64,000 bases of DNA from Clostridia bacterium (lineage in GTDB: Bacteria; Bacillota; Clostridia; Oscillospirales; CAG-382), in the NCBI GenBank assembly GCA_017397955.1, contig JAFQHL010000040.1, positions 1-64,000 of the forward strand, given 5' to 3'. Below the pieces are notes generated by a model. It did not search any database, had not been told where the DNA came from, and saw only the letters and a list, made by a program, of their open reading frames with translations. This document shows positions 1 through 64,000 of this stretch, in pieces; positions within the stretch are counted from its first letter, which is position 1; each line of letters begins with the position of its first letter. The translations under genes and the position numbers were made by a program.

Positions 1-140
1 AATTTTTGTATATTTTTATATTTTTTCGTTTGGAACGAACCTCGGCTCACAGTACTCAGTACAGTTCTCGCCTCGGTTCGTTCCATCTGTACTCTTTCTC
101 AGCAGTCTGCCAAGCTGATGACAAAGTTTGTCATCAGCTT
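1..140 (+). repeat. Intergenic repeat element, copy 1 (left part outside window)
   Basis: This is the right part of an element found three more times, at 4597-4819, 30446-30667 and (reversed) 43631-43853. Visible parts in order: an AT-rich stretch, a stem with arms GGAACGAACC and GGTTCGTTCC around a conserved loop holding GTACTCAGTAC, a right terminal repeat ending CAGCAGTCTGCC, and a constant hairpin at 112-140 with arms AAGCTGATGACA and TGTCATCAGCTT. It abuts the terminator of spo0A. The open frames that cross it are not conserved between copies, so I treat it as non-coding. Confidence 0.85.
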
Positions 141-141
141 G

Positions 142-166
142 AAAGGAGGCGAATTCGCCTCCTTTT
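142..166 (-). terminator. Terminator-like hairpin downstream of spo0A
   Basis: A perfect palindrome with arms AAAGGAGGCGAA and TTCGCCTCCTTT lies a few bases past the spo0A stop codon on the minus strand. It directly adjoins the constant hairpin of the repeat element. Confidence 0.6.
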
Positions 167-169
167 ATT

Positions 170-916
170 CTATGCCGCCTTTTTGTTCTTAAGGCGAAGA
201 TTATCGGCTATAAGGGCAATAAATTCTGAATTTGTGGGCTTACCGCGACTGTTTTGCACCGTATATCCAAAAAAGCCGTTAAGGGTATCCACGTCTCCCC
301 TGTCCCACGCCACCTCTATGGCGTGACGGATGGCACGCTCCACGCGGGAGGCGGTTGTGCCGTACTTTTTAGCCACGGTGGGGTAAAGTATTTTTGTAAC
401 GCCGTTTATAACGTCGCTGTCCTCTATTGCCATAAGTATTGCCGTACGCAAATATTGATATCCCTTTATGTGGGCAGGCACACCCACCTGATGTATTATA
501 CGGGTAACCTGCGTTTCCATATCCGTAGAAAGCCCACCCTTGCTTTTGTCTATGCTTTTAATTCGCTGTGCCAGCGTTTCGCCGTCCACCGGCTTAAGCA
601 TACAATAGGCGGCACCCGCCTCCAGGCACTCCTCAATAAGCGGATCGGCAGAGTATGCCGCAAGCATTACGAAACGGCAACAGGCGTTGCCAAGCTTGTT
701 TTTACATTCCCTGATAAGTCGAAGTCCGTCCATACGCGGCAACATAGTGTCGCACACTACGACCTTTGGACGGTGACGCGCTATTTTCAAAAACGCCTCT
801 TCGCCGTCTGCCGCCTCCGCAATAATTTCCAGCCCCGCCTTTTTAAGAGCGGTGCACAGCTCTGTTCTACTATCCTTGTTACTGTCTACTACAATAACGG
901 CGGTATTCTTGTCCAC
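170..916 (-). CDS. spo0A: Sporulation response regulator Spo0A
   Basis: Master transcription factor for entry into sporulation. The C-terminal DNA-binding domain is unmistakable: [16 protein letters not shown], then [19 protein letters not shown] and [13 protein letters not shown]. The N-terminal receiver domain (residues about 5-120) has the phospho-acceptor Asp56 in [13 protein letters not shown] and Lys108. The usual Asp pair of the acidic pocket is Asp11-Ser12, and the switch Thr is Ala86, so phosphorylation may be altered. The frame is open to an ATG at 970, but a promoter -10 at 971-976 would start transcription below that ATG. The GTG at 916, with AGGAAGGGA 9 bases upstream, is the better start and gives 248 residues. 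Confidence 0.96.
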
Positions 917-940
917 CAAAAACCATCCCTTCCTAATTGC

Positions 941-955
941 CCCGACCGTGTCGGG
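941..955. promoter_or_regulatory. Inverted repeat in the spo0A leader
   Basis: CCCGACCGTGTCGGG is a perfect 6-3-6 inverted repeat between the predicted transcription start and the GTG start of spo0A. It could be an operator or a small RNA hairpin just upstream of the ribosome-binding site. I recognise no cognate regulator. Confidence 0.4.
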
Positions 956-970
956 AATTGCTTTTGCCAT

Positions 971-1025
971 ATTTTACCATAATTTACCAATAATTGCAAG
1001 GGGTTTTGGTAGGAAAATTTCGACA
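971..1025 (-). promoter_or_regulatory. spo0A promoter with a candidate Spo0A box
   Basis: On the minus strand TTGCAA (994-999) and TAAAAT (971-976) are separated by 17 bases, a sigma-A-type promoter. Upstream, at 1019-1025, lies TGTCGAA, the Spo0A-box consensus known from Bacillus. This suggests autoregulation. A 7-mer is short and will also occur by chance, so the box rests on its position. Confidence 0.5.
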
Positions 1026-1047
1026 ATATATTGTAACAAACAACAGA

Positions 1048-1758
1048 TTAACCAAAAATCAACCACAATATGCCGTATACTATGGGCTGATGCAGAACAT
1101 AAATAATAAGCGAGTGCCTGCCGCAAAGCATTAAGAAACGGCAAATCCAATTATTGTGAGGGAAGTTTGGTAAAAGGCTTACTCTTTGCTGATACAAAAG
1201 TTTGCCTAATGCAATACCAAGCAAAAACCAACCAAGATTTGGAAACAAAGGAAAATAGTCTGACATTGAAATACCGCTGTCAAAGCCCAACACCAAAAGA
1301 GGAGCAAAGTCTACCCCTACGCCCTCGACATACCAACCAAGCAGAACAAAGGCCATCGCTATGGGTATAAGGCACCAATAGGGCAATTTTTTTAATAAAG
1401 GATACAAAAGCATACAGGTGCCCAAGAGGTGAAGTATGCCAAACCACACGGGATAAAAGCTACCTATTCCCAGCGGCTCTAAAACAGAAAAGGCAAGGCT
1501 TACCAGCATTGCGGCGGCAAGCACAATAAAGCCCCGCTTTACGCTGTGTCTGCCAAGAGTTACGCACACACCGGAAAGCACAATAAACAACAACGCGCCG
1601 TAATCTATCATATATTCATATACAAGCGGAGGCGAAAAATCCGACAAAAATACGTTGTCCAGATCCCACACGGCGTGGACAAAAATCATACCCAATATGC
1701 ACAGCCCACGGAAGGCATCCAGCTCCCAAATACGCGTTTTTTTGTTTTTTTCTTCCAA
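1048..1758 (-). CDS. DUF1624 / heparan-alpha-glucosaminide N-acetyltransferase-like membrane protein
   Basis: A 236-residue polytopic membrane protein with about seven or eight hydrophobic segments. The N-terminal signature WELDAFRGLCILGMIFVHAVWD is typical of the family related to the catalytic domain of HGSNAT, an integral membrane acetyltransferase. The bacterial substrate is unknown; a role in acylating envelope glycans is an inference. The start is TTG at 1758 with GAGGTG about 8 bases upstream. It is transcribed away from the LysM-CAP gene and towards spo0A. Confidence 0.75.
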   Translation of the reverse strand: MEEKNKKTRIWELDAFRGLCILGMIFVHAVWDLDNVFLSDFSPPLVYEYMIDYGALLFIVLSGVCVTLGRHSVKRGFIVLAAAMLVSLAFSVLEPLGIGSFYPVWFGILHLLGTCMLLYPLLKKLPYWCLIPIAMAFVLLGWYVEGVGVDFAPLLVLGFDSGISMSDYFPLFPNLGWFLLGIALGKLLYQQRVSLLPNFPHNNWICRFLMLCGRHSLIIYVLHQPIVYGILWLIFG

Positions 1759-1964
1759 AGCACAACACCTCGTTTCGGTAACAGTTTACCACAAAAGGCC
1801 GAATTTTACAATAGAAACGGGCATAAAGAATTTAACAGTTGTGATAGCATAGGACTTTTGGCATTTATGTATTTTTTGTTTGTATTTACATTGCGCGGTT
1901 TAGCAAAATAACAGCAGGCGAAGAAAAACGCCGCAAAAACAAAAAAGAAAGGAAATATATATAA

Positions 1965-2579
1965 ATGAAAAATTTTAAACGCATTTTTGTGATTATAACA
2001 GTCCTGTGCCTTGCAAGTGCCTTTACCCTTAATGTTGCCGCGTGGGACTATACCGTTAAATCCGGCGACAGCTTTTGGAGGATTTCGCGCCGATTTGGCA
2101 TAGATTTTGAAAAGCTGATACTAGCCAACCCGCAGGTTAAAAACCCCAACCTTATATACCCCAATCAGGTGATTTTCGTGCCCGACAACGAAAGCGCGGA
2201 ATATAACGGCACTACTGCACGCGCCGTACTTGAGCAAAGCAACATCCACCGCACAAAAAACGGTCTTGCATCCCTTAGCCTTAGCACAGAGCTTTGTGCC
2301 GTTGCACAGGCAAAGGCGGATGATATGGCGGCAAAGGGCTATTTCTCCCACACAAGCCCCGGCTACGGCACCCCCGCCCAAATGCTTAAAAGCTTTGGAG
2401 TAAGCTATGGCTATATGGGTGAAAACATTGCCAAGGGATACCCCACAGCAGCTGCCGTTGTGGATGCTTGGATGACCAGCACGGGGCATCGGGCAAACAT
2501 CCTTGGCGTGAATTTTAGCAAACTGGGCGTTGGTTACAACTCCGCGGGCAATATTTGGGTACAAATATTTACCGACTGA
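1965..2579 (+). CDS. Secreted LysM-CAP domain protein
   Basis: A 204-residue exported protein. Residues 1-26 form a signal peptide (basic start, hydrophobic core, cleavage near NVAA). One LysM peptidoglycan-binding domain follows (residues about 28-73, YTVKSGDSFWRISRRFG...NPNLIYPNQVIFVP). Residues about 82-204 are a CAP/SCP domain of the YkwD type, with FSHTSP, GENIAKG and the TGHRANIL motif. Clostridial proteins of this architecture are wall or spore-coat associated. The start ATG follows AGAAAGGAAA. A terminator follows at 2610-2633, so it is probably monocistronic. Confidence 0.88.
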   Translation: MKNFKRIFVIITVLCLASAFTLNVAAWDYTVKSGDSFWRISRRFGIDFEKLILANPQVKNPNLIYPNQVIFVPDNESAEYNGTTARAVLEQSNIHRTKNGLASLSLSTELCAVAQAKADDMAAKGYFSHTSPGYGTPAQMLKSFGVSYGYMGENIAKGYPTAAAVVDAWMTSTGHRANILGVNFSKLGVGYNSAGNIWVQIFTD

Positions 2580-2609
2580 CATTAAAATCGGCTTATGACA
2601 AACTTTAAC

Positions 2610-2633
2610 AAAAGCGGGCAAAAACCCGCTTTT
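2610..2633 (+). terminator. Intrinsic terminator after the LysM-CAP gene
   Basis: Arms AAAAGCGGG and CCCGCTTTT around a 6-base loop, 30 bases past the stop codon, ending in a short T run. Confidence 0.75.
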
Positions 2634-2638
2634 ACCTA

Positions 2639-2677
2639 TTGACATCAAAGCGTTTGTGTGATATCATTATGATATCA
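2639..2677 (+). promoter_or_regulatory. Promoter and overlapping palindromic operator for the ABC exporter
   Basis: TTGACA (2639-2644), 17 bases, TATCAT (2662-2667) form a near-consensus sigma-A promoter for the exporter operon. A perfect 9-1-9 palindrome, TGATATCATTATGATATCA (2659-2677), covers the -10 box, the place expected for a repressor site. No regulator gene is adjacent. Confidence 0.65.
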
Positions 2678-2697
2678 TATCGTAGAGGAGCCCGGTT

Positions 2698-3600
2698 ATG
2701 GAAAACATTATACAAATAAAGGAGCTTTACAAAAGCTTTGGAGGGATAAAAGCGGTAAACGGCCTTAGCTTTAACGTTAAAGCGGGAGAGCTGTTTGCTT
2801 TTCTTGGCGTAAACGGTGCGGGGAAATCCACCACCATAAACATTATGTGCGGGCAGCTTAAGCAGGATTCGGGCACGGTGCTTATTGACGGCAGTGCCGA
2901 CACTTTTGCCGCAAAAAGCAAGCTGGGCGTGGTGTTCCAAAGCTCGGTGCTGGATAAATCTCTTTCGGTTTACGACAATTTGGAAAGTCGCGCCGCCCTT
3001 TACGGCATACACGGCAAAGCTTTTAAGGAGCGGCTGGCACAACTTACAGAGCTATTGGAGCTTGGCGATTTACTAAAGCGCAGCGTAGGCAAGCTTTCCG
3101 GCGGACAAAGGCGACGCATTGACATTGCCCGAGCACTTTTGCACAAGCCCGAAATTCTTATACTGGATGAGCCGACAACAGGGCTTGACCCCCAAACCCG
3201 CCGCTTGCTTTGGGACGTTATAAGCAGTTTGCGCCGCAAGGAAAATATGACCGTGTTTTTGACCACTCACTATATGGAGGAGGCGGCAGATGCAGACTAT
3301 GTGGTTATACTGGACAGCGGCAATATTGTGGCAGAGGGGACGCCTTTACAGTTGAAGAATGCCCACAGCGGTGACTTTATTACGGTTTATGGGGTTGAAG
3401 AGGAGGAGGTTAAAGCCTTGGGCACAGAATATGAAAAAGTGCGGGATGGGTTTAGGCTTACGGTAGAAAACACCGCCGCCGCCACCGCGCTTATACTTAA
3501 GCATCCACAGCTGTTTAAAGATTATGAGATAACGAAGGGCAAGATGGATGACGTGTTCTTGGCTGTAACCGGCAAAAAGCTTGTAGGAGGTGAAGGCTGA
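2698..3600 (+). CDS. ABC transporter ATP-binding protein (drug/ABC-2 exporter type)
   Basis: The 300-residue nucleotide-binding subunit of an exporter. Walker A is GVNGAGKST (residue about 37), the signature LSGGQRRRIDIARAL (about 131), Walker [14 protein letters not shown] (about 152), and the switch His lies in TTHYMEEA. A roughly 80-residue C-terminal extension, common in CcmA/NatA/DrrA-type subunits, follows. Its TGA overlaps the ATG of the permease by one base, so the two are translationally coupled and form one transporter. The substrate cannot be read from the sequence. A palindromic operator overlaps the promoter. Confidence 0.92.
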   Translation: MENIIQIKELYKSFGGIKAVNGLSFNVKAGELFAFLGVNGAGKSTTINIMCGQLKQDSGTVLIDGSADTFAAKSKLGVVFQSSVLDKSLSVYDNLESRAALYGIHGKAFKERLAQLTELLELGDLLKRSVGKLSGGQRRRIDIARALLHKPEILILDEPTTGLDPQTRRLLWDVISSLRRKENMTVFLTTHYMEEAADADYVVILDSGNIVAEGTPLQLKNAHSGDFITVYGVEEEEVKALGTEYEKVRDGFRLTVENTAAATALILKHPQLFKDYEITKGKMDDVFLAVTGKKLVGGEG

Positions 3601-4490
3601 TGTATACCTTTAAAGCATTGCTAAAACGAAACGTAAAGCTGTTTTTTAAAGATAAGGGGTTGTTTTTCACTTCCCTTATTACCCCTGCCATTTTGTTGGT
3701 GCTTTACGCCACCTTTTTGGGCAATGTATACGAGGACAGCTTTGTTACCGTGTTACCCGCCGGTCAAAGCTTTGACCACAAGCTTATAGATGGATGTGTG
3801 GGCGGTCAGCTTATCTCCTCTATTCTGGCAGTATCCTGCGTTACCGTGCCCTTTTGCTCCAATATGCTTATGGTGCAGGACAAGGTGAACAGCAGCATAC
3901 GCGATATCAGCGTTGCCCCCGTAAGCGCGGCAACCGTTGCGTTGGCGTACTACGTTGCCACCCTTGCATCCTCACTTATAATTTGCTTTTCCGCCACAGG
4001 GCTTTGCCTTGCATACGTAGCCACCGTTGGCTGGTATCTTAGCGCAACCGATGTGTTACTTATAGTTTTGGATGTGGTTTTGCTGGTGCTTTTTGGCACT
4101 GCACTTTCTTCGGTAATAAATGTATTTTTGTCCACGCAGGGACAGATATCCGCGGTTGGCTCTATTGTAAGCTCTGCGTACGGGTTTATATGCGGCGCGT
4201 ATATGCCCATATCTCAGTTTTCTTCCGGCTTGCAGACATTTATTTCTCTTTTACCCGGCACCTACGGCACCGCTTTGCTTCGCAACCACGCTATGGAAGG
4301 CTGCTTTAACGCCATGAAAGAGGCAGGTGTACCCGCGGCGGCAGTAGAGGAGCTTAGAGGTGTTGTGGACTGCAATATAAGCTTTTTCGGCAACACGGTT
4401 TCCCAAGGAGCCATGTTTACGGTGCTTGGCACTACCGTTGCGGTACTCATAGCTTTTTACGTAATTCTAAACAAGCTTAAAAACAAATAA
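3600..4490 (+). CDS. ABC-2 type transporter permease
   Basis: A 296-residue integral membrane protein with about six hydrophobic segments: one near residues 20-40, a soluble loop carrying PAGQSFDHKLIDG, then segments at about 75-290. This is the ABC-2 membrane family layout. It starts within the stop codon of the ATPase gene (TGATG) and completes the exporter. Substrate is unknown. Downstream are a hairpin, two short direct repeats and repeat-element copy 2. Confidence 0.88.
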   Translation: MYTFKALLKRNVKLFFKDKGLFFTSLITPAILLVLYATFLGNVYEDSFVTVLPAGQSFDHKLIDGCVGGQLISSILAVSCVTVPFCSNMLMVQDKVNSSIRDISVAPVSAATVALAYYVATLASSLIICFSATGLCLAYVATVGWYLSATDVLLIVLDVVLLVLFGTALSSVINVFLSTQGQISAVGSIVSSAYGFICGAYMPISQFSSGLQTFISLLPGTYGTALLRNHAMEGCFNAMKEAGVPAAAVEELRGVVDCNISFFGNTVSQGAMFTVLGTTVAVLIAFYVILNKLKNK

Positions 4491-4496
4491 TCACTT

Positions 4497-4570
4497 CAAG
4501 AAGCCTGTTGACTTCTTGGGACCCCGACAATCACCCCACAAAGTCTAACGACTTCTTGGGACCCGACAAT
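4497..4570 (+). repeat. Terminator-like hairpin with a tandem 21-22-base direct repeat
   Basis: CAAGAAG...CTTCTTG can form a stem just after the permease stop codon. The segment beginning GACTTCTTGGGACC at 4510-4531 recurs at 4550-4570 with one base deleted. The block may be a duplicated terminator remnant. I see no gene here. Confidence 0.5.
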
Positions 4571-4573
4571 AAA

Positions 4574-4597
4574 GGGCGTGCAGTTTTTGCACGCCCC
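4574..4597. terminator. Left flanking hairpin of repeat copy 2
   Basis: Arms GGGCGTGCA and TGCACGCCC around a GTTTTT loop. The reverse complement of the same hairpin occurs on the other side of the repeat at 4820-4844. It probably serves as a terminator for the + strand exporter operon. Confidence 0.6.
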
Positions 4598-4819
4598 AGA
4601 CCGCTGACAAAGGCACAGAACACGAAAAAAGAAAATACGGTTACTATAAAGCGAAAATTTCGGGGAAAATTTTCCCGAAATTTTTATATATTTTCATATT
4701 TTTTTCGTTCAAAACGAACCTCGGCTCACAGTACTCAGTACAGTTCTCGCCTCGGTTCGTTTTGTCTGCACTCTTTCTCAGCAGCCTGCCAAGCTGATGA
4801 CAAGGTTTGTCATCAGCTT
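4597..4819 (+). repeat. Intergenic repeat element, copy 2 (complete, 223 bp)
   Basis: The left end CAGACCGCTGACAAAGGCAC resembles the reverse complement of the right end (CAGGCTGCTGAGAAAGAGTG), so the element has imperfect terminal inverted repeats of about 20 bases. Inside are a GC-rich small hairpin (CGGGAAAATTTTCCCG type), an AT-rich stretch, and the AACGAACC...GGTTCGTT stem. Right of the terminal repeat is the constant hairpin AAGCTGATGACA/TGTCATCAGCTT (4791-4819). It lies between convergent genes. There is no transposase; a MITE-like nature is inferred. Confidence 0.85.
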
Positions 4820-4844
4820 GGGGCGTGCAAAAACTGCACGCCCC
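4820..4844. terminator. Right flanking hairpin of repeat copy 2
   Basis: GGGGCGTGCA and TGCACGCCCC arms, loop AAAAC; this is the left flanking hairpin in inverted orientation. It sits 6 bases past the stop of the minus-strand membrane protein gene and likely terminates it. Confidence 0.6.
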
Positions 4845-4849
4845 AAAAT

Positions 4850-5326
4850 TTATTGCAAAAGTTTTTCCCGCTTTGCCTGTATGCGACAAACCACGCAGAT
4901 AAACAACTGCAATGCCGCCAAAGCAAAAAACACCAACGCTTTAAAAGTAAAAGAGCATACGGCAGGCACACCGTATTCCGTGCTGACCCTTGCCGCGACC
5001 TGCAGCTTGTTGAAAACAAACAACCCACTGCCAACTCCAACAAACACCGCCAGCACCGCGGGTATATCTATCATACGCGTAAATTTCTTGTGCTTTACCG
5101 ATACGGGCAACAGAAACAGAGCTGTGCCGAAAACGGAAAGCGCGACAAAAGCAATGTTCACCGCCTCCATACCATTATTGCACAAATATTCTTCAGTTCC
5201 CGCAAACTCTGAAAGTCCTTCCAATGTATAGCTTGTTTTTACAAACGGTTTAAACCAAAAATAAAGCAAAAGCCCCTGCACCACCGCAGCCACAAGATAT
5301 TTATATTTTCGTGCTCCTAAATCCAT
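4850..5326 (-). CDS. Small four-helix membrane protein, family not recognised
   Basis: A 158-residue protein with four predicted membrane spans at about residues 10-25, 55-77, 86-105 and 128-147, and a basic C-terminus (RIQAKREKLLQ). It begins MDLGARKYKYLVAAVVQGLLL, with GGGAGC upstream as ribosome-binding site. I do not recognise a family. Codon use resembles the neighbours, and the frame is closed cleanly between two hairpins, so I accept it as real. It is monocistronic and convergent with the ABC exporter. Confidence 0.65.
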   Translation of the reverse strand: MDLGARKYKYLVAAVVQGLLLYFWFKPFVKTSYTLEGLSEFAGTEEYLCNNGMEAVNIAFVALSVFGTALFLLPVSVKHKKFTRMIDIPAVLAVFVGVGSGLFVFNKLQVAARVSTEYGVPAVCSFTFKALVFFALAALQLFICVVCRIQAKREKLLQ

Positions 5327-5486
5327 TTTTGCTCCCTTTTTAAGTTATTAAAGCGCAAATTTCTGCAATTATAAGCGCATAACAAAAAGCCACAAATACT
5401 ATATAGCACATAAAAACAAAGTATGTTTACGCGTGCGCGTATACGCAAAAAAGATTTTAGCGATAAAATGCACAAGAGGTGATTAG

Positions 5487-5729
5487 ATGCACGTGAAAGA
5501 TATGGTAGTACAGCGCATTTACCAGTTGTGCGAAGAAAGAAGCATAAAAATAAACGAGCTTAGCAATATATCCGGCATTACGCCCTCCACCGTATACAGC
5601 GCCGTGGACAGTAAACGAAGGGATATTTCTATTACCACCATAAAAAAGATTTGTGATGGGTTTGATATTACCTTGGGGGAGTTCTTTTCCACACCCGAAT
5701 TTGACGGATTGGACCAAGAAATAAGCTAA
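5487..5729 (+). CDS. Small XRE-family helix-turn-helix regulator
   Basis: An 80-residue protein made almost only of an HTH_3/Cro-type domain: IYQLCEERSIKINELSNISG, then ITPSTVYSAVDSKRRDISITT as the recognition region and IKKICDGFDITLGEFF as the closing helix. The start ATG follows AAGAGGTGATTAG. A 10-bp palindrome GCGTATACGC at 5437-5446 upstream may be an operator. It is followed within 10 bases by the promoter of the TlpA-like gene. Target genes are unknown. Confidence 0.8.
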   Translation: MHVKDMVVQRIYQLCEERSIKINELSNISGITPSTVYSAVDSKRRDISITTIKKICDGFDITLGEFFSTPEFDGLDQEIS

Positions 5730-5736
5730 GCGGCTA

Positions 5737-5766
5737 TTTACATATTAACCTTTTTTGTGCTATAAT
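5737..5766 (+). promoter_or_regulatory. Promoter of the TlpA-like lipoprotein gene
   Basis: TTTACA (5737-5742), 18 bases, TATAAT (5761-5766). Transcription would start near 5773, which excludes the TTG at 5755 as the translation start of the next gene. Confidence 0.6.
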
Positions 5767-5796
5767 GATATAAAAACACGGAGGGGGGAAGGCGTT

Positions 5797-6330
5797 ATAA
5801 CAAAACGTTTTTTGGCTATACTTACGTCGGTTTTGGTGCTGTTTTGGCTGTTTGCCTGCGGCAACAATGCAGAAAAAGAAAAGGAGCCGTTAAGCACTAC
5901 AGAAAGCACGGGTACCGAAAGTGCACAGCCCGCACCGGATTTTACGGTGTATGACGGGGAAGGCAACGCGATAAAGCTTTCCGATTTTATCGGCAAGCCC
6001 GTGGTGCTTAACTTTTGGGCAAGCTGGTGCGGTCCCTGCCGTAACGAAATGCCCTATTTTGAAGAAGCGTGGGGAGAATTCGGCAATGACGTCCGCTTTT
6101 TGATGGTGAACCTTGACAGCAACAGGACGGATGCCGAAACATTTTTGGAAGAAAACAGCTACAGCTTTACCGTGTACTACGACAGCATAGGTGCCGCAAG
6201 CAACACATACGGTGTAAAATACATTCCAACTACGTTTTTCATAGACGGTGCGGGGAATTTGGTATCCTATGCAACGGGCGGTATAAGCAAAGAAGTCCTG
6301 CTTAAAGGGATAAACGATATTACAAGATAA
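5797..6330 (+). CDS. TlpA-like thiol-disulfide oxidoreductase lipoprotein
   Basis: An extracytoplasmic thioredoxin-fold lipoprotein. A basic n-region (TKRF) and hydrophobic core lead to the lipobox LFAC; an acidic/Ser-Thr linker follows, then an AhpC-TSA/TlpA domain with active site WASWCGPCRNEMP and the cis-proline loop IPTTFF. It probably reduces or exchanges disulfides at the cell surface. The start is odd. The frame is open from TTG 5755, but the promoter -10 lies inside that extension. The strong Shine-Dalgarno GGAGGGGGG (5780-5788) points to ATA at 5797, used here; TTG at 5812 is the alternative. Terminator follows. Confidence 0.85.
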   Translation: MTKRFLAILTSVLVLFWLFACGNNAEKEKEPLSTTESTGTESAQPAPDFTVYDGEGNAIKLSDFIGKPVVLNFWASWCGPCRNEMPYFEEAWGEFGNDVRFLMVNLDSNRTDAETFLEENSYSFTVYYDSIGAASNTYGVKYIPTTFFIDGAGNLVSYATGGISKEVLLKGINDITR

Positions 6331-6332
6331 AG

Positions 6333-6357
6333 GGAAGGCAACCGTCTTCCTTTTTTT
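6333..6357 (+). terminator. Intrinsic terminator after the TlpA-like gene
   Basis: GGAAGGC-AACC-GTCTTCC stem-loop immediately followed by seven T residues, just past the stop codon. Confidence 0.9.
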
Positions 6358-6424
6358 GTACAATTATCACCACTTTGATATACAAATCAAATACCGTTAT
6401 TGAAGCGTTTGCTTTGTTCAACTG

Positions 6425-6453
6425 TTGACTAATTTAATACAAAATGCTAAAAT
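6425..6453 (+). promoter_or_regulatory. Promoter of the dockerin surface protein gene
   Basis: TTGACT (6425-6430), 17 bases, TAAAAT (6448-6453). This leaves a leader of about 90 bases before the ATG at 6550. Confidence 0.6.
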
Positions 6454-6549
6454 ATATATGAAACACGGCACGCGCATCCCCGTTTATATTCCGTGCTTTC
6501 ACAACTGTAAAAAACTTTTACACAAAGCAAATACAAGGAGGACTTTACT

Positions 6550-9500
6550 ATGACGAAAACGGCAAACACAAGAATGCTGCTTAGCTTTTTGCTTGTATTG
6601 GCAATGCTGTTGACTTCCGCGCCCATAGTAGCACAGGCGGTTACTTATCCGTCCATCGCCATGGAGGAAAGCAAAACAGTACAGCTAAACGGCACTTCCA
6701 AAACAGCAGAAACCTTTAGCTTTACCCCCACCATTACAGGCGTTTACGCATTTATTTCCTTTGATTCGACCCATGACACTTACGGTTATGTTTTAGATGC
6801 CGACGGCAACGAAATTGCCCGTAACGACGACGCAACAAGCCACGACCGTAACTTTTGCGTATATGCAGAAATGACGGCAGGTACTACCTATCTGCTTATG
6901 GCGCGTTTTTACAACACCAGCGAAAGCGGCACTATGAAAGTTAAGGTGACGGAACCGGTAAAGGCAACCGCCGTTTATATTTCAAACAACGGTGGTTTTA
7001 CCGACCGTATCGGTTCTATTAACAGCTTTTATTGCGAGGTAGAGCCGGAAGGAGCTTTTGTCGGTGCGCTAACCTGGTCGGTAAGCGATTCTTCTGTTAT
7101 TTCTTTAGATGATGTCAACACACTCTATGCAAATATCAAATATATCTCTACAGGTACGGCAACCATTACACTCACCCCTCAATACGGCGCTTCCGACAGT
7201 AAAACCGTAACGGTGTTAGCGGCAGAGCCTATCTCGATTGATACCTTTTATCAGGCGGATACTTCTGTTTACAAAACCGTTTCCTATCAATTTACTCCCT
7301 CTGCAAGCGGCGACTACGCTTTTTACACCAGAGGGTTTGAGGGTAACACCATTAACGCCTATGTGTATAACGAGGCTATGAATGTTCACACATCTGATTC
7401 TGCATCAAGCGAAGACCTTTATATGACCTTTGCTGCCGAAGCAGGAAAGACCTACTTATTAACCCTTTCCTTTGACAGCCGCTACGGTCCCATTGATGCG
7501 GCAGTTTCTCAATCTGTTCCTGCAACAGATCTTACGCTTAACAAAACAAGCCATCAGGGTTACATAGGCGAATCAGTAAAACTGACACCATATTTTTTGC
7601 CCTACGGCGCTATTCCCGAGCTTGTTTCTTGGCAGTCCGATAACGAAGATGTTGCTTATGTCGGCACCGACGGCAGCGTAATGTTGCAAAAAGCAGGCAC
7701 CGCAACCATAACAGCTGCTTCCGAAAGCGGCTTTGTTGCCACCTGTAGCTTTACCGTTTTAGAGCCGCCCGCAATTACCCCTTGCACACGCGTTGTTGCA
7801 GAAGTAAAAGGAGACACATATAAGTACTTTAAGTTTACCCCCACCATGAACGGTACTTACGCCTTTATTTCTTATGCCTCCGACGAGGATACATACGGTG
7901 TTATAGCAGACTCTGACATGAACCCCCTTGAGGAAGCAGATTACGGCGGAGGAAACGGCAACTTTATGGTAGAGTATGAGATGACGGCAGGCAACACCTA
8001 TTATCTTGGTGCAAGGTATTACTATTCCTATGACGAGGGAAGCTTTGACGTGGCGGTGTATTACATAAACGAAAACGGTGATGTGGGCCACTATATTGAA
8101 AGCTACACCTGCGAGGATGAAGGGCACAGCGGCACCTGTGAACTGTGCGGTAATTTTGTTAACGAAGACCATTACTTTGACATCTTGGGTGTCTGCATTT
8201 GCGGCTCCTCTCATACACACGATATAGATGAAATGGGAATAGACCACTTCGGACATTGGGGAATTTGCACTATATGTGAACAGGATCTTTCGGGCTTACA
8301 CACCTTCTTTGGCGGCAATCAGTGCCTTGCGTGCGGTTTTGAAAATCACGATCCCGTTATTACCCAATGGGAATACGATTACACAGACCATTGGGGCGTT
8401 TGCGACATTTGCGGGTTAGACTCATCGTACATCCCTCATAGCTTTGATGCAGAAGGAAACTGTATTTGCGGTTACGTTGACCATTCCCACGTTTACACCA
8501 CCTACGAATATGACGAGTCAATGCATTGGAGAAATTGCGATTTGTGCGGATTTGCCTTTTACGACTCTCACGTTTACGACGCAGACGGCAACTGCGATTG
8601 CGGCTACTATGTACACACCCATATTGAAAACAACGGTTACGGTTACGACAATATAGAGCATTACAAAGCGTGTGAGCTTTGCGGTCTGCCTGCCACTGAG
8701 AATGAGCGCCACAGCTACAACCAAGAAGGCCTGTGCCTTTGCGGCAGAAGCAGGTTTGACGGTGTTTACTTTGGGGATGTTGCTGTCAAAGACGGTGAAT
8801 ACATTAACCCGGAGGGGGAGGTAGTTACCGATAAGCCCACAACAGGTTACGCTTACCTTAAAGACGGCATCCTTACCCTGCACAACTTTGTTTATATTAA
8901 CAACGCCACGAACCCCTTTGGTAAGTCAAGCGGCATTTACTCTGAAATCGACCTTACAATAGTACTTGAAGGGGTTAATACAATCCACGCACAAGAGGAT
9001 GACGGCATATATGCGGCTAACGCCGCGCTTACCGTAAAAGGCGACGGCTATATACGTGTAATCGGCGACGGTTCTTTTGACGGTATAGATGTGGACGGCG
9101 GTGACCTTGTAATAGAAAGCGGCATTATTGACGTTTACGGCACCGACAACGGCATTGAAGTTTTTGGTGACCTTGAAATTAACGGCGGTACCTTTATTAT
9201 CGAGGCAGAAGACGACGGTATGGATATTAACGGCGATATTACCATAAACGACGGTCTTTTCCAAATCACAGCAGAAGATAACGGCATTGACGGCTATTAT
9301 GACATTACCGTAAACGGCGGCGACTTTTATATAGTTACCGCAGATGATAACGGTATAGATGACGATGATGGCAATATTACTATAAACGACGGTTATTTTC
9401 AGTTTAAAACCAACGATGAGGGCATCTCCTGCGAATATAAGGTTTACTTGAACGGCGGTAGCTTTATCTTTGATTCCGGCAATACCGATGCGGCAATTGA

Positions 9501-10095
9501 AGCAGGGGAAGAAATACAGCTTGACGAGGGTTTTGATGCTTACGGCAACAAAAAAGACAAACATGGCTATTATCTGCTTGCAGACGAAAAGGGAGATGTA
9601 ATCATAGACGGCATAGTTAAAGCCGCAAACAACACCAAGACCCAGCTTGAAGAAAATTGGGTAAGCTTTGAAGACGCCGTGCTTTCCTTCAAGAATACGG
9701 GCTTTGAGACTGAGAATGTTACTGTAATCACAGGTGACGGCAACGTTCTTGAAGAAAATGTTGACTACATGATTTCCGTTAACCCTGCAGAACGTATGCA
9801 AGACGGCATCTACTGCGTTGAAATTAAGGGTGCGGGCGCCTATAACGGCAGTGTATTTACCCTTCTTGCTCTTGATGAAGCCCTTACTTACGGCGACGCA
9901 AACCTTGACGGCACCGTTAACAGCCTTGACGCGGCACAGGTTCTTAAACACGATGCAACTCTTATAGCCCTTGAAAGCGCATCACTTGCCGCCGCAGATG
10001 TAAACGGCGACGGCTTGGTTAACAGCCTCGATGCGGCACAGATTCTTAGGTTTGATGCACAGCTTATTGAAAAATTCCCGATTGAAGAAGCATAA
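6550..10095 (+). CDS. Large secreted multidomain protein with C-terminal type I dockerin
   Basis: 1181 residues. A signal peptide (1-30) is followed by three beta-sandwich repeats of the kind FSFTPTITGVYAFIS...YLLMARFY (about 45-135, 230-320, 412-505), resembling pre-peptidase C-terminal domains. They alternate with two Ig-like BIG2 domains (about 137-224, 324-404). Residues 518-735 hold five units of about 40 residues with HW..C..CG...H.F...G.C.CG, probably Zn-ribbon-like. Residues about 735-1000 form a right-handed beta-helix-like region of repeated INGG.F.I.AEDNGID (carbohydrate-binding DUF4353 type). The end (1113-1175) is a dockerin with two Ca-loops, DANLDGTVNSLD and DVNGDGLVNSLD. It presumably docks onto a cohesin scaffold. 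No catalytic domain is seen. Confidence 0.92.
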   Translation: MTKTANTRMLLSFLLVLAMLLTSAPIVAQAVTYPSIAMEESKTVQLNGTSKTAETFSFTPTITGVYAFISFDSTHDTYGYVLDADGNEIARNDDATSHDRNFCVYAEMTAGTTYLLMARFYNTSESGTMKVKVTEPVKATAVYISNNGGFTDRIGSINSFYCEVEPEGAFVGALTWSVSDSSVISLDDVNTLYANIKYISTGTATITLTPQYGASDSKTVTVLAAEPISIDTFYQADTSVYKTVSYQFTPSASGDYAFYTRGFEGNTINAYVYNEAMNVHTSDSASSEDLYMTFAAEAGKTYLLTLSFDSRYGPIDAAVSQSVPATDLTLNKTSHQGYIGESVKLTPYFLPYGAIPELVSWQSDNEDVAYVGTDGSVMLQKAGTATITAASESGFVATCSFTVLEPPAITPCTRVVAEVKGDTYKYFKFTPTMNGTYAFISYASDEDTYGVIADSDMNPLEEADYGGGNGNFMVEYEMTAGNTYYLGARYYYSYDEGSFDVAVYYINENGDVGHYIESYTCEDEGHSGTCELCGNFVNEDHYFDILGVCICGSSHTHDIDEMGIDHFGHWGICTICEQDLSGLHTFFGGNQCLACGFENHDPVITQWEYDYTDHWGVCDICGLDSSYIPHSFDAEGNCICGYVDHSHVYTTYEYDESMHWRNCDLCGFAFYDSHVYDADGNCDCGYYVHTHIENNGYGYDNIEHYKACELCGLPATENERHSYNQEGLCLCGRSRFDGVYFGDVAVKDGEYINPEGEVVTDKPTTGYAYLKDGILTLHNFVYINNATNPFGKSSGIYSEIDLTIVLEGVNTIHAQEDDGIYAANAALTVKGDGYIRVIGDGSFDGIDVDGGDLVIESGIIDVYGTDNGIEVFGDLEINGGTFIIEAEDDGMDINGDITINDGLFQITAEDNGIDGYYDITVNGGDFYIVTADDNGIDDDDGNITINDGYFQFKTNDEGISCEYKVYLNGGSFIFDSGNTDAAIEAGEEIQLDEGFDAYGNKKDKHGYYLLADEKGDVIIDGIVKAANNTKTQLEENWVSFEDAVLSFKNTGFETENVTVITGDGNVLEENVDYMISVNPAERMQDGIYCVEIKGAGAYNGSVFTLLALDEALTYGDANLDGTVNSLDAAQVLKHDATLIALESASLAAADVNGDGLVNSLDAAQILRFDAQLIEKFPIEEA

Positions 10096-10148
10096 CATTA
10101 AAATCCACCCATAAGGCCGCTTGGCTTTATGAGAATCCTTACATCAAA

Positions 10149-10182
10149 AGCGGCAGGCAAACAGCTTGCCGTTTTTTGCCGC
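10149..10182 (+). terminator. Probable terminator after the dockerin protein gene
   Basis: CGGCAGGC...GCTTGCCG can pair, followed by TTTTTTG. A weaker stem (ATAAGGCC/GGCTTTAT) precedes it at about 10110-10130. Confidence 0.6.
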
Positions 10183-10291
10183 AACAGAATGTTGGCGGAA
10201 GCGGTAAAATTTTTAGGGAAATATCTTTTATTTTTATATTTGTTGTGCTATAATAATACACTAAGACTTTTTAAGCAGGGAGGCGGCACAA

Positions 10292-12238
10292 ATGGAGGGG
10301 TTTCAGCTTGTATCCAAATTCAAGCCCACGGGCGACCAGCCGGAGGCGATAGCAAAGCTTACGGCGGGGCTTATGAGCGGTATGAAGGAGCAGGTATTGC
10401 TTGGTGTTACAGGTTCGGGCAAGACCTTTACCATGGCAAACATAATAGCCAATATAAACAAGCCCACCCTTGTTTTAGCACACAACAAAACCCTTGCGGC
10501 ACAGCTATGCTCCGAATTCAGAGAGTTTTTCCCCAATAACGCGGTGGAGTATTTTGTTTCCTACTACGACTATTACCAGCCGGAGGCTTATGTGCCGGGC
10601 AAGGATGTATATATAGAAAAAGATGCTTCCATCAACGACGAGATAGACAAGCTGCGCCACAGCGCCACCAGCGCACTTTTTGAGCGCAAGGACGTTATTA
10701 TCGTTTCCAGTGTTTCCTGCATTTACTCCTTGGGCGACCCTATGGAGTACCGCAAGCAGGTTATATCTCTGCGCCCCGGTATGCAGCTTTCCAGGGAAAA
10801 GCTTATAAAGCGACTTGTGGCTTTGCAATACAGTCGCAGTGACATAGGCTTTGAGCGTAACAATTTCCGCGTGCGCGGGGACGTGGTGGAGATTTTCCCC
10901 TCAAACTCCGGTGCAGAAGCGGTACGTGTGGAGTTCTTCGGTGACGAGGTGGACAGGATATCCACGGTTGACACCGTAACGGGTGAACTGCACGCGCGCC
11001 TTAATCACGCGGCAATTTACCCTTCATCCCACTATGTAACCGACGAAGAGCTACGTAAAAAAGCGCTGACCGAGATATATGACGAAATGCTGGAGCGTGT
11101 GGAATATTTTGAAGCCGAAGGTAAGCTTATAGAAGCACAGCGCATAAAAGAACGCACCCTGTTTGACATGGAGCAAATAAGGGAGATAGGCTATTGCAGC
11201 GGGGTGGAAAATTACAGCCGTGTGCTATCAGGCAGAGAGCCGGGCAGTACTCCCTACACCCTGCTTGACTACTTGCCGCCCGACTTTTTGCTGTTTATAG
11301 ACGAAAGCCACGTTACCGTACCGCAGGTGCGGGGTATGAGCGGGGGCGACACCGCCCGCAAAAAGAATCTTATAGATTACGGTTTCCGTCTACCCTCTGC
11401 CTACGATAACCGCCCCTTGCGCTTTGAGGAGTTCCTTGCAAAGAAGGGTCCCACGGTATACGTAAGTGCTACTCCTGCTGAGTTTGAAAAAGAGAGAGCG
11501 GAGCAGACTGCGGAGCAGATAATACGCCCTACTGGACTGCTGGACCCTTTGGTGGAGGTTCGCCCCGTTACAGGACAGATAGACGACCTGCTTGGAGAGA
11601 TACGCCATTGTATAGAACGCAACGAGCGCGTTTTGGTAACAACTCTTACCAAAAAGATGGCGGAGGATTTATCTGAATACTTCCTTAACAACGGTATAAA
11701 GACAAGATATTTGCATTACGATATAGAAACAATAGAGCGTATAGAGCTGTTAAGACAGCTTAGAGCAGGCGAGTATGACGTTCTTGTGGGCATAAACCTG
11801 CTTAGAGAAGGGCTGGACCTGCCGGAGGTTGCGCTGATAGGCATACTTGATGCGGACAAGGAAGGCTTTCTTCGCTCGGAAATGAGCCTTATACAGACCA
11901 TAGGCCGTGCCGCCCGTAACGCTAACGGCAGAGTAATAATGTACGCCGACAAAATAACAGGTTCTATGCAACGAGCCATGGACGAAACAAACCGCCGCCG
12001 CCGCAAACAGCAGGCATATAACGAAGCTAACGGTATAACGCCCAAGACAATAGTTAAAGAGATAGCGGCACCCATAGAGATAACCGTAAAGGGAAGCGGC
12101 GAAAACGGCAGAATGACCAAAGCGGAAAAGAAACAACTGATAGAAAAGCTACAGGGCGAAATGAAGCGTGCCGCCAAAAATTTGGATTTCGAAACCGCTG
12201 CCGCGCTGCGTGACAAGATACGCGCGCTTATGGCTTAA
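10292..12238 (+). CDS. uvrB: Excinuclease ABC subunit B
   Basis: DNA damage recognition helicase of nucleotide excision repair; acts with UvrA and UvrC. Full length (648 residues). Walker A GVTGSGKT at 38-45, the beta-hairpin region [20 protein letters not shown] near residue 91, DESH helicase box in [11 protein letters not shown], motif VI in [10 protein letters not shown], and a C-terminal UVR domain ([16 protein letters not shown]) that binds UvrC. The ATG follows GGGAGGCGG. A TATAAT at 10249-10254 probably drives the operon with uvrA. No LexA box is visible just upstream. Confidence 0.98.
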
Positions 12239-12262
12239 ACACCAAAAAGAAAGGTGCTTTTT

Positions 12263-15091
12263 ATGAACAGAGAAATAAAAGTAAGGGGCGCAAGAGAAAA
12301 CAACCTTAAAAACGTGGATGTTTCCTTCCCCCGCGATAAATTGGTAGTATTTACGGGGCTTTCCGGCAGCGGTAAATCCTCCTTGGCTTTTGACACGGTG
12401 TATGCCGAGGGGCACCGCAGATTTGTGGAGTCTTTGTCCTCCTATGCCCGCATGTTTCTGGGTCAGCTGGACAAGCCCGACGTGGACGGCATAGAAGGGC
12501 TTTCGCCCGCTATATCCATCGACCAGAAGACCACCTCTAAAAACCCCCGCTCTACCGTTGGCACAGTAACGGAGATATACGATTACATCCGTTTGCTGTA
12601 CGCCCGCGTGGGCGTGCCGCACTGTCCTATCTGCGGCGAAGAGATAGCAAGACAGACCGTGGACGAGATAGTTGACAGGATATGTGAAATGGAGGAGGGC
12701 ACGCGCTTTTTATTGCTGGCACCGGTAGTACGGGGAAAGAAGGGACAGCATGACAAAATGCTTGACAGTGCATCCCGCAGCGGCTACGTACGCGTACGCA
12801 TAGACGGCGCAATGTACGAGTTTACGGACAGACCTGAGCTTGACAAAAACAAAAAGCACAATATTGATATAGTTGTTGACCGCCTTATAATGCGCGGTGA
12901 CATTAAAAGCAGACTTACAGACAGCGTAGAGACCGCCGCAAAGCTGGCGGAGGGTATTGTTTCCGTATTACCCCTTAACCCCGACGGCAGTGAAGGTGAG
13001 GAAATGAGCTTTTCTCAAAACTACGCCTGCAAGACTCACGGCATAAGTCTTGGAGAGCTTAGCCCCCGTATGTTTTCCTTTAACAACCCTTACGGGGCTT
13101 GCGAAAAATGCGGCGGACTGGGTGAAAGCTTTGTGCTTTCCCCAAATAAGCTGATTCCCGATAAAAGCCGTTCCCTTTATACAGGTGCAATAGTATGCAA
13201 CGGCTTTAAGTCCATAAACGCGGGAAGCTACAGCGGTGAGATATACAACAGGCTTGGCAAATACCACGGTTTTGATATCCACACCCCCATAGAGGAGTAC
13301 AGCGAGGAAGCCTTTAACATCCTTATGTACGGCAATATGGGCGGCAGCAAAGCGCGCCGCCGTGACGTATATGAGCCGAAATTTGAAGGGGTTATAAATA
13401 TAATTGACCGACGTTACAGACAGATAGAAAACGATTTTACAATGCGTGAGTACTATGAGGAGTTTATGGAAAACGTGCCCTGTAGCGAATGCGGCGGCAA
13501 ACGTCTTAAGGCAGAGGCGCTTGCGGTTACCGTAGGCGGTCTTAATATAGCAGAGCTTTGCGAGCTTTCCATAGAGAAAGCGGCGACGTTTTTTAAAGAC
13601 CTTAAGCTTTCCGGCAAAGATGCAGTTATTGCCAAGGAAATACTTAAGGAGATAAATTCCCGCCTTGCATTTCTTAGCAATGTGGGCTTGGATTATCTTA
13701 CCCTCTCCCGCAAGTCCGGCGGTCTTTCCGGCGGTGAGGCACAGCGTATAAGGCTTGCCACCCAGATAGGCGCATCGCTTATGGGTGTGCTTTATATCCT
13801 TGACGAGCCCAGCATAGGTCTGCACCAGCGTGACAACCGCAAGCTTATAGCCACCCTTAAGCACCTTAGAGATTTGGGCAATACCGTAATAGTGGTAGAG
13901 CACGACGAGGAAACTATGCTTGCCGCCGATTATATTGTAGATATCGGCCCCGGTGCAGGTGTGCACGGCGGACAGGTTGTGTTTACGGGCACACCGCAGG
14001 AACTGCTTAACTGCAAGGATTCCATAACAGGTAAATACCTATCAGGCGCGCTGAAGGTGCATCTGCCCGAAAAGCGCAGAAAAGGCAACGGAAATTTTCT
14101 TACCGTTGTGGGCGCGGAAGAAAACAACCTGAAGAATATAGATGTTTCCTTCCCCTTGGGGTGCTTGATATGTGTAACGGGTGTTTCCGGCAGCGGTAAA
14201 TCCTCCCTTGTTAACTCGGTGCTTTACAACAGCACCGCCAAGGCGTTGGGCAGATACACCCTTAACCCCGGCAAGCATCAAAGGATAGAGGGGCTTGAGC
14301 ATATAGACAAGGTAATAGCCATAGACCAAAGCCCCATAGGCCGCACGCCCCGCTCCAACCCGGCAACCTATACCGGCATCTTCTCCGATATTCGTGCCAT
14401 ATTCGCCTCCACCCCCGAAGCAAAGGCAAGGGGTTATGCAGACGGCAGATTTTCCTTTAACGTAAAGGGCGGCAGATGCGAAGCGTGTCAGGGCGACGGC
14501 ACACTAAAGATAGAAATGCACTTCTTACCCGACGTATACGTTAAATGTGACGTGTGCAAGGGAAAGCGATACAACCGCGAAACGCTGGAGATAAAGTACA
14601 AGGGAAAAACCATAAGCGACGTGTTGGAGATGACCGTTGACGAGGGCTGTGAGTTTTTTGATGCTTACCCCTCCTTAAAGCGCAAGCTGGGCGTTATGCG
14701 TGACGTGGGACTGGGTTACGTAAAGATAGGTCAAAGCTCCACCACGCTGTCCGGCGGCGAGGCACAGCGCGTTAAGCTGGCAACAGAGCTCTCACGCCGC
14801 AGCACAGGCAAAACCCTTTATATACTTGACGAGCCTACCACGGGACTTCATACCGATGATGTTAACCGACTTGTTTCCATACTTGACAGATTGGTTCAGG
14901 CGGGCAATACCGTGGTGGTAATAGAGCACAACCTTGACCTTATTAAAACCGCAGACTATATTATAGATATGGGACCCGAAGGCGGCGACGGCGGCGGCAC
15001 CGTGGTAGTGCAGGGCACGCCGGAGCAGGTTGCGGATTGTAAAAAATCCTATACAGGTCAATATCTTAAAGAGTTATTACAGGGGAGATAA
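12263..15091 (+). CDS. uvrA: Excinuclease ABC subunit A
   Basis: DNA-damage-sensing ABC ATPase dimer that loads UvrB. 942 residues with two ABC modules: Walker [10 protein letters not shown] (about 32) and GVSGSGKSS (about 637), signatures [14 protein letters not shown] and [14 protein letters not shown], and Zn-binding modules with [27 protein letters not shown] and [11 protein letters not shown] chose the ATG at 12263, preceded by AGAAAGG, over the in-frame GTG at 12254. It lies 24 bases past uvrB and is clearly co-transcribed; uvrC is not in the window. Confidence 0.98.
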
Positions 15092-15094
15092 GCT

Positions 15095-16945
15095 ATGAAT
15101 ACAGACAGAATAAAGCATATACTTGCCGAGGTGGAAAAACCCGGCAGATACACAGGCGGCGAATACGGCGAGCTTATTAAGGACAAAAACGCCGTGGATG
15201 TGCGTATGGCGTTTTGTTTTCCCGACACCTACGAGATAGGGATGTCCAATCTGGGCGTTAAAATACTGAGGGAATGTCTTAACGCCAAGCCTTGGCTGTG
15301 GTGCGAGCGTTGCTATGCACCTTGGGACGATATGGAAAAGAAAATGCGGGCGGAGTGCATACCCCTTTACGCCCTTGAAAGCGGCGACGACATAAAGGAT
15401 TTTGATATTGTTGCTTTTACACTGCAGTACGAGCTTTGCTATACCAACACGGTAAATATGCTGAATCTTGCAGGCATCCCCATTTACGCCGCAGACCGTG
15501 ACGACAGCCATCCTCTTATAATTGCGGGAGGCGCCTGTGCTTATAATCCGGAGCCGATGGCGGATTTTATTGACATCTTTTCCATTGGCGAAGGCGAGTA
15601 CGCTTTGGTAGAGCTGGCAGAGCTTTACCGCAAATACAAGGCAGAGGGCAAAAGCAAGGCAGAGCTGTTACGTGCCGCCGCAAAAATAAAGGGTATGTAC
15701 GTACCCTCCCTTTATGAGGTAAGCTACGGCGATGACGGCAAAATAGCAAGCTTTGCACCCAAGTACGAGGACGTGCCCGCGGTGGTGGAAAAGACCTTTA
15801 TTACCGATATGGACAATGTCCCCTTCCCCACCTTCCACGAAATGCCCTACATAGATACCGTACACGACCGTATGGTGCTTGAGGTATTCAGAGGGTGTAT
15901 AAGGGGCTGCCGTTTTTGTCAGGCGGGGATGATTTGCCGCCCTGTCCGTGAAAAAAGCCCCGAGGTGCTGGACAGGCAGGCGAAGGAGCTTTACAAAAAC
16001 ACGGGCTATAACGAAATTTCTATGTGTTCTCTCAGCATAAGCGACTACAGCCGACTGACCGAACTGCTTGAAAAACTGCTTGAGTGGACTGAAAAGGAGC
16101 ACATTAACCTTTCCCTGCCCTCTATGCGTATTGACAGCTTTTACGGCGAGTTGATGGAAAAAGCCATGAACGTGCGCCAAAGCGGGCTTACTTTTGCGCC
16201 CGAGGCGGGTACCCAAAGGCTTAGAGACGTTATAAACAAAAATATAAACAAGGAAGAGATAATGGCAGGCTGTGCCGCCGCGTTTGACCGCGGGAGGACG
16301 GCACTTAAGCTGTATTTTATGAACGGCTTGCCTACCGAGACCGACGACGACATCCGTGGGATTGCCACCCTTGCACAGGAAATAGTGGATCTTTACTACT
16401 CCAAAAAGCGTGCCAAGGGCAAGGGCGTTACCGTAACGGTAAGCGTATCCTGCTTTGTACCCAAGCCCTTTACGCCTTTCCAATGGATGGGGCAGGACAG
16501 AATAGAGGAGCTGAAGCGCAAACAGCTTTTGCTTAAGGAGTGTATTACCACCCGCAAGATAGTTTACAATTACCACGACAGTCAGGTAAGCTTTCTTGAA
16601 GCGGTGTTTGCCCGCGGCGACCGCAGGCTATCCGCCGCAATAGCCGAGGCGGTGCGTATAGGTCAGCGTTTTGACAGCTGGGATGAATTTTTCAGTTTTG
16701 ATAACTGGATGCGTGTATTTGAAACCGTGGGTATTGACCCCGAATTTTACGCTAACCGCAGCTTTGATTTTGATGAGCTGTTGCCATGGGACCATATAGA
16801 CTGCGGCGTAAGCAAGGAGTTTTTGGTAAGAGAGGCAAAGAACGCGTTGGCGGAAACCACCACCCCCGATTGCCGCACCCGTTGCTCCGGCTGCGGTATG
16901 CAGAATAAGGGCTGTACCATTTGTAAAAAGGGAGGGGAAAACTGA
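15095..16945 (+). CDS. B12-binding-type radical SAM protein (TIGR03960 family)
   Basis: 616 residues. The N-terminus (ILAEVEKPGRYTGGEYGELIKD) and the Rossmann-like part with FPDTYEIGMSNLGVKIL match the TIGR03960 family. The radical SAM cluster motif CIRGCRFCQAG lies near residue 269, followed by typical core strands (LPSMRIDSF, FAPEAGTQRLRDVINKNI). The C-terminus has a second Cys cluster (CRTRCSGCGMQNKGCTICKKGG). Partner of the next gene, overlapped by one base. In many Clostridia this pair precedes ribosomal protein L21/L27 genes; here it precedes envelope genes. The substrate is unknown to me. Confidence 0.9.
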   Translation: MNTDRIKHILAEVEKPGRYTGGEYGELIKDKNAVDVRMAFCFPDTYEIGMSNLGVKILRECLNAKPWLWCERCYAPWDDMEKKMRAECIPLYALESGDDIKDFDIVAFTLQYELCYTNTVNMLNLAGIPIYAADRDDSHPLIIAGGACAYNPEPMADFIDIFSIGEGEYALVELAELYRKYKAEGKSKAELLRAAAKIKGMYVPSLYEVSYGDDGKIASFAPKYEDVPAVVEKTFITDMDNVPFPTFHEMPYIDTVHDRMVLEVFRGCIRGCRFCQAGMICRPVREKSPEVLDRQAKELYKNTGYNEISMCSLSISDYSRLTELLEKLLEWTEKEHINLSLPSMRIDSFYGELMEKAMNVRQSGLTFAPEAGTQRLRDVINKNINKEEIMAGCAAAFDRGRTALKLYFMNGLPTETDDDIRGIATLAQEIVDLYYSKKRAKGKGVTVTVSVSCFVPKPFTPFQWMGQDRIEELKRKQLLLKECITTRKIVYNYHDSQVSFLEAVFARGDRRLSAAIAEAVRIGQRFDSWDEFFSFDNWMRVFETVGIDPEFYANRSFDFDELLPWDHIDCGVSKEFLVREAKNALAETTTPDCRTRCSGCGMQNKGCTICKKGGEN

Positions 16946-17589
16946 TGCAAGCAATACAAAAATATACACTGCGCGTTTTTTGGCAAAAGAAAGGCAACGC
17001 CAGATATACGTCACATCTGGATACACAGCGCACCGTTACCCGCGCGCTTGTGAGAAGCGGTCTGCCCCTTTACTATTCACAGGGCTATAACCCCCACCTT
17101 AAACTGGTGTTTGCATTGCCTGTTTCTCTGTATCAGGATGCGCTTTACGATGTTTTTGACGTGGATATACTGGAAAAGGTAGATCCTGCCGTTGCGGCGG
17201 CACAGCTTGGTGCGGTTATGCCACCGGATATGCCCGTGCTTAAGGCGGCGTACCCCGTTAAGAAGTTTAAGGAGCTGGCTTTTGCAAGCTACGAGATAAG
17301 CATTAGAACCGCGCTTAGCCCTGAAGAGCTGCAAAGCAGATTTGCGGGTGAGGTGGTTGTGGAAAAGAAGAGCAAAAAGAAGTGCGCCTTTACGGATATC
17401 TCCCCCATGATAAAGGAGCTTAGTGCAGAGGGTACGGAAGACGGCGCACTTATAAAATGCACCCTTAGTGCATCACCGGATAACTACCTTAACCCCAAGT
17501 ACATAACGGAGTTTTTGGGTGAGGACATAAGTTTTTCCCACACGGTAAGAACCATGCTTTTTGACGAAGACGGAAAACCTTTGGAATAA
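16945..17589 (+). CDS. Radical SAM-associated DUF2344 (TIGR03936) protein
   Basis: 214 residues. The opening LRVFWQKKGNARYTSHLDTQRTVTRALVRSGLPLYYSQGYNPH is the hallmark of the DUF2344 family, which is found beside, or fused to, TIGR03960 radical SAM enzymes. The start overlaps the previous stop codon (TGATG), and GGGAGGGGAAA precedes it, so the two are made together. Its role is probably substrate binding or scaffolding for the radical SAM partner; this is inferred from co-occurrence. Confidence 0.9.
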   Translation: MQAIQKYTLRVFWQKKGNARYTSHLDTQRTVTRALVRSGLPLYYSQGYNPHLKLVFALPVSLYQDALYDVFDVDILEKVDPAVAAAQLGAVMPPDMPVLKAAYPVKKFKELAFASYEISIRTALSPEELQSRFAGEVVVEKKSKKKCAFTDISPMIKELSAEGTEDGALIKCTLSASPDNYLNPKYITEFLGEDISFSHTVRTMLFDEDGKPLE

Positions 17590-17606
17590 TTTTTATCCGA
17601 TACCAC

Positions 17607-17635
17607 TTGTATATTTGCAAAAAGTGTAGTATTAT
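17607..17635 (+). promoter_or_regulatory. Promoter of the 17.7-20 kb envelope/miaA operon
   Basis: TTGTAT (17607-17612), 17 bases, TATTAT (17630-17635), followed 40 bases later by the GTG of the next gene. Confidence 0.5.
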
Positions 17636-17676
17636 AGTAAACGGATATATGTTTTAGAAGGAGAGGTGTTTGTCCC

Positions 17677-18105
17677 GTGAAAGAAAAAAACGGCGTATGG
17701 GGCACATATTTAGGTAAATTTATAGCGCTTTGCCTTGTTTTGGCGTTTGCCTTGGGCACAGTTGCGGTTTGTATGATTTATGAGCAAAAGAGAGACGTTG
17801 TTGTGGATTTGGACGATATGCCCGAAACCGACCGCAAGCTTAGCAAGGACGACGACAATGTGACCGTTAAATTTAAGCTTAACAAAGCGGGCTATTACTT
17901 TACGGGCTACGATACTTACCGCAAAGACGACGGGGAATTGGTTGTAAAGTTTTACGCATCCCTTACCAAGGGCTATTACCAACAAAACGAGGACGGCTAT
18001 TACACCGTAAGCATACCTTACACCAACAAAGACAAATCATTGAACATAGAAGGAGACGACGGCATTGTTACATCCTTGCTTGACCTTAAAAAAAGCAGTA
18101 AATAA
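17677..18105 (+). CDS. Small membrane-anchored protein of unknown function
   Basis: 142 residues starting at GTG, with AAGGAGAGGTG upstream. One hydrophobic segment at residues about 14-35 (FIALCLVLAFALGTVAVCMIY) anchors it. The rest is a hydrophilic extracytoplasmic domain rich in Asp, Lys and Tyr (LDDMPETDRKLSKDDDNVTV, GYYFTGYDTYRKDDGELVV). I recognise no family. The 3' end overlaps the next gene by 41 bases, so the two are probably coupled. Confidence 0.7.
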   Translation: MKEKNGVWGTYLGKFIALCLVLAFALGTVAVCMIYEQKRDVVVDLDDMPETDRKLSKDDDNVTVKFKLNKAGYYFTGYDTYRKDDGELVVKFYASLTKGYYQQNEDGYYTVSIPYTNKDKSLNIEGDDGIVTSLLDLKKSSK

Positions 18106-19099
18106 ACGCATTTTGGCGGCAATACTTGCCGCCTGTACCCTTTTATGTCTTTGCGCTTGCAACAAAGAGATAGAAAACATCACTTGTAAAAACACCGTAG
18201 GCGGCTACAGCTTTGATTACCCCGAAAATTGGGAGCTGTTAAAGGAAGGTGCCTCCTCCTTTATAAGCATTGGCGATGTCGGCGGTGCCGTACCCTATGC
18301 AACCGCTTCGTTCAGTATGCAGGAAAACGACGGTGAAACCGCTAAGGAGCACTGGCAGGTAAACGAAGAGTTTTATGCCATGGGCTATGAAAGCTTTGAA
18401 CTGATAAAAGCTGAGGAGTTTGATTTTAAAGGCGGCACGGCAATGGAAATAAGCGCCGAGGTAACCGTAGTAGGCTTTACCAACTTGGACGGACAGCCCG
18501 ACAAGGCAGAAGGCAAGGCGGTTTACGTACTGCGCCAGCTTATATTTGTGCAAAAAGACAAACGATGCGTAGTAAGCTATATGGCATCCAAAGCCAACGA
18601 CAAGGAATACGGCGGAGCGATGACAAGCGTGAAAAAAAGCTTTAAGTTTACTGATGCAAAAGAAGAAACCGCCGAAGACAAGAATATAGCAGATTTTGAA
18701 ATACCCACACCCGAAGGCTGGTCTTTAAAAACCGCCGAAGCGTATTACACGCTTACCCGCGGCAGTGCAAGTATAACCGCATCCGTTTTTTCCGTAAAGG
18801 ACAACGCAACCACCGCAAAGGATTGCTGGGAAAACGTTTACGTGCCCGATTTTACGGCAAATTTTGAGGAGTACAAGCTTGTGGGTGAGCTTAAGGAGGA
18901 CGTAAAGCTGGGCGGCGCACCCGCCGTTGAGGCCCAATACACCTTAAGCACCGTTACCGGCAACACCTACAGTTTTCGTCAGATAACCGCAGTATATTAC
19001 GGCTACGTATATACGGTAGTGCTTACCGCCTCTGCCGAAGATTATGAGGACTGTATGGCAGGCTTTGATGCCGTAGTGACAGGCTTTAGCTTTAAATGA
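18065..19099 (+). CDS. Lipoprotein with two PsbP/DcrB-like repeats
   Basis: 344 residues. A TTG start at 18065 sits 9 bases behind AAGGAG inside the previous gene; no better-placed start exists. The N-terminus (KKAVNKRILAAILAACTLLCLCAC) is a lipoprotein signal with lipobox LCAC. The mature part has two similar halves, from about residues 38-190 and 205-344. Each opens with a Tyr/Phe-Pro..Trp motif (SFDYPENWELL; FEIPTPEGWSL) and ends VVTGFSFK or VKKSFKF-like, as in PsbP/DcrB-type folds. Function is unknown. Its stop overlaps the miaA start (ATGA). Confidence 0.75.
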   Translation: MLHPCLTLKKAVNKRILAAILAACTLLCLCACNKEIENITCKNTVGGYSFDYPENWELLKEGASSFISIGDVGGAVPYATASFSMQENDGETAKEHWQVNEEFYAMGYESFELIKAEEFDFKGGTAMEISAEVTVVGFTNLDGQPDKAEGKAVYVLRQLIFVQKDKRCVVSYMASKANDKEYGGAMTSVKKSFKFTDAKEETAEDKNIADFEIPTPEGWSLKTAEAYYTLTRGSASITASVFSVKDNATTAKDCWENVYVPDFTANFEEYKLVGELKEDVKLGGAPAVEAQYTLSTVTGNTYSFRQITAVYYGYVYTVVLTASAEDYEDCMAGFDAVVTGFSFK

Positions 19100-20031
19100 T
19101 AAAGGTGATAGGAGTTGTGGGGGCAACAGCCACGGGTAAAAGCGGGTTGGCTGTAAGGTTGGCAAAGCAGCTGGGCGGCGAGATTATATCCGGTGACTCT
19201 GCACAGGTTTACAGAGGGATGGATATAGGCACCGCAAAAATAAGCTCGGCAGAGCAGGGCGGCATACCCCACCATTTGATTGATATTTTAGATATTGACA
19301 CCGCTTTTTCTGCCGGCATGTTTGCAGAACTGGGCGGTGCGGCGGCAGAAGATATTGCAAGCCGCGGCAAGCTTCCCATAATAGCGGGCGGCACAGGACT
19401 TTATGTAGATGCCCTTACGGGTGCAAACAAACTTAGTCCCACCGCAGACAGCGACCCCGCCGTTAGGCAACAGCTTATGGAAAAGGCACAGGTCGAAGGT
19501 GCAGAGAATCTGCACGCATACCTTGCTTCAATTGATCCGCAGGCGGCGGCGGAGATACACCCCAACAACGTAAAAAGGGTTGCCCGTGCCATAGAGATTT
19601 ATTTGGTGACAGGGAAAACTAAGACCGAGCTTAATGCAGAGCCTACTAAAAACAGCCGCTTTAGCCGCTGCCTTATATGGTTGGATTGCCCCGACCGCCG
19701 GCTTATTTATGACCGCATAAACCAAAGAGTGGATTTGATGATGGAGCAAGGCTTGGAGGAAGAAGCACGCCGTCTTTGGAAGCAGGGGCTGGCTGATACA
19801 CCCACCGCCGGTGCCGCAATAGGCTACAAGGAGCTGTTTCCCTATTTTAACGGTATGCTTGACTTAAAGCAGTGCGTGGAAAACATAAAGCAGGCTACCC
19901 GCAACTACGCAAAGCGGCAGATAACCTATTTTAAACGTATGGAGGGCGCGTACCCCATAGATATAAGCCTTGGTAAGGAAGAGGTATTTAAGCTTGCCTT
20001 GGCGCACTGTACGCAATTTTTACAAGAATAA
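19096..20031 (+). CDS. miaA: tRNA dimethylallyltransferase
   Basis: Adds a dimethylallyl group to A37 of tRNAs that read UNN codons. 311 residues. The P-loop GATATGKS is at 9-16, then GGEIISGDSAQVYRGMDIGTAK, GGTGLYVDAL and the C-terminal AIGYKELFPYF and ATRNYAKRQITYFKRM, all family landmarks. Its ATG overlaps the upstream stop codon. In many Firmicutes miaA sits near mutSL and hfq; here it follows lipoprotein genes, and the division cluster starts just after it. Confidence 0.97.
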   Translation: MIKVIGVVGATATGKSGLAVRLAKQLGGEIISGDSAQVYRGMDIGTAKISSAEQGGIPHHLIDILDIDTAFSAGMFAELGGAAAEDIASRGKLPIIAGGTGLYVDALTGANKLSPTADSDPAVRQQLMEKAQVEGAENLHAYLASIDPQAAAEIHPNNVKRVARAIEIYLVTGKTKTELNAEPTKNSRFSRCLIWLDCPDRRLIYDRINQRVDLMMEQGLEEEARRLWKQGLADTPTAGAAIGYKELFPYFNGMLDLKQCVENIKQATRNYAKRQITYFKRMEGAYPIDISLGKEEVFKLALAHCTQFLQE

Positions 20032-20053
20032 ATACAGGAGGTGATCGGGAAAA

Positions 20054-21286
20054 ATGAAAAGAACATTCAAACAGCTTTTAACCACGCTGTGTTCCGTAAG
20101 CATACTTGTATACGCGGTATTTCAGCTTTCCCTTGCCACCGACGACAGTGTGGAAACGGAAAACACCTTTTACTCTGTAGTTAATGACATTGTTAATGCA
20201 GAATGTTATGTTTTCCGTAACGAGTCGCTTATTATCCAAAGCGCCGACGGTGCCCGTTGCTATTCCGCAGAAAACGGGGACAAGGTGTTTTTAGGGCAGG
20301 AGCTGTGCGTAACTTATCAGGATTATTCTGATGCTGACGTGCAGGAACGCATAAACGAAATAAACCTTCAGCTTGCAGTGCTGGAGCAAAGCAACGGCAG
20401 TTATTTTGCAGACCTTGGCAGAATAAACGAAAACATTTCCGATTATATGATGGAAATACTTTACAGCGTAGCAGATGGAGACCTGCGCGCCGCAAAACGC
20501 CAGCAAAGCTCCCTTTTGGTGCAAATGAACCGCAGGCAGGCAACGGTAGAGGAAAACAACAACTTCTTTAGCGATCAGATTTATGCGTTAAAGCAGGAAA
20601 AAATCAATTTGGAAGGTGGCCTTACGGGGGCAAAGGTGTATACCACCTCCCCTGCCGCAGGTTATTTCTATACCGAAGTGGACGGCTATGAAAACGTATT
20701 TTCCGCCACTATGTTGGAAGACCTTAGTCTTAGCGATTTTGAGCGCCTCATAAGCTCCAACCCACAGCCCGCAAAAAACAGTAACGCCATAGGAAAAATA
20801 GCAAAAAGCTCTAAATGGTACATAGCCTTTGTTTGTCCCCGCAGAGAAGCGGCGGGATTTACCAAGGGCAACAACTACACGGTTAACTTCCCTTATTCCG
20901 AAACTCAACTGGAAATGACGTTGGAGCGAAGCAGCGGTAGCGGCGACGGGGAAAAGATGATGCTTGTATTCAGCAGTCACACCCTGCCCCGGGGCTTTAA
21001 CTTCACCCGCAAGCAGGAGATAAGCGTTGTTAAGTCCACAGTACAGGGGCTTAAGGTGCGTACTACCGCCCTGCGTAATCAGGACGGACAGGTGGGCGTT
21101 TACGTGCTTTCCAACAACCGCGTTGTGTTTAAAACTACCGAGGTGCTTAGGGAAAGCGGCGGTTTTTACCTTGTGGCCTTGCCCGACGAAAACCGTCATA
21201 CGGTGCGCTCTGCTACCAAGCTTTCGCTGCACGATACGGTAATACTTAACGGTAAAAATCTATATGTGGGAAAGGTGTTGCAGTAG
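20054..21286 (+). CDS. HlyD-like membrane-anchored protein upstream of the division cluster
   Basis: 410 residues. An N-terminal membrane anchor (about 10-28) is followed by a half-lipoyl/barrel-like start (ECYVFRNESLIIQSADGARCYSAENGDKVFLGQEL), a helical hairpin with coiled-coil character (about 95-185), then a second barrel-like part (YTTSPAAGYFYTEVDGYE) and a beta-rich end. This is the order of HlyD-family adaptor proteins. AGGAGGTGATCGGG precedes the ATG. It overlaps ylmE by one base and is likely co-expressed with the division genes; an envelope role is inferred. Confidence 0.75.
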   Translation: MKRTFKQLLTTLCSVSILVYAVFQLSLATDDSVETENTFYSVVNDIVNAECYVFRNESLIIQSADGARCYSAENGDKVFLGQELCVTYQDYSDADVQERINEINLQLAVLEQSNGSYFADLGRINENISDYMMEILYSVADGDLRAAKRQQSSLLVQMNRRQATVEENNNFFSDQIYALKQEKINLEGGLTGAKVYTTSPAAGYFYTEVDGYENVFSATMLEDLSLSDFERLISSNPQPAKNSNAIGKIAKSSKWYIAFVCPRREAAGFTKGNNYTVNFPYSETQLEMTLERSSGSGDGEKMMLVFSSHTLPRGFNFTRKQEISVVKSTVQGLKVRTTALRNQDGQVGVYVLSNNRVVFKTTEVLRESGGFYLVALPDENRHTVRSATKLSLHDTVILNGKNLYVGKVLQ

Positions 21287-21975
21287 TGGACGAAAGGAAA
21301 GCGTACATTAAACAAAAGCTGGAAGAAATTTTTGCCGAACTGCCCGAAAACGTAACCCTGCTTGGTGCAAGCAAGACCGTACCTGCCGAGTATATTAACT
21401 ACGCCGCACAGTGCGGGCTTAAGCTTATCGGCGAAAACAGGGTTAATGAACTGCTTGAGAAATATGCCAGCATTGACAAAAATCTGCTTGACATACATTT
21501 TATCGGCGCCTTGCAAAGCAACAAGGTAAAGTATATAATAGACAAGGTGTCTATGATACACTCTGTGGACAGGCTTTCCTTGGCAGAGGAGATAAGCCGC
21601 AGAGCTTTGGCAATAAACAAGGTTATGCCGGTGCTGGTGGAAGTCAACATAGGCAAAGAGGAAAGCAAAAGCGGCGTTATGCCCGAGGACTGCCTTGAAT
21701 TTGTTAAGGAAATCTCAAAACTTAAGGGCATTTCAGTGCAAGGATTGATGACAATCCCCCCGAAATGTGAAGATAAAGATAAAAATATTGAATTTTACAA
21801 AAAAATAAAGCAAATATTTATTGACATATCACGTCAAAATGTGGATAATGTTAATATGAGGATTTTGTCTGCGGGGATGAGCGGCGATTGGAAGGAAGCT
21901 GTAGAGTGCGGCTCCAATCTGGTACGCATAGGTGCAGGCATGTTCGGCAAGCGCGACTACGGCGCGAACAACTGA
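21286..21975 (+). CDS. ylmE: PLP-binding YggS/YlmE family protein
   Basis: A pyridoxal-phosphate homeostasis protein with the fold of the alanine racemase N-terminal domain. 229 residues. Family landmarks: LLGASKTVPAEYINYA (PLP Lys in ASKT), GENRVNELLEKY, DIHFIGALQSNKVKYI, VEVNIGKEESKSGV, GLMTIPP and SAGMSGDWKEAVECGSNLVRIGAGMFG. The GTG start overlaps the stop codon of the HlyD-like gene. It sits directly before sepF, as in Bacillus and Clostridium division clusters. Confidence 0.95.
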   Translation: MDERKAYIKQKLEEIFAELPENVTLLGASKTVPAEYINYAAQCGLKLIGENRVNELLEKYASIDKNLLDIHFIGALQSNKVKYIIDKVSMIHSVDRLSLAEEISRRALAINKVMPVLVEVNIGKEESKSGVMPEDCLEFVKEISKLKGISVQGLMTIPPKCEDKDKNIEFYKKIKQIFIDISRQNVDNVNMRILSAGMSGDWKEAVECGSNLVRIGAGMFGKRDYGANN

Positions 21976-22009
21976 GAATATTACAATACTACTTACGGAG
22001 GAATATATT

Positions 22010-22459
22010 ATGGCAAATTGGAAATGGGCAGAAAAACTTTTGGGCAAGGAAGAAGCTTACGTTGTTGAAGAAGACGGCAACTATGATGAAGGCGTTTATG
22101 AGCCTGTAAGCCCCCGCCCTGCAGCAGCACCCGAGGCACCCCGTCAAACCGGCGCTATCTCCAGCGGTGCTTCCGCTTCCTTGGAAATGAAAATAGTAAA
22201 GCCCGATCGCTTTGAAGACGTTACCACCATAGCAGACCATCTGCTTCAAAGACGTACCGTTGTGCTTAACCTTGAAAACACAGGTAAGGAAAGCATCAGA
22301 CGTATATTGGATTTTCTTTCCGGCACTATTTATGCAATAGAAGGTAATATGAAACGCGCGGCAAACTCTACCTACGTAATTACCCCCAAGAATGTAGACG
22401 TTTCTGCTGATTTGGATTTTTCCGCTGAAAAGGCAAACGCAGGCAAAGAGCTGTTTTAA
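22010..22459 (+). CDS. sepF: Cell division protein SepF
   Basis: FtsZ-tethering protein of the septal ring. 149 residues from the ATG at 22010, which follows CGGAGG; upstream in-frame codons are read-through. The N-terminal amphipathic membrane-binding helix (MANWKWAEKLLG) is followed by an acidic, Pro/Ala-rich linker. The SepF core starts near residue 59: MKIVKPDRFEDVTTIADHLLQRRTVVLNLE..., then RRILDFLSGTIYAIEGNM and YVITPKNVDVS. It is located between ylmE and ylmG as expected. Confidence 0.96.
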   Translation: MANWKWAEKLLGKEEAYVVEEDGNYDEGVYEPVSPRPAAAPEAPRQTGAISSGASASLEMKIVKPDRFEDVTTIADHLLQRRTVVLNLENTGKESIRRILDFLSGTIYAIEGNMKRAANSTYVITPKNVDVSADLDFSAEKANAGKELF

Positions 22460-22492
22460 TAGCGCACCGCCGCTTTTTAAAGGTGATATTTT

Positions 22493-22771
22493 TTGATTAG
22501 AATTTTTACATTTGTTGCGCTTTCCGTAAGCGCATACGTTACACTTATGCATTTGGCGCTTCTGATGCGTGTTATATTGGGTGCCTTTACCGAGGGCACC
22601 GGTCCGCTTGCCTCGTTTGTTTACGTGGCAACAGAGCCTATTTTGCTTCCCATCAGACGCTATATTGACAAAAAGGGCATACTGCAGGGCATTCCCTTGG
22701 ATATTTCTGTCCTTGTGGCTATGATTTTGCTTACTGTGGTATCGTTGCTTTTGCCAAGAATTACGGCTTAA
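22493..22771 (+). CDS. ylmG: YggT/YlmG family membrane protein
   Basis: 92 residues with two membrane segments (about 3-27 and 65-90) around the conserved family motif, here VYVATEPILLPIRRYIDKKG (usual form TEP.L.P.RR). TTG start, with AAGGTGATA upstream. YlmG proteins are linked to division and envelope assembly; exact function is unclear. It is part of the ylmE-sepF-ylmG-divIVA run. The S4-domain gene ylmH that normally follows is missing. Confidence 0.93.
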   Translation: MIRIFTFVALSVSAYVTLMHLALLMRVILGAFTEGTGPLASFVYVATEPILLPIRRYIDKKGILQGIPLDISVLVAMILLTVVSLLLPRITA

Positions 22772-22789
22772 AGAAAGGGGAGACATGGC

Positions 22790-23491
22790 GTGCTTGCACC
22801 GCATGAACTTAAAAACAAGGCGTTTTCCAAGGCTGTAAGGGGCTATAACCCTACAGAGGTTGACGACCACATAGAATTTTTGATAGAAAAGTATACAGAG
22901 CTTTACAGGGAAAATACGGAGCTTAACCGTAAGCTTCGCGTTGCCGTAACAAAGCTTGATGAAATTAAGGATGAAGAGGAGTCTATCCGAAGCACCCTTG
23001 TTAACGCACAGAAAATGGGCGAAAAAATTATAAAGGATGCAAACGCACAGGCAGACCTTATAACAGGGGCAATAAAGGACCGTTGCGATGCGGTTATTGC
23101 CGACTTCAAACGCCGTATGGTTAGCGAAAAAGAAGATTTGTGGAACATAAGAACTGCTGTTTTGGACTTTAAGACCGAAGTTTTTGAGCTGTACCGCAAA
23201 CACATTGAAGAGCTGCACAACATAAGCGTGAACAAAATAGAAGATATAGTTTTGCCCAACGAAAACGCTATTGTAGAAGGCATTTTCGGTGACGTGGCAG
23301 AAGCTGTTAAAAACAACAACAGCTATGAAAAGCAGGAAGCAGAAAGCGAAAACCTTAACCCCGTTAAGGAAGAAACAGAACCTGTTGAAGTTCCCTCTGT
23401 AATAGCAGAACAACCCGCCGCCCAGCCCATAGAAATCGAAGGCGAAGAAGACCAATTTATTAAGAGTCTTGAGAGTCTTAAAGATGAATAA
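22790..23491 (+). CDS. divIVA: DivIVA family protein
   Basis: Curvature-sensing coiled-coil protein that recruits partners to poles and septa. 233 residues. The N-terminal DivIVA domain is clear: LAPHELKNKAFSKAVRGYNPTEVDDHIEFLIEKYTELYREN. A long coiled coil runs to about residue 165, then a Glu/Pro-rich acidic tail (EEETEPVEVPSVIAEQPAAQP). GTG start behind AAAGGGGAG. It is the last gene of the division cluster; two hairpins separate it from ileS. Confidence 0.93.
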   Translation: MLAPHELKNKAFSKAVRGYNPTEVDDHIEFLIEKYTELYRENTELNRKLRVAVTKLDEIKDEEESIRSTLVNAQKMGEKIIKDANAQADLITGAIKDRCDAVIADFKRRMVSEKEDLWNIRTAVLDFKTEVFELYRKHIEELHNISVNKIEDIVLPNENAIVEGIFGDVAEAVKNNNSYEKQEAESENLNPVKEETEPVEVPSVIAEQPAAQPIEIEGEEDQFIKSLESLKDE

Positions 23492-23536
23492 GCTTATTAT
23501 TTTACAATGCAAACGCCCCCTTTAACGGGGGTTAGG

Positions 23537-23573
23537 GCAGCCGTGCCTCCGTTTAGGCGGAACGGCTGCTTTT
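23537..23573 (+). terminator. Hairpin/terminator between divIVA and ileS
   Basis: Arms GCAGCCGT and ACGGCTGC with an inner CCTCCG/GGCGG pairing, followed by TTTT. A second small hairpin (CCCCC-TTTAAC-GGGGG) precedes it at 23516-23531. The region is too short for a T-box and lacks a T-box sequence. Confidence 0.6.
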
Positions 23574-23620
23574 CGGCGAAAATATAAAGATATTTTAGGA
23601 AATGTGAGGACAGTTATATT

Positions 23621-26425
23621 ATGAAAGATTATAAGGACACACTTAATCTTCCCGGTACAGGTTTCCCTATGAGAGCAAATTTGCCTCAGAAGGAGCCGGA
23701 GATAAAAAAACACTGGGATGATATGGGCCTTTACAAGGGACTTATGGAAAAGGGCGTTGGCAAAAAGCCTTTTGCTATGCATGACGGTCCCCCCTATGCC
23801 AACGGCGATATGCATATAGGGCACGCCCTTAACAAATGCCTTAAGGATTTCATAATTAAAAGCAAGAATATGTCCGGCTATAAGGCACCCTACATTCACG
23901 GTTGGGATACCCACGGCCTACCCATAGAAAACCAAATGGTTAAAAAGCACGGCATTAAGCGCGGCAGCGTAGATGCAGTTGAATTCCGCAGACTGTGCGA
24001 AGGCTTTGCAAGAGAAAATGTGGCAAAGCAGATGTCCCAGCAACAGCGTCTTGGCGTTATAGGCGATTGGGAAAATTCTTATCTTACCCTCATCCCCCTC
24101 TTTGAGGCAGAGCAGATTCGCATCTTTGGCGAAATGCAACGCAAGGGCTACATCTACAAGGGACTTAAGCCCGTTTATTGGTGCCCCACCGACGAAACCG
24201 CCCTTGCTGAAGCAGAAATCGAGTATGCTGATGACGAGTGCGATTCTATCTATGTAAAATTTGCAGTTACCGATGACAAGGGGTTGTTCGCCCCTGTTGC
24301 AGGTGACGCTAAGGTATATTTTGTAATTTGGACCACCACCACATGGACCCTGCCCGGCAACGTGGCTATATGCGTGGGCCCCGACTTTGAGTACGGTCTT
24401 TACAAGTGCGGCGACGATTATCTTGTGCTGGCTGTAGAGCTTGCCGAAACCGTAGCAAAGGTTTGCGGTATAGAGATAGAACTTGCAGCCAAGTTTAAAG
24501 GTAGCGACTTTGAGTATATCAAGACCGCTCACCCCTTCATAGACCGTTCAAGCCTTGTTATAGTAGGCGACCACGTAACACTTGAAAGCGGTACGGGCTG
24601 TGTACACACCGCACCCGGTCACGGTATGGAAGACTTTGCCGTTTGTCGCAATTATAAAGAGCTTGAGGTTATTGTTCCCGTTGACTCCAAGGGTAAACTT
24701 AACGAGCTTGCAGGCAAGTATCAGGGTCTCACCACCGCGCAGGCAAACGTAGAGATACTGAAGGATATAAAGGAAAGCGGTGCGCTTCTTGCCACCCAAC
24801 ACATCAGCCACACATATCCTCACTGCTGGCGTTGTAAGAACCCCGTTATCTTCCGCGCAACCGAGCAGTGGTTCTGCTCTGTTGACGATTTTAAGGACGA
24901 GGCTTTAAAAGCTATTAAGGATGTTCGCTGGATACCCGGCTGGGGCGAAGCGAGAATAGAAAATATGGTTAAGGACCGCGCCGACTGGTGTATCTCCCGT
25001 CAGCGTAAGTGGGGTGTTCCCATCCCCATCTTCTACTGCGAGGATTGCGGCGAGCCTATTATTAACGAAACCACGATAGCACGTATAGCAGACGCATTTG
25101 AAAAGGAAGGCAGCAACGCTTGGTACTCCCACACTGCTGAAGAGCTTATAGGCGATATGGCGGTTTGCCCCAAGTGCGGCTGTAAGTCCCTGAAGGCAGA
25201 GCAGGATATAATGGACGTTTGGTTCGACAGCGGCTCCTCTTATGCCTATGTTCTCGACCACTTTGCAGACCACTCCTTCCCTGCTGATGTTTACCTTGAA
25301 GGTAACGACCAGTACAGAGGTTGGTTCCAGTCCTCCCTGCTTACCTCCGTTGCAACCAGAGGCACTGCCCCCTACAAAACAGTTATTACCCACGGTATGG
25401 TTGTTGACGGTGAAGGCAAAAAGATGTCCAAGTCCCTTGGCAACGGCGTAGACCCCTTGCAGGTGTGCAACACTTACGGCGCAGACGTTCTTCGTCTTTG
25501 GGCTTCTTCCGTGGAATACACGGGCGAGGTTAGAATAAGCCCCGAAATATTGAAGCAGCTTTCCGAAATATACAGAAAAATAAGGAACACCATACGTATT
25601 CTTATGGCAAACCTTGGCAACCCCGAAACAGACTTTGACCCCAACCGCGACATGGTAGCACCCGAAAAGCTGGAAGAGCTTGATAAATGGGCGCTCTCCC
25701 GTCTTAACGGTCTTTGCCGCAGGGTTGGCGTTGCCTTTGAAAACTATGAGTTCCACAATATTTATCACGATTTGCACAATTTCTGCACCATTGATATGTC
25801 TAAGCTGTACATTGACATAACCAAGGACAGGCTTTACTGCGAAAACAAGAACGCACCTGAGCGCAGAAGTGCACAGACCGTTATGTACCACGTACTTAGC
25901 GCGCTTATTCGCCTTGTTGCACCCATCCTCTCCTACACGGCAGAGGAAGCGTGGGGTTATATCTCCCACATAGAGGGTGAAGATACCGCCAGCGTGTTCT
26001 ATAACGATATGCCCGCATATAACGAAGCGTTTAACTTCCCCGAAGCAGAAGCGCGCTACAACGCTATATTCGACGTAAGAGATGACGTTATGAAAGCGCT
26101 TGAGCTTGCCCGTGCAGAAAAGCGTATAGGCAAGTCTCTTGAGGCTAAGATTACTCTTTACGGCAGTGCAGATAACGCGGCTGTCAAGCTTTTCCGTCAG
26201 TACAGCCTTGAAGAGCTTAAGACCTTGTTTATTGTATCTAAGGTTGTTATTGAAGAAGGCAAAGCACCCGCAAACGCCTTTGCCGATACCCAAAGCGGTA
26301 TTGCCGTAGCAGTGGAGGAAGCAAGCGGCGAAAAGTGCGTACGTTGTTGGATGTACACCGAAGAAGGCTTTACCGACAGCGATGGTCAGCCCTTGTGCAG
26401 TCGTTGCAAAAAGGTTACGGAGTAA
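23621..26425 (+). CDS. ileS: Isoleucyl-tRNA synthetase
   Basis: 934 residues, the usual length. Class Ia motifs: HMHIGHALNKCL (HIGH, near residue 66) and KKMSKSLGNGVDP (KMSKS). The editing domain (CP1) contains WTTTTWTLPGNVAI and TGCVHTAPGHGMEDF. The C-terminal Zn site is CVRCWMYTEEGF...LCSRCKKV. Start ATG lies behind AGGACAGTTAT. lspA follows after 6 bases, the common ileS-lspA arrangement. Confidence 0.99.
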   Translation: MKDYKDTLNLPGTGFPMRANLPQKEPEIKKHWDDMGLYKGLMEKGVGKKPFAMHDGPPYANGDMHIGHALNKCLKDFIIKSKNMSGYKAPYIHGWDTHGLPIENQMVKKHGIKRGSVDAVEFRRLCEGFARENVAKQMSQQQRLGVIGDWENSYLTLIPLFEAEQIRIFGEMQRKGYIYKGLKPVYWCPTDETALAEAEIEYADDECDSIYVKFAVTDDKGLFAPVAGDAKVYFVIWTTTTWTLPGNVAICVGPDFEYGLYKCGDDYLVLAVELAETVAKVCGIEIELAAKFKGSDFEYIKTAHPFIDRSSLVIVGDHVTLESGTGCVHTAPGHGMEDFAVCRNYKELEVIVPVDSKGKLNELAGKYQGLTTAQANVEILKDIKESGALLATQHISHTYPHCWRCKNPVIFRATEQWFCSVDDFKDEALKAIKDVRWIPGWGEARIENMVKDRADWCISRQRKWGVPIPIFYCEDCGEPIINETTIARIADAFEKEGSNAWYSHTAEELIGDMAVCPKCGCKSLKAEQDIMDVWFDSGSSYAYVLDHFADHSFPADVYLEGNDQYRGWFQSSLLTSVATRGTAPYKTVITHGMVVDGEGKKMSKSLGNGVDPLQVCNTYGADVLRLWASSVEYTGEVRISPEILKQLSEIYRKIRNTIRILMANLGNPETDFDPNRDMVAPEKLEELDKWALSRLNGLCRRVGVAFENYEFHNIYHDLHNFCTIDMSKLYIDITKDRLYCENKNAPERRSAQTVMYHVLSALIRLVAPILSYTAEEAWGYISHIEGEDTASVFYNDMPAYNEAFNFPEAEARYNAIFDVRDDVMKALELARAEKRIGKSLEAKITLYGSADNAAVKLFRQYSLEELKTLFIVSKVVIEEGKAPANAFADTQSGIAVAVEEASGEKCVRCWMYTEEGFTDSDGQPLCSRCKKVTE

Positions 26426-26431
26426 GCTTTT

Positions 26432-26962
26432 ATGAACAAAAAAAGGCTTTTTTGGTCCGTTGTTGGCGCGTTTATTATAATAAGCGTTGTTCTGCTTGAC
26501 CAAATCAGTAAAGAGCTGGTTATTGCCCACCTGAAGGACAAAAGTGCCGTCAGCGTTATAAAAGGCATACTAAGCTTTGACTACACCACCAACACGGGTA
26601 TGGCGTGGGGAATGCTTAAGGAGCACCGCTGGGTGTTTATGAGCATTTCTACAGTAGCAATACTTGGCTTTACCGTGGTATATTTTGCGGTTAAAGAACA
26701 GCATATACTGTTTAGGATCTCCGCAGGCTTTGTTATCGGCGGCGGTATAGGCAATATGATAGACCGCATATTCCGCCCCGAAGGCGGCGTGGTGGATTTT
26801 ATAAGAACCGATTTTATGGATTTCCCCAGCTTCAATGTGGCGGATTCCTTTATTACCGTTGGCGCGGTTATGCTTATGGTTTACTTTTTCTTCCTTGACC
26901 ACAAGCAGCCTAAGCCCTTGGTGTTTGACGAAAAGAAGACGAAGGAAAAGAGCGATGAATGA
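26432..26962 (+). CDS. lspA: Lipoprotein signal peptidase
   Basis: Aspartyl protease of the membrane that removes lipoprotein signal peptides. 176 residues, four membrane segments. Catalytic Asp residues lie in GGGIGNMIDRIFRPEGGVVDFI and FNVADSFITVGAVM; TTNTGMAWGML is the conserved box II. The C-terminus is a charged cytoplasmic tail (DEKKTKEKSDE). It serves the many lipoproteins encoded in this window. Overlaps rluD by 8 bases. Confidence 0.97.
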   Translation: MNKKRLFWSVVGAFIIISVVLLDQISKELVIAHLKDKSAVSVIKGILSFDYTTNTGMAWGMLKEHRWVFMSISTVAILGFTVVYFAVKEQHILFRISAGFVIGGGIGNMIDRIFRPEGGVVDFIRTDFMDFPSFNVADSFITVGAVMLMVYFFFLDHKQPKPLVFDEKKTKEKSDE

Positions 26963-27887
26963 AGAAGCTGCCCTTTCCCTTGAGGAGGAAATAAGCCTTG
27001 TTTCCACAGAAGAGCAACGGCTGGATGTGTTTGCCGCTACGGCGGCGGATATAAGCCGCGCCAGAGCGCAAGCGCTTATAGAACAAGGGCTTGTAACCGT
27101 TAACGGTGTCCTTGCACCAAAGCGAACAAAGCTGAAGGCGGGCGACCGCGTTACGGTACTGTTGCCCCCGCCTGAGGATATAGAGGCAAAGCCACAAAAC
27201 ATCCCTATTGAGATAGTGTACGAGGACAGCGACCTGCTTGTGGTGAATAAGCCACAGGGAATGGTAGTGCATCCCGCGGCGGGAAACCCCGACGGCACGC
27301 TGGTCAACGCGCTGTTGTACCACCTTAAAGGTCAGCTTTCCTCTATTAACGGCAAGCTAAGACCCGGCATTGTCCACCGTATCGACAAAGACACGGCAGG
27401 TTTGCTTATGGTGGCAAAGAACGATAAAGCTCACATTTCTTTGGCAGAGCAGATAGCCGCCCACAGCTTTACCCGCTGTTATGAGGCGGTGGTAAGAGGC
27501 TGTCCAAAAGAAGAATCGGGCACGGTTAACGCACCTATAGGTCGTCACCGTACCGACCGAAAGCGTATGGCTGTGGTTACGGGCGGCAGGGATGCCGTAA
27601 CCCATTACAAGCTTATAAAAGCCTATAGGGGATTTAGCCATCTGCGCTTACAGTTGGAAACAGGCAGAACCCACCAGATACGCGTACACATGGCACATAT
27701 AGGGCATCCCGTAGCAGGTGACCCTGTTTACGGCGGCGCAGAGCTGGCGGGACTTACAGGTCAATGCCTGTTTGCAAAGCACATCGGTTTCAAGCACCCC
27801 ACCGACGGCAGATGGTTGGAGTTTGAGGCGGAGCTACCCCAATTTTTTACCAAGACTCTAAATTATTTAGATAAAATCAGCGGCTAA
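26955..27887 (+). CDS. rluD: Ribosomal large-subunit pseudouridine synthase, RluD family
   Basis: 310 residues. An N-terminal S4 RNA-binding domain (RLDVFAATAADISRARAQALIEQGLVTVNG) is followed by the pseudouridine synthase core with catalytic Asp in HRIDKDTAGLLMVAKN, plus IVYEDSDLLVVNKPQGMVVHPAAG and LETGRTHQIRVHMAHIGHPVAGD. I place the start at the ATG at 26955, 8 bases before the lspA stop, behind AAGGAAAAG; the longer open frame antisense-free upstream overlaps lspA. Exact target (U1911/1915/1917 type) is inferred from family. Confidence 0.95.
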   Translation: MNEEAALSLEEEISLVSTEEQRLDVFAATAADISRARAQALIEQGLVTVNGVLAPKRTKLKAGDRVTVLLPPPEDIEAKPQNIPIEIVYEDSDLLVVNKPQGMVVHPAAGNPDGTLVNALLYHLKGQLSSINGKLRPGIVHRIDKDTAGLLMVAKNDKAHISLAEQIAAHSFTRCYEAVVRGCPKEESGTVNAPIGRHRTDRKRMAVVTGGRDAVTHYKLIKAYRGFSHLRLQLETGRTHQIRVHMAHIGHPVAGDPVYGGAELAGLTGQCLFAKHIGFKHPTDGRWLEFEAELPQFFTKTLNYLDKISG

Positions 27888-27920
27888 TTACCGTAAAAGA
27901 ATCAGCGGAGGATTTTTATT

Positions 27921-28772
27921 ATGGAAAACCAGCACATCCTGAAGGAAAGAGCGGCAAAAATGCGCTGCCTGATTGTAAAGGCATTGCACGGCGCGGGTTC
28001 GGGTCACCCCGGCGGCTCTCTTTCCTGTGCAGACATTGTAAGCTATTTGTATTTTAGCAAAATGAACATTTCTGCGGCAGACCCCAAAAACCCCGACAGA
28101 GACCGTTTTGTTATGTCCAAAGGCCACGCTTGCCCCGCTTTTTATGCCGCTTTGGCTATGAAGGGCTATTTCCCCGAAGAAGAGCTTTGGAGCTTGCGTA
28201 AGCTTGGCGGTATGCTTCAGGGTCACCCCGATATGGTAAACACCCCCGGTGTGGATATGTCCACCGGCTCCTTGGGTCAGGGTGTTTCCGCCGCTTGCGG
28301 GATCGCTTTGGCAGGCAAGGCGGACGGCAAGGACTACCGCGTATACACCATCCTCGGTGACGGTGAGATACAGGAAGGTCAGGTTTGGGAGGCTGCAATG
28401 TTTGCCGCCCATTACAAGTTGGATAATCTTACCGCGTTTATAGATTATAACGGTTTGCAGATAGACGGTGATGTGCACAAGGTTATGAGCCCCGCACCCA
28501 TAGATAAGAAGTTTGAAGCCTTCGGCTGGCATGTTCAGGTTATTGACGGACACTGCTTTGAAGAGATTGATGCAGCAGTTCGCGCTGCTGAGGCAGTTAC
28601 GGACAAGCCCTCCGCTATAATTTGCCGCACCGTTAAGGGCAAGGGCGTTTCCTTTATGGAAAACAACGCAGGCTGGCACGGCAAAGCGCCCAACGCAGAG
28701 CAGTATGCGGTAGCGGAAGCAGAGCTTGCCGCCGCTTACGAAAAGGCACTTGAGGAGGTTGAGGGCAAATGA
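27921..28772 (+). CDS. Transketolase, N-terminal (TPP-binding) subunit
   Basis: 283 residues, the pyrophosphate-binding half of a split transketolase. [13 protein letters not shown] near the start, the TPP motif [30 protein letters not shown] with [10 protein letters not shown], and [17 protein letters not shown] are family landmarks. With the next gene it catalyses two-carbon transfers of the non-oxidative pentose phosphate pathway. Stop and start of the pair overlap (ATGA), giving matched synthesis of both halves. AGCGGAGGAT precedes the ATG. Confidence 0.96.
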
Positions 28773-29695
28773 GCAAGATAGCAACAAGAATGGCTTACGG
28801 TCAGGCGCTTTGCGACCTTGGCGAAAAGTATGATTTTATAGTAATGGATGCGGACCTTTCCGGCTCTACCCAAACAGGTATGTTTGCCGCTAAGTTCCCC
28901 GAAAGATTTTTTAACTGCGGTATAGCGGAACAGAATATGCTTTCCGTTGCCGCAGGTATTGCCTCTACTGGCAAGCCCGTATTTGTTTCCTCCTTTGCCA
29001 TGTTTGCTGTCGGAAGAGCTTATGAGCAGATACGCAACTCCGTGTGCCATCCCGGGCTTAACGTAAAGATATGTGCAAGCCACGCAGGCGTTACCGTTGG
29101 CGAAGACGGCGCAACCCACCAGTACAGCGAGGATTTGGCAGTACTCCGCACTATCCCCGGTCTTACCATTGTCAGCCCCGCTGATGCAACTGAAGCTTAT
29201 GCGGCAATAGAGGCTGTACTTAAGCACGAAGGGCCTGTATATGTAAGACTTGGTCGATTTGCCGTACCCGTTGTTTTTGAAAAAGAAAATTACAAGTTTG
29301 AGCTTGGTAAAGCCGTACCTATATATGAAGGCGACGACGCCGTTGTTTTTGCAACCGGTATAATGCTTGCCGCCGCTATGGAAGCAAGAGATATTCTTGC
29401 CAAGGACGGCATAAATATCTCCGTTGTCAACGTACACACCATTAAGCCCCTTGATAAAGAAACCGTTATAAAGTATGCTACTAAAACAGGCAGAGTTGTT
29501 ACCGCAGAGGAGCACACCGTTATTGGCGGCTTGGGCGGTGCGGTTGCAGAAGTGCTTGCAGAAAACGCACCCACCAAAATGAAGCGCGTTGGCCTTAACG
29601 ACGTGTTTGGCACCAGCGCACCCGCAGGGCAGTTGCTTGACCATTACAAGCTTAACGCAGCAGGCATCGTGGACGCCGTTAAGTCCTTAATGTAA
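28769..29695 (+). CDS. Transketolase, C-terminal subunit
   Basis: 308 residues, the pyrimidine-binding and C-terminal half. Markers: [39 protein letters not shown] (catalytic Glu in AEQNM), [28 protein letters not shown], and the C-terminal [24 protein letters not shown]. It starts inside the stop codon of the N-terminal subunit and forms the active heterotetramer with it. Family resemblance to DXS is excluded by the separate N-terminal subunit type and length. Confidence 0.96.
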
Positions 29696-29699
29696 GCCT

Positions 29700-30404
29700 A
29701 TGAAAAAACCGATAATTGCACTTTACCCTTCCTATGTGGCATCAGAAGGCCGTCAGCAAGTGCTTATGCGTTATATCCGTGCAGTAGAAATGTCAGGCGG
29801 CGCACCCTTTTTGCTCCCCCTGACCACCGATGCTGATATAATAGAGACCATGGTCGATATGTGCGACGGTGTGATTTTTACGGGCGGTGACGACGCGCAC
29901 CCCCGCCACTACGGCGCCTGTCTGCACGAGGGCTGTGGCGACCTGTGCCCTGAGCGTGATGCGGGCGAGATGGCGTTTGCAAAGCAGTTTTTAAAAACCA
30001 AAAAGCCTTTTCTTGCAATTTGCCGCGGCATACAGCTTATAAATATAATGTACGGCGGCACCTTGTATCAGGATATTAACTTAGAGCGTGGCAGAGGGCT
30101 TGTGCACAGACAACAGCCACCCTATACCCACGGCACCCACGGCGTAAAACTTAACAAAGACGGCTTTATTGCAAAAATTGTTGGCAGTGATGAGCTATGG
30201 GTAAACAGTATGCACCACCAGGCAGTAAAACAGCTTGGCAAGGGACTTGTTATTGAAGGTTATGCCACAGACGGCGTAACAGAAGCACTTATAGCTACCG
30301 ACCGTCCCTTTGGTGTGGCGGTACAATGGCATCCCGAATGTATGGTGGATACGGACGAAGCTTCTTTAAAGTTCTTTAAAGCTTTAATCAAAGCCGCAAA
30401 ATAA
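29700..30404 (+). CDS. Gamma-glutamyl-gamma-aminobutyrate hydrolase family (peptidase C26) protein
   Basis: 234 residues, a class I glutamine-amidotransferase-like fold. The nucleophile Cys lies in PFLAICRGIQLINIMYGGTLYQDI, the His-Glu pair in AVQWHPECM, and IFTGGDDAHPRHYG is the PuuD-type substrate loop. The family hydrolyses gamma-glutamyl amide bonds (for example gamma-Glu-GABA). It starts 5 bases after the transketolase, so it is likely co-transcribed, though the metabolic link is not obvious. A strong hairpin follows at 30415-30444. Confidence 0.92.
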   Translation: MKKPIIALYPSYVASEGRQQVLMRYIRAVEMSGGAPFLLPLTTDADIIETMVDMCDGVIFTGGDDAHPRHYGACLHEGCGDLCPERDAGEMAFAKQFLKTKKPFLAICRGIQLINIMYGGTLYQDINLERGRGLVHRQQPPYTHGTHGVKLNKDGFIAKIVGSDELWVNSMHHQAVKQLGKGLVIEGYATDGVTEALIATDRPFGVAVQWHPECMVDTDEASLKFFKALIKAAK

Positions 30405-30414
30405 GCATAGTTAA

Positions 30415-30444
30415 CCCCCTTAACGGATTTTTCCGTTAAGGGGG
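30415..30444 (+). terminator. Hairpin after the peptidase C26 gene, left of repeat copy 3
   Basis: Long stem with arms CCCCCTTAACGGA and TCCGTTAAGGGGG around a T-rich loop, 10 bases past the stop codon. It directly precedes the left end of the repeat element. Confidence 0.75.
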
Positions 30445-30445
30445 T

Positions 30446-30667
30446 CAGACCGCTGACAAAGGCACAGAACGCGAAAAAAGAAAATACGGTTACTATAAAG
30501 TGAAAATTTCGGGGAAAATTTCCCCGAAATTTTTGTATATTTTCATATTTTTTCGTTCGAAACGAACCTCGGCTCACAGTACTCAGTACAGTTCTCGCCT
30601 CGGTTCGTTTTGTCTGCACTCTTTCTCAGCAGTCTGCCAAGCTGATGACAAGGTTTGTCATCAGCTT
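30446..30667 (+). repeat. Intergenic repeat element, copy 3 (complete, 222 bp)
   Basis: Same order of parts as copy 2 and nearly identical to it: left end CAGACCGCTGACAAAGGCAC, internal CGGGGAAAATTTCCCCG hairpin, AACGAACC/GGTTCGTT stem, right end CAGCAGTCTGCC, and the constant AAGCTGATGACA hairpin (30639-30667). It again lies between convergent genes. Unlike copies 2 and 4, the two flanking hairpins differ from each other. Confidence 0.85.
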
Positions 30668-30668
30668 G

Positions 30669-30690
30669 AAATCGCCGTTTACGGCGATTT
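30669..30690 (-). terminator. Terminator of the small Cys-rich protein gene, right of repeat copy 3
   Basis: AAATCGCCG-TTTA-CGGCGATTT stem-loop 13 bases past the stop codon of the minus-strand gene. Confidence 0.65.
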
Positions 30691-30702
30691 TATTTTTGTC
30701 AA

Positions 30703-30936
30703 TTATTCGTGTTCAGCAATCCAAGCTTCAACCTTGTTCTTTGCTATTCTCTTTATGTCTTCTGTGGGGTAGGGGCTGTTTTCGCCGCCGTTAACATAAA
30801 TAAAATAAGAACCGGTAGGGGTTTGGTAAAGGCTTTCTTCATAACCTTCAGAATCACCAAAACAACCAACGCAAATCTTCTTTACAAGAGTAGCGGTTTC
30901 GGTATCGTATTCGCACTTGCAAATTGTCTTTTTCAT
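30703..30936 (-). CDS. Small conserved-type hypothetical protein with YDTETA motif
   Basis: 77 residues. The N-terminus has C-K-C then YDTETATLVKKI and one more Cys (CVGC). The middle has EESLYQTPTGSYFIYVNGGENSPY. This YDTETA...LY.T..G.YF...GG..S.Y layout is shared by small proteins common in Clostridia and their mobile elements; function is not known to me. A consensus promoter (30969-30997) and AAGGAGCTAAC ribosome-binding site precede the ATG, so I consider it expressed. It is monocistronic, next to repeat copy 3. Confidence 0.75.
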   Translation of the reverse strand: MKKTICKCEYDTETATLVKKICVGCFGDSEGYEESLYQTPTGSYFIYVNGGENSPYPTEDIKRIAKNKVEAWIAEHE

Positions 30937-30968
30937 TTGTTAGCTCCTTATATTATTTTTACGGTACT

Positions 30969-30997
30969 ATTATAATATTTACAAAGCGTTCAGTCAA
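30969..30997 (-). promoter_or_regulatory. Promoter of the small Cys-rich protein gene
   Basis: On the minus strand TTGACT (30992-30997), 17 bases, TATAAT (30969-30974). Confidence 0.75.
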
Positions 30998-31112
30998 GAT
31001 ACATTTAGCAAGAAATAACAAGGGCTTTTTCTTATAATTTGTTGTAATATACACAAAAACAGTGTACGTTTAGCCTTTGTGTTGCAAGTTTTTTGTCTTG
31101 TAGCGTGCATTT

Positions 31113-32168
31113 TTATGTAACTGAAATAATAATATCGCATTTGTTGGGTATATTGAAATGTTCAAAATATCTGTTTTCCATAGGTATCCATTCATTAAAA
31201 AAACGCTCTGCCAATGTCTCGGTGTTTCTCTTCATAATGCGCTTCTTTTGCGAGACACGGTCTATGTCCAAAAAAACAGATAAGTCATAGCTTTTATTCA
31301 AATATGGATGAGTAGAGTATACCCCTTCTATGACACTGAGTTTTTTTGGAAAGACAGTGATTGCATCAATTAGCCTTTTCGTAGAGCAGTCATAGGGTCT
31401 GTAAACGACTTTTTCGCCTGCCCACAGCGGTGCAACTATTTCTTCTGAAAAACGCTCTCGGTCAAAATTCCCACCTATCTCAGCCAATCGAGCAGCTGTT
31501 CTTTGCTCAGGTCGTAAGAAAAAGTCATCTGTGTGAAAAGTGTTGCAATCATACAACTGTTCAAGCGTTTTGCTAAGTGTGGTTTTTCCGCTTGCGCTTC
31601 TGCCCTCTATTGCTAACTTAACGTTTCCTTTTTCAAGCATACTGTCAAGCTTTGCAAACAGTTTTATAAATTGAATGTATCGGTTTGAGATAACTCTGTA
31701 CGCAGGCTTATATTCTGATCTGAATTGTTCGGAATGGTGTAAGGCACAGAATCCTTCGTTTTTCCATTTGGTAACTTCTTTATTAAACTCATCGTACATA
31801 AAGGGAAGTTTGCCTTCACATATAAGCTCTTTTACAGCATTAAGCTTTGTTTCCAATAGATTTACGTTGCTATTGTTATCCTTTGCGGAAAGAAAAAACA
31901 GCTTTCCCAAGGTATTTGCGCTAAGCCCGTATTGTAAAAACGACAAACTTACACGGCTGTATTCTCCATCCAACGGTTCAATAAGCTCGTTATTTAGGGT
32001 GTTAAGATTTGCAGTTTCGCTATTTATGCGTTCTATAATTTGTTCTGTTGAAGACACTGCGTGTTCGCAACCAAATGTACTCTGATGCAAAAATTTTAAA
32101 ATATCTTGTATTTGCAATAGGGGATAGCTGTTATAGTGATTTATTATAAGCTCTTTTGTGTTGTACAT
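31113..32168 (-). CDS. Uridine kinase-like P-loop kinase with an N-terminal accessory domain
   Basis: 351 residues. Residues 1-185 form an alpha-helical domain (YNSYPLLQIQDILKFLHQSTFGCEHAVSS...) that I have seen only next to such kinases; its role is unknown. Residues about 188-350 are a P-loop kinase of the uridine kinase/phosphoribulokinase type: VKLAIEGRSASGKTTLSK, then CNTFHTDDFFLRPEQR, the ERFSEEIVAPLWAGEKVVYRPYDCST segment and LSVIEGVYSTHPYL. It starts one base from the stop of the ECF S-component gene, so the two are coupled. This suggests the kinase traps the imported compound, perhaps a nucleoside or vitamin. Confidence 0.8.
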   Translation of the reverse strand: MYNTKELIINHYNSYPLLQIQDILKFLHQSTFGCEHAVSSTEQIIERINSETANLNTLNNELIEPLDGEYSRVSLSFLQYGLSANTLGKLFFLSAKDNNSNVNLLETKLNAVKELICEGKLPFMYDEFNKEVTKWKNEGFCALHHSEQFRSEYKPAYRVISNRYIQFIKLFAKLDSMLEKGNVKLAIEGRSASGKTTLSKTLEQLYDCNTFHTDDFFLRPEQRTAARLAEIGGNFDRERFSEEIVAPLWAGEKVVYRPYDCSTKRLIDAITVFPKKLSVIEGVYSTHPYLNKSYDLSVFLDIDRVSQKKRIMKRNTETLAERFFNEWIPMENRYFEHFNIPNKCDIIISVT

Positions 32169-32701
32169 TATTTTCTCCCGTTAACACGGATTTTTTCCGT
32201 TAGAATAACGATTATAGGAATTAAAACTATCTGTAAAATTATACCTGGGATTGCGTTTGTAACAGCACCTGCCCAAAAAGCTGAAAAGCTAAAAGCGGTA
32301 CCTTTTATCCCTAAGCAAGCGAATGTTGCAGCGCCCCAAACAAGCCTGCCAAGTATCATAGATATTATAAGAGTACAGTAAATGTATAGCTTTTTACGTG
32401 GTAATACTCTATAAATTATGCCGCTGAAGGCACCATAAGCTGCTAGTTCAAACGCCATACACACAGCTGTAGGGAATAGAGACGGCATACCTAACGTTAG
32501 CGAGCGCAAAAGCGGTGCCGCAATACCAACTGCGCCACCCCATTGCCACCCGCATATAAATCCGCATAGAAAAATGGGTATGTGCATAGGGCAAAGCATA
32601 GCACCTATCTCTGCTATTTGTCCCGTTAAAAATGGAAACAGATACGCAAGCGCGACAAATAATGCCGATAAAATCATTTTTGTGGTTTTGTTAAACTTCA
32701 T
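32168..32701 (-). CDS. ECF transporter S-component (substrate-binding membrane subunit)
   Basis: 177 residues, about five or six membrane segments. The start MKFNKTTKMILSALFVALAYLFPFL carries the Ala-rich first helix used by S-components to bind EcfT. LCPMHIPIFLCGFICGWQWG and APLLRSLTLGMPSLFPTAVCMAFELAAYG are typical of a vitamin-transporter subgroup. The substrate is not identifiable. No ecfA/ecfT gene is nearby, so it would share a genome-wide ECF module (group II). It is preceded by a 125-base leader with a terminator-like hairpin, and followed directly by a kinase gene. Confidence 0.8.
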   Translation of the reverse strand: MKFNKTTKMILSALFVALAYLFPFLTGQIAEIGAMLCPMHIPIFLCGFICGWQWGGAVGIAAPLLRSLTLGMPSLFPTAVCMAFELAAYGAFSGIIYRVLPRKKLYIYCTLIISMILGRLVWGAATFACLGIKGTAFSFSAFWAGAVTNAIPGIILQIVLIPIIVILTEKIRVNGRK

Positions 32702-32826
32702 TTTCCTACCTCACAAAATTAAAGGTATCATTACCTCTGCAGAGATAATGATACCTTCATAGTATCGTTTTTAAAATAATAGGCACTGACGAAACTTCTG
32801 TTTCCCACGCTATCCTTCAGGACAGC
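32702..32826 (-). promoter_or_regulatory. Riboswitch-like leader of the ECF S-component/kinase operon
   Basis: In the minus-strand transcript a compact 5' part contains hairpins CTGTCC-TGAA-GGATAG and GAAAC-AGAA-GTTTC. Near the gene, a 12-bp stem (32722-32757; arms AAGGTATCATTA and TAATGATACCTT) is followed by TTTAATTTT. A segment GATAC...GTATC just 5' of it can pair with the left arm and would exclude the terminator. I find no match from memory to TPP, FMN, cobalamin, THF or preQ1 classes. Confidence 0.6.
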
Positions 32827-32832
32827 ACTGAC

Positions 32833-32861
32833 ATTATAACAGACAAATAAAACACTGTCAA
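32833..32861 (-). promoter_or_regulatory. Promoter of the ECF S-component/kinase operon
   Basis: Perfect TTGACA (32856-32861), 17-base spacer, TATAAT (32833-32838) on the minus strand. The -35 box lies right behind the DUF3842 stop codon. Confidence 0.85.
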
Positions 32862-32862
32862 G

Positions 32863-33276
32863 TTATTGTTGGCAAATAACATAACTTAGTTTAGTCATTA
32901 CATCCTCAATAAGCATGGTCGTATTAAGTTCCTTGACACCTGCAATTAAATTGTCACACTTGTTCATGGGAATAAGTATGCGTGTAGCATTGGATTGCGC
33001 TACGGCAAGAGCCATTTTCGGTGTCACTTCACCTGTTAAAGAATCGGCAATAACTATACCTATAGGACCGATAATTACGTTTGCTTTCCTGCATGCGACA
33101 ATAACGGGATTTTCGCCCGTAGCAGCGTTTTTTGCGCCGGCTTTAAGCATTGCGGCGGTAGCTGTGGAATTTGTTCCTATGGCTGTTACAACCGCATTAG
33201 CGTATCGCGCGGAAATCTCTTTAACAAGTTGTGCGCCTAGCATTCCGCCATGACCGTCAATAATTGCAATATTCAT
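32863..33276 (-). CDS. DUF3842 family protein
   Basis: 137 residues with a Rossmann-like start (MNIAIIDGHGGMLGAQLVKEIS) and AIGTNSTATAAMLKAGA, ANVIIGPIGIVIADSLTGEVTP. These match DUF3842, a small family of Clostridia with unknown function. It starts 6 bases past the stop of the first solute-binding gene (33283) without a clear own ribosome-binding site, so it is probably read from that gene's transcript. Its stop codon touches the next promoter. Confidence 0.8.
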   Translation of the reverse strand: MNIAIIDGHGGMLGAQLVKEISARYANAVVTAIGTNSTATAAMLKAGAKNAATGENPVIVACRKANVIIGPIGIVIADSLTGEVTPKMALAVAQSNATRILIPMNKCDNLIAGVKELNTTMLIEDVMTKLSYVICQQ

Positions 33277-33282
33277 GGCTTT

Positions 33283-34866
33283 TTATTTTGCGGCGTTTGC
33301 TTTAACCTTATTTACTGTAAGTTGAATATTCATCTCAATAAGGTCTTTCTGACCATCAACACGGGATTGGATATTGGTGTCAAGTTCTTCTATGATGTTG
33401 GTGGTGTTCCATTTGCCGCCGAATACCTGTCCAAGGTCATAAATGCGGGAGCCGTAAACTATGTCAAGTATTTCTGCGCTGTAGGGGTCACGTGCATCAG
33501 CCCTCTTAAGCTGCTTTTCATAATATTCGGGAGTCAAATAGTCCTTACTGTACGCGCCCAGTGCATCGATTATCGTACCGAGCTGTTGACCTGCTTCGCC
33601 CTGAGCATTGGCACCTGTGGGAACAAACAAAACGCTGGTGATGTGTGTGCCCATATTATGGTAATACCTGTCATCAGATGCATTGTACTTGGGAATGGGA
33701 AGGAATCCAAAGTCATCTTCCATATCTCTGAAGTAGGGAAGATGTATGGGAGCGCATACATAGAACAGACCTCTACCTTCTTTAAAAGCGTTAATTACGG
33801 TCTTTTCATAAACATCTTCGCCTTCATATTTGGAAACGTATTCAGGCAAGTTGCCAATAAGAACATCATTGGTGTTGAGGTAAAGATTAACTGCATCGGT
33901 AAGTGCTGCATAGCCTTCGCCGCTTGCAAGTTCAAACACGGGCTCGTCATTGGCGTTTTTGTCAACTATTCTGTTACCGCTTGCAAGGAAGTGGTTGTAA
34001 ACGCCACTTGTTTCGGAAAGCAAGCCGTAAACGTCAAATTCGTTTCTTACGCCGTCGGCGTTTGCATCGTAACCAAAGCCTGTAACCTCTTTAACGAAAG
34101 CATCAAAGGTCCATTCGCCTTTTAAAGCCATATCATACAGGTCTTGGGGATTGCCTCCGTTTTCGATATACAAATCCTTATTAAAGAACAAAAGAACAGT
34201 ACCGTCGTTATCGTAGGTATTGATATCACCGAGAGCATAATACAGCTCACCGCAGATGGAAAGGTCATCAACAGCGTTCTGGTCCCACCACGCTTGGTCA
34301 AGGTCAATGCCTAAATCCTTAAGGTCAACTAGAAGGCCGTCTTCTACGAATGCGTAGTAGTAGTAATAGGACTCAAAACAGAAGTCATATTCAGCTGTGC
34401 CGCCTAAAATGTCTTCGTTGAGGGCTGTACGGATTTCACCGGGGGTGTTGGTGCTCATTTCGCCGGTGATAGTGCAGTTATAGTTCTTCTGAACTTCATC
34501 AACAACCTTTTTCTTTGCAAGGTTGATGTTGGTCATTGTACCGTCTTCAGAGTCTTCCCAAATTACTTCACCCTGGAAGTCGATGGTGGGCTTACCATAG
34601 CCGAACCAACGCTGAAGAATGTAAAATTCACGACCGCCCATGTCGGTTGCTTCGGGAAGCTTGTCGGCATAAACAACATTGTCTTCCCCAATCTGACCAA
34701 CGCTGCTGTCAGAAACGATGCCGGAAATTACGTTACTGCTGTCATTTGTATCAACAGATTCAGCGGGTGCTTGCGAACTGTTTGCATTTTCTTCTGTTTT
34801 GCCGCAAGCTGTAAAGCAAACAGCAATCATAAGAAGAGCTAACAATGTGCATAGGATTCTTTTCAT
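33283..34866 (-). CDS. Extracellular solute-binding lipoprotein, paralog C
   Basis: 527 residues. Lipoprotein signal MKRILCTLLALLMIAVCFTAC, then a Ser/Asn-rich linker and a family 1-like solute-binding fold, with an EF-hand-type loop DANADGVRNEFDVYGLL as in many sugar-binding lipoproteins. It is one of three tandem paralogs (with 34991-36577 and 36727-38310). The three share near-identical blocks such as EATDMGGREF, GEVIWEDSEDGTMTNINLAKKK and YYHNMG. No permease or ATPase is near. It carries DUF3842 downstream. Own promoter at 34900-34928. The ligand is unknown, possibly an oligosaccharide. Confidence 0.88.
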   Translation of the reverse strand: MKRILCTLLALLMIAVCFTACGKTEENANSSQAPAESVDTNDSSNVISGIVSDSSVGQIGEDNVVYADKLPEATDMGGREFYILQRWFGYGKPTIDFQGEVIWEDSEDGTMTNINLAKKKVVDEVQKNYNCTITGEMSTNTPGEIRTALNEDILGGTAEYDFCFESYYYYYAFVEDGLLVDLKDLGIDLDQAWWDQNAVDDLSICGELYYALGDINTYDNDGTVLLFFNKDLYIENGGNPQDLYDMALKGEWTFDAFVKEVTGFGYDANADGVRNEFDVYGLLSETSGVYNHFLASGNRIVDKNANDEPVFELASGEGYAALTDAVNLYLNTNDVLIGNLPEYVSKYEGEDVYEKTVINAFKEGRGLFYVCAPIHLPYFRDMEDDFGFLPIPKYNASDDRYYHNMGTHITSVLFVPTGANAQGEAGQQLGTIIDALGAYSKDYLTPEYYEKQLKRADARDPYSAEILDIVYGSRIYDLGQVFGGKWNTTNIIEELDTNIQSRVDGQKDLIEMNIQLTVNKVKANAAK

Positions 34867-34899
34867 AGCAATTCTCCTTGTTTATTTGTTCTTGACAAA

Positions 34900-34928
34900 A
34901 GTATAACACTCCTTGCCTTTTATGTCAA
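34900..34928 (-). promoter_or_regulatory. Promoter of solute-binding paralog C
   Basis: TTGACA (34923-34928), 17 bases, TATACT (34900-34905), minus strand. The -10 region GTGTTATACT is shared with paralog B. Confidence 0.8.
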
Positions 34929-34948
34929 TATCAACAACAAAATATTAA

Positions 34949-34983
34949 AACGCGCCTTGTGACTAAAAGACACAAAGCGCGTT
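34949..34983 (-). terminator. Terminator after solute-binding paralog B
   Basis: AACGCGC-TTTGTG stem with its complement across a 9-base loop, followed on the minus strand by TTTTAATATTTT. Confidence 0.75.
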
Positions 34984-34990
34984 CAAAATG

Positions 34991-36577
34991 CTATTTAGCA
35001 GCGTTTGCCTTAACCTTGTTAACGGTTATCTGGATGTTCATTTCTATAAGGTCTTTCTGACCTTCAACGCGGGAAGCTATGTTGGTGTCAAGCTGTTCAA
35101 CCATGCTGGTTGTGTTCCACTTACTGCCGTAAACCTGACCAAGGTCAAATACGCGGGAGTCAAACACTATGTCGAGCACATCAGCACTGTCAGGGTCCTG
35201 TGCATCTGATCTCTTAAGCTGCTTTTCGTAATACTCGGGTGTCAAGTAGTCCTTGCTGTATGCACCAAGTGCATCAAGAATTATACCCATCTGCTGACCC
35301 TTTTCGCCTTTAGCGTTTTCGCCAACGGGGACAAAAAGCACGCTGGTGGTGTGTGCACCCATATTATGGTAGTATCTGTCGTCTGCCGCGTTGTATTTAG
35401 GAATGGGAAGAAAACCATAGTCGTCATCCATATCTCTGAAGAAGGGGAGATGGATAAGCGCACACATAAGGAATAAGCCTCTGCCTTCCTTAAAAGCGTT
35501 GCAGATAGGTTCATAATAACCGTCGCCTGTTCCGCCGTACTTGTCAAGGTATTGGGGAAGGTCGGTTACAAGAACGTCGTTGGAGTTAAGATAAAGGTTA
35601 ACAGCATCGGTAAGTGCCGCGTAACCGCCACCGTTGGGAAGGTCAAATATAGGTTCGTCATTTGCGTTTTTATCTACAATTTTGCTGCCGCTTGCAAGGA
35701 AGTGGTTGTACAAGCAAACTGTTTCGGTAAGCAAACCGTAAACGTCAAATTCATCTCTTGTGCCGTCGGAGTTTGCATCATGACCAAAGCCGGTAACGAT
35801 GTTCTTGAATTCTTCAAAGGTCCAGTCGCCGTTCTTTGCCATATCATAAAGCTCTTGAACGTTACCGCCGTTTTCGGAATACAAATCTTTGTTGAAGAGG
35901 AGTACGAATGTACCGTCGTTATCGTAGGTATTTATGTCACCAAGAGCATAATAAAGCTCGTTGCAGATAGAAAGGTCTTCAACTGCATTCTGGTCCCACC
36001 AAGGCTGAGAAAAATCAATACCCAAGTCCTTAAGGTCAACAAGAAGGCCGTCTTCAACGAACGCGTAGTAGTAGAAGTAGGACTCAAAACAGAAGTCATA
36101 TTCAGCGGTACCGCCGAGGATGTCTTCGTTAAGAGCGGTACGGATTTCACCGGGGGTGTCCGTGCTCATAATACCTGTAATGGTACAGTTGTAGTTCTTC
36201 TGTACTTCATCAAGAACCTTTTTCTTTGCAAGGTTGATGTTAGTCATAGTACCATCTTCAGAGTCTTCCCAAATAACTTCGCCCTGAAAGTCGATAGAGG
36301 GTTTGCCGTAGCCGAACCAACGTTGAAGAATATTGAATTCACGACCGCCCATATCTGTTGCTTCGGGAAGCTTGTCGGCGTAAATAACATTGTCTTCACC
36401 GATTTGACCAACGCTACTGTCAGAAACGATACCGGAAATAACGTTGCTGCTGTCATTGGTGCCAACGGATTCGCTGTTGTCGGCTTGAGAGCTGTTGTTT
36501 CCTTCCTCACCACCGCAGGCAACAAAACATGCCGCGATCATGAAAAGAGCCAACAACGCACACAGTGTTCTTTTCAT
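34991..36577 (-). CDS. Extracellular solute-binding lipoprotein, paralog B
   Basis: 528 residues. Lipobox AACFVAC at about residue 20, then GGEEGNNSSQADNSES linker, then the solute-binding fold. It follows paralog C almost residue for residue, apart from a few variable stretches near DLPQYLDKYGGTGDGYYEPIC (a small indel) and the loop near FEEFKNIVTGFGHDANSDG. Its own promoter and terminator make it a separate transcription unit. It encodes no membrane subunit, so it must deliver to a permease elsewhere or act as a surface binding protein. Confidence 0.88.
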   Translation of the reverse strand: MKRTLCALLALFMIAACFVACGGEEGNNSSQADNSESVGTNDSSNVISGIVSDSSVGQIGEDNVIYADKLPEATDMGGREFNILQRWFGYGKPSIDFQGEVIWEDSEDGTMTNINLAKKKVLDEVQKNYNCTITGIMSTDTPGEIRTALNEDILGGTAEYDFCFESYFYYYAFVEDGLLVDLKDLGIDFSQPWWDQNAVEDLSICNELYYALGDINTYDNDGTFVLLFNKDLYSENGGNVQELYDMAKNGDWTFEEFKNIVTGFGHDANSDGTRDEFDVYGLLTETVCLYNHFLASGSKIVDKNANDEPIFDLPNGGGYAALTDAVNLYLNSNDVLVTDLPQYLDKYGGTGDGYYEPICNAFKEGRGLFLMCALIHLPFFRDMDDDYGFLPIPKYNAADDRYYHNMGAHTTSVLFVPVGENAKGEKGQQMGIILDALGAYSKDYLTPEYYEKQLKRSDAQDPDSADVLDIVFDSRVFDLGQVYGSKWNTTSMVEQLDTNIASRVEGQKDLIEMNIQITVNKVKANAAK

Positions 36578-36610
36578 AGTTTCTCTCCTTGAAATCGTAT
36601 TTATAATTTA

Positions 36611-36639
36611 AGTATAACACTTTACGGTTCCGCTGTCAA
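36611..36639 (-). promoter_or_regulatory. Promoter of solute-binding paralog B
   Basis: TTGACA (36634-36639), 17 bases, TATACT (36611-36616), minus strand. Confidence 0.8.
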
Positions 36640-36677
36640 TACGCATAATAAAATACCGCAATTTTTTGACAACGAAA

Positions 36678-36706
36678 CACCCCCTGCGACGATGTTGCAG
36701 AGGGTG
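36678..36706 (-). terminator. Terminator after solute-binding paralog A
   Basis: CACCCTCTGC/GCAGGGGGTG stem with a 9-base loop, about 20 bases past the stop codon. Confidence 0.65.
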
Positions 36707-36726
36707 CTTCTATAGTTACGCAATTA

Positions 36727-38310
36727 TTATTTAGCAGCGTTTGCCTTAACCTTATCAACGGTAATCTGAATGTTCATTTCGATAAGGTCCTTCTGACCTT
36801 CAACGCGGGAAGCGATGTTGGTGTCAAGTTCTTCGATGATGCTGGTGGTGTTCCACTTACCGCCGAATACCTGACCAAGGTCAAATACGCGGGAACCGAA
36901 TACAACGTCAAGAACTGCTGCGCTGTCGGGATCCTGTGCATCAGATCTCTTAAGCTGCTTTTCGTAATATTCGGGAGTCAAATAGTCCTTGCTGTATGCA
37001 CCAAGTGCATCAAGGATTATACCCATCTGCTGACCCTTTTCGCCCTTGGAGTTTTCACCGGTGGGAACGAAAAGAACGCTGGTGGTATGTGCGCCCATAT
37101 TGTGATAGTATCTGTCATCAGATGCATTATACTTAGGAATGGGAAGGAAGCCAAAGTCGTCTTCCATATCTCTGAAGTAGGGGAGGTGAATGAGGGAAGT
37201 CATATAGAACAAGCCTCTGCCTTCTTTGAAAGCGTTGGTAACTGTCTTTTCATATACGTCTTCGCCTTCATACTTTGTCTTGTAAACTTCGAGGTCAGCT
37301 ATAAGTACGTCGTTGGTGTTGAGGTAAAGGTTAACTGCATCGGTAAGTGCAGCATAGCCTGTGCCGCTAGCAAGGTCGAATACGGGTTCGTCATTAGCGT
37401 TCTTATCAACGATCTTGCTGCCGCTTGCGAGGAAGTGGTTGTAGAGGTTAGAGGTTTCGGAAAGCAAACCGTAAACGTCAAATTCATCTCTTACGCCGTC
37501 TGCGTTTGCATCAAAGCCGAAGCCGGTAACTTCCTTGGTAAGTTCTTCGAAGGTCCATTCGCCGTTCAAAGCCTTGTCATAAAGATCTTGAATGTTGCCG
37601 CCGTTTTCGGTGTAGAGGTCCTTGTTGAAGAGAAGTACGAATGTACCATCGTTATCATAGGTGTTGATGTCGCCGAGAGCATAATAAAGCTCGCCGCAGA
37701 TAGAAAGGTCTTCAACTGCGTTCTGGTCCCACCAAGCCTGGTCAAAGTCGATACCTAAATCCTTAAGGTCAACAAGAAGACCGTCTTCTACAAATGCATA
37801 ATAGTAGAAATAGGATTCAAAGCAGAAGTCATATTCAGCAGTGCCGCCGAGAATGTCTTCGTTAAGAGCGGTACGGATTTCGCCTGCGGTATTGGTGCTC
37901 ATTTCACCGGTGATGGTGCAGTTGTAGTTCTTCTGAACCTCATCAAGAACCTTCTTCTTAGCAAGGTTGATGTTGGTCATAGTACCATCTTCAGAGTCTT
38001 CCCAAATAACTTCGCCCTGGAAGTCAATGGTGGGTTTGCCGTAGCCAAACCAACGCTGAAGGATGTAGAATTCACGACCGCCCATATCGGTTGCTTCGGG
38101 AAGTTTGTCAGCGTAAACTACGTCGTCGCCGCCAACCTGACCAACGCTACTGTCGGAAACGATACCGGAAATAACGTTGCTGCTGTCGTTAGAGCCTACA
38201 GATTCATTGTTGCCTGCTTGGGAGCTGTTGTTGCCTTCTTCACCACCGCAAGCTACAAAGCAAGCTGCGATCATAAAAAGAGCCAACAGAGCGCAAAGAA
38301 TTTTTTTCAT
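36727..38310 (-). CDS. Extracellular solute-binding lipoprotein, paralog A
   Basis: 527 residues; signal MKKILCALLALFMIAACFVAC with lipobox FVAC. The mature protein has the same domain order as paralogs B and C, including DANADGVRDEFDVYGLLSETSNLYNHFLASGSKIVDKNANDEP and the conserved end VEGQKDLIEMNIQITVDKVKANAAK. It lies first in the array on its transcription strand and has its own strong promoter. Tandem duplication from one ancestor is evident from protein and DNA similarity. I cannot tell which copy is oldest. Confidence 0.88.
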   Translation of the reverse strand: MKKILCALLALFMIAACFVACGGEEGNNSSQAGNNESVGSNDSSNVISGIVSDSSVGQVGGDDVVYADKLPEATDMGGREFYILQRWFGYGKPTIDFQGEVIWEDSEDGTMTNINLAKKKVLDEVQKNYNCTITGEMSTNTAGEIRTALNEDILGGTAEYDFCFESYFYYYAFVEDGLLVDLKDLGIDFDQAWWDQNAVEDLSICGELYYALGDINTYDNDGTFVLLFNKDLYTENGGNIQDLYDKALNGEWTFEELTKEVTGFGFDANADGVRDEFDVYGLLSETSNLYNHFLASGSKIVDKNANDEPVFDLASGTGYAALTDAVNLYLNTNDVLIADLEVYKTKYEGEDVYEKTVTNAFKEGRGLFYMTSLIHLPYFRDMEDDFGFLPIPKYNASDDRYYHNMGAHTTSVLFVPTGENSKGEKGQQMGIILDALGAYSKDYLTPEYYEKQLKRSDAQDPDSAAVLDVVFGSRVFDLGQVFGGKWNTTSIIEELDTNIASRVEGQKDLIEMNIQITVDKVKANAAK

Positions 38311-38345
38311 ACTCTTTCTCCTTTTTCGGGATTTTTGTTAGTAAA

Positions 38346-38374
38346 AGTATACCATACAAAGTTGGTCAAGTCAA
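38346..38374 (-). promoter_or_regulatory. Promoter of solute-binding paralog A
   Basis: TTGACT (38369-38374), 17 bases, TATACT (38346-38351), minus strand. Confidence 0.8.
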
Positions 38375-38430
38375 TAGTTTTTTTGTATTTTAATCTATGT
38401 TAAATGGTTTAAAATCAAGTTCAATCGCTA

Positions 38431-38460
38431 TTGACATAAGGTGCTTGTATGTTGTAAAAT
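38431..38460 (+). promoter_or_regulatory. Promoter of the tsaC-coaE-transglycosylase-aminopeptidase run
   Basis: TTGACA (38431-38436), 18 bases, TAAAAT (38455-38460), 19 bases before the ATG at 38479. Confidence 0.6.
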
Positions 38461-38478
38461 ATCCCATAGGTGATTAGT

Positions 38479-39108
38479 ATGGTAACTTGTGTATATAATA
38501 TAAAAAATAACCGCATTGATGAAACGGCGTTAAATAAGTGCGCCGAAATAATTTTAAATGGAGGACTGGTGGCTTTCCCCACAGAAACGGTTTACGGTTT
38601 GGGGTGTAACGCATACGATGAAGAGGCGGTAAAACGTTTGTACAACGCAAAAAAGCGTCCTCCCGTAAAGCCTATAAGTCTGTGCGTACCTAATCTTTCG
38701 GTTGCAGAACAGGTTGCGGTGTTTTCTGAAAAAGCCAAGGCTTTGTTTGATGCTTTTATGCCCGGACCGTTAACTTTGGTTTTACCAAAGCGTGATTGCG
38801 TTCCGACTATAGTAACTGCAGGGCTTGACAGTGTGGGGATACGTCTTCCGTCAAACCCCGTTGCTTTAAGGCTTGCGGAGCTTTGCGGTGTACCGATAGC
38901 GTTACCTTCAGCTAATTTGTCGGGGCAGGGCGCACTTACCGACGGCGCTGATGTATATGAAGCGTTAAACGGAAGAATTGATGCGCTTATAGACGGTGGA
39001 AAGACTGAAGTGGGACATGAATCAACAATTTTGTCTTTGGTTGATGAGCCTAAAATTATAAGACAGGGCGCGTTGCCTTACGATGTGCTTGAGCCTTACA
39101 TTAAATGA
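38479..39108 (+). CDS. tsaC: L-threonylcarbamoyladenylate synthase (YrdC/Sua5 family)
   Basis: Makes threonylcarbamoyl-AMP for the t6A37 modification of ANN-decoding tRNAs. 209 residues, YrdC domain only, without the C-terminal Sua5 extension. Markers: GGLVAFPTETVYGLGCNA, NAKKRPPVKPISLCV (the KxRxxxKPL-type loop), PGPLTLVLPK, VGIRLPSNPVALRL, LPSANLSGQ and STILSL. ATG at 38479 behind AGGTGA is preferred over GTG at 38470. Overlaps coaE by 4 bases. Confidence 0.94.
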   Translation: MVTCVYNIKNNRIDETALNKCAEIILNGGLVAFPTETVYGLGCNAYDEEAVKRLYNAKKRPPVKPISLCVPNLSVAEQVAVFSEKAKALFDAFMPGPLTLVLPKRDCVPTIVTAGLDSVGIRLPSNPVALRLAELCGVPIALPSANLSGQGALTDGADVYEALNGRIDALIDGGKTEVGHESTILSLVDEPKIIRQGALPYDVLEPYIK

Positions 39109-39776
39109 ATAACAAGGGGGCGACAGCTTTGATAATAATAGGTCTATGTGGACGAAGCGGTAGCGGAAAAAGCACTGTTGCCAATTTTTGGAGACGCATC
39201 GGTGCATTTTTGATAGACGCTGATGAGGTGTGCCACTATGTGTACAGTAAAAATCTTCGGTGTGTAAAAGAGCTTTGCGAAAGCTTTGGAAACGATGTGG
39301 CGTTGGACGGAGTAATTGTAAGGTCTATGCTTGCAAAGCGGGCTTACGGCAAGATTGGCGGTATTGATGAGCTTAATAGAATCGCTCACAAATATATTTT
39401 AGAAGAAATAGAAACAAGGATATCGCTTGCTGCTGATAAAGATACAGGCGTTGTTGTTATAGATGCACCCTTGCTGTTTGAGTCGGGACTTGAAAAACGC
39501 TGCGATGCAGTGATTGCCGTAATTGCTGATGACAGTACGCAAATAGAACGCCTAAAAAAACGTGACGCTAAAAGCGAAGAAGAGCTTGTTAATCGTCTGT
39601 CTGCTCAGCTAAGCGCGGCGGAGATTGCAGAACGCTGTGATTGCATAATAAATAATTGCGGCAGTCTGGGTCAGCTAAGGCGCAAAGCCTATGTTGCGAT
39701 GTTTTATATACAGCTTAAGCTTGGTTTCCTTAAAAACAGGAAGAAGGGACACTTATATGTTAAAAAGCAGGATTAA
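39105..39776 (+). CDS. coaE: Dephospho-CoA kinase
   Basis: Last step of coenzyme A synthesis. 223 residues. P-loop GLCGRSGSGKSTVANF, then the acceptor region GAFLIDADEVCHYVY, VVIDAPLLFESGLEKRCDAVIAV, and RLKKRDAKSEEELVNRLSAQLS. The usual HP motif after RSMLAKRAYG is degenerate (IAHKYILEEIE). It overlaps tsaC upstream and the transglycosylase downstream, so the run is one operon. Confidence 0.92.
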   Translation: MNNKGATALIIIGLCGRSGSGKSTVANFWRRIGAFLIDADEVCHYVYSKNLRCVKELCESFGNDVALDGVIVRSMLAKRAYGKIGGIDELNRIAHKYILEEIETRISLAADKDTGVVVIDAPLLFESGLEKRCDAVIAVIADDSTQIERLKKRDAKSEEELVNRLSAQLSAAEIAERCDCIINNCGSLGQLRRKAYVAMFYIQLKLGFLKNRKKGHLYVKKQD

Positions 39777-40314
39777 ACTATTGTGTGTGCTTTTTTCGGT
39801 GGTGATTGCTTTGATGAATATCACAGCTTGCAAAGCTATAGAAAAATGCTTTTACCCTTTGGAATATGAAGAGTACATATATAAGTATTGCGATTTATAT
39901 GATATCCCATATGACCTTCTTGCCGCTGTTATAAAAGCGGAAAGCGATTTTGAGCATGACGCTGTATCAAGAGTAGGAGCCGTGGGTTTAATGCAGGTGT
40001 TACCTGCAACAGCAGAAGAAATGGCAAAACGAATGGGATTAGAATACGACGTTGACACGCTTACAGACCCTGAGACAAATATTTCTTACGGCAGTTATTA
40101 TCTTGCGTATCTGTATAAAAATTTAGGAAATAATTGGAAAACAGCCTGCGCCGCATACAATGCGGGAATAGGCAGGGTAAAAAGTTGGCTTGACAGCAAA
40201 GAGTACTCGGAAGACGGTAAAACATTAAAGAGTATTCCTTTTGAGGAAACGAAAAATTACGTAAAAGAAATAGAAAAAAACAGGGAAAAATATAGAAAGC
40301 TATACTTTAGCTAA
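39757..40314 (+). CDS. Lytic transglycosylase (SLT domain)
   Basis: Cleaves peptidoglycan between MurNAc and GlcNAc. 185 residues from the ATG at 39757, behind AGAAGGGA. The N-terminus is a signal sequence with a possible lipobox (MNITAC). The SLT domain covers about residues 45-170: the catalytic Glu is in AAVIKAESDFEHDAVSRVGAVGLMQVLP, followed by NISYGSYYLAYLYKNLGNNWKTACAAYNAGIGRVKSWL. Coupled to coaE by a 20-base overlap, as often seen in Clostridia. Confidence 0.94.
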   Translation: MLKSRIKLLCVLFSVVIALMNITACKAIEKCFYPLEYEEYIYKYCDLYDIPYDLLAAVIKAESDFEHDAVSRVGAVGLMQVLPATAEEMAKRMGLEYDVDTLTDPETNISYGSYYLAYLYKNLGNNWKTACAAYNAGIGRVKSWLDSKEYSEDGKTLKSIPFEETKNYVKEIEKNREKYRKLYFS

Positions 40315-40331
40315 AGGGAGGACAAATTATT

Positions 40332-41702
40332 ATGACCGAAGAACTTAAAAACAAATTGATTTACAAACCAAAATCCGCTTATGATACGGCAAAGGCGGAG
40401 GATATTAACGATTTTTGTATTGGCTATAAAAAGTTTATGGACCTATCCAAAACAGAAAGAGAGGCCGTAGCTTTTGCTAAAGCGGCGGCAGAAGAAAACG
40501 GTTTTAAGCCCTTTGACAGGAACGCACCTCTTAAAGCAGGTGATAAGGTGTATTATGTAAACCGCGAAAAAAGCATAGTACTTGCAGTTATAGGAAGTAA
40601 ACCTGTGGAAACGGGTGCAAATATTGTAGTAGCCCATGTTGACAGCCCTCGCCTTGACTTAAAGCAACGTCCCCTTTACGAAGATGGCGGTATTGCTTAT
40701 TTTAAAACCCATTATTACGGTGGTATTAAAAAGTATCAATGGACCGCTATGCCTTTGTCTTTGCACGGCACGGTTATAAAATCAAACGGTGAAAAAATAA
40801 ATATTGCTTTGGGTGACGGTGCAGACGAAGCGGCGTTTTATATAAGTGATCTTATGCCGCACATAGCAAAAGACCAGATAGACAAACCCCTTGGAACAGC
40901 TATAAGCGGTGAAGGTCTTAATATAATAGTAGGCTCTGTTCCTTGCGATGAAGACAGCAATCCCATAAAGCTGGCAGTACTTAACGCACTTTATGATAAA
41001 TACGGAATTACGGAGAAGGATTTGATAACTGCAGAGATTTCTGCAGTGCCTGCTGACAATGCAAGGGATATAGGCTTTGACAGAGGTATGATTGCCGCAT
41101 ACGGGCACGATGACAGAATTTGCGCTTATCCTTCTATGTGTGCATTATTTGACGATGAGATGCCTGAACGTACCTGCATTTGCATTTTTGCTGATAAAGA
41201 GGAGATAGGCAGTTACGGCGTAACGGGTATGTCTTCAGCAGCGTATAAAAATTTCTTGAATGACATTTGTGCTGTAAGCGGTGCTAATTTCAGCGCCTTT
41301 TGTGAGAACAGCGTGTGCCTTTCTGCGGATGTGGGTGGTGCTTACGATGCGTGCTACGGCGATGCTTATGATGCCAAAAATTCCGCTTACGTCAACAAAG
41401 GCGTTGTTGTAACAAAATACACGGGTGCAAGGGGTAAATCCGGTTCTTCCGATGCGTCTGCCGAGTTGGTAGCAAAAATAACAGGTGTACTTGACAGGGA
41501 AGGTGTTGCTTGGCAAACCGGGGAGTACGGAAAAGTTGACCAAGGCGGTGCAGGCACCGTTGCTACGGAAATCGCTTTGCTTAACATTGATGTAATTGAT
41601 GTTGGCGTTCCAATTTTATCAATGCATTCTCCCTATGAATTGGCGTCAAAGGCGGACATTTATGCTATGTATAAGGCGGCAAAAGCATTCTTTACTTTGT
41701 AA
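40332..41702 (+). CDS. M18 family aminopeptidase
   Basis: A cytosolic Zn-dependent aminopeptidase, 456 residues. Metal and catalytic motifs: VAHVDSPRLDLKQRPLY (first His/Asp), AYGHDDRICAYPSMCALF, IFADKEEIGSYGVTGM (Glu pair), CLSADVGGAYDACYGDAYDAKN and the closing SMHSPYELASKAD. Length and order fit the LAP4/ApeA-type members of Clostridia. AAAGGGAGGAC precedes the ATG. A bidirectional terminator separates it from the convergent LRR gene. Confidence 0.95.
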   Translation: MTEELKNKLIYKPKSAYDTAKAEDINDFCIGYKKFMDLSKTEREAVAFAKAAAEENGFKPFDRNAPLKAGDKVYYVNREKSIVLAVIGSKPVETGANIVVAHVDSPRLDLKQRPLYEDGGIAYFKTHYYGGIKKYQWTAMPLSLHGTVIKSNGEKINIALGDGADEAAFYISDLMPHIAKDQIDKPLGTAISGEGLNIIVGSVPCDEDSNPIKLAVLNALYDKYGITEKDLITAEISAVPADNARDIGFDRGMIAAYGHDDRICAYPSMCALFDDEMPERTCICIFADKEEIGSYGVTGMSSAAYKNFLNDICAVSGANFSAFCENSVCLSADVGGAYDACYGDAYDAKNSAYVNKGVVVTKYTGARGKSGSSDASAELVAKITGVLDREGVAWQTGEYGKVDQGGAGTVATEIALLNIDVIDVGVPILSMHSPYELASKADIYAMYKAAKAFFTL

Positions 41703-41717
41703 TTAGCAATACAAGTC

Positions 41718-41748
41718 AAAAAGCTGTTACCTTTCGTAACAGCTTTTT
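41718..41748. terminator. Bidirectional terminator between the aminopeptidase and LRR genes
   Basis: AAAAAGCTGTTAC-CTTTC-GTAACAGCTTTTT: a 13-bp perfect stem with A-run and T-run on either side, suited to terminate both convergent genes. Confidence 0.95.
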
Positions 41749-41757
41749 AGTTTTAAG

Positions 41758-42615
41758 TTAATCTATTGTATTATCCATATCCATGTAATTGACAATACCG
41801 TCAATGCATTCAACCTTAAAGGTGGGAGTATCTAAGTTCCAATTTTTGCCCTTGGGTATGGAAGACCACTGGCTTACTGTGCCATTATAGGTGATTTTTT
41901 CTAAGCTGTAGCAGTATCCAAAGGTCCAATCCTCTATCAGCTTTACGCCTATGGGAATGTATACTTTTTTTAGCCCGGTACAAAAAGTAAATGCATCTTC
42001 TTTTAGATCACAAAACCCGTCCGGCAGTACAATTTCACTTATTCCCTGACAGTCACGGAATGCATTTACACCTATGCTTACAAGGCTGTCAGGTAAGGAG
42101 ACACTTTTAATTCCGTGGGCAGAGAAAAATGCATAGTTACCAACAGAGGTAACGCCTTCCTCTATTACCAATGCGTTTATATTGTCTTTGTATTCCAGCC
42201 ATGCATCGGTGCCGCCAAATTTTAAGTGTGCCATATCACCATCGCCGCCTATGTAAAGAACGCCGTTTGCATCTATGCCCCAGTACAGCTGTCCCCATTC
42301 GCCTTCAAAGCTATATACAGGTGTGTTTACGCTTTCTTCGGAAACATCAAGTGTGCTATCATTATTTACGGATTCTTCTGAAGACACGCCTGCTTCGCTA
42401 TTTGTACTGTCAAAACAGCTTAAGATTTCACTTTCAAAGCGTGATTCTTCTTTGCTTGTGGTGGAGTTTGTGGAGAGAACTGCTTTGTCCGTGCTAGGTT
42501 CGTCGTTAAGTATATAAAGGATTATGCCTGCACAAGCGGCTATTATAAACAACAACGAAATGCTTACCAAAAGAGGCGCAAGTATAGTTTTTTCCGTTTT
42601 TCTTTGGCTACTCAT
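41758..42615 (-). CDS. Membrane-anchored BspA-like leucine-rich repeat protein
   Basis: 285 residues. A single membrane segment (about 13-34, LLVSISLLFIIAACAGIILYIL) is followed by a Ser/Thr/Glu-rich stalk (to about 100). Residues about 105-275 hold LRR_5-type repeats: ALVIEEGVTSVGNYAFFSAHGIKSVSLPDSLVSIGVNAFRDCQGISEIVLPDGF..., typical of BspA-like surface proteins. It is anchored and exposed outside; binding partners are unknown. Promoter at 42655-42683. Confidence 0.88.
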   Translation of the reverse strand: MSSQRKTEKTILAPLLVSISLLFIIAACAGIILYILNDEPSTDKAVLSTNSTTSKEESRFESEILSCFDSTNSEAGVSSEESVNNDSTLDVSEESVNTPVYSFEGEWGQLYWGIDANGVLYIGGDGDMAHLKFGGTDAWLEYKDNINALVIEEGVTSVGNYAFFSAHGIKSVSLPDSLVSIGVNAFRDCQGISEIVLPDGFCDLKEDAFTFCTGLKKVYIPIGVKLIEDWTFGYCYSLEKITYNGTVSQWSSIPKGKNWNLDTPTFKVECIDGIVNYMDMDNTID

Positions 42616-42654
42616 ATATAATCTCCCTTCAGTTGTATCAATATAACGCTTGTT

Positions 42655-42683
42655 ATCATATCATACATAATATGAAATGTCAA
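42655..42683 (-). promoter_or_regulatory. Promoter of the LRR protein gene
   Basis: TTGACA (42678-42683), 17 bases, TATGAT (42655-42660), minus strand. Confidence 0.7.
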
Positions 42684-42734
42684 CGCAAAACGGCGGTTTT
42701 AGGTTTACTGTAAATATATCGCGGAGGTAAGATT

Positions 42735-43601
42735 TTGAGTATTGTAAAAAAGATGTACATTGCTTTTTTTCTTAATTTAGGCTTTGCGGTATTAGAGCTG
42801 ATAGGGGGTGCATATACGGGAAGTATAGCCATTATTTCTGACGCTTTTCACGATTTTTGTGATGCTTTGAGTATAGGTATATCCTGCTATTTAGAGAAGA
42901 AAAGCAAGAGGATGCCCGATGAAGTTTTTACTTATGGCTACATAAGGTATTCCGTTTTAGGTGCAGCAATAACAAACTGTATTCTTGTTATAGGGGCGGT
43001 TGCCGTCATGTATAATGCGGTTATGCGTGTTTTTAATCCCATCTCCATCAACATACAAGGTATGGTGGTAATAGCAGTTTTTGGTATTGCCGCAAATCTT
43101 GCTGCAGTATATTTTACAAAAGACGGAAACAGCCTAAATCAAAAGGCAGTAAACTTGCACATGAGCGAAGATGTATTGTGCTGGGTGACCATACTTGTGG
43201 GTGGAATACTTATAAACGTTACGGGGCTTACTATCATTGATGCACTTTTATCCTTCGGTGTAGGGCTGTTTATTTTGGTAAGTGCGGCACTGTCTATGGG
43301 GAAAATTATAAATCTTTTTTTAGAAAAAGCTCCCAAAGAGCTTACGGCTGATGCCGTAAGGTGCTGTATAACGGAAATTGATGAAGTCGTAGATGTTCAT
43401 CATATTCATATAAGAAGCTTTGACGGTGTAAGTAACTGTGCTACTATGCACATAGTAACGGAAAGCAGTGATACAAGGCGGCTAAAGTGCAAGGTAAAAA
43501 AACGTCTGCTTGCCATTGGTATAAGCCATACAACTTTAGAATTTGAAAGTATCGAGGAAATGGAATGCGAAAGCGGAGAGATTTGGAGAATACAGAAATA
43601 G
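42735..43601 (+). CDS. Cation diffusion facilitator family exporter
   Basis: 288 residues, six membrane segments then a cytosolic domain from about 205. The metal site in helix 2 is SDAFHDFCDALSIG (usual form HxxxD), and helix 5 has TIIDALLSFGVGLF with Asp. The first-helix NLGFAVLELIGGAYTGS is typical of the CzcD/ZitB group. The cytosolic end has HHIHIRSFDGVSNCATMHIVTES. Likely exports Zn2+ or similar ions by proton antiport. TTG start with GCGGAGGT upstream. Repeat copy 4 begins just past its stop codon. Confidence 0.93.
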   Translation: MSIVKKMYIAFFLNLGFAVLELIGGAYTGSIAIISDAFHDFCDALSIGISCYLEKKSKRMPDEVFTYGYIRYSVLGAAITNCILVIGAVAVMYNAVMRVFNPISINIQGMVVIAVFGIAANLAAVYFTKDGNSLNQKAVNLHMSEDVLCWVTILVGGILINVTGLTIIDALLSFGVGLFILVSAALSMGKIINLFLEKAPKELTADAVRCCITEIDEVVDVHHIHIRSFDGVSNCATMHIVTESSDTRRLKCKVKKRLLAIGISHTTLEFESIEEMECESGEIWRIQK

Positions 43602-43629
43602 AAGGGGAGCATTGGCTACCCTTCTATCT
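43601..43629. repeat. Left flanking repeat (hairpin) of repeat copy 4
   Basis: A hairpin with arms GAAGGGGAGC and GCTACCCTTC plus TATCT. The same 29 bases, with one mismatch, recur in direct orientation at 43853-43881, where they include the end of rsmA. It can form a terminator-like stem right behind the cation exporter stop codon. Confidence 0.75.
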
Positions 43630-43630
43630 C

Positions 43631-43853
43631 AAGCTGATGACAAACCTTGTCATCAGCTTGGCAGACTGCTGAGAAAGAGTACAGACGGAACGAACCGAGG
43701 CGAGAACTGTACTGGGTACTGTGAGCTGAGGTTCGTTCCGAACGAAAAAATGTAATAAATGCAGAGAATTCGGTGATAAAACTCACCGAATTCTCTTCTT
43801 TTGTAACATTGTTTTTTATCTTTTTCGTGGTCTGTGCCTTTGTCAGCGGTCTG
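43631..43853 (-). repeat. Intergenic repeat element, copy 4 (complete, 223 bp, reversed)
   Basis: Same parts as copies 1-3 on the opposite strand: constant hairpin at 43631-43659, right terminal repeat at 43660-43686, AACGAACC/GGTTCGTT stem, and left end up to 43853. The internal small hairpin differs completely in sequence here (GAGAATTCGGTGA/TCACCGAATTCTC) while its position is kept. The element again lies between convergent genes. Confidence 0.85.
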
Positions 43854-43881
43854 AAGGGGAGCATTAGCTACCCTTCTATCT
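43853..43881. repeat. Right flanking repeat (hairpin) of repeat copy 4
   Basis: Direct repeat of 43601-43629 with one mismatch. It spans the stop codon of rsmA, so this copy is part of a coding region and is probably the ancestral one. Confidence 0.75.
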
Positions 43882-44695
43882 TCATATATATTCTGTCTGA
43901 TATTTTTGCAAGCTCTGCCACACTAAGCTCTTCGCCTCTTACTGTAAGGCTGTGGTCAATTGCTATGATGTCCTGCAATTCTTCTTTGGATAATCTGTTC
44001 CCGAAGACCGCACCCAAAGAGTTTGCCAAGGTTTTGCGTCTTGTGGCAAAAGCACCACGCAAAACTTCAAAAAAAGTTTTTTCGCACAAGGGTTTAACCG
44101 GCTTATCTTTATAGGGAATAAGACTTATAACCGCAGAATCAACCTTTGGACGGGGTGAAAAGTTAGCCGCGCCAACCTTAAAATGCTTAACCACTTTGGC
44201 GTAATAATTTACCGATGCGGTAATTGCGCCGTATCCGTCTTCGCGTGGCTTTGCATAAAGTCTGTCAGCTACCTCTTTTTGTACCATAACCGTAATACAC
44301 TTTAGGTTATAGCCACCCTCCAAAAGCATCATTATTATCGGTGTGGTTATGTAGTAGGGAAGATTTGCACAAACACAGCAATCCAAGCCGGCAAATTCTG
44401 TATCTAAAATCCGGTCAATGTCGCATTTCAGTACATCGTTGTTAATAAGCTTGAAGTTGCTTTGACTTTGAAAACGCTCGTTAAGATAGGGAATAAGCTC
44501 CTCGTCAAGCTCAATTGCCACTACTTTTGGTGCGATTTTAACAAGTTGTTTTGTCAAAATCCCCATACCGGGACCTATTTCGATAACACCGGTATTTTCA
44601 TCTGCACCGCAAACGGATGCTATGCGGATAGGTATATTGTCACTTGTTAAAAAGTTTTGCCCCAATGCTTTCTTTTTTGTAAAGGCTTTTTCCAT
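43868..44695 (-). CDS. rsmA: 16S rRNA (adenine1518-N6/adenine1519-N6)-dimethyltransferase
   Basis: KsgA/RsmA dimethylates two adenines at the 3' end of 16S rRNA. 275 residues. KKALGQNFLTSDNIPIRIASV at the start, SAM-binding VIEIGPGMGILTKQLVKIAPKVVAIELDEELI, and catalytic motif ANLPYYITTPIIM; the C-terminal helical part begins PRPKVDSAVI. Its ATG overlaps the stop codon of the XRE-cupin gene (TAATG). The last codons lie in the flanking repeat of element copy 4. Confidence 0.97.
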   Translation of the reverse strand: MEKAFTKKKALGQNFLTSDNIPIRIASVCGADENTGVIEIGPGMGILTKQLVKIAPKVVAIELDEELIPYLNERFQSQSNFKLINNDVLKCDIDRILDTEFAGLDCCVCANLPYYITTPIIMMLLEGGYNLKCITVMVQKEVADRLYAKPREDGYGAITASVNYYAKVVKHFKVGAANFSPRPKVDSAVISLIPYKDKPVKPLCEKTFFEVLRGAFATRRKTLANSLGAVFGNRLSKEELQDIIAIDHSLTVRGEELSVAELAKISDRIYMKIEG

Positions 44696-45261
44696 TAGTT
44701 TTCCTTGTCAATAACGGTTAAAAACTTTGCCCTGCCTTCAACTGCAAACTGCCCGTGAGGTATACGGGGGTCAAAGTAGATGCAGTCACCGGTTTCTAAT
44801 ACAACAGTCTTTTTGCCTATTGTAACACCGATTTTACCTTCAAGCACATAGTTAAATTCCTGCCCGCTGTGGCTAACCAATTCGGGGGGAGTGTCAGAAA
44901 GGTCAATGGTAACAAGCATAGGTTCTTTATTTTTGTTTTTGTAATTGTGTGCAAGTGCTTCAAATTTATAGCCAACATAACGGTCTATTTCTATGCCGCT
45001 GTCCTTGCGGGTAACGGTGTAATCCAGCATACGAGGTGCTTCACCTGTAAGAATTTCGGTAGCATCAACACCGAATATGGCGGCAACGCCATACATCATA
45101 CTAATGGGGATATCCTTAACACCTGTTTCGTATTCGTTGTAAAGAGCGGTGGAGATGCCAAGCTTTTCGGCAACCTCTACCTGTGAAAAATCTAAAATAT
45201 CACGGAGATATTTAATGCGTTCAGTTACTTGCTTTAGCTTATCCTTTTGTTCAGTGTTCAT
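44695..45261 (-). CDS. XRE-family regulator with C-terminal cupin domain
   Basis: 188 residues. HTH at about 9-65 (RIKYLRDILDFSQVEVAEKLGISTALYNEYETGVKDIPISMMYGVAAIFG), then a linker, and a cupin_2 domain at about 115-185 with HSGQEFNYVLEGKIGVTIGKKTVVLETGDCIYFDPRIPHGQF. This SutR/PuuR-like architecture senses small molecules, often amino acids or polyamines. Ligand and targets are unknown here. It is followed directly by rsmA. Confidence 0.92.
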   Translation of the reverse strand: MNTEQKDKLKQVTERIKYLRDILDFSQVEVAEKLGISTALYNEYETGVKDIPISMMYGVAAIFGVDATEILTGEAPRMLDYTVTRKDSGIEIDRYVGYKFEALAHNYKNKNKEPMLVTIDLSDTPPELVSHSGQEFNYVLEGKIGVTIGKKTVVLETGDCIYFDPRIPHGQFAVEGRAKFLTVIDKEN

Positions 45262-45286
45262 AAATATACCTCCAAAATTTACGGTC

Positions 45287-46117
45287 TTAATCCTTCTCGA
45301 TTATATCACGTTTCCCGTTGGCAGTCAATAAGTTTTCAGCTATAACTTTTTTCGGGCGGAAAGAAAAGGCAAACTGTTTATATTCCGTTTCTTCCATTTG
45401 CTCTATTATTTCCGCAGAAATACTTTCAAGCGCAACACTGTCAAATTCGTATACCGTGCTAAGAGCTGCGTTCTTGTTGTAAGGGCAAACGCTTTGGCAG
45501 ATGTCACAACCCCAAACTGTCTTTGTCTGTTGTAAAATATTTAGTTCGTCTTCGTTCTTTTTCTTTTTTTGAGATATTCCCGATAAACACATATTTACAC
45601 ACATTAAGCTTTTGCTGATGGCATTGGCAGGACACGCTTCTATACATCTGTTGCATTGACCGCAGTTTACTTCACATTCAAACAGTCTTTCCTCCAGTTT
45701 TTCGCTAAATAAAAAACAGCCGATAAAAACAAAACTTCCGTATTTTGAGTTTATAAGTAAACTGTTGCGTCCTATAAAGCCAAGCCCGCATTTTGCCGCT
45801 GCCTCTTTTTCAAAAATAGGGGAGTGGTCGGCAAAGAAAAACACGTCCCCGCCGTAAAGTCTTTTGAATTTTGGTATCAACATGTCAGCAATTCTATTAA
45901 AAACTGCATGATAGTCCTTAATGCGCGCAAAAAGCCCCATATTGTAGCCGTCTTTGGCAACAGTATTTCCCGTGCGGTACGGAAGCAGTGTAATAATCAC
46001 TGATTGAACTTTTGTGTTTGGCAAAAGTTTAGGGTTAATTACAGTTAGTTTTTCAAAGTCTATTATGCCGTATTCGGTTATGCCGTGTTCGTGTAAAAGA
46101 TTATTTATATTATTCAT
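45287..46117 (-). CDS. QueG-like (epoxyqueuosine reductase-related) 4Fe-4S protein
   Basis: 276 residues. The C-terminal ferredoxin-like part has two 4Fe-4S motifs, CGQCNRCIEACPANAI and WGCDICQSVCPYN, as in QueG. KCGLGFIGRNSLLINSKYGSFVFIGCFL is the family core. The N-terminal domain is shortened relative to QueG (usual length about 310-380), and the C-terminal HEAT repeats are absent, so the activity on tRNA is unproven. It is probably related to queuosine metabolism or a paralog. The rpsR terminator precedes it. Confidence 0.8.
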   Translation of the reverse strand: MNNINNLLHEHGITEYGIIDFEKLTVINPKLLPNTKVQSVIITLLPYRTGNTVAKDGYNMGLFARIKDYHAVFNRIADMLIPKFKRLYGGDVFFFADHSPIFEKEAAAKCGLGFIGRNSLLINSKYGSFVFIGCFLFSEKLEERLFECEVNCGQCNRCIEACPANAISKSLMCVNMCLSGISQKKKKNEDELNILQQTKTVWGCDICQSVCPYNKNAALSTVYEFDSVALESISAEIIEQMEETEYKQFAFSFRPKKVIAENLLTANGKRDIIEKD

Positions 46118-46130
46118 TTTATTATTACCA

Positions 46131-46158
46131 AAAAAGCCGCCCTGTACGGACGGCTTTT
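46131..46158 (-). terminator. Terminator of the rpsF-ssb-rpsR operon
   Basis: AAAAGCCG-TCCGTACAGGG-CGGCTTTTTT on the minus strand, 13 bases past the rpsR stop. Confidence 0.9.
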
Positions 46159-46171
46159 ATCGCACTTATAA

Positions 46172-46441
46172 TTAGTCGGATACGTAGGGGAGAAGTGCAA
46201 CGTGTCTTGCACGCTTAACTGCGGTGGTAAGCTGTCTCTGATGCTTAGCACAGGTGCCGGTAACACGTCTGGGAAGAATCTTGGATCTTTCGGAAAGGTT
46301 TCTTCTCAACTTAAGAGTATCCTTGTAATCGATATGCTCAATTTTATCTGCACAGAAGGTGCAAACCTTCTTTCTCTTCTTAGGTCTGAAGGGCTTCTGA
46401 ACCTCGGCCTTAACCTCGGCCTTGTTGGTGTTATTATCCAA
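46172..46441 (-). CDS. rpsR: Ribosomal protein bS18
   Basis: 89 residues from the TTG at 46441, which follows AAGGAGG by 8 bases; the longer frame to 46462 would contain the ribosome-binding site itself. Core: [61 protein letters not shown]. The Cys residues (CTFC, C) suggest a Zn-binding (C+) form. It binds S6 in the platform of the 30S subunit and is the last gene of the operon with rpsF and ssb. Confidence 0.97.
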
Positions 46442-46477
46442 AGCAATAACCTCCTTTTTCAATAATCTGTTAATAAC

Positions 46478-46927
46478 TTAGAATGGAAGCTCATCATCAG
46501 CAGAAAGCTCTTCAAAAGAACCTTCGGCTTTGGGAGAGCTGTAGTTAGGCATCTCCGCAACAGGTGCACCGTATGAGGGCGCGCCGCCTGCGGGGCCATC
46601 GGTTTTCTTGTCAACAAAACTGCATTCGTCTGCGATAATCTCGTAGGAAATGCGCTTGTTACCGTTAGCGTCGTTCCAAGAGCGTGTCTGGAGAGAGCCG
46701 CATACAAGAATAGGTCTGCCTTTAGAGAAGAAACGAGTAACGAACTCTGCCGTCTGTCGCCAAGCTACGATGTCAAAGAAATCGGTCTGGGGCTGTTCAC
46801 CTGCACGGGTGAAACGTCTGGAAACGGCAATTCTAAAGGTAGAAACGGCAATGCCGCTTTGAGTTTGTTTAAGCTCAGGGTCAGCAACAAGATTGCCGAC
46901 AAGTATAATTTTATTAAAACTTGCCAT
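46478..46927 (-). CDS. ssb: Single-stranded DNA-binding protein
   Basis: 149 residues. OB-fold at about 1-108 (ASFNKIILVGNLVADPELKQTQSGIAVSTFRIAVSRRF...DFFDIVAWRQTAEFV...KGRPILVCGSLQTRSW), Gly/Pro-rich linker and the canonical acidic tip DDELPF for protein partners. It sits between rpsF and rpsR as in most Firmicutes. The ATG follows GCAGGAGGAG. Confidence 0.98.
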   Translation of the reverse strand: MASFNKIILVGNLVADPELKQTQSGIAVSTFRIAVSRRFTRAGEQPQTDFFDIVAWRQTAEFVTRFFSKGRPILVCGSLQTRSWNDANGNKRISYEIIADECSFVDKKTDGPAGGAPSYGAPVAEMPNYSSPKAEGSFEELSADDELPF

Positions 46928-46957
46928 AGACTCCTCCTGCGTTCATAAACGCAAAAC

Positions 46958-47257
46958 TTACGCTTCTACTCTTGTGATGAGAGAACGAAGCAAACCGTCT
47001 GTAATGTTAAAGATTCTGTCAAGCTCCTTGGGGAAAGCGGGAGCGGACTCGAACTTAACAAGTACGTAATAGCCTTCTGTTAAATCGTTAATGGGGTAGG
47101 CAAGTCTTCTGTTGCCCCACTCATTGACGTTCATAGAATCGGCAGTAGCGTTAGCCTCTATTAAACCGGTGAACTTGGTCACAACGGCGTTGATGCCCTC
47201 TTCGCCGAGAGTGCTGTCAACAATAAACAGGCATTCGTACATTGCTTTCTTTTCCAT
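46958..47257 (-). CDS. rpsF: Ribosomal protein bS6
   Basis: 99 residues from the ATG at 47257, behind AAAAGGAGGTG. Core: AMYECLFIVDSTLGEEGINAVVTKFTGLIEANA, VNEWGNRRLAYPINDLTEGYYVLVKFES, FPKELDRIFNITDGLLRSLITRVEA. First gene of rpsF-ssb-rpsR. A hairpin (47285-47305) lies between promoter and ribosome-binding site and may serve S6:S18 feedback. Confidence 0.97.
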   Translation of the reverse strand: MEKKAMYECLFIVDSTLGEEGINAVVTKFTGLIEANATADSMNVNEWGNRRLAYPINDLTEGYYVLVKFESAPAFPKELDRIFNITDGLLRSLITRVEA

Positions 47258-47284
47258 CAAAATACACCTCCTTTTGGTCTGTGG

Positions 47285-47305
47285 CCCTGCCTGTGCAAGG
47301 CAGAG
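47285..47305 (-). promoter_or_regulatory. Hairpin in the rpsF leader, possible S6:S18 feedback element
   Basis: CTCTGCCT-TGCAC-AGGCAGGG, an 8-bp stem 20-odd bases upstream of the rpsF ribosome-binding site. S6:S18 leaders are known in many bacteria; I cannot confirm the consensus bulge here. Confidence 0.35.
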
Positions 47306-47344
47306 CAAGGAGAAAACAGATTAGTGTTTTCTTACTTACTGTAG

Positions 47345-47373
47345 AGTTTAACAAAACAGTTTGAATTTGTCAA
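47345..47373 (-). promoter_or_regulatory. Promoter of rpsF-ssb-rpsR
   Basis: TTGACA (47368-47373), 17 bases, TAAACT (47345-47350), minus strand. Confidence 0.8.
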
Positions 47374-47458
47374 GAGATTTTTGCTTAACAGCTGCGTTTT
47401 TTTCGCCTTTAAACAAAAAAATGCTACGATTTGACAAAAATACGGTCAAAATTTATAA

Positions 47459-47484
47459 ATGCCGCTGCATTAAAGCAACGGCAT
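47459..47484 (-). terminator. Terminator of the PRPP synthetase gene
   Basis: ATGCCGTTGC-TTTAAT-GCAGCGGCAT stem-loop 8 bases past the stop, followed by TTATAAATTTTG. Confidence 0.75.
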
Positions 47485-47492
47485 CTATTGAT

Positions 47493-48611
47493 TTACTCGG
47501 ATTTTGCAGCCTTTTCGTCAAGTAACTTGCGTATCTTATGCTTAGCATCAAGCAAAGGGGAGATGCTTTCATCGTGGCTTAATGTGTTAATGATTTTGCC
47601 GATAAACTTGGAAAGGTCAACTTCTTCAAACCAAGGCTTTTGTTTGATTTCGTCAGGAATGTAAGAAAGGTTTGTGGAGTATATCTTGGTAAGCTTGCCT
47701 TCTTTGTACAGCTTATCGAATTTTGCGACACCTTCGGTAAAGAAAGCAAAGGTTGCGGCAACATATGTACGGTCTATCTTGTAGTGGGAAATCTTCTTGA
47801 TTATGTCTATAACAGACTCGCCGGAGGCTATCATATCGTCAACTATAAGCACGCTCTTACCCTTGAGAGAGCTGCCTATGTACTTGTGTTCAACTATGGG
47901 GTTTTTACCGTTAACTATTACGGAATGGTCACGACGCTTATAGAACATACCAACATCAACGCCGATAACATTTGCGTAGAAGATAGCACGCTCCATAGCA
48001 CCTGTATCGGGGCTGATAACGGTAAGATTATCCTTTGTAAACAAGCCTTCGTTATTTATAAAACGCTTGAGTGTGGAGTATGTTGCCATACAATTTTCAA
48101 AGGAAGTAAAAGGAATTGCGTTGTGTATTGTAGGGTCGTGTGCATCAAAGGTAATGATGGTGCTGACGCCCATATTTTCAAGTTCTTTCAACGCCATTGC
48201 ACAGTCCATAGACTCGCGCCCCTTGCGCTTGTGCTGACGTGAAGCATAAAGCAAAGGCATAATAACGGTTACACGGTTAGCTTTGCCGCCTATTGCGCTC
48301 AAAACGCGCTTTATATCCTGAAAATGCTCATCGGGTCCCATATGATTTTTATAACCGAACATTTTGTAGGTACAGCTGTAATTGCCAACGTCGGAAATAA
48401 TGTATAAATCTCTGCCTCTTACGGAGTCGGGAAGCTTTGTTTTACCTTCGCCGTTGGAAAATCTTATTTCATCTACGGGGATGATGTAGGATTTGCCTGT
48501 ATCGGTTTCACCGCGCATAGCAAGTATGTGCTTTTCTATCATCTTGCCAAGCTTCTCGCAGTTGTTCATTACAATAATGCCTAGTTTGCCGTGATTTACG
48601 CTTTCTGCCAT
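47493..48611 (-). CDS. prs: Ribose-phosphate pyrophosphokinase
   Basis: Makes PRPP for nucleotide, His and Trp synthesis. 372 residues, longer than the classical 310-320, as in a clostridial variant. Markers: VDEIRFSNGEGKTKLPDSVRGRDLYIISDV, MPLLYASRQHKRKGRESMDCAMALKELENMGVSTIITFDAHDPTIHN, VISPDTGAMERAIFYA and the PRPP loop SVLIVDDMIASGESVIDII. A TGTCGAA heptamer at 48682-48688 overlaps its promoter region; that may be chance. Monocistronic. Confidence 0.93.
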   Translation of the reverse strand: MAESVNHGKLGIIVMNNCEKLGKMIEKHILAMRGETDTGKSYIIPVDEIRFSNGEGKTKLPDSVRGRDLYIISDVGNYSCTYKMFGYKNHMGPDEHFQDIKRVLSAIGGKANRVTVIMPLLYASRQHKRKGRESMDCAMALKELENMGVSTIITFDAHDPTIHNAIPFTSFENCMATYSTLKRFINNEGLFTKDNLTVISPDTGAMERAIFYANVIGVDVGMFYKRRDHSVIVNGKNPIVEHKYIGSSLKGKSVLIVDDMIASGESVIDIIKKISHYKIDRTYVAATFAFFTEGVAKFDKLYKEGKLTKIYSTNLSYIPDEIKQKPWFEEVDLSKFIGKIINTLSHDESISPLLDAKHKIRKLLDEKAAKSE

Positions 48612-48791
48612 TTTTAATACCCCTCTTAATTACAGTTATTCGTTTTGCAAAATTCCTGTGCAATTATATATTACATTAAAATTCGACAAATGTATATAGG
48701 TGATTTTAACAAAACACTGCAGTTTTTTTGTGTCCTTTAAGTAAAAAAGACAACAGATACCAAATATTAACGCAAAATTGTGTTTTTTTCA

Positions 48792-48838
48792 TTGACAAGA
48801 CATTGTAATTGTGGTAATATTAAACCGAACATTAGTTC
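48792..48838 (+). promoter_or_regulatory. recA promoter with LexA (SOS) box
   Basis: TTGACA (48792-48797), 17 bases, TAATAT (48815-48820). CGAACATTAGTTC follows at 48826-48838, matching the Firmicutes LexA/DinR box GAACNNNNGTTC and covering the transcription start. recA is therefore likely SOS-repressed. Confidence 0.85.
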
Positions 48839-48850
48839 AATATGTTTAGC

Positions 48851-48884
48851 GGAGGTTGCGCCTTCCTTGGCGCTGTGCAACATT
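48851..48884 (+). promoter_or_regulatory. Structured ribosome-binding site of recA
   Basis: GGAGG lies 29 bases before the ATG. The bases between can fold: GTT-GCGCC-TTCCTT-GGCGC-(TGTGC bulge)-AAC. The fold would bring GGAG to within three or four bases of the ATG at 48885. An in-frame TTG at 48867 is the alternative start. Confidence 0.5.
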
Positions 48885-49937
48885 ATGGCTGAAAAAATCA
48901 CAGATAAAAAGAAAGAAGCTCTTCAAGTGGCTTTGGCGCAGGTAGAAAAGAAATACGGCAAGGGTTCTGTTATGCGCTTGGGTGAAAACGCACGTATGGA
49001 GGTGTCAAGTGTTTCTACCGGCTCTTTGTCGCTGGATCTGGCTCTTGGTATAGGCGGTTTGCCCAAGGGCAGAATTATTGAGATATACGGGCCTGAATCT
49101 TCGGGTAAAACCACCGTTGCTCTGCATTCTGTTGCAGAAGTGCAAAAACAGGGTGGCGAAGCCGCTTTTATTGATGCGGAGCACGCACTTGACCCTGTTT
49201 ATGCTAAGGCTTTGGGCGTGAATATTGATGATTTGCTTGTTTCTCAGCCTGATGACGGTGAACAGGCTTTGGAAATAGCGGAAATGCTTATACGCTCCGG
49301 CGCTGTGGAGATTGTAGTAATAGACTCCGTTGCCGCACTTGTGCCTAAGAGCGAGATTGATAATGAGATGGGCTCTGCAAACGTTGGTGTGCAGGCGCGT
49401 CTTATGTCACAGGCACTTCGTAAACTTTCAGGTGCCGTTGCCAAATCCAACTGTATCGTTATATTTATCAACCAGCTTCGTCAGAAGATAGGTGTGTTCT
49501 ACGGTAACCCTGAAACTACAACCGGTGGTACGGCACTTAAGTTTTATGCTTCCGTGCGTATTGACATCCGCAGGGCTGAACAGCTAAAATCCGGTACTGA
49601 GATTATAGGTAACCATACCAAATGTAAAGTTGTAAAGAATAAGGTTGCGCCTCCCTTTAAGACTGCAGAATTTGATATTCTTTACGGCAAGGGTATATCT
49701 AAAGAAAGTGAAATTATAGAGCTTGGCATAAAACTTGGAGTTATTGATAAAAGCGGCTCTTGGCTTTCTTATAACGGAGAACGTTTGGGACAGGGTAAGG
49801 ATAAGGTAAGAGATTTGATAACCGAAAACACCGCCCTTGCTGCAGAGCTTGAGGCTAAGATAAGAGAAAAATGTGCAGGCGATAACGATGTTCTCGATTC
49901 TGCAGATGACGACGAATTCTTTGGTGATGACCAGTGA
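48885..49937 (+). CDS. recA: Recombinase RecA
   Basis: Strand-exchange protein and LexA co-protease. 350 residues from the ATG at 48885; the N-terminus [33 protein letters not shown] matches the family start. Walker [10 protein letters not shown] at 69-77, then [43 protein letters not shown] (L1), [21 protein letters not shown] (L2) and an acidic C-terminus. A LexA box overlaps the promoter. recX overlaps its stop codon. Confidence 0.99.
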
Positions 49938-50548
49938 TAGAGCGTTTTGCTGTTAAAGTTTCGCCAAGTGAGGGCGAAGCCATAGTAAGGTCAGGAGGTT
50001 CGGAATACCGTATTACTCTTGCAGATCTTGAAGTGAGTGGGATAACAGACGGTGCAGAAATAAATGACGCTGCGTTGCTGTTTTTAAGCGAGGCTGAGGA
50101 AAAACTGCGTTGCATAAAGAAAGCCTTTGTTTACTTGTCCTACAAAGCCCATTCTGTAAAAGCCATGGCGCAAAAGCTTAAGCGTTGCGGATTTAGTGAG
50201 GATGCGGTGGAAAAGACATTGTTTTTGCTTGAGAAAAAAGGGTATTTGGATGATTACGCCTTGTGTGCAGAATATGCTGCAGCTATTCAAAAGCAAAAGG
50301 GATACGGTGTTTTGCGTATAAAAAAAGAACTTTACGCAAAAGGCTTTAACGGCGATTGTATAGAAAATGCGATAAGTGGGTTGGATGAAACACCGGAAGA
50401 GCTTGTGACGGAGATATTGAGGAAAAAGTTTCCTCACCTTGACCCCGATGACAGACAGGCTAGAGCTAAAGCCACGGCTTATCTTGCCGCCCGCGGCTAT
50501 GATTATGAAGAAATAAATAATGCGATTTCCGCTTTTAAAGAGGAGTAG
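49934..50548 (+). CDS. recX: RecA regulator RecX
   Basis: 204 residues. Three-helix RecX repeats: [76 protein letters not shown] and the third repeat to the end ([20 protein letters not shown]). It modulates RecA filaments. The GTG start overlaps the recA stop, so both share the SOS-controlled transcript. Confidence 0.93.
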
Positions 50549-50555
50549 ATGTTTT

Positions 50556-51887
50556 ATGGCAATAAAGGTAGGCTTTGTTTCCTTGGGGTGCCCCAAGAAT
50601 TTGCTTGACACGGAAAATATGCTGTATATGCTTGCAGAGGACGGGTTTGAATTAGTACCCGAGGATGTAGATGCCGATGTCATTATAATAAACACCTGTG
50701 CTTTTATAGAAAGTGCAAAGCAAGAGGCGATAGATAATATCCTTGATGTAGCATGGCTTAAGGAAAATCATACATTAAAGGGTATTGTTGTTACGGGCTG
50801 TTTGGCACAACGCTACAAAGAAGAGGTTTTGGAGCGTATGCCTGAGGTTGACTGTGTAATCGGCACAGGCTCTATTGCTCATATAGCTGATGCGGTTCGT
50901 GCCGCATACAACGGTGAACGTTACACTTGTTTTGATGATGTTAATGATGCTCCTTTTTACAGTGAACGCGTTATAACCACCCCCGAATATTTTGCATATC
51001 TTAAAATAGCGGAAGGCTGTGATAACCGCTGTACATATTGCGTTATACCCGATATCAGAGGCAAATTTAGAAGCAGAAGTATTGATGATATAGTTGCCGA
51101 AGCTAAGGATTTGGCGGCGCTGGGTGTAAAAGAGTTATGCTTGGTAGCGCAGGATACAACCCGTTACGGGGAGGATATTTACGGTACGTATTGTTTGGAC
51201 AGTTTGCTTCAGGCTTTGTCTGAAATTGAGGGCATACAGTGGATACGTCTTATGTATTGCTACGCTGACCGTTTGACCGACAGCGTAATAGACGAAATAG
51301 CCAATAATCCCAAAGTGGTTAAGTATATAGATTTGCCATTGCAACATATTTCCGACCCTGTTCTTAAGCGTATGAATCGCCGAGACAACGAAGAAAGTAT
51401 AAGAGGGATGATAACAAAGCTTAGGGAAAGAGTGCCCGGCATTACCATCCGTACTACTTTTATCACCGGTTTTCCCGGTGAAACTGAGGAAGACTTTGAA
51501 AAGCTTAAAAGTTTTATCAAGGAAATAAGGTTTGAGCGACTGGGTGTGTTTGAATATTCAAGAGAAGAGAATACACCCGCATACGATTTGCCTGACCAAA
51601 TCCCTGAAAAGCTTAAGAGAAGACGTTATGACATATTGATGAAGGAGCAACGCCGTATACATAAGGAGCTTAACGAGTTTGCAGTGGGGAAGACGCTCAA
51701 CGTGCTTTGTGAGGGTTATGACCGCGCGGCGGAAATATATTACGGCAGGTCACAATCGGATGCACCCGATATAGACGGTAAAATTTATTTTTCTGCTCCG
51801 CGTCGCTTAAAGGACGGCGAAATGGTAGAAGTTGAAGTAACCGAGGTTATAGATTACGACCTTTGCGGGCGAGCTCTTAAGAAGTAG
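50556..51887 (+). CDS. rimO: Ribosomal protein uS12 methylthiotransferase RimO
   Basis: Radical SAM enzyme that methylthiolates Asp in ribosomal protein S12. 443 residues from the ATG at 50556, behind AGAGGAG. N-terminal UPF0004 domain (VGFVSLGCPKNLLDTENMLYML, IINTCAFIESAKQEAID), radical SAM motif AEGCDNRCTYCVIPDIRGKFRSR, and a C-terminal TRAM domain. The one-base overlap at 51887 couples it to the frame of the pgsA-like gene. Confidence 0.96.
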   Translation: MAIKVGFVSLGCPKNLLDTENMLYMLAEDGFELVPEDVDADVIIINTCAFIESAKQEAIDNILDVAWLKENHTLKGIVVTGCLAQRYKEEVLERMPEVDCVIGTGSIAHIADAVRAAYNGERYTCFDDVNDAPFYSERVITTPEYFAYLKIAEGCDNRCTYCVIPDIRGKFRSRSIDDIVAEAKDLAALGVKELCLVAQDTTRYGEDIYGTYCLDSLLQALSEIEGIQWIRLMYCYADRLTDSVIDEIANNPKVVKYIDLPLQHISDPVLKRMNRRDNEESIRGMITKLRERVPGITIRTTFITGFPGETEEDFEKLKSFIKEIRFERLGVFEYSREENTPAYDLPDQIPEKLKRRRYDILMKEQRRIHKELNEFAVGKTLNVLCEGYDRAAEIYYGRSQSDAPDIDGKIYFSAPRRLKDGEMVEVEVTEVIDYDLCGRALKK

Positions 51888-51901
51888 TGAGGGGTGAGTG
51901 T

Positions 51902-52540
51902 ATGAAGATAGAAAAACCCGCAAAATTCACTCTTGTGCGTTTGCTTCTCATCCCTTTGTTTATGCTTTTTATGGTATATGACTTCGGGCTTGGAAAAGAT
52001 TTTAAGTATACTTGGCCACGCATAATTTCAGCCTCGTTTTTTATAATGGCGGTAGTTTCCTATTACATAGACAAAAAGCTTATGGGTAGGAGAGGGGATG
52101 ATACAGGGTACTGGCGTTTCCTCGATATGGTTGCTGATAAGTTGGTTATTTTCGGCGCACTGATTGCAATTTGTTTTTCAGGCTATATCTTGCCGTCGGG
52201 GTTTTACAGGCATTTCTTCTTTTGGGCCGCTGTTGCCGTAATGCTTAGAGAGCTTGCTGTTATCGGTATTGGGCTTACGGATTCTCAGCTTGATGTAAAG
52301 GGGCTTTTTAAAGGCGGGGATACTTTTAGGTCAACGCTGTTTAAATCGAGCAATGCGGCACAGATGGTGTGGATAATAGTTGTGGTGTTGGAACCCGTGC
52401 TTAAAGACCATAAGCTGTTTTATGATGTAAGGCTTTTAAGCCTTATAGTCACCGTGTTGGCAGTGACGCTTAGCATATATTCCGGTCTTTATTGTGTTAT
52501 GATGTACAAGAAGCATATAGACTTTTTAAATGAAGATTAA
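51902..52540 (+). CDS. PgsA-like CDP-alcohol phosphatidyltransferase homolog with degenerate active site
   Basis: 212 residues, five or six membrane helices. Position after rimO and the N-terminus KFTLVRLLLIPLFMLFMV match PgsA. But the motif D..DG..AR(8)G...D...D reads, with exact spacing, Y54..D57 K58..M61 G62 ...W71...D75...D79: the first Asp, both Gly, Ala and Arg are replaced. The family enzyme makes phosphatidylglycerol phosphate; this one is probably not catalytic or has changed its role. ATG at 51902 follows GAGGGGTGAG. Whether a normal pgsA exists elsewhere cannot be seen. Confidence 0.7.
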   Translation: MKIEKPAKFTLVRLLLIPLFMLFMVYDFGLGKDFKYTWPRIISASFFIMAVVSYYIDKKLMGRRGDDTGYWRFLDMVADKLVIFGALIAICFSGYILPSGFYRHFFFWAAVAVMLRELAVIGIGLTDSQLDVKGLFKGGDTFRSTLFKSSNAAQMVWIIVVVLEPVLKDHKLFYDVRLLSLIVTVLAVTLSIYSGLYCVMMYKKHIDFLNED

Positions 52541-52565
52541 GACGATTTGGAGATGAATTTATATT

Positions 52566-53966
52566 ATGAAACTATATAATACGCTTACAAGGCAAAAGGA
52601 TGAGTTGGTTGTAAAAGACAATACCGTGCGTATGTATGTGTGCGGTCCGACCGTTTACAACTACTTTCACATAGGCAACGCAAGAGTTTTTGTTGTCTTT
52701 GATATGTTGCGTCGCTATTTGGAATACAGAGGTTATAAGGTTATATTTGTTCAGAATTTTACCGATGTTGACGACAAGCTTATTAAACGCGCGGCTGAAG
52801 AAAACAGCACTGTTCCTCAGATTGCGGAAAAATATATATCCGAATACTTTAAGGATGCACAAGGCTTAGGCATAAAGCCTGCAACTTTTCATCCCAGGGC
52901 TACCGAGACCGTGGGTGAGATTATTGCTATGGTAGAAAAGCTTATAGAAAACGGGCACGCTTACGTTTCCGGCGGCGATGTGTATTTTGATACCGAAAGC
53001 TATAAGGCGTACGGCAAGCTTTCTCACAGAGATACAGAACAGCAGGAGGCCGGCGCGCGTATAGAAGTCAACGAGGACAAGAAGAACAGCTACGACTTTG
53101 CTCTTTGGAAGGCACAAAAGGAAGACAGTGAAATAGCATGGGAGTCTCCTTGGGGTGCTGGTAGACCCGGTTGGCACATTGAGTGTTCTGCTATGGTATA
53201 CAAATTTTTGGGTACGGAGATAGACATACACGGCGGTGGTCAAGACCTGACCTTCCCTCACCACGAAAACGAGGTGGCACAAACTGAGTGTGCAACAGGA
53301 AAATGCCTTGCAAAAATTTGGATGCATAACGGCTATATTAACGTGGATAACAAAAAAATGTCCAAATCTCTGGGTAATTTCTTTACCGTACGTGATGTTG
53401 CGGAAAAGTATGACTATCAGGTTATCCGTTATTTCTTACTTTCTCCTCATTATCGCAGTCCCGTTAACTATTCTGCGGAGATTTTAGAGCAGGCGAAGGG
53501 CTCTCTTGAGAGATTGCAGAACTGCGAAGAAAACTTAAACTTCCGCCTTAAGAATGCGCTTGCAGGCGCGCTTACCGAAACAGAAACTGCAACGCTTGCA
53601 GCTATTGACAAGAAAACGGAAGAAATGAATGCGGCAATGGATGACGACTTTAACACGGCAGATGCCATAAGCTGTGTGTTTGAGGTTGCAAAAATTATCA
53701 ACACCGCTCTTGTCGATACTAATGTAAGCAAGGCTTTTCTTGAAAGTGCTTATGCAAAATATCACAGCCTACTTGTTCTTTTTGGTCTTGAGGTGCAAAG
53801 CAAGGAACAGGGTGATGAAGCGGAGATAGAAGCTTTGGTAGGAGAGCGTACTGCTGCTAAAAAAGAAAAAAACTATGCCCGTGCAGATGAAATACGTGCT
53901 ATGCTTGCAGAACGCGGCATCGTTATCGAAGATACCCCACAAGGTCCAAAATGGAAAAGAACATAG
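52566..53966 (+). CDS. cysS: Cysteinyl-tRNA synthetase
   Basis: 466 residues. MYVCGPTVYNYFHIGNARVFVVFDMLRRYLEYRGY carries the first Zn Cys and the HIGN form of HIGH; WHIECSAM and GGGQDLTFPHHENEVAQTE supply the other Zn ligands; KKMSKSLGNFFTVRDV is KMSKS. The C-terminal helical part ends TPQGPKWKR. It overlaps mrnC by 16 bases, the usual Firmicutes cysS-mrnC order. Confidence 0.98.
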   Translation: MKLYNTLTRQKDELVVKDNTVRMYVCGPTVYNYFHIGNARVFVVFDMLRRYLEYRGYKVIFVQNFTDVDDKLIKRAAEENSTVPQIAEKYISEYFKDAQGLGIKPATFHPRATETVGEIIAMVEKLIENGHAYVSGGDVYFDTESYKAYGKLSHRDTEQQEAGARIEVNEDKKNSYDFALWKAQKEDSEIAWESPWGAGRPGWHIECSAMVYKFLGTEIDIHGGGQDLTFPHHENEVAQTECATGKCLAKIWMHNGYINVDNKKMSKSLGNFFTVRDVAEKYDYQVIRYFLLSPHYRSPVNYSAEILEQAKGSLERLQNCEENLNFRLKNALAGALTETETATLAAIDKKTEEMNAAMDDDFNTADAISCVFEVAKIINTALVDTNVSKAFLESAYAKYHSLLVLFGLEVQSKEQGDEAEIEALVGERTAAKKEKNYARADEIRAMLAERGIVIEDTPQGPKWKRT

Positions 53967-54337
53967 ATTTTAGCAAGTGTAACGCACTTATACAGGCGTA
54001 TATGGGTGATGCGGTTATAGAGCTTTTGGCGCGCCGTAAAATAATTGGCGATGGCGACCGTAAAGTCAGCGACCTTAATGTTGAGGTGAAGAAATACGTT
54101 ACCGCCGTTAGCCAAAGCGCGGCTGTAGAGAGACTTTTGCCGTATCTTACTGCAGAAGAAGAGGCTATATTCAAGTATGGCAGAAATGCAAAAGGGGTTC
54201 ACGTACCCAAAAGTGCCTCTGCAATAGATTACAGGCGAGCAACGGGATTGGAGTGCCTTTTTGGGCATTTGTATCTTGCTGGTGATATGACTCGCGCTGA
54301 AGAATTATTCGATGTTGCATATGGGGGAGGTGCCTAG
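53951..54337 (+). CDS. mrnC: Mini-ribonuclease III
   Basis: 128 residues: an RNase III catalytic domain without the dsRNA-binding domain. NALIQAYMGDAVIELLARRKIIG holds a catalytic Asp, LNVEVKKYVTAVSQSAAVERLLPYLTAEEEAIFKYGRNAK follows, and YRRATGLECLFGHLYLAGDMTRAEELF ends the fold. Mini-III matures 23S rRNA. Translation is coupled to cysS; lexA starts 2 bases after its stop. Confidence 0.95.
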   Translation: MEKNIDFSKCNALIQAYMGDAVIELLARRKIIGDGDRKVSDLNVEVKKYVTAVSQSAAVERLLPYLTAEEEAIFKYGRNAKGVHVPKSASAIDYRRATGLECLFGHLYLAGDMTRAEELFDVAYGGGA

Positions 54338-54339
54338 TA

Positions 54340-54957
54340 ATGGCAGACAACGGATTCAAGCTGACCGATAAAGAAAAAGCTGTCTTTAAATACATCCGAA
54401 GCACTATCCGTAATTATGGTTACGCCCCTTCTGTTCGTGATATATGTGCAGCTGTGGGGATTAAGTCTACTTCTACTGTGCACGGTTATATTAAGCGCTT
54501 GGAAGAAAAGGGTTATATCAACCGCGTCGACGGTAAAAGCAGAGCAATGACGGTCAGCGGAAATAAAAACGATGAAGAAGCCCGTACCGTGCGTGTTCCG
54601 CTTTTGGGACAGGTTAGGGCAGGACTTCCGATTTTGGCTGTTGAGAATTATGAAGGCTATGTGGATTATCCCGCATCTATGTCGGGGTCATCCCAGTTGT
54701 TCGCACTTCGTGTTGTAGGCGACAGTATGATAGAAGCGGGCATTTTGAACGGCGATATTGTAATTGTCGAAAGCAGGCGTTATGCCGAAGACGGAGAAAT
54801 TGTTCTTGCACTTATTGAAGACAGCGCTACTGTGAAGTATTTTTACAGAGAAGACGGTCGGGTAAGACTTCAGCCTGCAAACAGCAATATGCAACCTATT
54901 TATGCTGAAGACCTGACCATACTTGGAAAAGTAATTGCTAACTTTAGGTTTTATTGA
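54340..54957 (+). CDS. lexA: SOS repressor LexA
   Basis: 205 residues. N-terminal winged HTH (FKYIRSTIRNYGYAPSVRDICAAVGIKSTSTVHGYIKRLEEKGYI); Ala-Gly cleavage site in LLGQVRAGLPILA; catalytic Ser in LRVVGDSMIEAGILNGDIVIVE and Lys in SATVKYFYRE. It represses SOS genes, here presumably recA-recX through the box at 48827-48838. It is the last gene of the cysS-mrnC-lexA run; I see no LexA box just upstream. Confidence 0.97.
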   Translation: MADNGFKLTDKEKAVFKYIRSTIRNYGYAPSVRDICAAVGIKSTSTVHGYIKRLEEKGYINRVDGKSRAMTVSGNKNDEEARTVRVPLLGQVRAGLPILAVENYEGYVDYPASMSGSSQLFALRVVGDSMIEAGILNGDIVIVESRRYAEDGEIVLALIEDSATVKYFYREDGRVRLQPANSNMQPIYAEDLTILGKVIANFRFY

Positions 54958-55026
54958 AGTTTTTGTGTATTGTCTGTACAAAAAGCTGTTGCGGTTAAAA
55001 AAATATAATTTTATTTTAAAAAACTG

Positions 55027-55055
55027 TTGACAAAGCCTATAAAATGTGGTATTCT
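55027..55055 (+). promoter_or_regulatory. Promoter of tRNA-Lys
   Basis: TTGACA (55027-55032), 17 bases, TATTCT (55050-55055). Confidence 0.75.
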
Positions 55056-55086
55056 TTTTTGGCGGCTTTGATAGCCACTAGAAAAT

Positions 55087-55162
55087 GATCCATTAGCTCA
55101 GCCGGTAGAGCACATGACTTTTAATCATGGTGTCCGGAGTTCGATTCTCCGATGGATCACCA
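55087..55162 (+). tRNA. tRNA-Lys (anticodon TTT)
   Basis: Cloverleaf of 76 bases with encoded CCA. Acceptor GATCCAT/ATGGATC with discriminator A; D-arm with GCTC...GAGC; anticodon arm CATGA-CTTTTAA-TCATG with TTT at 55120-55122; T-arm CCGGAGTTCGATTCTCCG. Own promoter and terminator. Confidence 0.98.
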
Positions 55163-55166
55163 CAAA

Positions 55167-55195
55167 AGCCCTCAACTGCGGTTGAGGGCTTTGCT
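55167..55195 (+). terminator. Terminator after tRNA-Lys
   Basis: AAGCCCTCAAC-TGCG-GTTGAGGGCTT, an 11-bp stem followed by TGCTTTTT. Confidence 0.92.
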
Positions 55196-55214
55196 TTTTC
55201 GGAGGTTGGAATTT

Positions 55215-55691
55215 ATGGAAGTAAGATGTGCAAACATAAACGATGTAGACGGAATAATGTCTTTGCTTTATCAGGTAGCGGAAGTGCATCATAACGGCAG
55301 ACCGGATTTGTTCAAAGGCGGGTGTTCAAAATACACGGTGGAGCAGCTTAAAAATATTATCAGTGATAAGCAGACGCCTGTTTTTGTCGCTGTTGAAGAT
55401 GGAAAAGTTATGGGACATGCTTTTTGCGTAGTGACCACAACAGACACAAACGGCGTGCTTGTCCCTCATAAGACCCTTTATGTTGATGATATTTGTGTGG
55501 ACGAAAATTGCAGAGGTAAGCGTATAGGTACGGAACTATGTAATAGAGTTAAAAGATATGCAAAGGAAAACGGATGCTATAATATAACACTGAATGTATG
55601 GTGCCTTAACAAGCCCGCTATGTCATTTTACAAAGCGATGGGATTTAGTGAACAAAAAATCGTTATGGAAACCCTTGTTGATGCAGATTAA
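55215..55691 (+). CDS. GNAT family N-acetyltransferase
   Basis: 158 residues from the ATG at 55215, behind GGAGG; the longer open frame reads back through the tRNA and terminator and is rejected. Acetyl-CoA-binding motif A: LYVDDICVDENCRGKRIGTELCNRVKRYAKENGCYNITLNV, then LNKPAMSFYKAMGFSEQKIVMETLVD. The substrate is not predictable. Monocistronic between tRNA-Lys and the GH3 gene. Confidence 0.92.
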   Translation: MEVRCANINDVDGIMSLLYQVAEVHHNGRPDLFKGGCSKYTVEQLKNIISDKQTPVFVAVEDGKVMGHAFCVVTTTDTNGVLVPHKTLYVDDICVDENCRGKRIGTELCNRVKRYAKENGCYNITLNVWCLNKPAMSFYKAMGFSEQKIVMETLVDAD

Positions 55692-55705
55692 AGCAGTAAC
55701 ATATA

Positions 55706-55734
55706 TTGACTTTTTATTCAGTGCGTGTTAAACT
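55706..55734 (+). promoter_or_regulatory. Promoter of the GH3 gene
   Basis: TTGACT (55706-55711), 17 bases, TAAACT (55729-55734). Confidence 0.75.
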
Positions 55735-55779
55735 AAAAGACAAGATTGAATTTAATATGTTTTTTCGGAGGTATTGTCT

Positions 55780-57588
55780 GTGGAAAAAATCCTTGCAAGA
55801 CTTAGTTTGAGAGAAAAAATAGGCCAGATGCTTATGTTTGACTTCAGAAAGTGGCAAAACAGTGATGAAGACAAGCAGTCCAATTACTATGTTATGTCTG
55901 AAGAAGTAAGAGGCATGATAAGAAAGCATAAGCTTGGTAATGTTATCCTTTTTGCAGAAAACTTTGAAAATGTTGAGCAGGTTACCCGTCTTAACGCTGA
56001 GTTCCAGGCATCTGTAGAAAATGATATCCCTATGCTTATCGGTGTTGACCAAGAAGGTGGTAGGGTAGTGAGAATGAGTCACGGTTGCTCGCTTCCCGGC
56101 AATATGGCACTTGCAACTTCCGGAAGCGAAGAAAACGCATACACCGCAGGTCTTATAACAGGCAAAGAGCTTGCGGCTGTTGGTATAAATGTTGATTTTG
56201 CGCCTTCTGTGGACATAAATAACAACCCCAATAACCCTGTAATAAATGTTCGTTCCTTCTCCTCCGACCAAAATATAACCGCAAGCTATGGCACCGCTAT
56301 GACCAAAGGTTTGCAGGCCGCAGGCGTTGCAGCGACCGCAAAGCATTTCCCGGGGCACGGCAATACCAATGTTGACTCTCATACAGGGCTTCCTGCAATT
56401 TATTCTACTTATGACGAGCTTATGAATTTTGAGATTGTTCCTTTTGCCGATGCAATAAAGAACGATTGTATGATGATTATGAGCGGTCATATACAGTTTC
56501 CCAATATAGAAAGTGCTTCTGTTATTTCAAAGCAGGATAAAAAGCCTATGACCTTGCCGGCAACGCTTTCTAAGGTTTTCCTTACGGATATCCTTCGTGA
56601 TAAGCTTGGCTTTAAGGGTGTACTTATTACCGACTCTATGCAGATGCAGGCAGTTTCCAGCCATATAGGTTCCGAACAGGCTAATATCCTTGCTATCAAT
56701 GCCGGTGTTGATATCTTGCTTATGTGTACAAGCCTTCGTTCTTTAAAGGATGATGAAAAGCTTGGTGCGCTTATCGACAATATTGTTAACGCAGTAGAAG
56801 ACGGTCGTATCCCTATGTCGCGTATCGATGAATCCGTTATGCGTGTTCTTAACGTTAAAAAGGCGTTGGGCTTGTTTGATGCGCCCAAAACCAGCGTTGA
56901 AGAAAAGATTGCGGCAGCACTTAAGGAAGTTGGCTGCGAGGCTAATCGTGCCGCAGAACGTTTGCTTTGCACCGAAGGCGTTACGGTTCTCAACAACAAC
57001 GGAGTGCTTCCTGTAAGCACAGAGGGTAAGAAAACGGCTGTATTTGCCGCATATGCAAACAAAGTGAACGCGTTTAAGCTTGCACTTAACAGACTTTATG
57101 CCGAAGGTAAGCTTTCACAGGTTGATTATACAGCTTACATCTACTCCAACAAAAAAGAGCTTGATGATGAAGCAAAGGCGCTTGTTGACAGCTCAGACAA
57201 CATCATAATAGAAACCGAAACCGAGGCTAATATGGCACACAGCAATTGGTATATAAGTTTCCCTCGCGCTGTTTGCGATTATGCAAAATCTGTTGGTAAG
57301 AAGGTTGTTGTTGTAAGTGCTTTTATGCCTTACGACGCCGGAATTTACAGAGATGCTGATGGTCTTGTGCTTTGTTATTGCTCCAAGCCCGTGCCCGGTG
57401 CGGTAGTTGCTGATATAAACAGCACTTTGGCATACGGTGCAAACATTCCTGCCGCGTTTGAAGTGGTATTAGGTAAAGCAAAAGCTAAGGGTAGACTTAC
57501 CGTTGACATACCTGAAATGGATGCAAACGGCAAGTTCGACACAACTTCTGTTGTGTATCCTTTGGGCAGTGGAATGGACCTTAATTAA
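55780..57588 (+). CDS. Glycoside hydrolase family 3 protein (beta-N-acetylhexosaminidase-type)
   Basis: 602 residues. No signal peptide. The (beta/alpha)8 domain (about 1-350) has GVDQEGGRVVRMSH, the NagZ-type loop KHFPGHGNTNVDSHTGLP with its His general acid/base, and nucleophile Asp in LITDSMQMQAV. Residues about 365-600 form a second alpha/beta domain seen in longer Firmicutes members. The likely role is cytosolic or wall muropeptide recycling. GTG at 55780 is preferred: CGGAGG lies 8 bases upstream, while TTG at 55774 is too close. Confidence 0.92.
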   Translation: MEKILARLSLREKIGQMLMFDFRKWQNSDEDKQSNYYVMSEEVRGMIRKHKLGNVILFAENFENVEQVTRLNAEFQASVENDIPMLIGVDQEGGRVVRMSHGCSLPGNMALATSGSEENAYTAGLITGKELAAVGINVDFAPSVDINNNPNNPVINVRSFSSDQNITASYGTAMTKGLQAAGVAATAKHFPGHGNTNVDSHTGLPAIYSTYDELMNFEIVPFADAIKNDCMMIMSGHIQFPNIESASVISKQDKKPMTLPATLSKVFLTDILRDKLGFKGVLITDSMQMQAVSSHIGSEQANILAINAGVDILLMCTSLRSLKDDEKLGALIDNIVNAVEDGRIPMSRIDESVMRVLNVKKALGLFDAPKTSVEEKIAAALKEVGCEANRAAERLLCTEGVTVLNNNGVLPVSTEGKKTAVFAAYANKVNAFKLALNRLYAEGKLSQVDYTAYIYSNKKELDDEAKALVDSSDNIIIETETEANMAHSNWYISFPRAVCDYAKSVGKKVVVVSAFMPYDAGIYRDADGLVLCYCSKPVPGAVVADINSTLAYGANIPAAFEVVLGKAKAKGRLTVDIPEMDANGKFDTTSVVYPLGSGMDLN

Positions 57589-57615
57589 AAAGTTTAAAAA
57601 AGTCAAAATTTACTA

Positions 57616-57669
57616 TTGACAAACGCCATAAAGGGTGTTATAATAACTCCCGCAGTCAACGGACTGCGG
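57616..57669 (+). promoter_or_regulatory. tRNA-Pro promoter and leader hairpin
   Basis: TTGACA (57616-57621), 17 bases, TATAAT (57639-57644). A perfect 8-bp hairpin, CCGCAGTC-AACG-GACTGCGG (57650-57669), fills the leader and ends 3 bases before the mature tRNA. Confidence 0.85.
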
Positions 57670-57672
57670 TAT

Positions 57673-57749
57673 CTGGGTGTGGCGCAGTTTGGTAGCGCGC
57701 TACCTTGGGGTGGTAGAGGCCGTGGGTTCAAGTCCCGCCACTCAGACCA
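57673..57749 (+). tRNA. tRNA-Pro (anticodon GGG)
   Basis: 77 bases including encoded CCA. Acceptor CTGGGTG/CACTCAG with one G-T pair; D-arm GCGC...GCGC; anticodon arm CTACC-TTGGGGT-GGTAG, giving GGG at positions 34-36; T-arm CGTGGGTTCAAGTCCCGCC. Confidence 0.96.
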
Positions 57750-57754
57750 AATAA

Positions 57755-57782
57755 AGGAGGTTCTTAGGAATCTCCTTTTTTG
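57755..57782 (+). terminator. Terminator after tRNA-Pro
   Basis: AAGGAGGTTC-TTAG-GAATCTCCTT stem (one mismatch region) followed by TTTTTG. Confidence 0.85.
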
Positions 57783-57940
57783 TTTTTTAAATTTGCAATA
57801 ATAATGCCAAAATAATAGTTGCGTACCCTAAAATAAAATATTGACAACATGAAAAAAAAGTACTATTATATTATATAATATTATAATGGTGCTTTTTGAT
57901 TATTTTCTATATTGACAATATATTGTGGGCGGTGGTTTGT

Positions 57941-58726
57941 GTGAGGGAATACATAAGCTCAAAAAGCAACGAAAAGATTAAAACCGTTCGCAAACTTGCG
58001 GACAAAAAATACAGGATAGAGTACGGATTGTTTGTAATTGAAGGGCATAAGCTTATCGGCGAATATTTAGGAAACGGCTTCTTTCCTCTAAGATTTTTTG
58101 TTACCGAGGAGGCAGAGCGTAAGTACGACACTATAATAAATTTAAGTCCAAAGAGTGATATTTGTGTTATCCCCAGGGATTTATATTTGCACATATCGTC
58201 GGAGCAGGCTCCACAGGGGATACTTGCGGTTTGTCAAATTCCCCATAGAGATAATGCGCTTTGTGAAGGTTCTGCCATTATTTTGGAATCTATAAGAGAT
58301 TCGGGTAATTTGGGTACCGTTATACGCACGGCTTCTGCTTTGGGGATAAAAAACGTGCTTATTTCCTCTGATTGCGCCGATTTGTATAACGCTAAAACTT
58401 TGCGTGCTTCTATGGGTGCAATTTTTCGCACTAATATATGCATAAGTGACGATTTGAACGAAAGCGTACGCGAGCTTAAAAAATGTGGAAGGCGAATTTT
58501 TGCGGCTATGCCGTCAAGAGATGCCGTTGACATACGAACCGTGGCTTTGGAGAAAAATGATTGCATAGTTGTCGGAAATGAAGGAAACGGAATTACAGAG
58601 CGATTGGCGGAGTGTTGCAATGCCTGCGTAACCATTCCGATGGTGGCGGGGGCAGAAAGTTTAAACGCGTCAATAGCCGCCTCTGTTTTAATGTGGGAGC
58701 TTGTGAGAGGTTTAGATAATGCTTAA
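57941..58726 (+). CDS. TrmH/SpoU family RNA 2'-O-methyltransferase
   Basis: 261 residues from the GTG at 57941; GTG at 57932 is the alternative. N-terminal substrate-binding domain (SSKSNEKIKTVRKLADKKYRIEYGLFVIEGHKLIGEYL); SPOUT knot motifs ILESIRDSGNLGTVIRTASALGIKNVL, CIVVGNEGNGITERLAECCNACVTIPM and SLNASIAASVLMWEL. It methylates ribose in 23S rRNA or tRNA; the exact site is not readable. The next gene starts 8 bases before its end. Confidence 0.92.
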   Translation: MREYISSKSNEKIKTVRKLADKKYRIEYGLFVIEGHKLIGEYLGNGFFPLRFFVTEEAERKYDTIINLSPKSDICVIPRDLYLHISSEQAPQGILAVCQIPHRDNALCEGSAIILESIRDSGNLGTVIRTASALGIKNVLISSDCADLYNAKTLRASMGAIFRTNICISDDLNESVRELKKCGRRIFAAMPSRDAVDIRTVALEKNDCIVVGNEGNGITERLAECCNACVTIPMVAGAESLNASIAASVLMWELVRGLDNA

Positions 58727-59930
58727 GGGGTTACCTGATAAGGAATTAGACGGCAGACTGAAGTTTATATGGTATGTATGTGCCTGTGGCGTCGATTCCG
58801 CGTTCTCTTATGCTCTTTACAGCAAGTATGTCGATATTTACGAACTGTATGAAGCAGAAGACTACGATATGCACGACTTGAAAATTCCGGATGACGTGCT
58901 TCGTAAATTATACGATAAGCGTTTAGAGGATGCTTTTGAGCTTTTTAAAAAATGTGTTGCAATGGATATAAAGTTTTACTCTATTGAGGACAAACTCTAT
59001 CCTCAAAAGCTTAAAAAGATTAAAGACCCACCGCTTTTGTTGTTCTTTAAGGGTAATTTCCCTGATTTCGATAAAACCCTGTGTGCCGGTATGGTCGGAA
59101 CAAGAAATATGTCCGATTACGGAAAGAAAACCGCAGAATATCTTGCGGGTGGCATAGCCAGTTGCGGAGTCATTGTTATAAGCGGTCTTGCAAAAGGTAT
59201 AGACGGCACTTGCCAAAGAGCTGCACTTAATAACGGTGGTTTTACGGTTGGAGTAATCGGCAACTCTATAGATTCGATTTATCCCAAGGAAAACGCCGCG
59301 CTCTTTAATAAGGTTTATAAATACGGCGTGGTTATAAGTGAGTATTGGCCCGGTTGCGCCACTTATAAAACCTCGTTCCCAAGACGTAACAGAATAATTG
59401 CAGGTCTGTCAGACTTTGTAGTAGTGGTGGAAGCACCGGATAAAAGCGGTGCATTGATAACAGCTTCTTTGGCAAAAAGGCAAGGTAAGCTCGTTTGCGT
59501 CCCTCCCATGCCCTTAACAAAAGAAAACGCGGGTACGGCATCTTTGGTTAGAGGCGGTGCGCGTATGATAATGTCCGTTTCGGATATACTTGAAGAATAC
59601 GAGGTTTTGCTACCTCATACGATACCGCCGGACTTGCCCTTGCCAAGCTTGTTAGCCGCCGAAAAGACAGAAGTTGGAGAAACAAAATTGCAAACAAGGG
59701 CTGAAAAGGAGCACGCGTATAATTATTTGCTTGATTATTTGGATGAGCATGGTCCCGTTACTTTGACACAAGCGGCAATGGATAATGCACGTTTTTCTTT
59801 GAAAGAACTTATGCGAGTTGCAACAGAGCTGGAACTTGACGGATATGCAGTAAGATTGCCCGGTGGATTATATGATGCAGTCCTCGGTGACAAAGTTCCT
59901 GCCGCAAGAATAAACGAAAACCAAACTTAA
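58719..59930 (+). CDS. dprA: DNA processing protein DprA
   Basis: 403 residues. RecA loader for incoming single-stranded DNA in transformation. Rossmann-like core: GMVGTRNMSDYGKKTAEYLAGGIASCGVIVISGLAKGIDGTCQRAAL, GNSIDSIYPKENAALF, SEYWPGCATYKTSFPRRNRIIAGLSDFVVVVEAPDKSGALITASLAKRQGK. A C-terminal winged-helix region (about 330-390) follows. It precedes topA, the standard dprA-topA order. Confidence 0.96.
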   Translation: MLKGLPDKELDGRLKFIWYVCACGVDSAFSYALYSKYVDIYELYEAEDYDMHDLKIPDDVLRKLYDKRLEDAFELFKKCVAMDIKFYSIEDKLYPQKLKKIKDPPLLLFFKGNFPDFDKTLCAGMVGTRNMSDYGKKTAEYLAGGIASCGVIVISGLAKGIDGTCQRAALNNGGFTVGVIGNSIDSIYPKENAALFNKVYKYGVVISEYWPGCATYKTSFPRRNRIIAGLSDFVVVVEAPDKSGALITASLAKRQGKLVCVPPMPLTKENAGTASLVRGGARMIMSVSDILEEYEVLLPHTIPPDLPLPSLLAAEKTEVGETKLQTRAEKEHAYNYLLDYLDEHGPVTLTQAAMDNARFSLKELMRVATELELDGYAVRLPGGLYDAVLGDKVPAARINENQT

Positions 59931-59940
59931 GGAGACATAG

Positions 59941-62157
59941 ATGAACACACTTATTATAGTAGAGTCCCCGTATAAAGTGCCTACGATAAAAAGCTATCTT
60001 GGCAAGGGGTATAAGGTAACTGCTTGTAAAGGACACGTAAGAGATTTGCCCAAGAGCAAATTGGGCGTAGATGTAGAGAATAATTTTGCGCCTGATTACA
60101 TAAATATTCGCGGCAAGGGTGACCTTATAAAAGAGCTAAAAAAAGAAGCAAAGGGCGCAGATCGTATATATCTCGCAACAGACCCTGACCGTGAGGGCGA
60201 GGCCATTGCATGGCATTTGTCAACGGTTTTGGGCAATGACGGCAAAAAAATAAAGCGTATAACCTTTAACGAAGTTACAAAGAAAGCGTTAAAGGAAGCG
60301 GTTTCTGCTCCGCGCGACATTGATATGAAGTTGGTTGATGCACAACAGGCGCGCAGAATACTTGACCGATTGGTTGGTTATAAAATAAGCCCGTTTTTGT
60401 GGAAAAAGCTTAAAAGCGGCCTTTCTGCGGGGCGTGTGCAATCCGTTGCAACTCGTTTGGTTGTGGAGAGAGAACAGGAAATACGTGATTTTGTAGCAAA
60501 AGAGTATTGGACTATTTCTGCAAAATTGGCAAGTGAAGATGATACTCTTGTTGCGAAGTATTACGGTGACAGTAATGGAAAAATAGAAATAAATGACGAA
60601 ACTTCTGCCGGTGCGATTGTTTCCGACTGCGAAGGTAAAGACTTTGTGGTTGAAAGCGTAAAAAAAGCTTTAAAGCGCAGAAAACCTATGCCTCCGTTCA
60701 CAACATCTACTTTACAGCAAGAAGCGAATAAACGCCTTAATTTCCAGTCTAAACGCACAATGATGGTAGCGCAAGAATTGTATGAAGGTGTAAACCTTGG
60801 CGAAGCGGGAATGCGCGGTCTTATTACTTATATGAGAACCGACTCTCTCCGAATATCCGAGGATGCAACGCGGGCTGCCAAAGAATTTATCGTTGAAAAA
60901 TATGGAGAAAAGTATTATCCTTCTTCTCCCAATGTTTACAAATCTAAGAAGAATTCTCAGGATGCACATGAAGCAATTCGTCCCACCGACCCAACATTAA
61001 CCCCCGATTTTGTAAAGGGAAAGCTTACCAACGACCAATATAAGCTTTATAAGTTGGTTTGGGAAAGATTTATAGCAAGTCAAATGCGCGCGGCAGAATT
61101 CGATACGGTTATATGCGACATAAGCTGTGGTCAGCATATTTTCAGGGCAGGCGGATACGTTGTTCGCTTTGCGGGTTACATGTCTGTTTACGATGACAGA
61201 ACTGAAGAAAGTGATAACGAGGACGGACTTTCCGCATCTTCTCTCCCTGTATTAAACGAAGGGCAGTTGCTAAAACTTGAAAAGATGCTTTCGGAACAGC
61301 ATTTCACTCAGCCTCCACCGAGATATACCGAAGGCACACTTACAAAGATTCTTGAAGAAAAGGGAATAGGTAGACCGTCTACTTTCCTTCCCACAATTAC
61401 TACCATAACAAGTCGTGGATATGTCAAACGCAATGGAAAGGCTCTTGTTCCCACGGAGATAGGTGAGGTTACCACAAAGCTTTTGCTTGAAAGCTTTCCT
61501 TCCATAATTGACTATAATTACACTGCCGATATGGAAGACGATTTGGAAAAAATCTGTAGTGGAGACTTGCCTTATGTGGATGTATTAAAGGATTTCTATG
61601 CAGACTTTGCCAAGCAGCTTGAAGCCGCAGAGGAAACTTTAGCTGAAGGAAAAATTGCAATAGCCCCCACCGAAACTGACATTATTTGCGAAAAGTGCGG
61701 TTGTAAAATGGTAGAACGTGTTGGTAAATTCGGCAAATTTGCAGGATGCCCCAATTATCCTACCTGCAAAAATACCAAACCCTTGGATGCCACACCGGAA
61801 TCTCCCAAGGTGCCTTCAGAGCATAATTGTCCCAAGTGCGGAAAGCCTATGTATTTACGTAAAGGTATGTACGGCTCTTTCTTCGCGTGTGAAGACTATC
61901 CTACTTGTAAGAGCACTATGACTTACAGAAAGGACATAGGTATAAACTGCCCTAAATGCGGTAAAATGTTGGTTGTTAAGCAAACAAAAACGAAGAAGAC
62001 GTTTTATTCATGCGAAGATTATCCGAAGTGTGACTTTTCCAGTTGGGACGTTCCACAGGAAAGAAAATGTCCTTCTTGCGGTGGGTTGGTATTAAAAAAG
62101 AAAAACAAAGAACAGTATGAATGTTACGCAAAATGCGGATGGAGCGAAAATAAATGA
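59941..62157 (+). CDS. topA: DNA topoisomerase I
   Basis: Relaxes negative supercoils. 738 residues. TOPRIM domain (LIIVESPYKVPTIKSYLGKGYKVTACKGHVRDLP, DPDREGEAIAWHL), catalytic Tyr in LITYMRTDSLRIS, and a C-terminal set of four Zn ribbons (CEKCGCKMVERVGKFGKFAGCPNYPTCKN, CPKCGKPMYLRKG..., CPKCGKMLVVKQ..., CPSCGGLVLKKK...). AAGGAGACAT precedes the ATG. Its stop overlaps the plsX start. Confidence 0.98.
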   Translation: MNTLIIVESPYKVPTIKSYLGKGYKVTACKGHVRDLPKSKLGVDVENNFAPDYINIRGKGDLIKELKKEAKGADRIYLATDPDREGEAIAWHLSTVLGNDGKKIKRITFNEVTKKALKEAVSAPRDIDMKLVDAQQARRILDRLVGYKISPFLWKKLKSGLSAGRVQSVATRLVVEREQEIRDFVAKEYWTISAKLASEDDTLVAKYYGDSNGKIEINDETSAGAIVSDCEGKDFVVESVKKALKRRKPMPPFTTSTLQQEANKRLNFQSKRTMMVAQELYEGVNLGEAGMRGLITYMRTDSLRISEDATRAAKEFIVEKYGEKYYPSSPNVYKSKKNSQDAHEAIRPTDPTLTPDFVKGKLTNDQYKLYKLVWERFIASQMRAAEFDTVICDISCGQHIFRAGGYVVRFAGYMSVYDDRTEESDNEDGLSASSLPVLNEGQLLKLEKMLSEQHFTQPPPRYTEGTLTKILEEKGIGRPSTFLPTITTITSRGYVKRNGKALVPTEIGEVTTKLLLESFPSIIDYNYTADMEDDLEKICSGDLPYVDVLKDFYADFAKQLEAAEETLAEGKIAIAPTETDIICEKCGCKMVERVGKFGKFAGCPNYPTCKNTKPLDATPESPKVPSEHNCPKCGKPMYLRKGMYGSFFACEDYPTCKSTMTYRKDIGINCPKCGKMLVVKQTKTKKTFYSCEDYPKCDFSSWDVPQERKCPSCGGLVLKKKNKEQYECYAKCGWSENK

Positions 62158-63149
62158 TAATTGCTGTTGATGTTATGAGCGGTGATAAATCCCCGCAGGA
62201 AATTATAAAAGGTGCTTTATCTGCCGCAGAGGATTTTGAAGTGAAGATAGTTTTAATCGGGGATGAAGATGTGGTATCTAAGTACGCAGATGATTCTTCC
62301 GGTGTTTCTGTTGTGTTTTCTACACAGGTAATAACTATGGAAGACGACCCTTTATCCGCAATTAAGGAAAAAGAGGATTCGTCTCTTGCGGTAGGAATAA
62401 AGCTTGTAAAAAACGGTGATGCAGATGCCTTTGTCAGTCCGGGGAATACAGGCGCACTCCTTTCCGCTGCATCTATCAGATTGAGAAGAGTTAAAGGTAT
62501 ACGCCGCGCCGCAATCGGTACCGTGGTGCCTTTGGACAAGCCTTTTATAATGGTGGATGCGGGTGCTAATATTGACGTTCTGGCAGAAAACTTGTGTCAG
62601 TTTGGATATATGGGTGCTTTGTATGCGGAAAAGGTTTTGGGTGTAAAAAAGCCACGTGTTGCCTTGCTTTCAAACGGAACGGAAGAAACGAAGGGACTGC
62701 CTGTTACCAAGGAAGCATATAGGATGTTAAAAGAAACAGAACTGAATTTTATGGGCAATGTGGAATCAAGGGAACTGCCTTTTGGTTGCTGTGATGTGTT
62801 GGTGTGCGATGGATTTACGGGCAATATTACTTTGAAGCTTATAGAGGGTATGGGCAAATTTATGTCACAAACCATCAAAAGCGTATTCAAACAAAACTTT
62901 TTAACTAAGTTGGCGTATTTGCCTTGCAAAAAAAATATAAAAAAATTGAGAAAAAAGATGGATTCCAGACAAACGGGCGGTGCACCGCTTTTAGGTGTTG
63001 CAAAGCCTGTTATAAAAGCCCACGGCAATTCGGATTCGGTGGGCATTTATAACGCAATTCGTTTAGCTAAAGCTTACACGGAAAGCGGAATAATAAAAGA
63101 GTTTGAAAAGAAATTTGGGAGAGTAAACGCAGATGGAGCAGAAAACTAG
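62154..63149 (+). CDS. plsX: Phosphate acyltransferase PlsX
   Basis: Converts acyl-ACP to acyl phosphate for phospholipid synthesis. 331 residues. AVDVMSGDKSPQEIIKGAL, VSPGNTGALLSAASIRLRRVKGIRRAAIGTVVP, LLSNGTEETKGLPVTKEAYRML, FVGNVE-type FMGNVESRELPFGCCDVLVCDGFTGNITLKLIEG and GAPLLGVAKPVIKAHGNSD. ATGA overlap with topA. rnc starts inside its 3' end; the acpP gene that often lies between is absent. Confidence 0.97.
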   Translation: MIIAVDVMSGDKSPQEIIKGALSAAEDFEVKIVLIGDEDVVSKYADDSSGVSVVFSTQVITMEDDPLSAIKEKEDSSLAVGIKLVKNGDADAFVSPGNTGALLSAASIRLRRVKGIRRAAIGTVVPLDKPFIMVDAGANIDVLAENLCQFGYMGALYAEKVLGVKKPRVALLSNGTEETKGLPVTKEAYRMLKETELNFMGNVESRELPFGCCDVLVCDGFTGNITLKLIEGMGKFMSQTIKSVFKQNFLTKLAYLPCKKNIKKLRKKMDSRQTGGAPLLGVAKPVIKAHGNSDSVGIYNAIRLAKAYTESGIIKEFEKKFGRVNADGAEN

Positions 63150-63849
63150 CGCACCGTTACCCATAGAAGCATTACAGGATGCTATAGGGTATACATATAA
63201 CAACATAGAGCTTTTGCGTACCGCTATGACTCATTCTTCCTATTGTAACGAAACAAAGCATGGCAAGCAACGCTTACAAGATAATGAAAGACTTGAATTC
63301 TTGGGAGACAGCGTTTTATCTGTGTTGGTCAGCGATTATATTTTCAACTGCTATGGTGAGCTAAATGAGGGCGAGCTTACAAAAACCAGGGCTGCATCTG
63401 TTTGCGAGGACTCTTTGTTCATGCTTGCCATTGACTTGAATCTTGGTGATTATATGCTGTTTGGGCATGGTGAATCTACGTCTCGCGGCAGGCTTCGAAA
63501 AAGTATACTTGCAGATGCCTTTGAAGCTCTTTTAGCATCTATATACCTGGATGGCGGTTTGGAGTGCGCGCGCGAGTTTTTATTATCAAAGATTGTACCG
63601 ATAATAGACAAGGCGGCTAAGGGTTGGGATACTGATTACAAATCAAGGCTTCAAAAGCTTGTTCAGCAAACTCCCGAGGAGGTTTTGGAGTATAAGCTTA
63701 TTGAAGAACTGGGGCCGCCCCACGACAGGATTTTTAAAACAGCCGTTTATCTTAACAGCAATGTGCTTGGTGAAGGATGCGGAAGAACAAAACGAGAGGC
63801 GGAACAGCAAGCGGCAAAAATTGCCCTTGGTTTTTTTGGAGAAGAGTAA
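63133..63849 (+). CDS. rnc: Ribonuclease III
   Basis: 238 residues. The catalytic signature NERLEFLGDSVLSVLVSDYIF is near residue 51, with the second acidic site in ILADAFEALLASIYLDGG. The double-stranded RNA-binding domain (about 160-236) reads DYKSRLQKLVQQTPEEVLEYKLIEELGPPHDRIFKTAVYLN..., GRTKREAEQQAAKIAL. It processes rRNA and structured RNAs. Overlaps plsX by 17 bases. Confidence 0.97.
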   Translation: MEQKTSAPLPIEALQDAIGYTYNNIELLRTAMTHSSYCNETKHGKQRLQDNERLEFLGDSVLSVLVSDYIFNCYGELNEGELTKTRAASVCEDSLFMLAIDLNLGDYMLFGHGESTSRGRLRKSILADAFEALLASIYLDGGLECAREFLLSKIVPIIDKAAKGWDTDYKSRLQKLVQQTPEEVLEYKLIEELGPPHDRIFKTAVYLNSNVLGEGCGRTKREAEQQAAKIALGFFGEE

Positions 63850-63855
63850 GCTTGT

Positions 63856-64000
63856 ATGGCAAAGCATAAGAATATACCGTTCTTTATTCCTCACAGTGGA
63901 TGTAAAAACAATTGTACTTTTTGTTCTCAAACGAAAATAACCGGTTATTCTTTACCTGCGGAACAAATAGCTAAAGAGGCAGAGCGTTTGATTAGTGTTG
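63856..64000 (+). CDS. Radical SAM protein, N-terminal fragment (Elp3-like, runs off the window)
   Basis: Starts at the ATG at 63856, 6 bases past rnc, and continues to the window edge. The visible residues, MAKHKNIPFFIPHSGCKNNC then TFCSQTKITGYSLPAEQ, hold the radical SAM motif C-K-N-N-C-T-F-C. In many Clostridia a radical SAM gene of this type lies between rnc and smc, which supports the call. Only 48 residues are visible, so function stays open. Confidence 0.85.
   Translation, partial: MAKHKNIPFFIPHSGCKNNCTFCSQTKITGYSLPAEQIAKEAERLISV

Follow-up and report, generated by a model that had tools for sequence, protein, structure and literature searches.

The leader RNA that precedes an operon for an ECF transporter substrate-binding (S) component and a kinase is a conserved on/off switch that falls into no catalogued family and occurs across Clostridia in many genera. 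It was examined in a window of 64,000 nucleotides, the whole stretch of DNA that was analysed (positions 1 to 64,000 of contig JAFQHL010000040.1 of a Clostridia bacterium). The mechanism that we infer, at a probability of roughly 0.55, is protein-mediated antitermination that responds to the nickel-pincer nucleotide (NPN), with a DUF3842 protein as the most likely factor, acting over genes of NPN import and synthesis, including a salvage route for the NPN nucleoside. The features of the locus, in the direction of transcription, are as follows.

32863..33276, minus strand: DUF3842 (PF12953) protein of 137 aa, candidate regulator (E 2.6e-46)
32833..32861, minus strand: sigma-A promoter, TTGACA-17-TATAAT with extended -10 TG, 12/12 consensus matches
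32809..32826, minus strand: hairpin H1 at the transcript 5′ end, GCTGTCC-UGAA-GGATAGC, 7 pairs
32791..32804, minus strand: hairpin H2, GAAAC-AGAA-GTTTC, 6 model pairs
32750..32766, minus strand: antiterminator-like hairpin H3, GATACU-AUGAA-GGTATC, its 3′ strand common to H4
32720..32759, minus strand: terminator hairpin H4, 18 pairs with the 4-nt loop UGCA, terminator-like by scan
32715..32723, minus strand: T-rich run TTTAATTTT 3′ of the terminator stem, from sequence and alignment
32168..32701, minus strand: ECF transporter substrate-binding S component (PF12822), 177 aa (E 3.2e-14, Pfam cut-off passed)
31113..32168, minus strand: kinase of 351 aa, an unassigned N-terminal domain followed by a uridine/cytidine-kinase-like P-loop domain (PRK/uridine kinase family above cut-off)

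The first-pass annotation described a perfect sigma-A promoter, and all 12 consensus positions indeed match, with a TG before the -10. Transcription is predicted to start near 32826 on the minus strand, which agrees with the leader of about 125 nt, up to the S-component gene, that had been proposed. The homologous leaders also start directly after a -10. The two small 5′ hairpins of that annotation are H1 (32826–32809) and H2 (32804–32791), and its GATAC and GTATC segments (32766–32750) are able to pair, the same strand being needed by the terminator. Its 12-bp stem and T-rich run are both present, but the stem has 18 pairs and the run TTTAATTTT is imperfect, weaker in the alignment than in most relatives. 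The CAGTGC/CAGTGCC words are peculiar to this genome; they are not conserved in the alignment of relatives and were rejected as a functional element.

The leader folds at -44.1 kcal/mol, compared with -26.3 +/- 3.4 kcal/mol in dinucleotide shuffles (z = -5.2; 0/200). H3 (-3.9 kcal/mol) is already formed when a stepwise fold has reached 96 nt, and the 16-pair core of H4 amounts to -21.0 kcal/mol. The two hairpins have one strand in common and are mutually exclusive. The leader therefore combines the elements of an attenuator, namely a stable stem, a U tract and a mutually exclusive alternative hairpin, and the H3/H4 overlap supports what the annotation had suggested, a terminator/antiterminator logic ahead of genes for an importer and a kinase. 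An additional pairing of GATAC with GTAT past the T-run was set aside as a minor feature (mean run 4.4, versus 3.6 in letter-shuffled tails and 4.29 in exchanged tails). The home genome carries a single copy of the RNA.

We collected 97 loci of S-component relatives, and about half of them carry the same leader at the same position. In an alignment of 38 distinct leaders, 24 of the 27 pairs of H1, H2 and H4 together show changes on both sides. Their covariation score is 0.52, versus 0.34 in shuffled alignments, none of 500 shuffles reaching 0.52, and it falls to 0.12–0.18 in slid alignments. Double-sided changes affect 7/7 pairs of H1, 6/6 model pairs of H2 and 11 of the 14 model pairs of H4, with 92.8%, 90.3% and 97.0% of cells paired, respectively; for H3, 98.9% of cells are paired and the covariation score exceeds all 500 shuffles. 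RNAalifold, unaided, recovers the same H1, H2 and H4. The linker between H2 and H3 is variable in both length and sequence, and no conserved core outside the hairpins was seen in the leader alignments. The window leader and nine relatives matched no Rfam family at the gathering or E-value threshold, which rules out a known Rfam riboswitch or leader family. The unassigned regulatory leader of the first-pass annotation thus stands, conserved with covariation before S-component orthologs. A hit to a known class and a lack of conservation had been named beforehand as the outcomes that would overturn it, and neither was found.

The loops of all four hairpins are of one type, AGAA, UGAA, UGNA or ANGAA with a closing C-G, which can be written C-[(A)NGAA or WGNA]-G, and the same loop occurs two to four times per leader. 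Counted before the S genes, such hairpins number 2.26 per 200 nt in 85 leaders scored as having the RNA and 0.09 in 56 upstream regions scored as lacking it; this census is descriptive and carries no test, because the labels rest partly on the leader itself. Conservation of a recurring loop and of little more would be expected if a multivalent RNA-binding factor selects it. In L005 and L129 all four loops are ACAA, a concerted departure from the usual type. A matching change in DUF3842 was not seen in L005, where the protein is ordinary at its conserved positions; this negative search for co-evolution of protein and loop speaks against the DUF3842 reading.

The RNA is not restricted to S-component genes. 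Divergent copies were found upstream of larE/larB/larC genes in five genomes from other gut bacteria, arranged as follows.

G406: DUF3842, RNA, FecCD-type transporter, larE, larB, larC
G439: RNA, larE, larB, larC, CbiM, CbiQ, CbiO
G222: DUF3842, RNA, two membrane proteins, larE, larB, larC
G208: RNA, larE, larB, larC, then a dpp/nik-type ABC transporter
G117: RNA at the S gene (L060), and a second copy at larB, larC, larE

LarB, LarC and LarE make NPN from NaAD (PMC7583248). LarE, LarB and LarC of G406 and LarB and LarC of G117 pass the NCBIfam cut-offs. FecCD, CbiM/Q/O or dpp-type transporters accompany three of the five loci, so that some copies of the RNA stand before larE-larB-larC of the Lar system (LarA/B/C/E, NPN synthesis) together with nickel-type transporters. 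The two small membrane proteins between the RNA and larE in L190 (8799–9535) have no NCBIfam match and are possibly a nickel transporter. In L271 (2250–8460) DUF3842 ends a lar-CbiMQO cluster, whose leader has several AGAA hairpins in a changed order and matches the model weakly. Several genomes have LarC in two adjoining reading frames (about 1–235 and 238–375), like the known frameshifted larC1/larC2.

A lead to a trans-acting factor comes from the distribution of DUF3842. Among genomes that have the S component, DUF3842 occurs in 47/50 that carry the RNA and in 4/44 that do not (p 2e-18), and this holds also where DUF3842 is far from the S gene. The three exceptions with the RNA and no DUF3842 are a leader at a contig edge (L043) and two near copies of one locus (L095 and L096). 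In a class sample of 293 evenly drawn genomes, 36% of which have DUF3842, all 11 strong matches of the refined model fall in DUF3842-containing genomes (p about 9e-6). Distant genomes with DUF3842, S and kinase have their best match, a weak one, directly upstream of S in 17/18 and 9/13 loci. Such a placement was seen in 26/31 class loci with DUF3842 versus 0/7 without, and in none of the 44 RNA-less loci of the first set. Weak matches in G187/G215, G333, G316 and G326 lie in the wrong context, with DUF3842 lacking in G187/G215, and were discarded as chance. A tree built from 141 S proteins gives about 21 independent pairs in which the RNA and DUF3842 change in the same direction, and no pair with opposite changes. 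Well-supported branches alone leave six pairs, of which three agree, none disagrees and three show no difference, a number too small to reach significance.

In most loci with the RNA, the gene next to the leader on its upstream side is DUF3842, and in others DUF3842 is convergent to the kinase; in several loci of many genomes (L292–L299) it is convergent with, and adjoins, the kinase gene. Many genomes devoid of DUF3842 retain S, kinase or LarC. DUF3842 is thus not required for the pathway as such, in keeping with a regulator. Where DUF3842 is lost the RNA goes too, yet S, kinase or lar genes stay, a pattern that makes DUF3842 the best candidate factor and that is not explained by a role as a pathway enzyme. 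The relation runs in one direction. At the lar operon, the RNA was undetected in 20/20 further genomes with DUF3842 and LarC, so the idea that it marks all lar operons of DUF3842-containing genomes was rejected; RNA implies DUF3842 and not the reverse, and in these genomes DUF3842 must have targets other than this RNA or serve a different function. The DUF3842 model (pLDDT 93.2) has a Rossmann-like fold, suited to the binding of a pyridinium nucleotide. The fold matches no known RNA-binding fold, which counts against a regulator role.

The S component scores 53.7 bits against PF12822 (cut-off 30.7). The kinase model (pLDDT 91.4) has a C-terminal domain that resembles uridine-cytidine kinases by structure match, the same uridine-kinase-type P-loop domain as in nucleoside salvage kinases (uridine/cytidine kinase, nicotinamide riboside kinase). 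It differs from these in its additional N-terminal domain, which is conserved (A3 columns 1–180) and has no Pfam family. In G341 and G404 this N-terminal domain stands alone beside the S component, and the kinase domain is elsewhere.

LarC is found in 6/80 genomes with the S component versus 141/293 in the background (p 1.4e-12). A LarA domain is present in 32 of these 80 genomes, the other 48 having no LarA that Pfam detects; about 30, the home genome included, have LarA and no LarC, and in no genome was LarA above the cut-off found together with LarC. Kinase and LarC are anticorrelated in the class sample (p 2e-5), and one or the other is present in 100/105 genomes with DUF3842 versus 94/188 others (p 3e-17). 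The rarity of LarC, the presence of LarA and the nucleoside-kinase C-domain are most simply read as import and phosphorylation of the NPN nucleoside. Thus, the S component and kinase likely form a salvage route for it, judged from gene content. In the S/kinase genomes without a recognised LarA, NPN may serve other proteins, or the salvage reading may be wrong; in larBCE-only genomes, NPN has already been suspected to serve other proteins (PMC11796402). The home genome encodes a full LarA on contig C21 (L281 2823–6435; 628 bits to nickel-dependent lactate racemase), which comes after genes resembling NAD-malic enzyme and malate/lactate dehydrogenase. In L272 (2481–2915), whose genome now carries the S component and the kinase, DUF3842 is immediately preceded by a larC remnant that retains only the C-terminal part, as though salvage had taken the place of synthesis.

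In the mechanism that we propose, a trans-acting protein, most likely DUF3842, would bind the repeated loops and hold H3 closed. Closure of H3 would prevent H4, and transcription would read through. The affinity of the factor would depend on NPN or one of its precursors, and a plentiful cofactor would thereby switch off import or synthesis. The S component would import the NPN nucleoside and the kinase would re-phosphorylate it for LarA-type racemases. A more specific proposal, to which we give somewhat less than even odds, is that DUF3842 represents a new class of NPN-responsive antiterminator that reads C-(A)NGAA-G loops and controls both larEBC with nickel import and the ECF-S/kinase salvage.

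The scheme is drawn by analogy with ANTAR leaders (EutV/eut, NasR, AmiR), in which at least two small hairpins likewise carry the same loop, the last one excludes an intrinsic terminator, and a protein stabilises the antiterminated form, as may also happen here. Here too, the terminator is overlapped by the hairpin that precedes it, H4 taking in the 3′ strand of H3. ANTAR targets, however, are hexaloops with A1 and G4 (PMC8934654). The present loops are of 4–5 nt, C-(A)NGAA-G or C-WGNA-G, that is AGAA/UGAA/UGNA tetraloops or ANGAA pentaloops, and by this loop rule an ANTAR target was excluded. DUF3842 is also no ANTAR domain, and the regulon here is NPN supply. The openly accessible literature that was searched mentions neither DUF3842 nor any RNA regulator, DUF3842 link or uptake/salvage route for Lar/NPN. 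If true, the proposal would describe for the first time a control of NPN supply at the RNA level, and it would assign a first role to DUF3842, present in about a third of the sampled class genomes. The predicted salvage route would explain the cofactor source of LarC-less bacteria with lactate-racemase-type enzymes, and NPN exchange among gut microbes becomes a testable idea.

The first-pass annotation took the leader for a ligand-sensing RNA. The conserved switch bears this out in part; direct binding of a vitamin is probably not the case, since conservation was seen in short hairpins only and in no aptamer-like core, DUF3842 co-occurs, and the controlled genes point to NPN and not to a common vitamin. 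Vitamin riboswitches before ECF S components (TPP, FMN, THF, preQ1, cobalamin) are likewise 5′ leaders with terminator logic, but the present leader has no Rfam match, shows no aptamer-like core in the alignments, is linked to a protein family and controls lar operons too. An RNA that itself binds NPN, its precursor or the imported compound and toggles H3/H4, with DUF3842 as an accessory NPN-binding protein, would suit the terminator/antiterminator architecture, the shortness of the leader and a regulon centred on a single cofactor. We think it unlikely, as the conserved part consists of simple hairpins with tetra- or pentaloops and a variable linker, one loop is repeated two to four times, and the RNA disappears with DUF3842 although the operon stays. 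ANTAR-like antitermination with DUF3842 as candidate regulator is favoured over it. The common loop motif, which indicates one trans-acting factor, would suit another RNA-binding protein, DUF3842 being a co-occurring enzyme or chaperone that handles NPN; its nucleotide-binding-like fold and the many DUF3842 genomes without the RNA speak for this. The joint loss of RNA and DUF3842 from genomes that keep S, kinase or lar genes, and the position of DUF3842, adjoining the leader upstream or convergent to the kinase, make such a division of roles improbable.

The imported compound might also be a vitamin unrelated to NPN, of the nicotinate or pantothenate type, the leader shared with lar reflecting NAD-precursor or nickel status. 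PF12822 spans many vitamins, 48 of 80 genomes have no recognised LarA, and NaAD is the source of NPN (PMC7583248). This reading is doubtful in view of the kinase/S genomes that lack LarC, yet about 30 of which have LarA, and of the RNA standing at biosynthesis genes in some genomes, at S/kinase in others and at both in G117. An accidental or unregulated terminator with chance hairpins draws on the imperfect T-run of this genome; covariation and conservation over many genera already refute it, and we give it almost no weight. NPN-responsive antitermination through DUF3842 remains the preferred reading.

Beyond the DUF3842 gene, one of three lipoprotein-like genes was scanned and gave no Pfam or NCBIfam match. 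The three are tandem paralogs of 527–528 aa, on the minus strand at 33283–38310 of the window.
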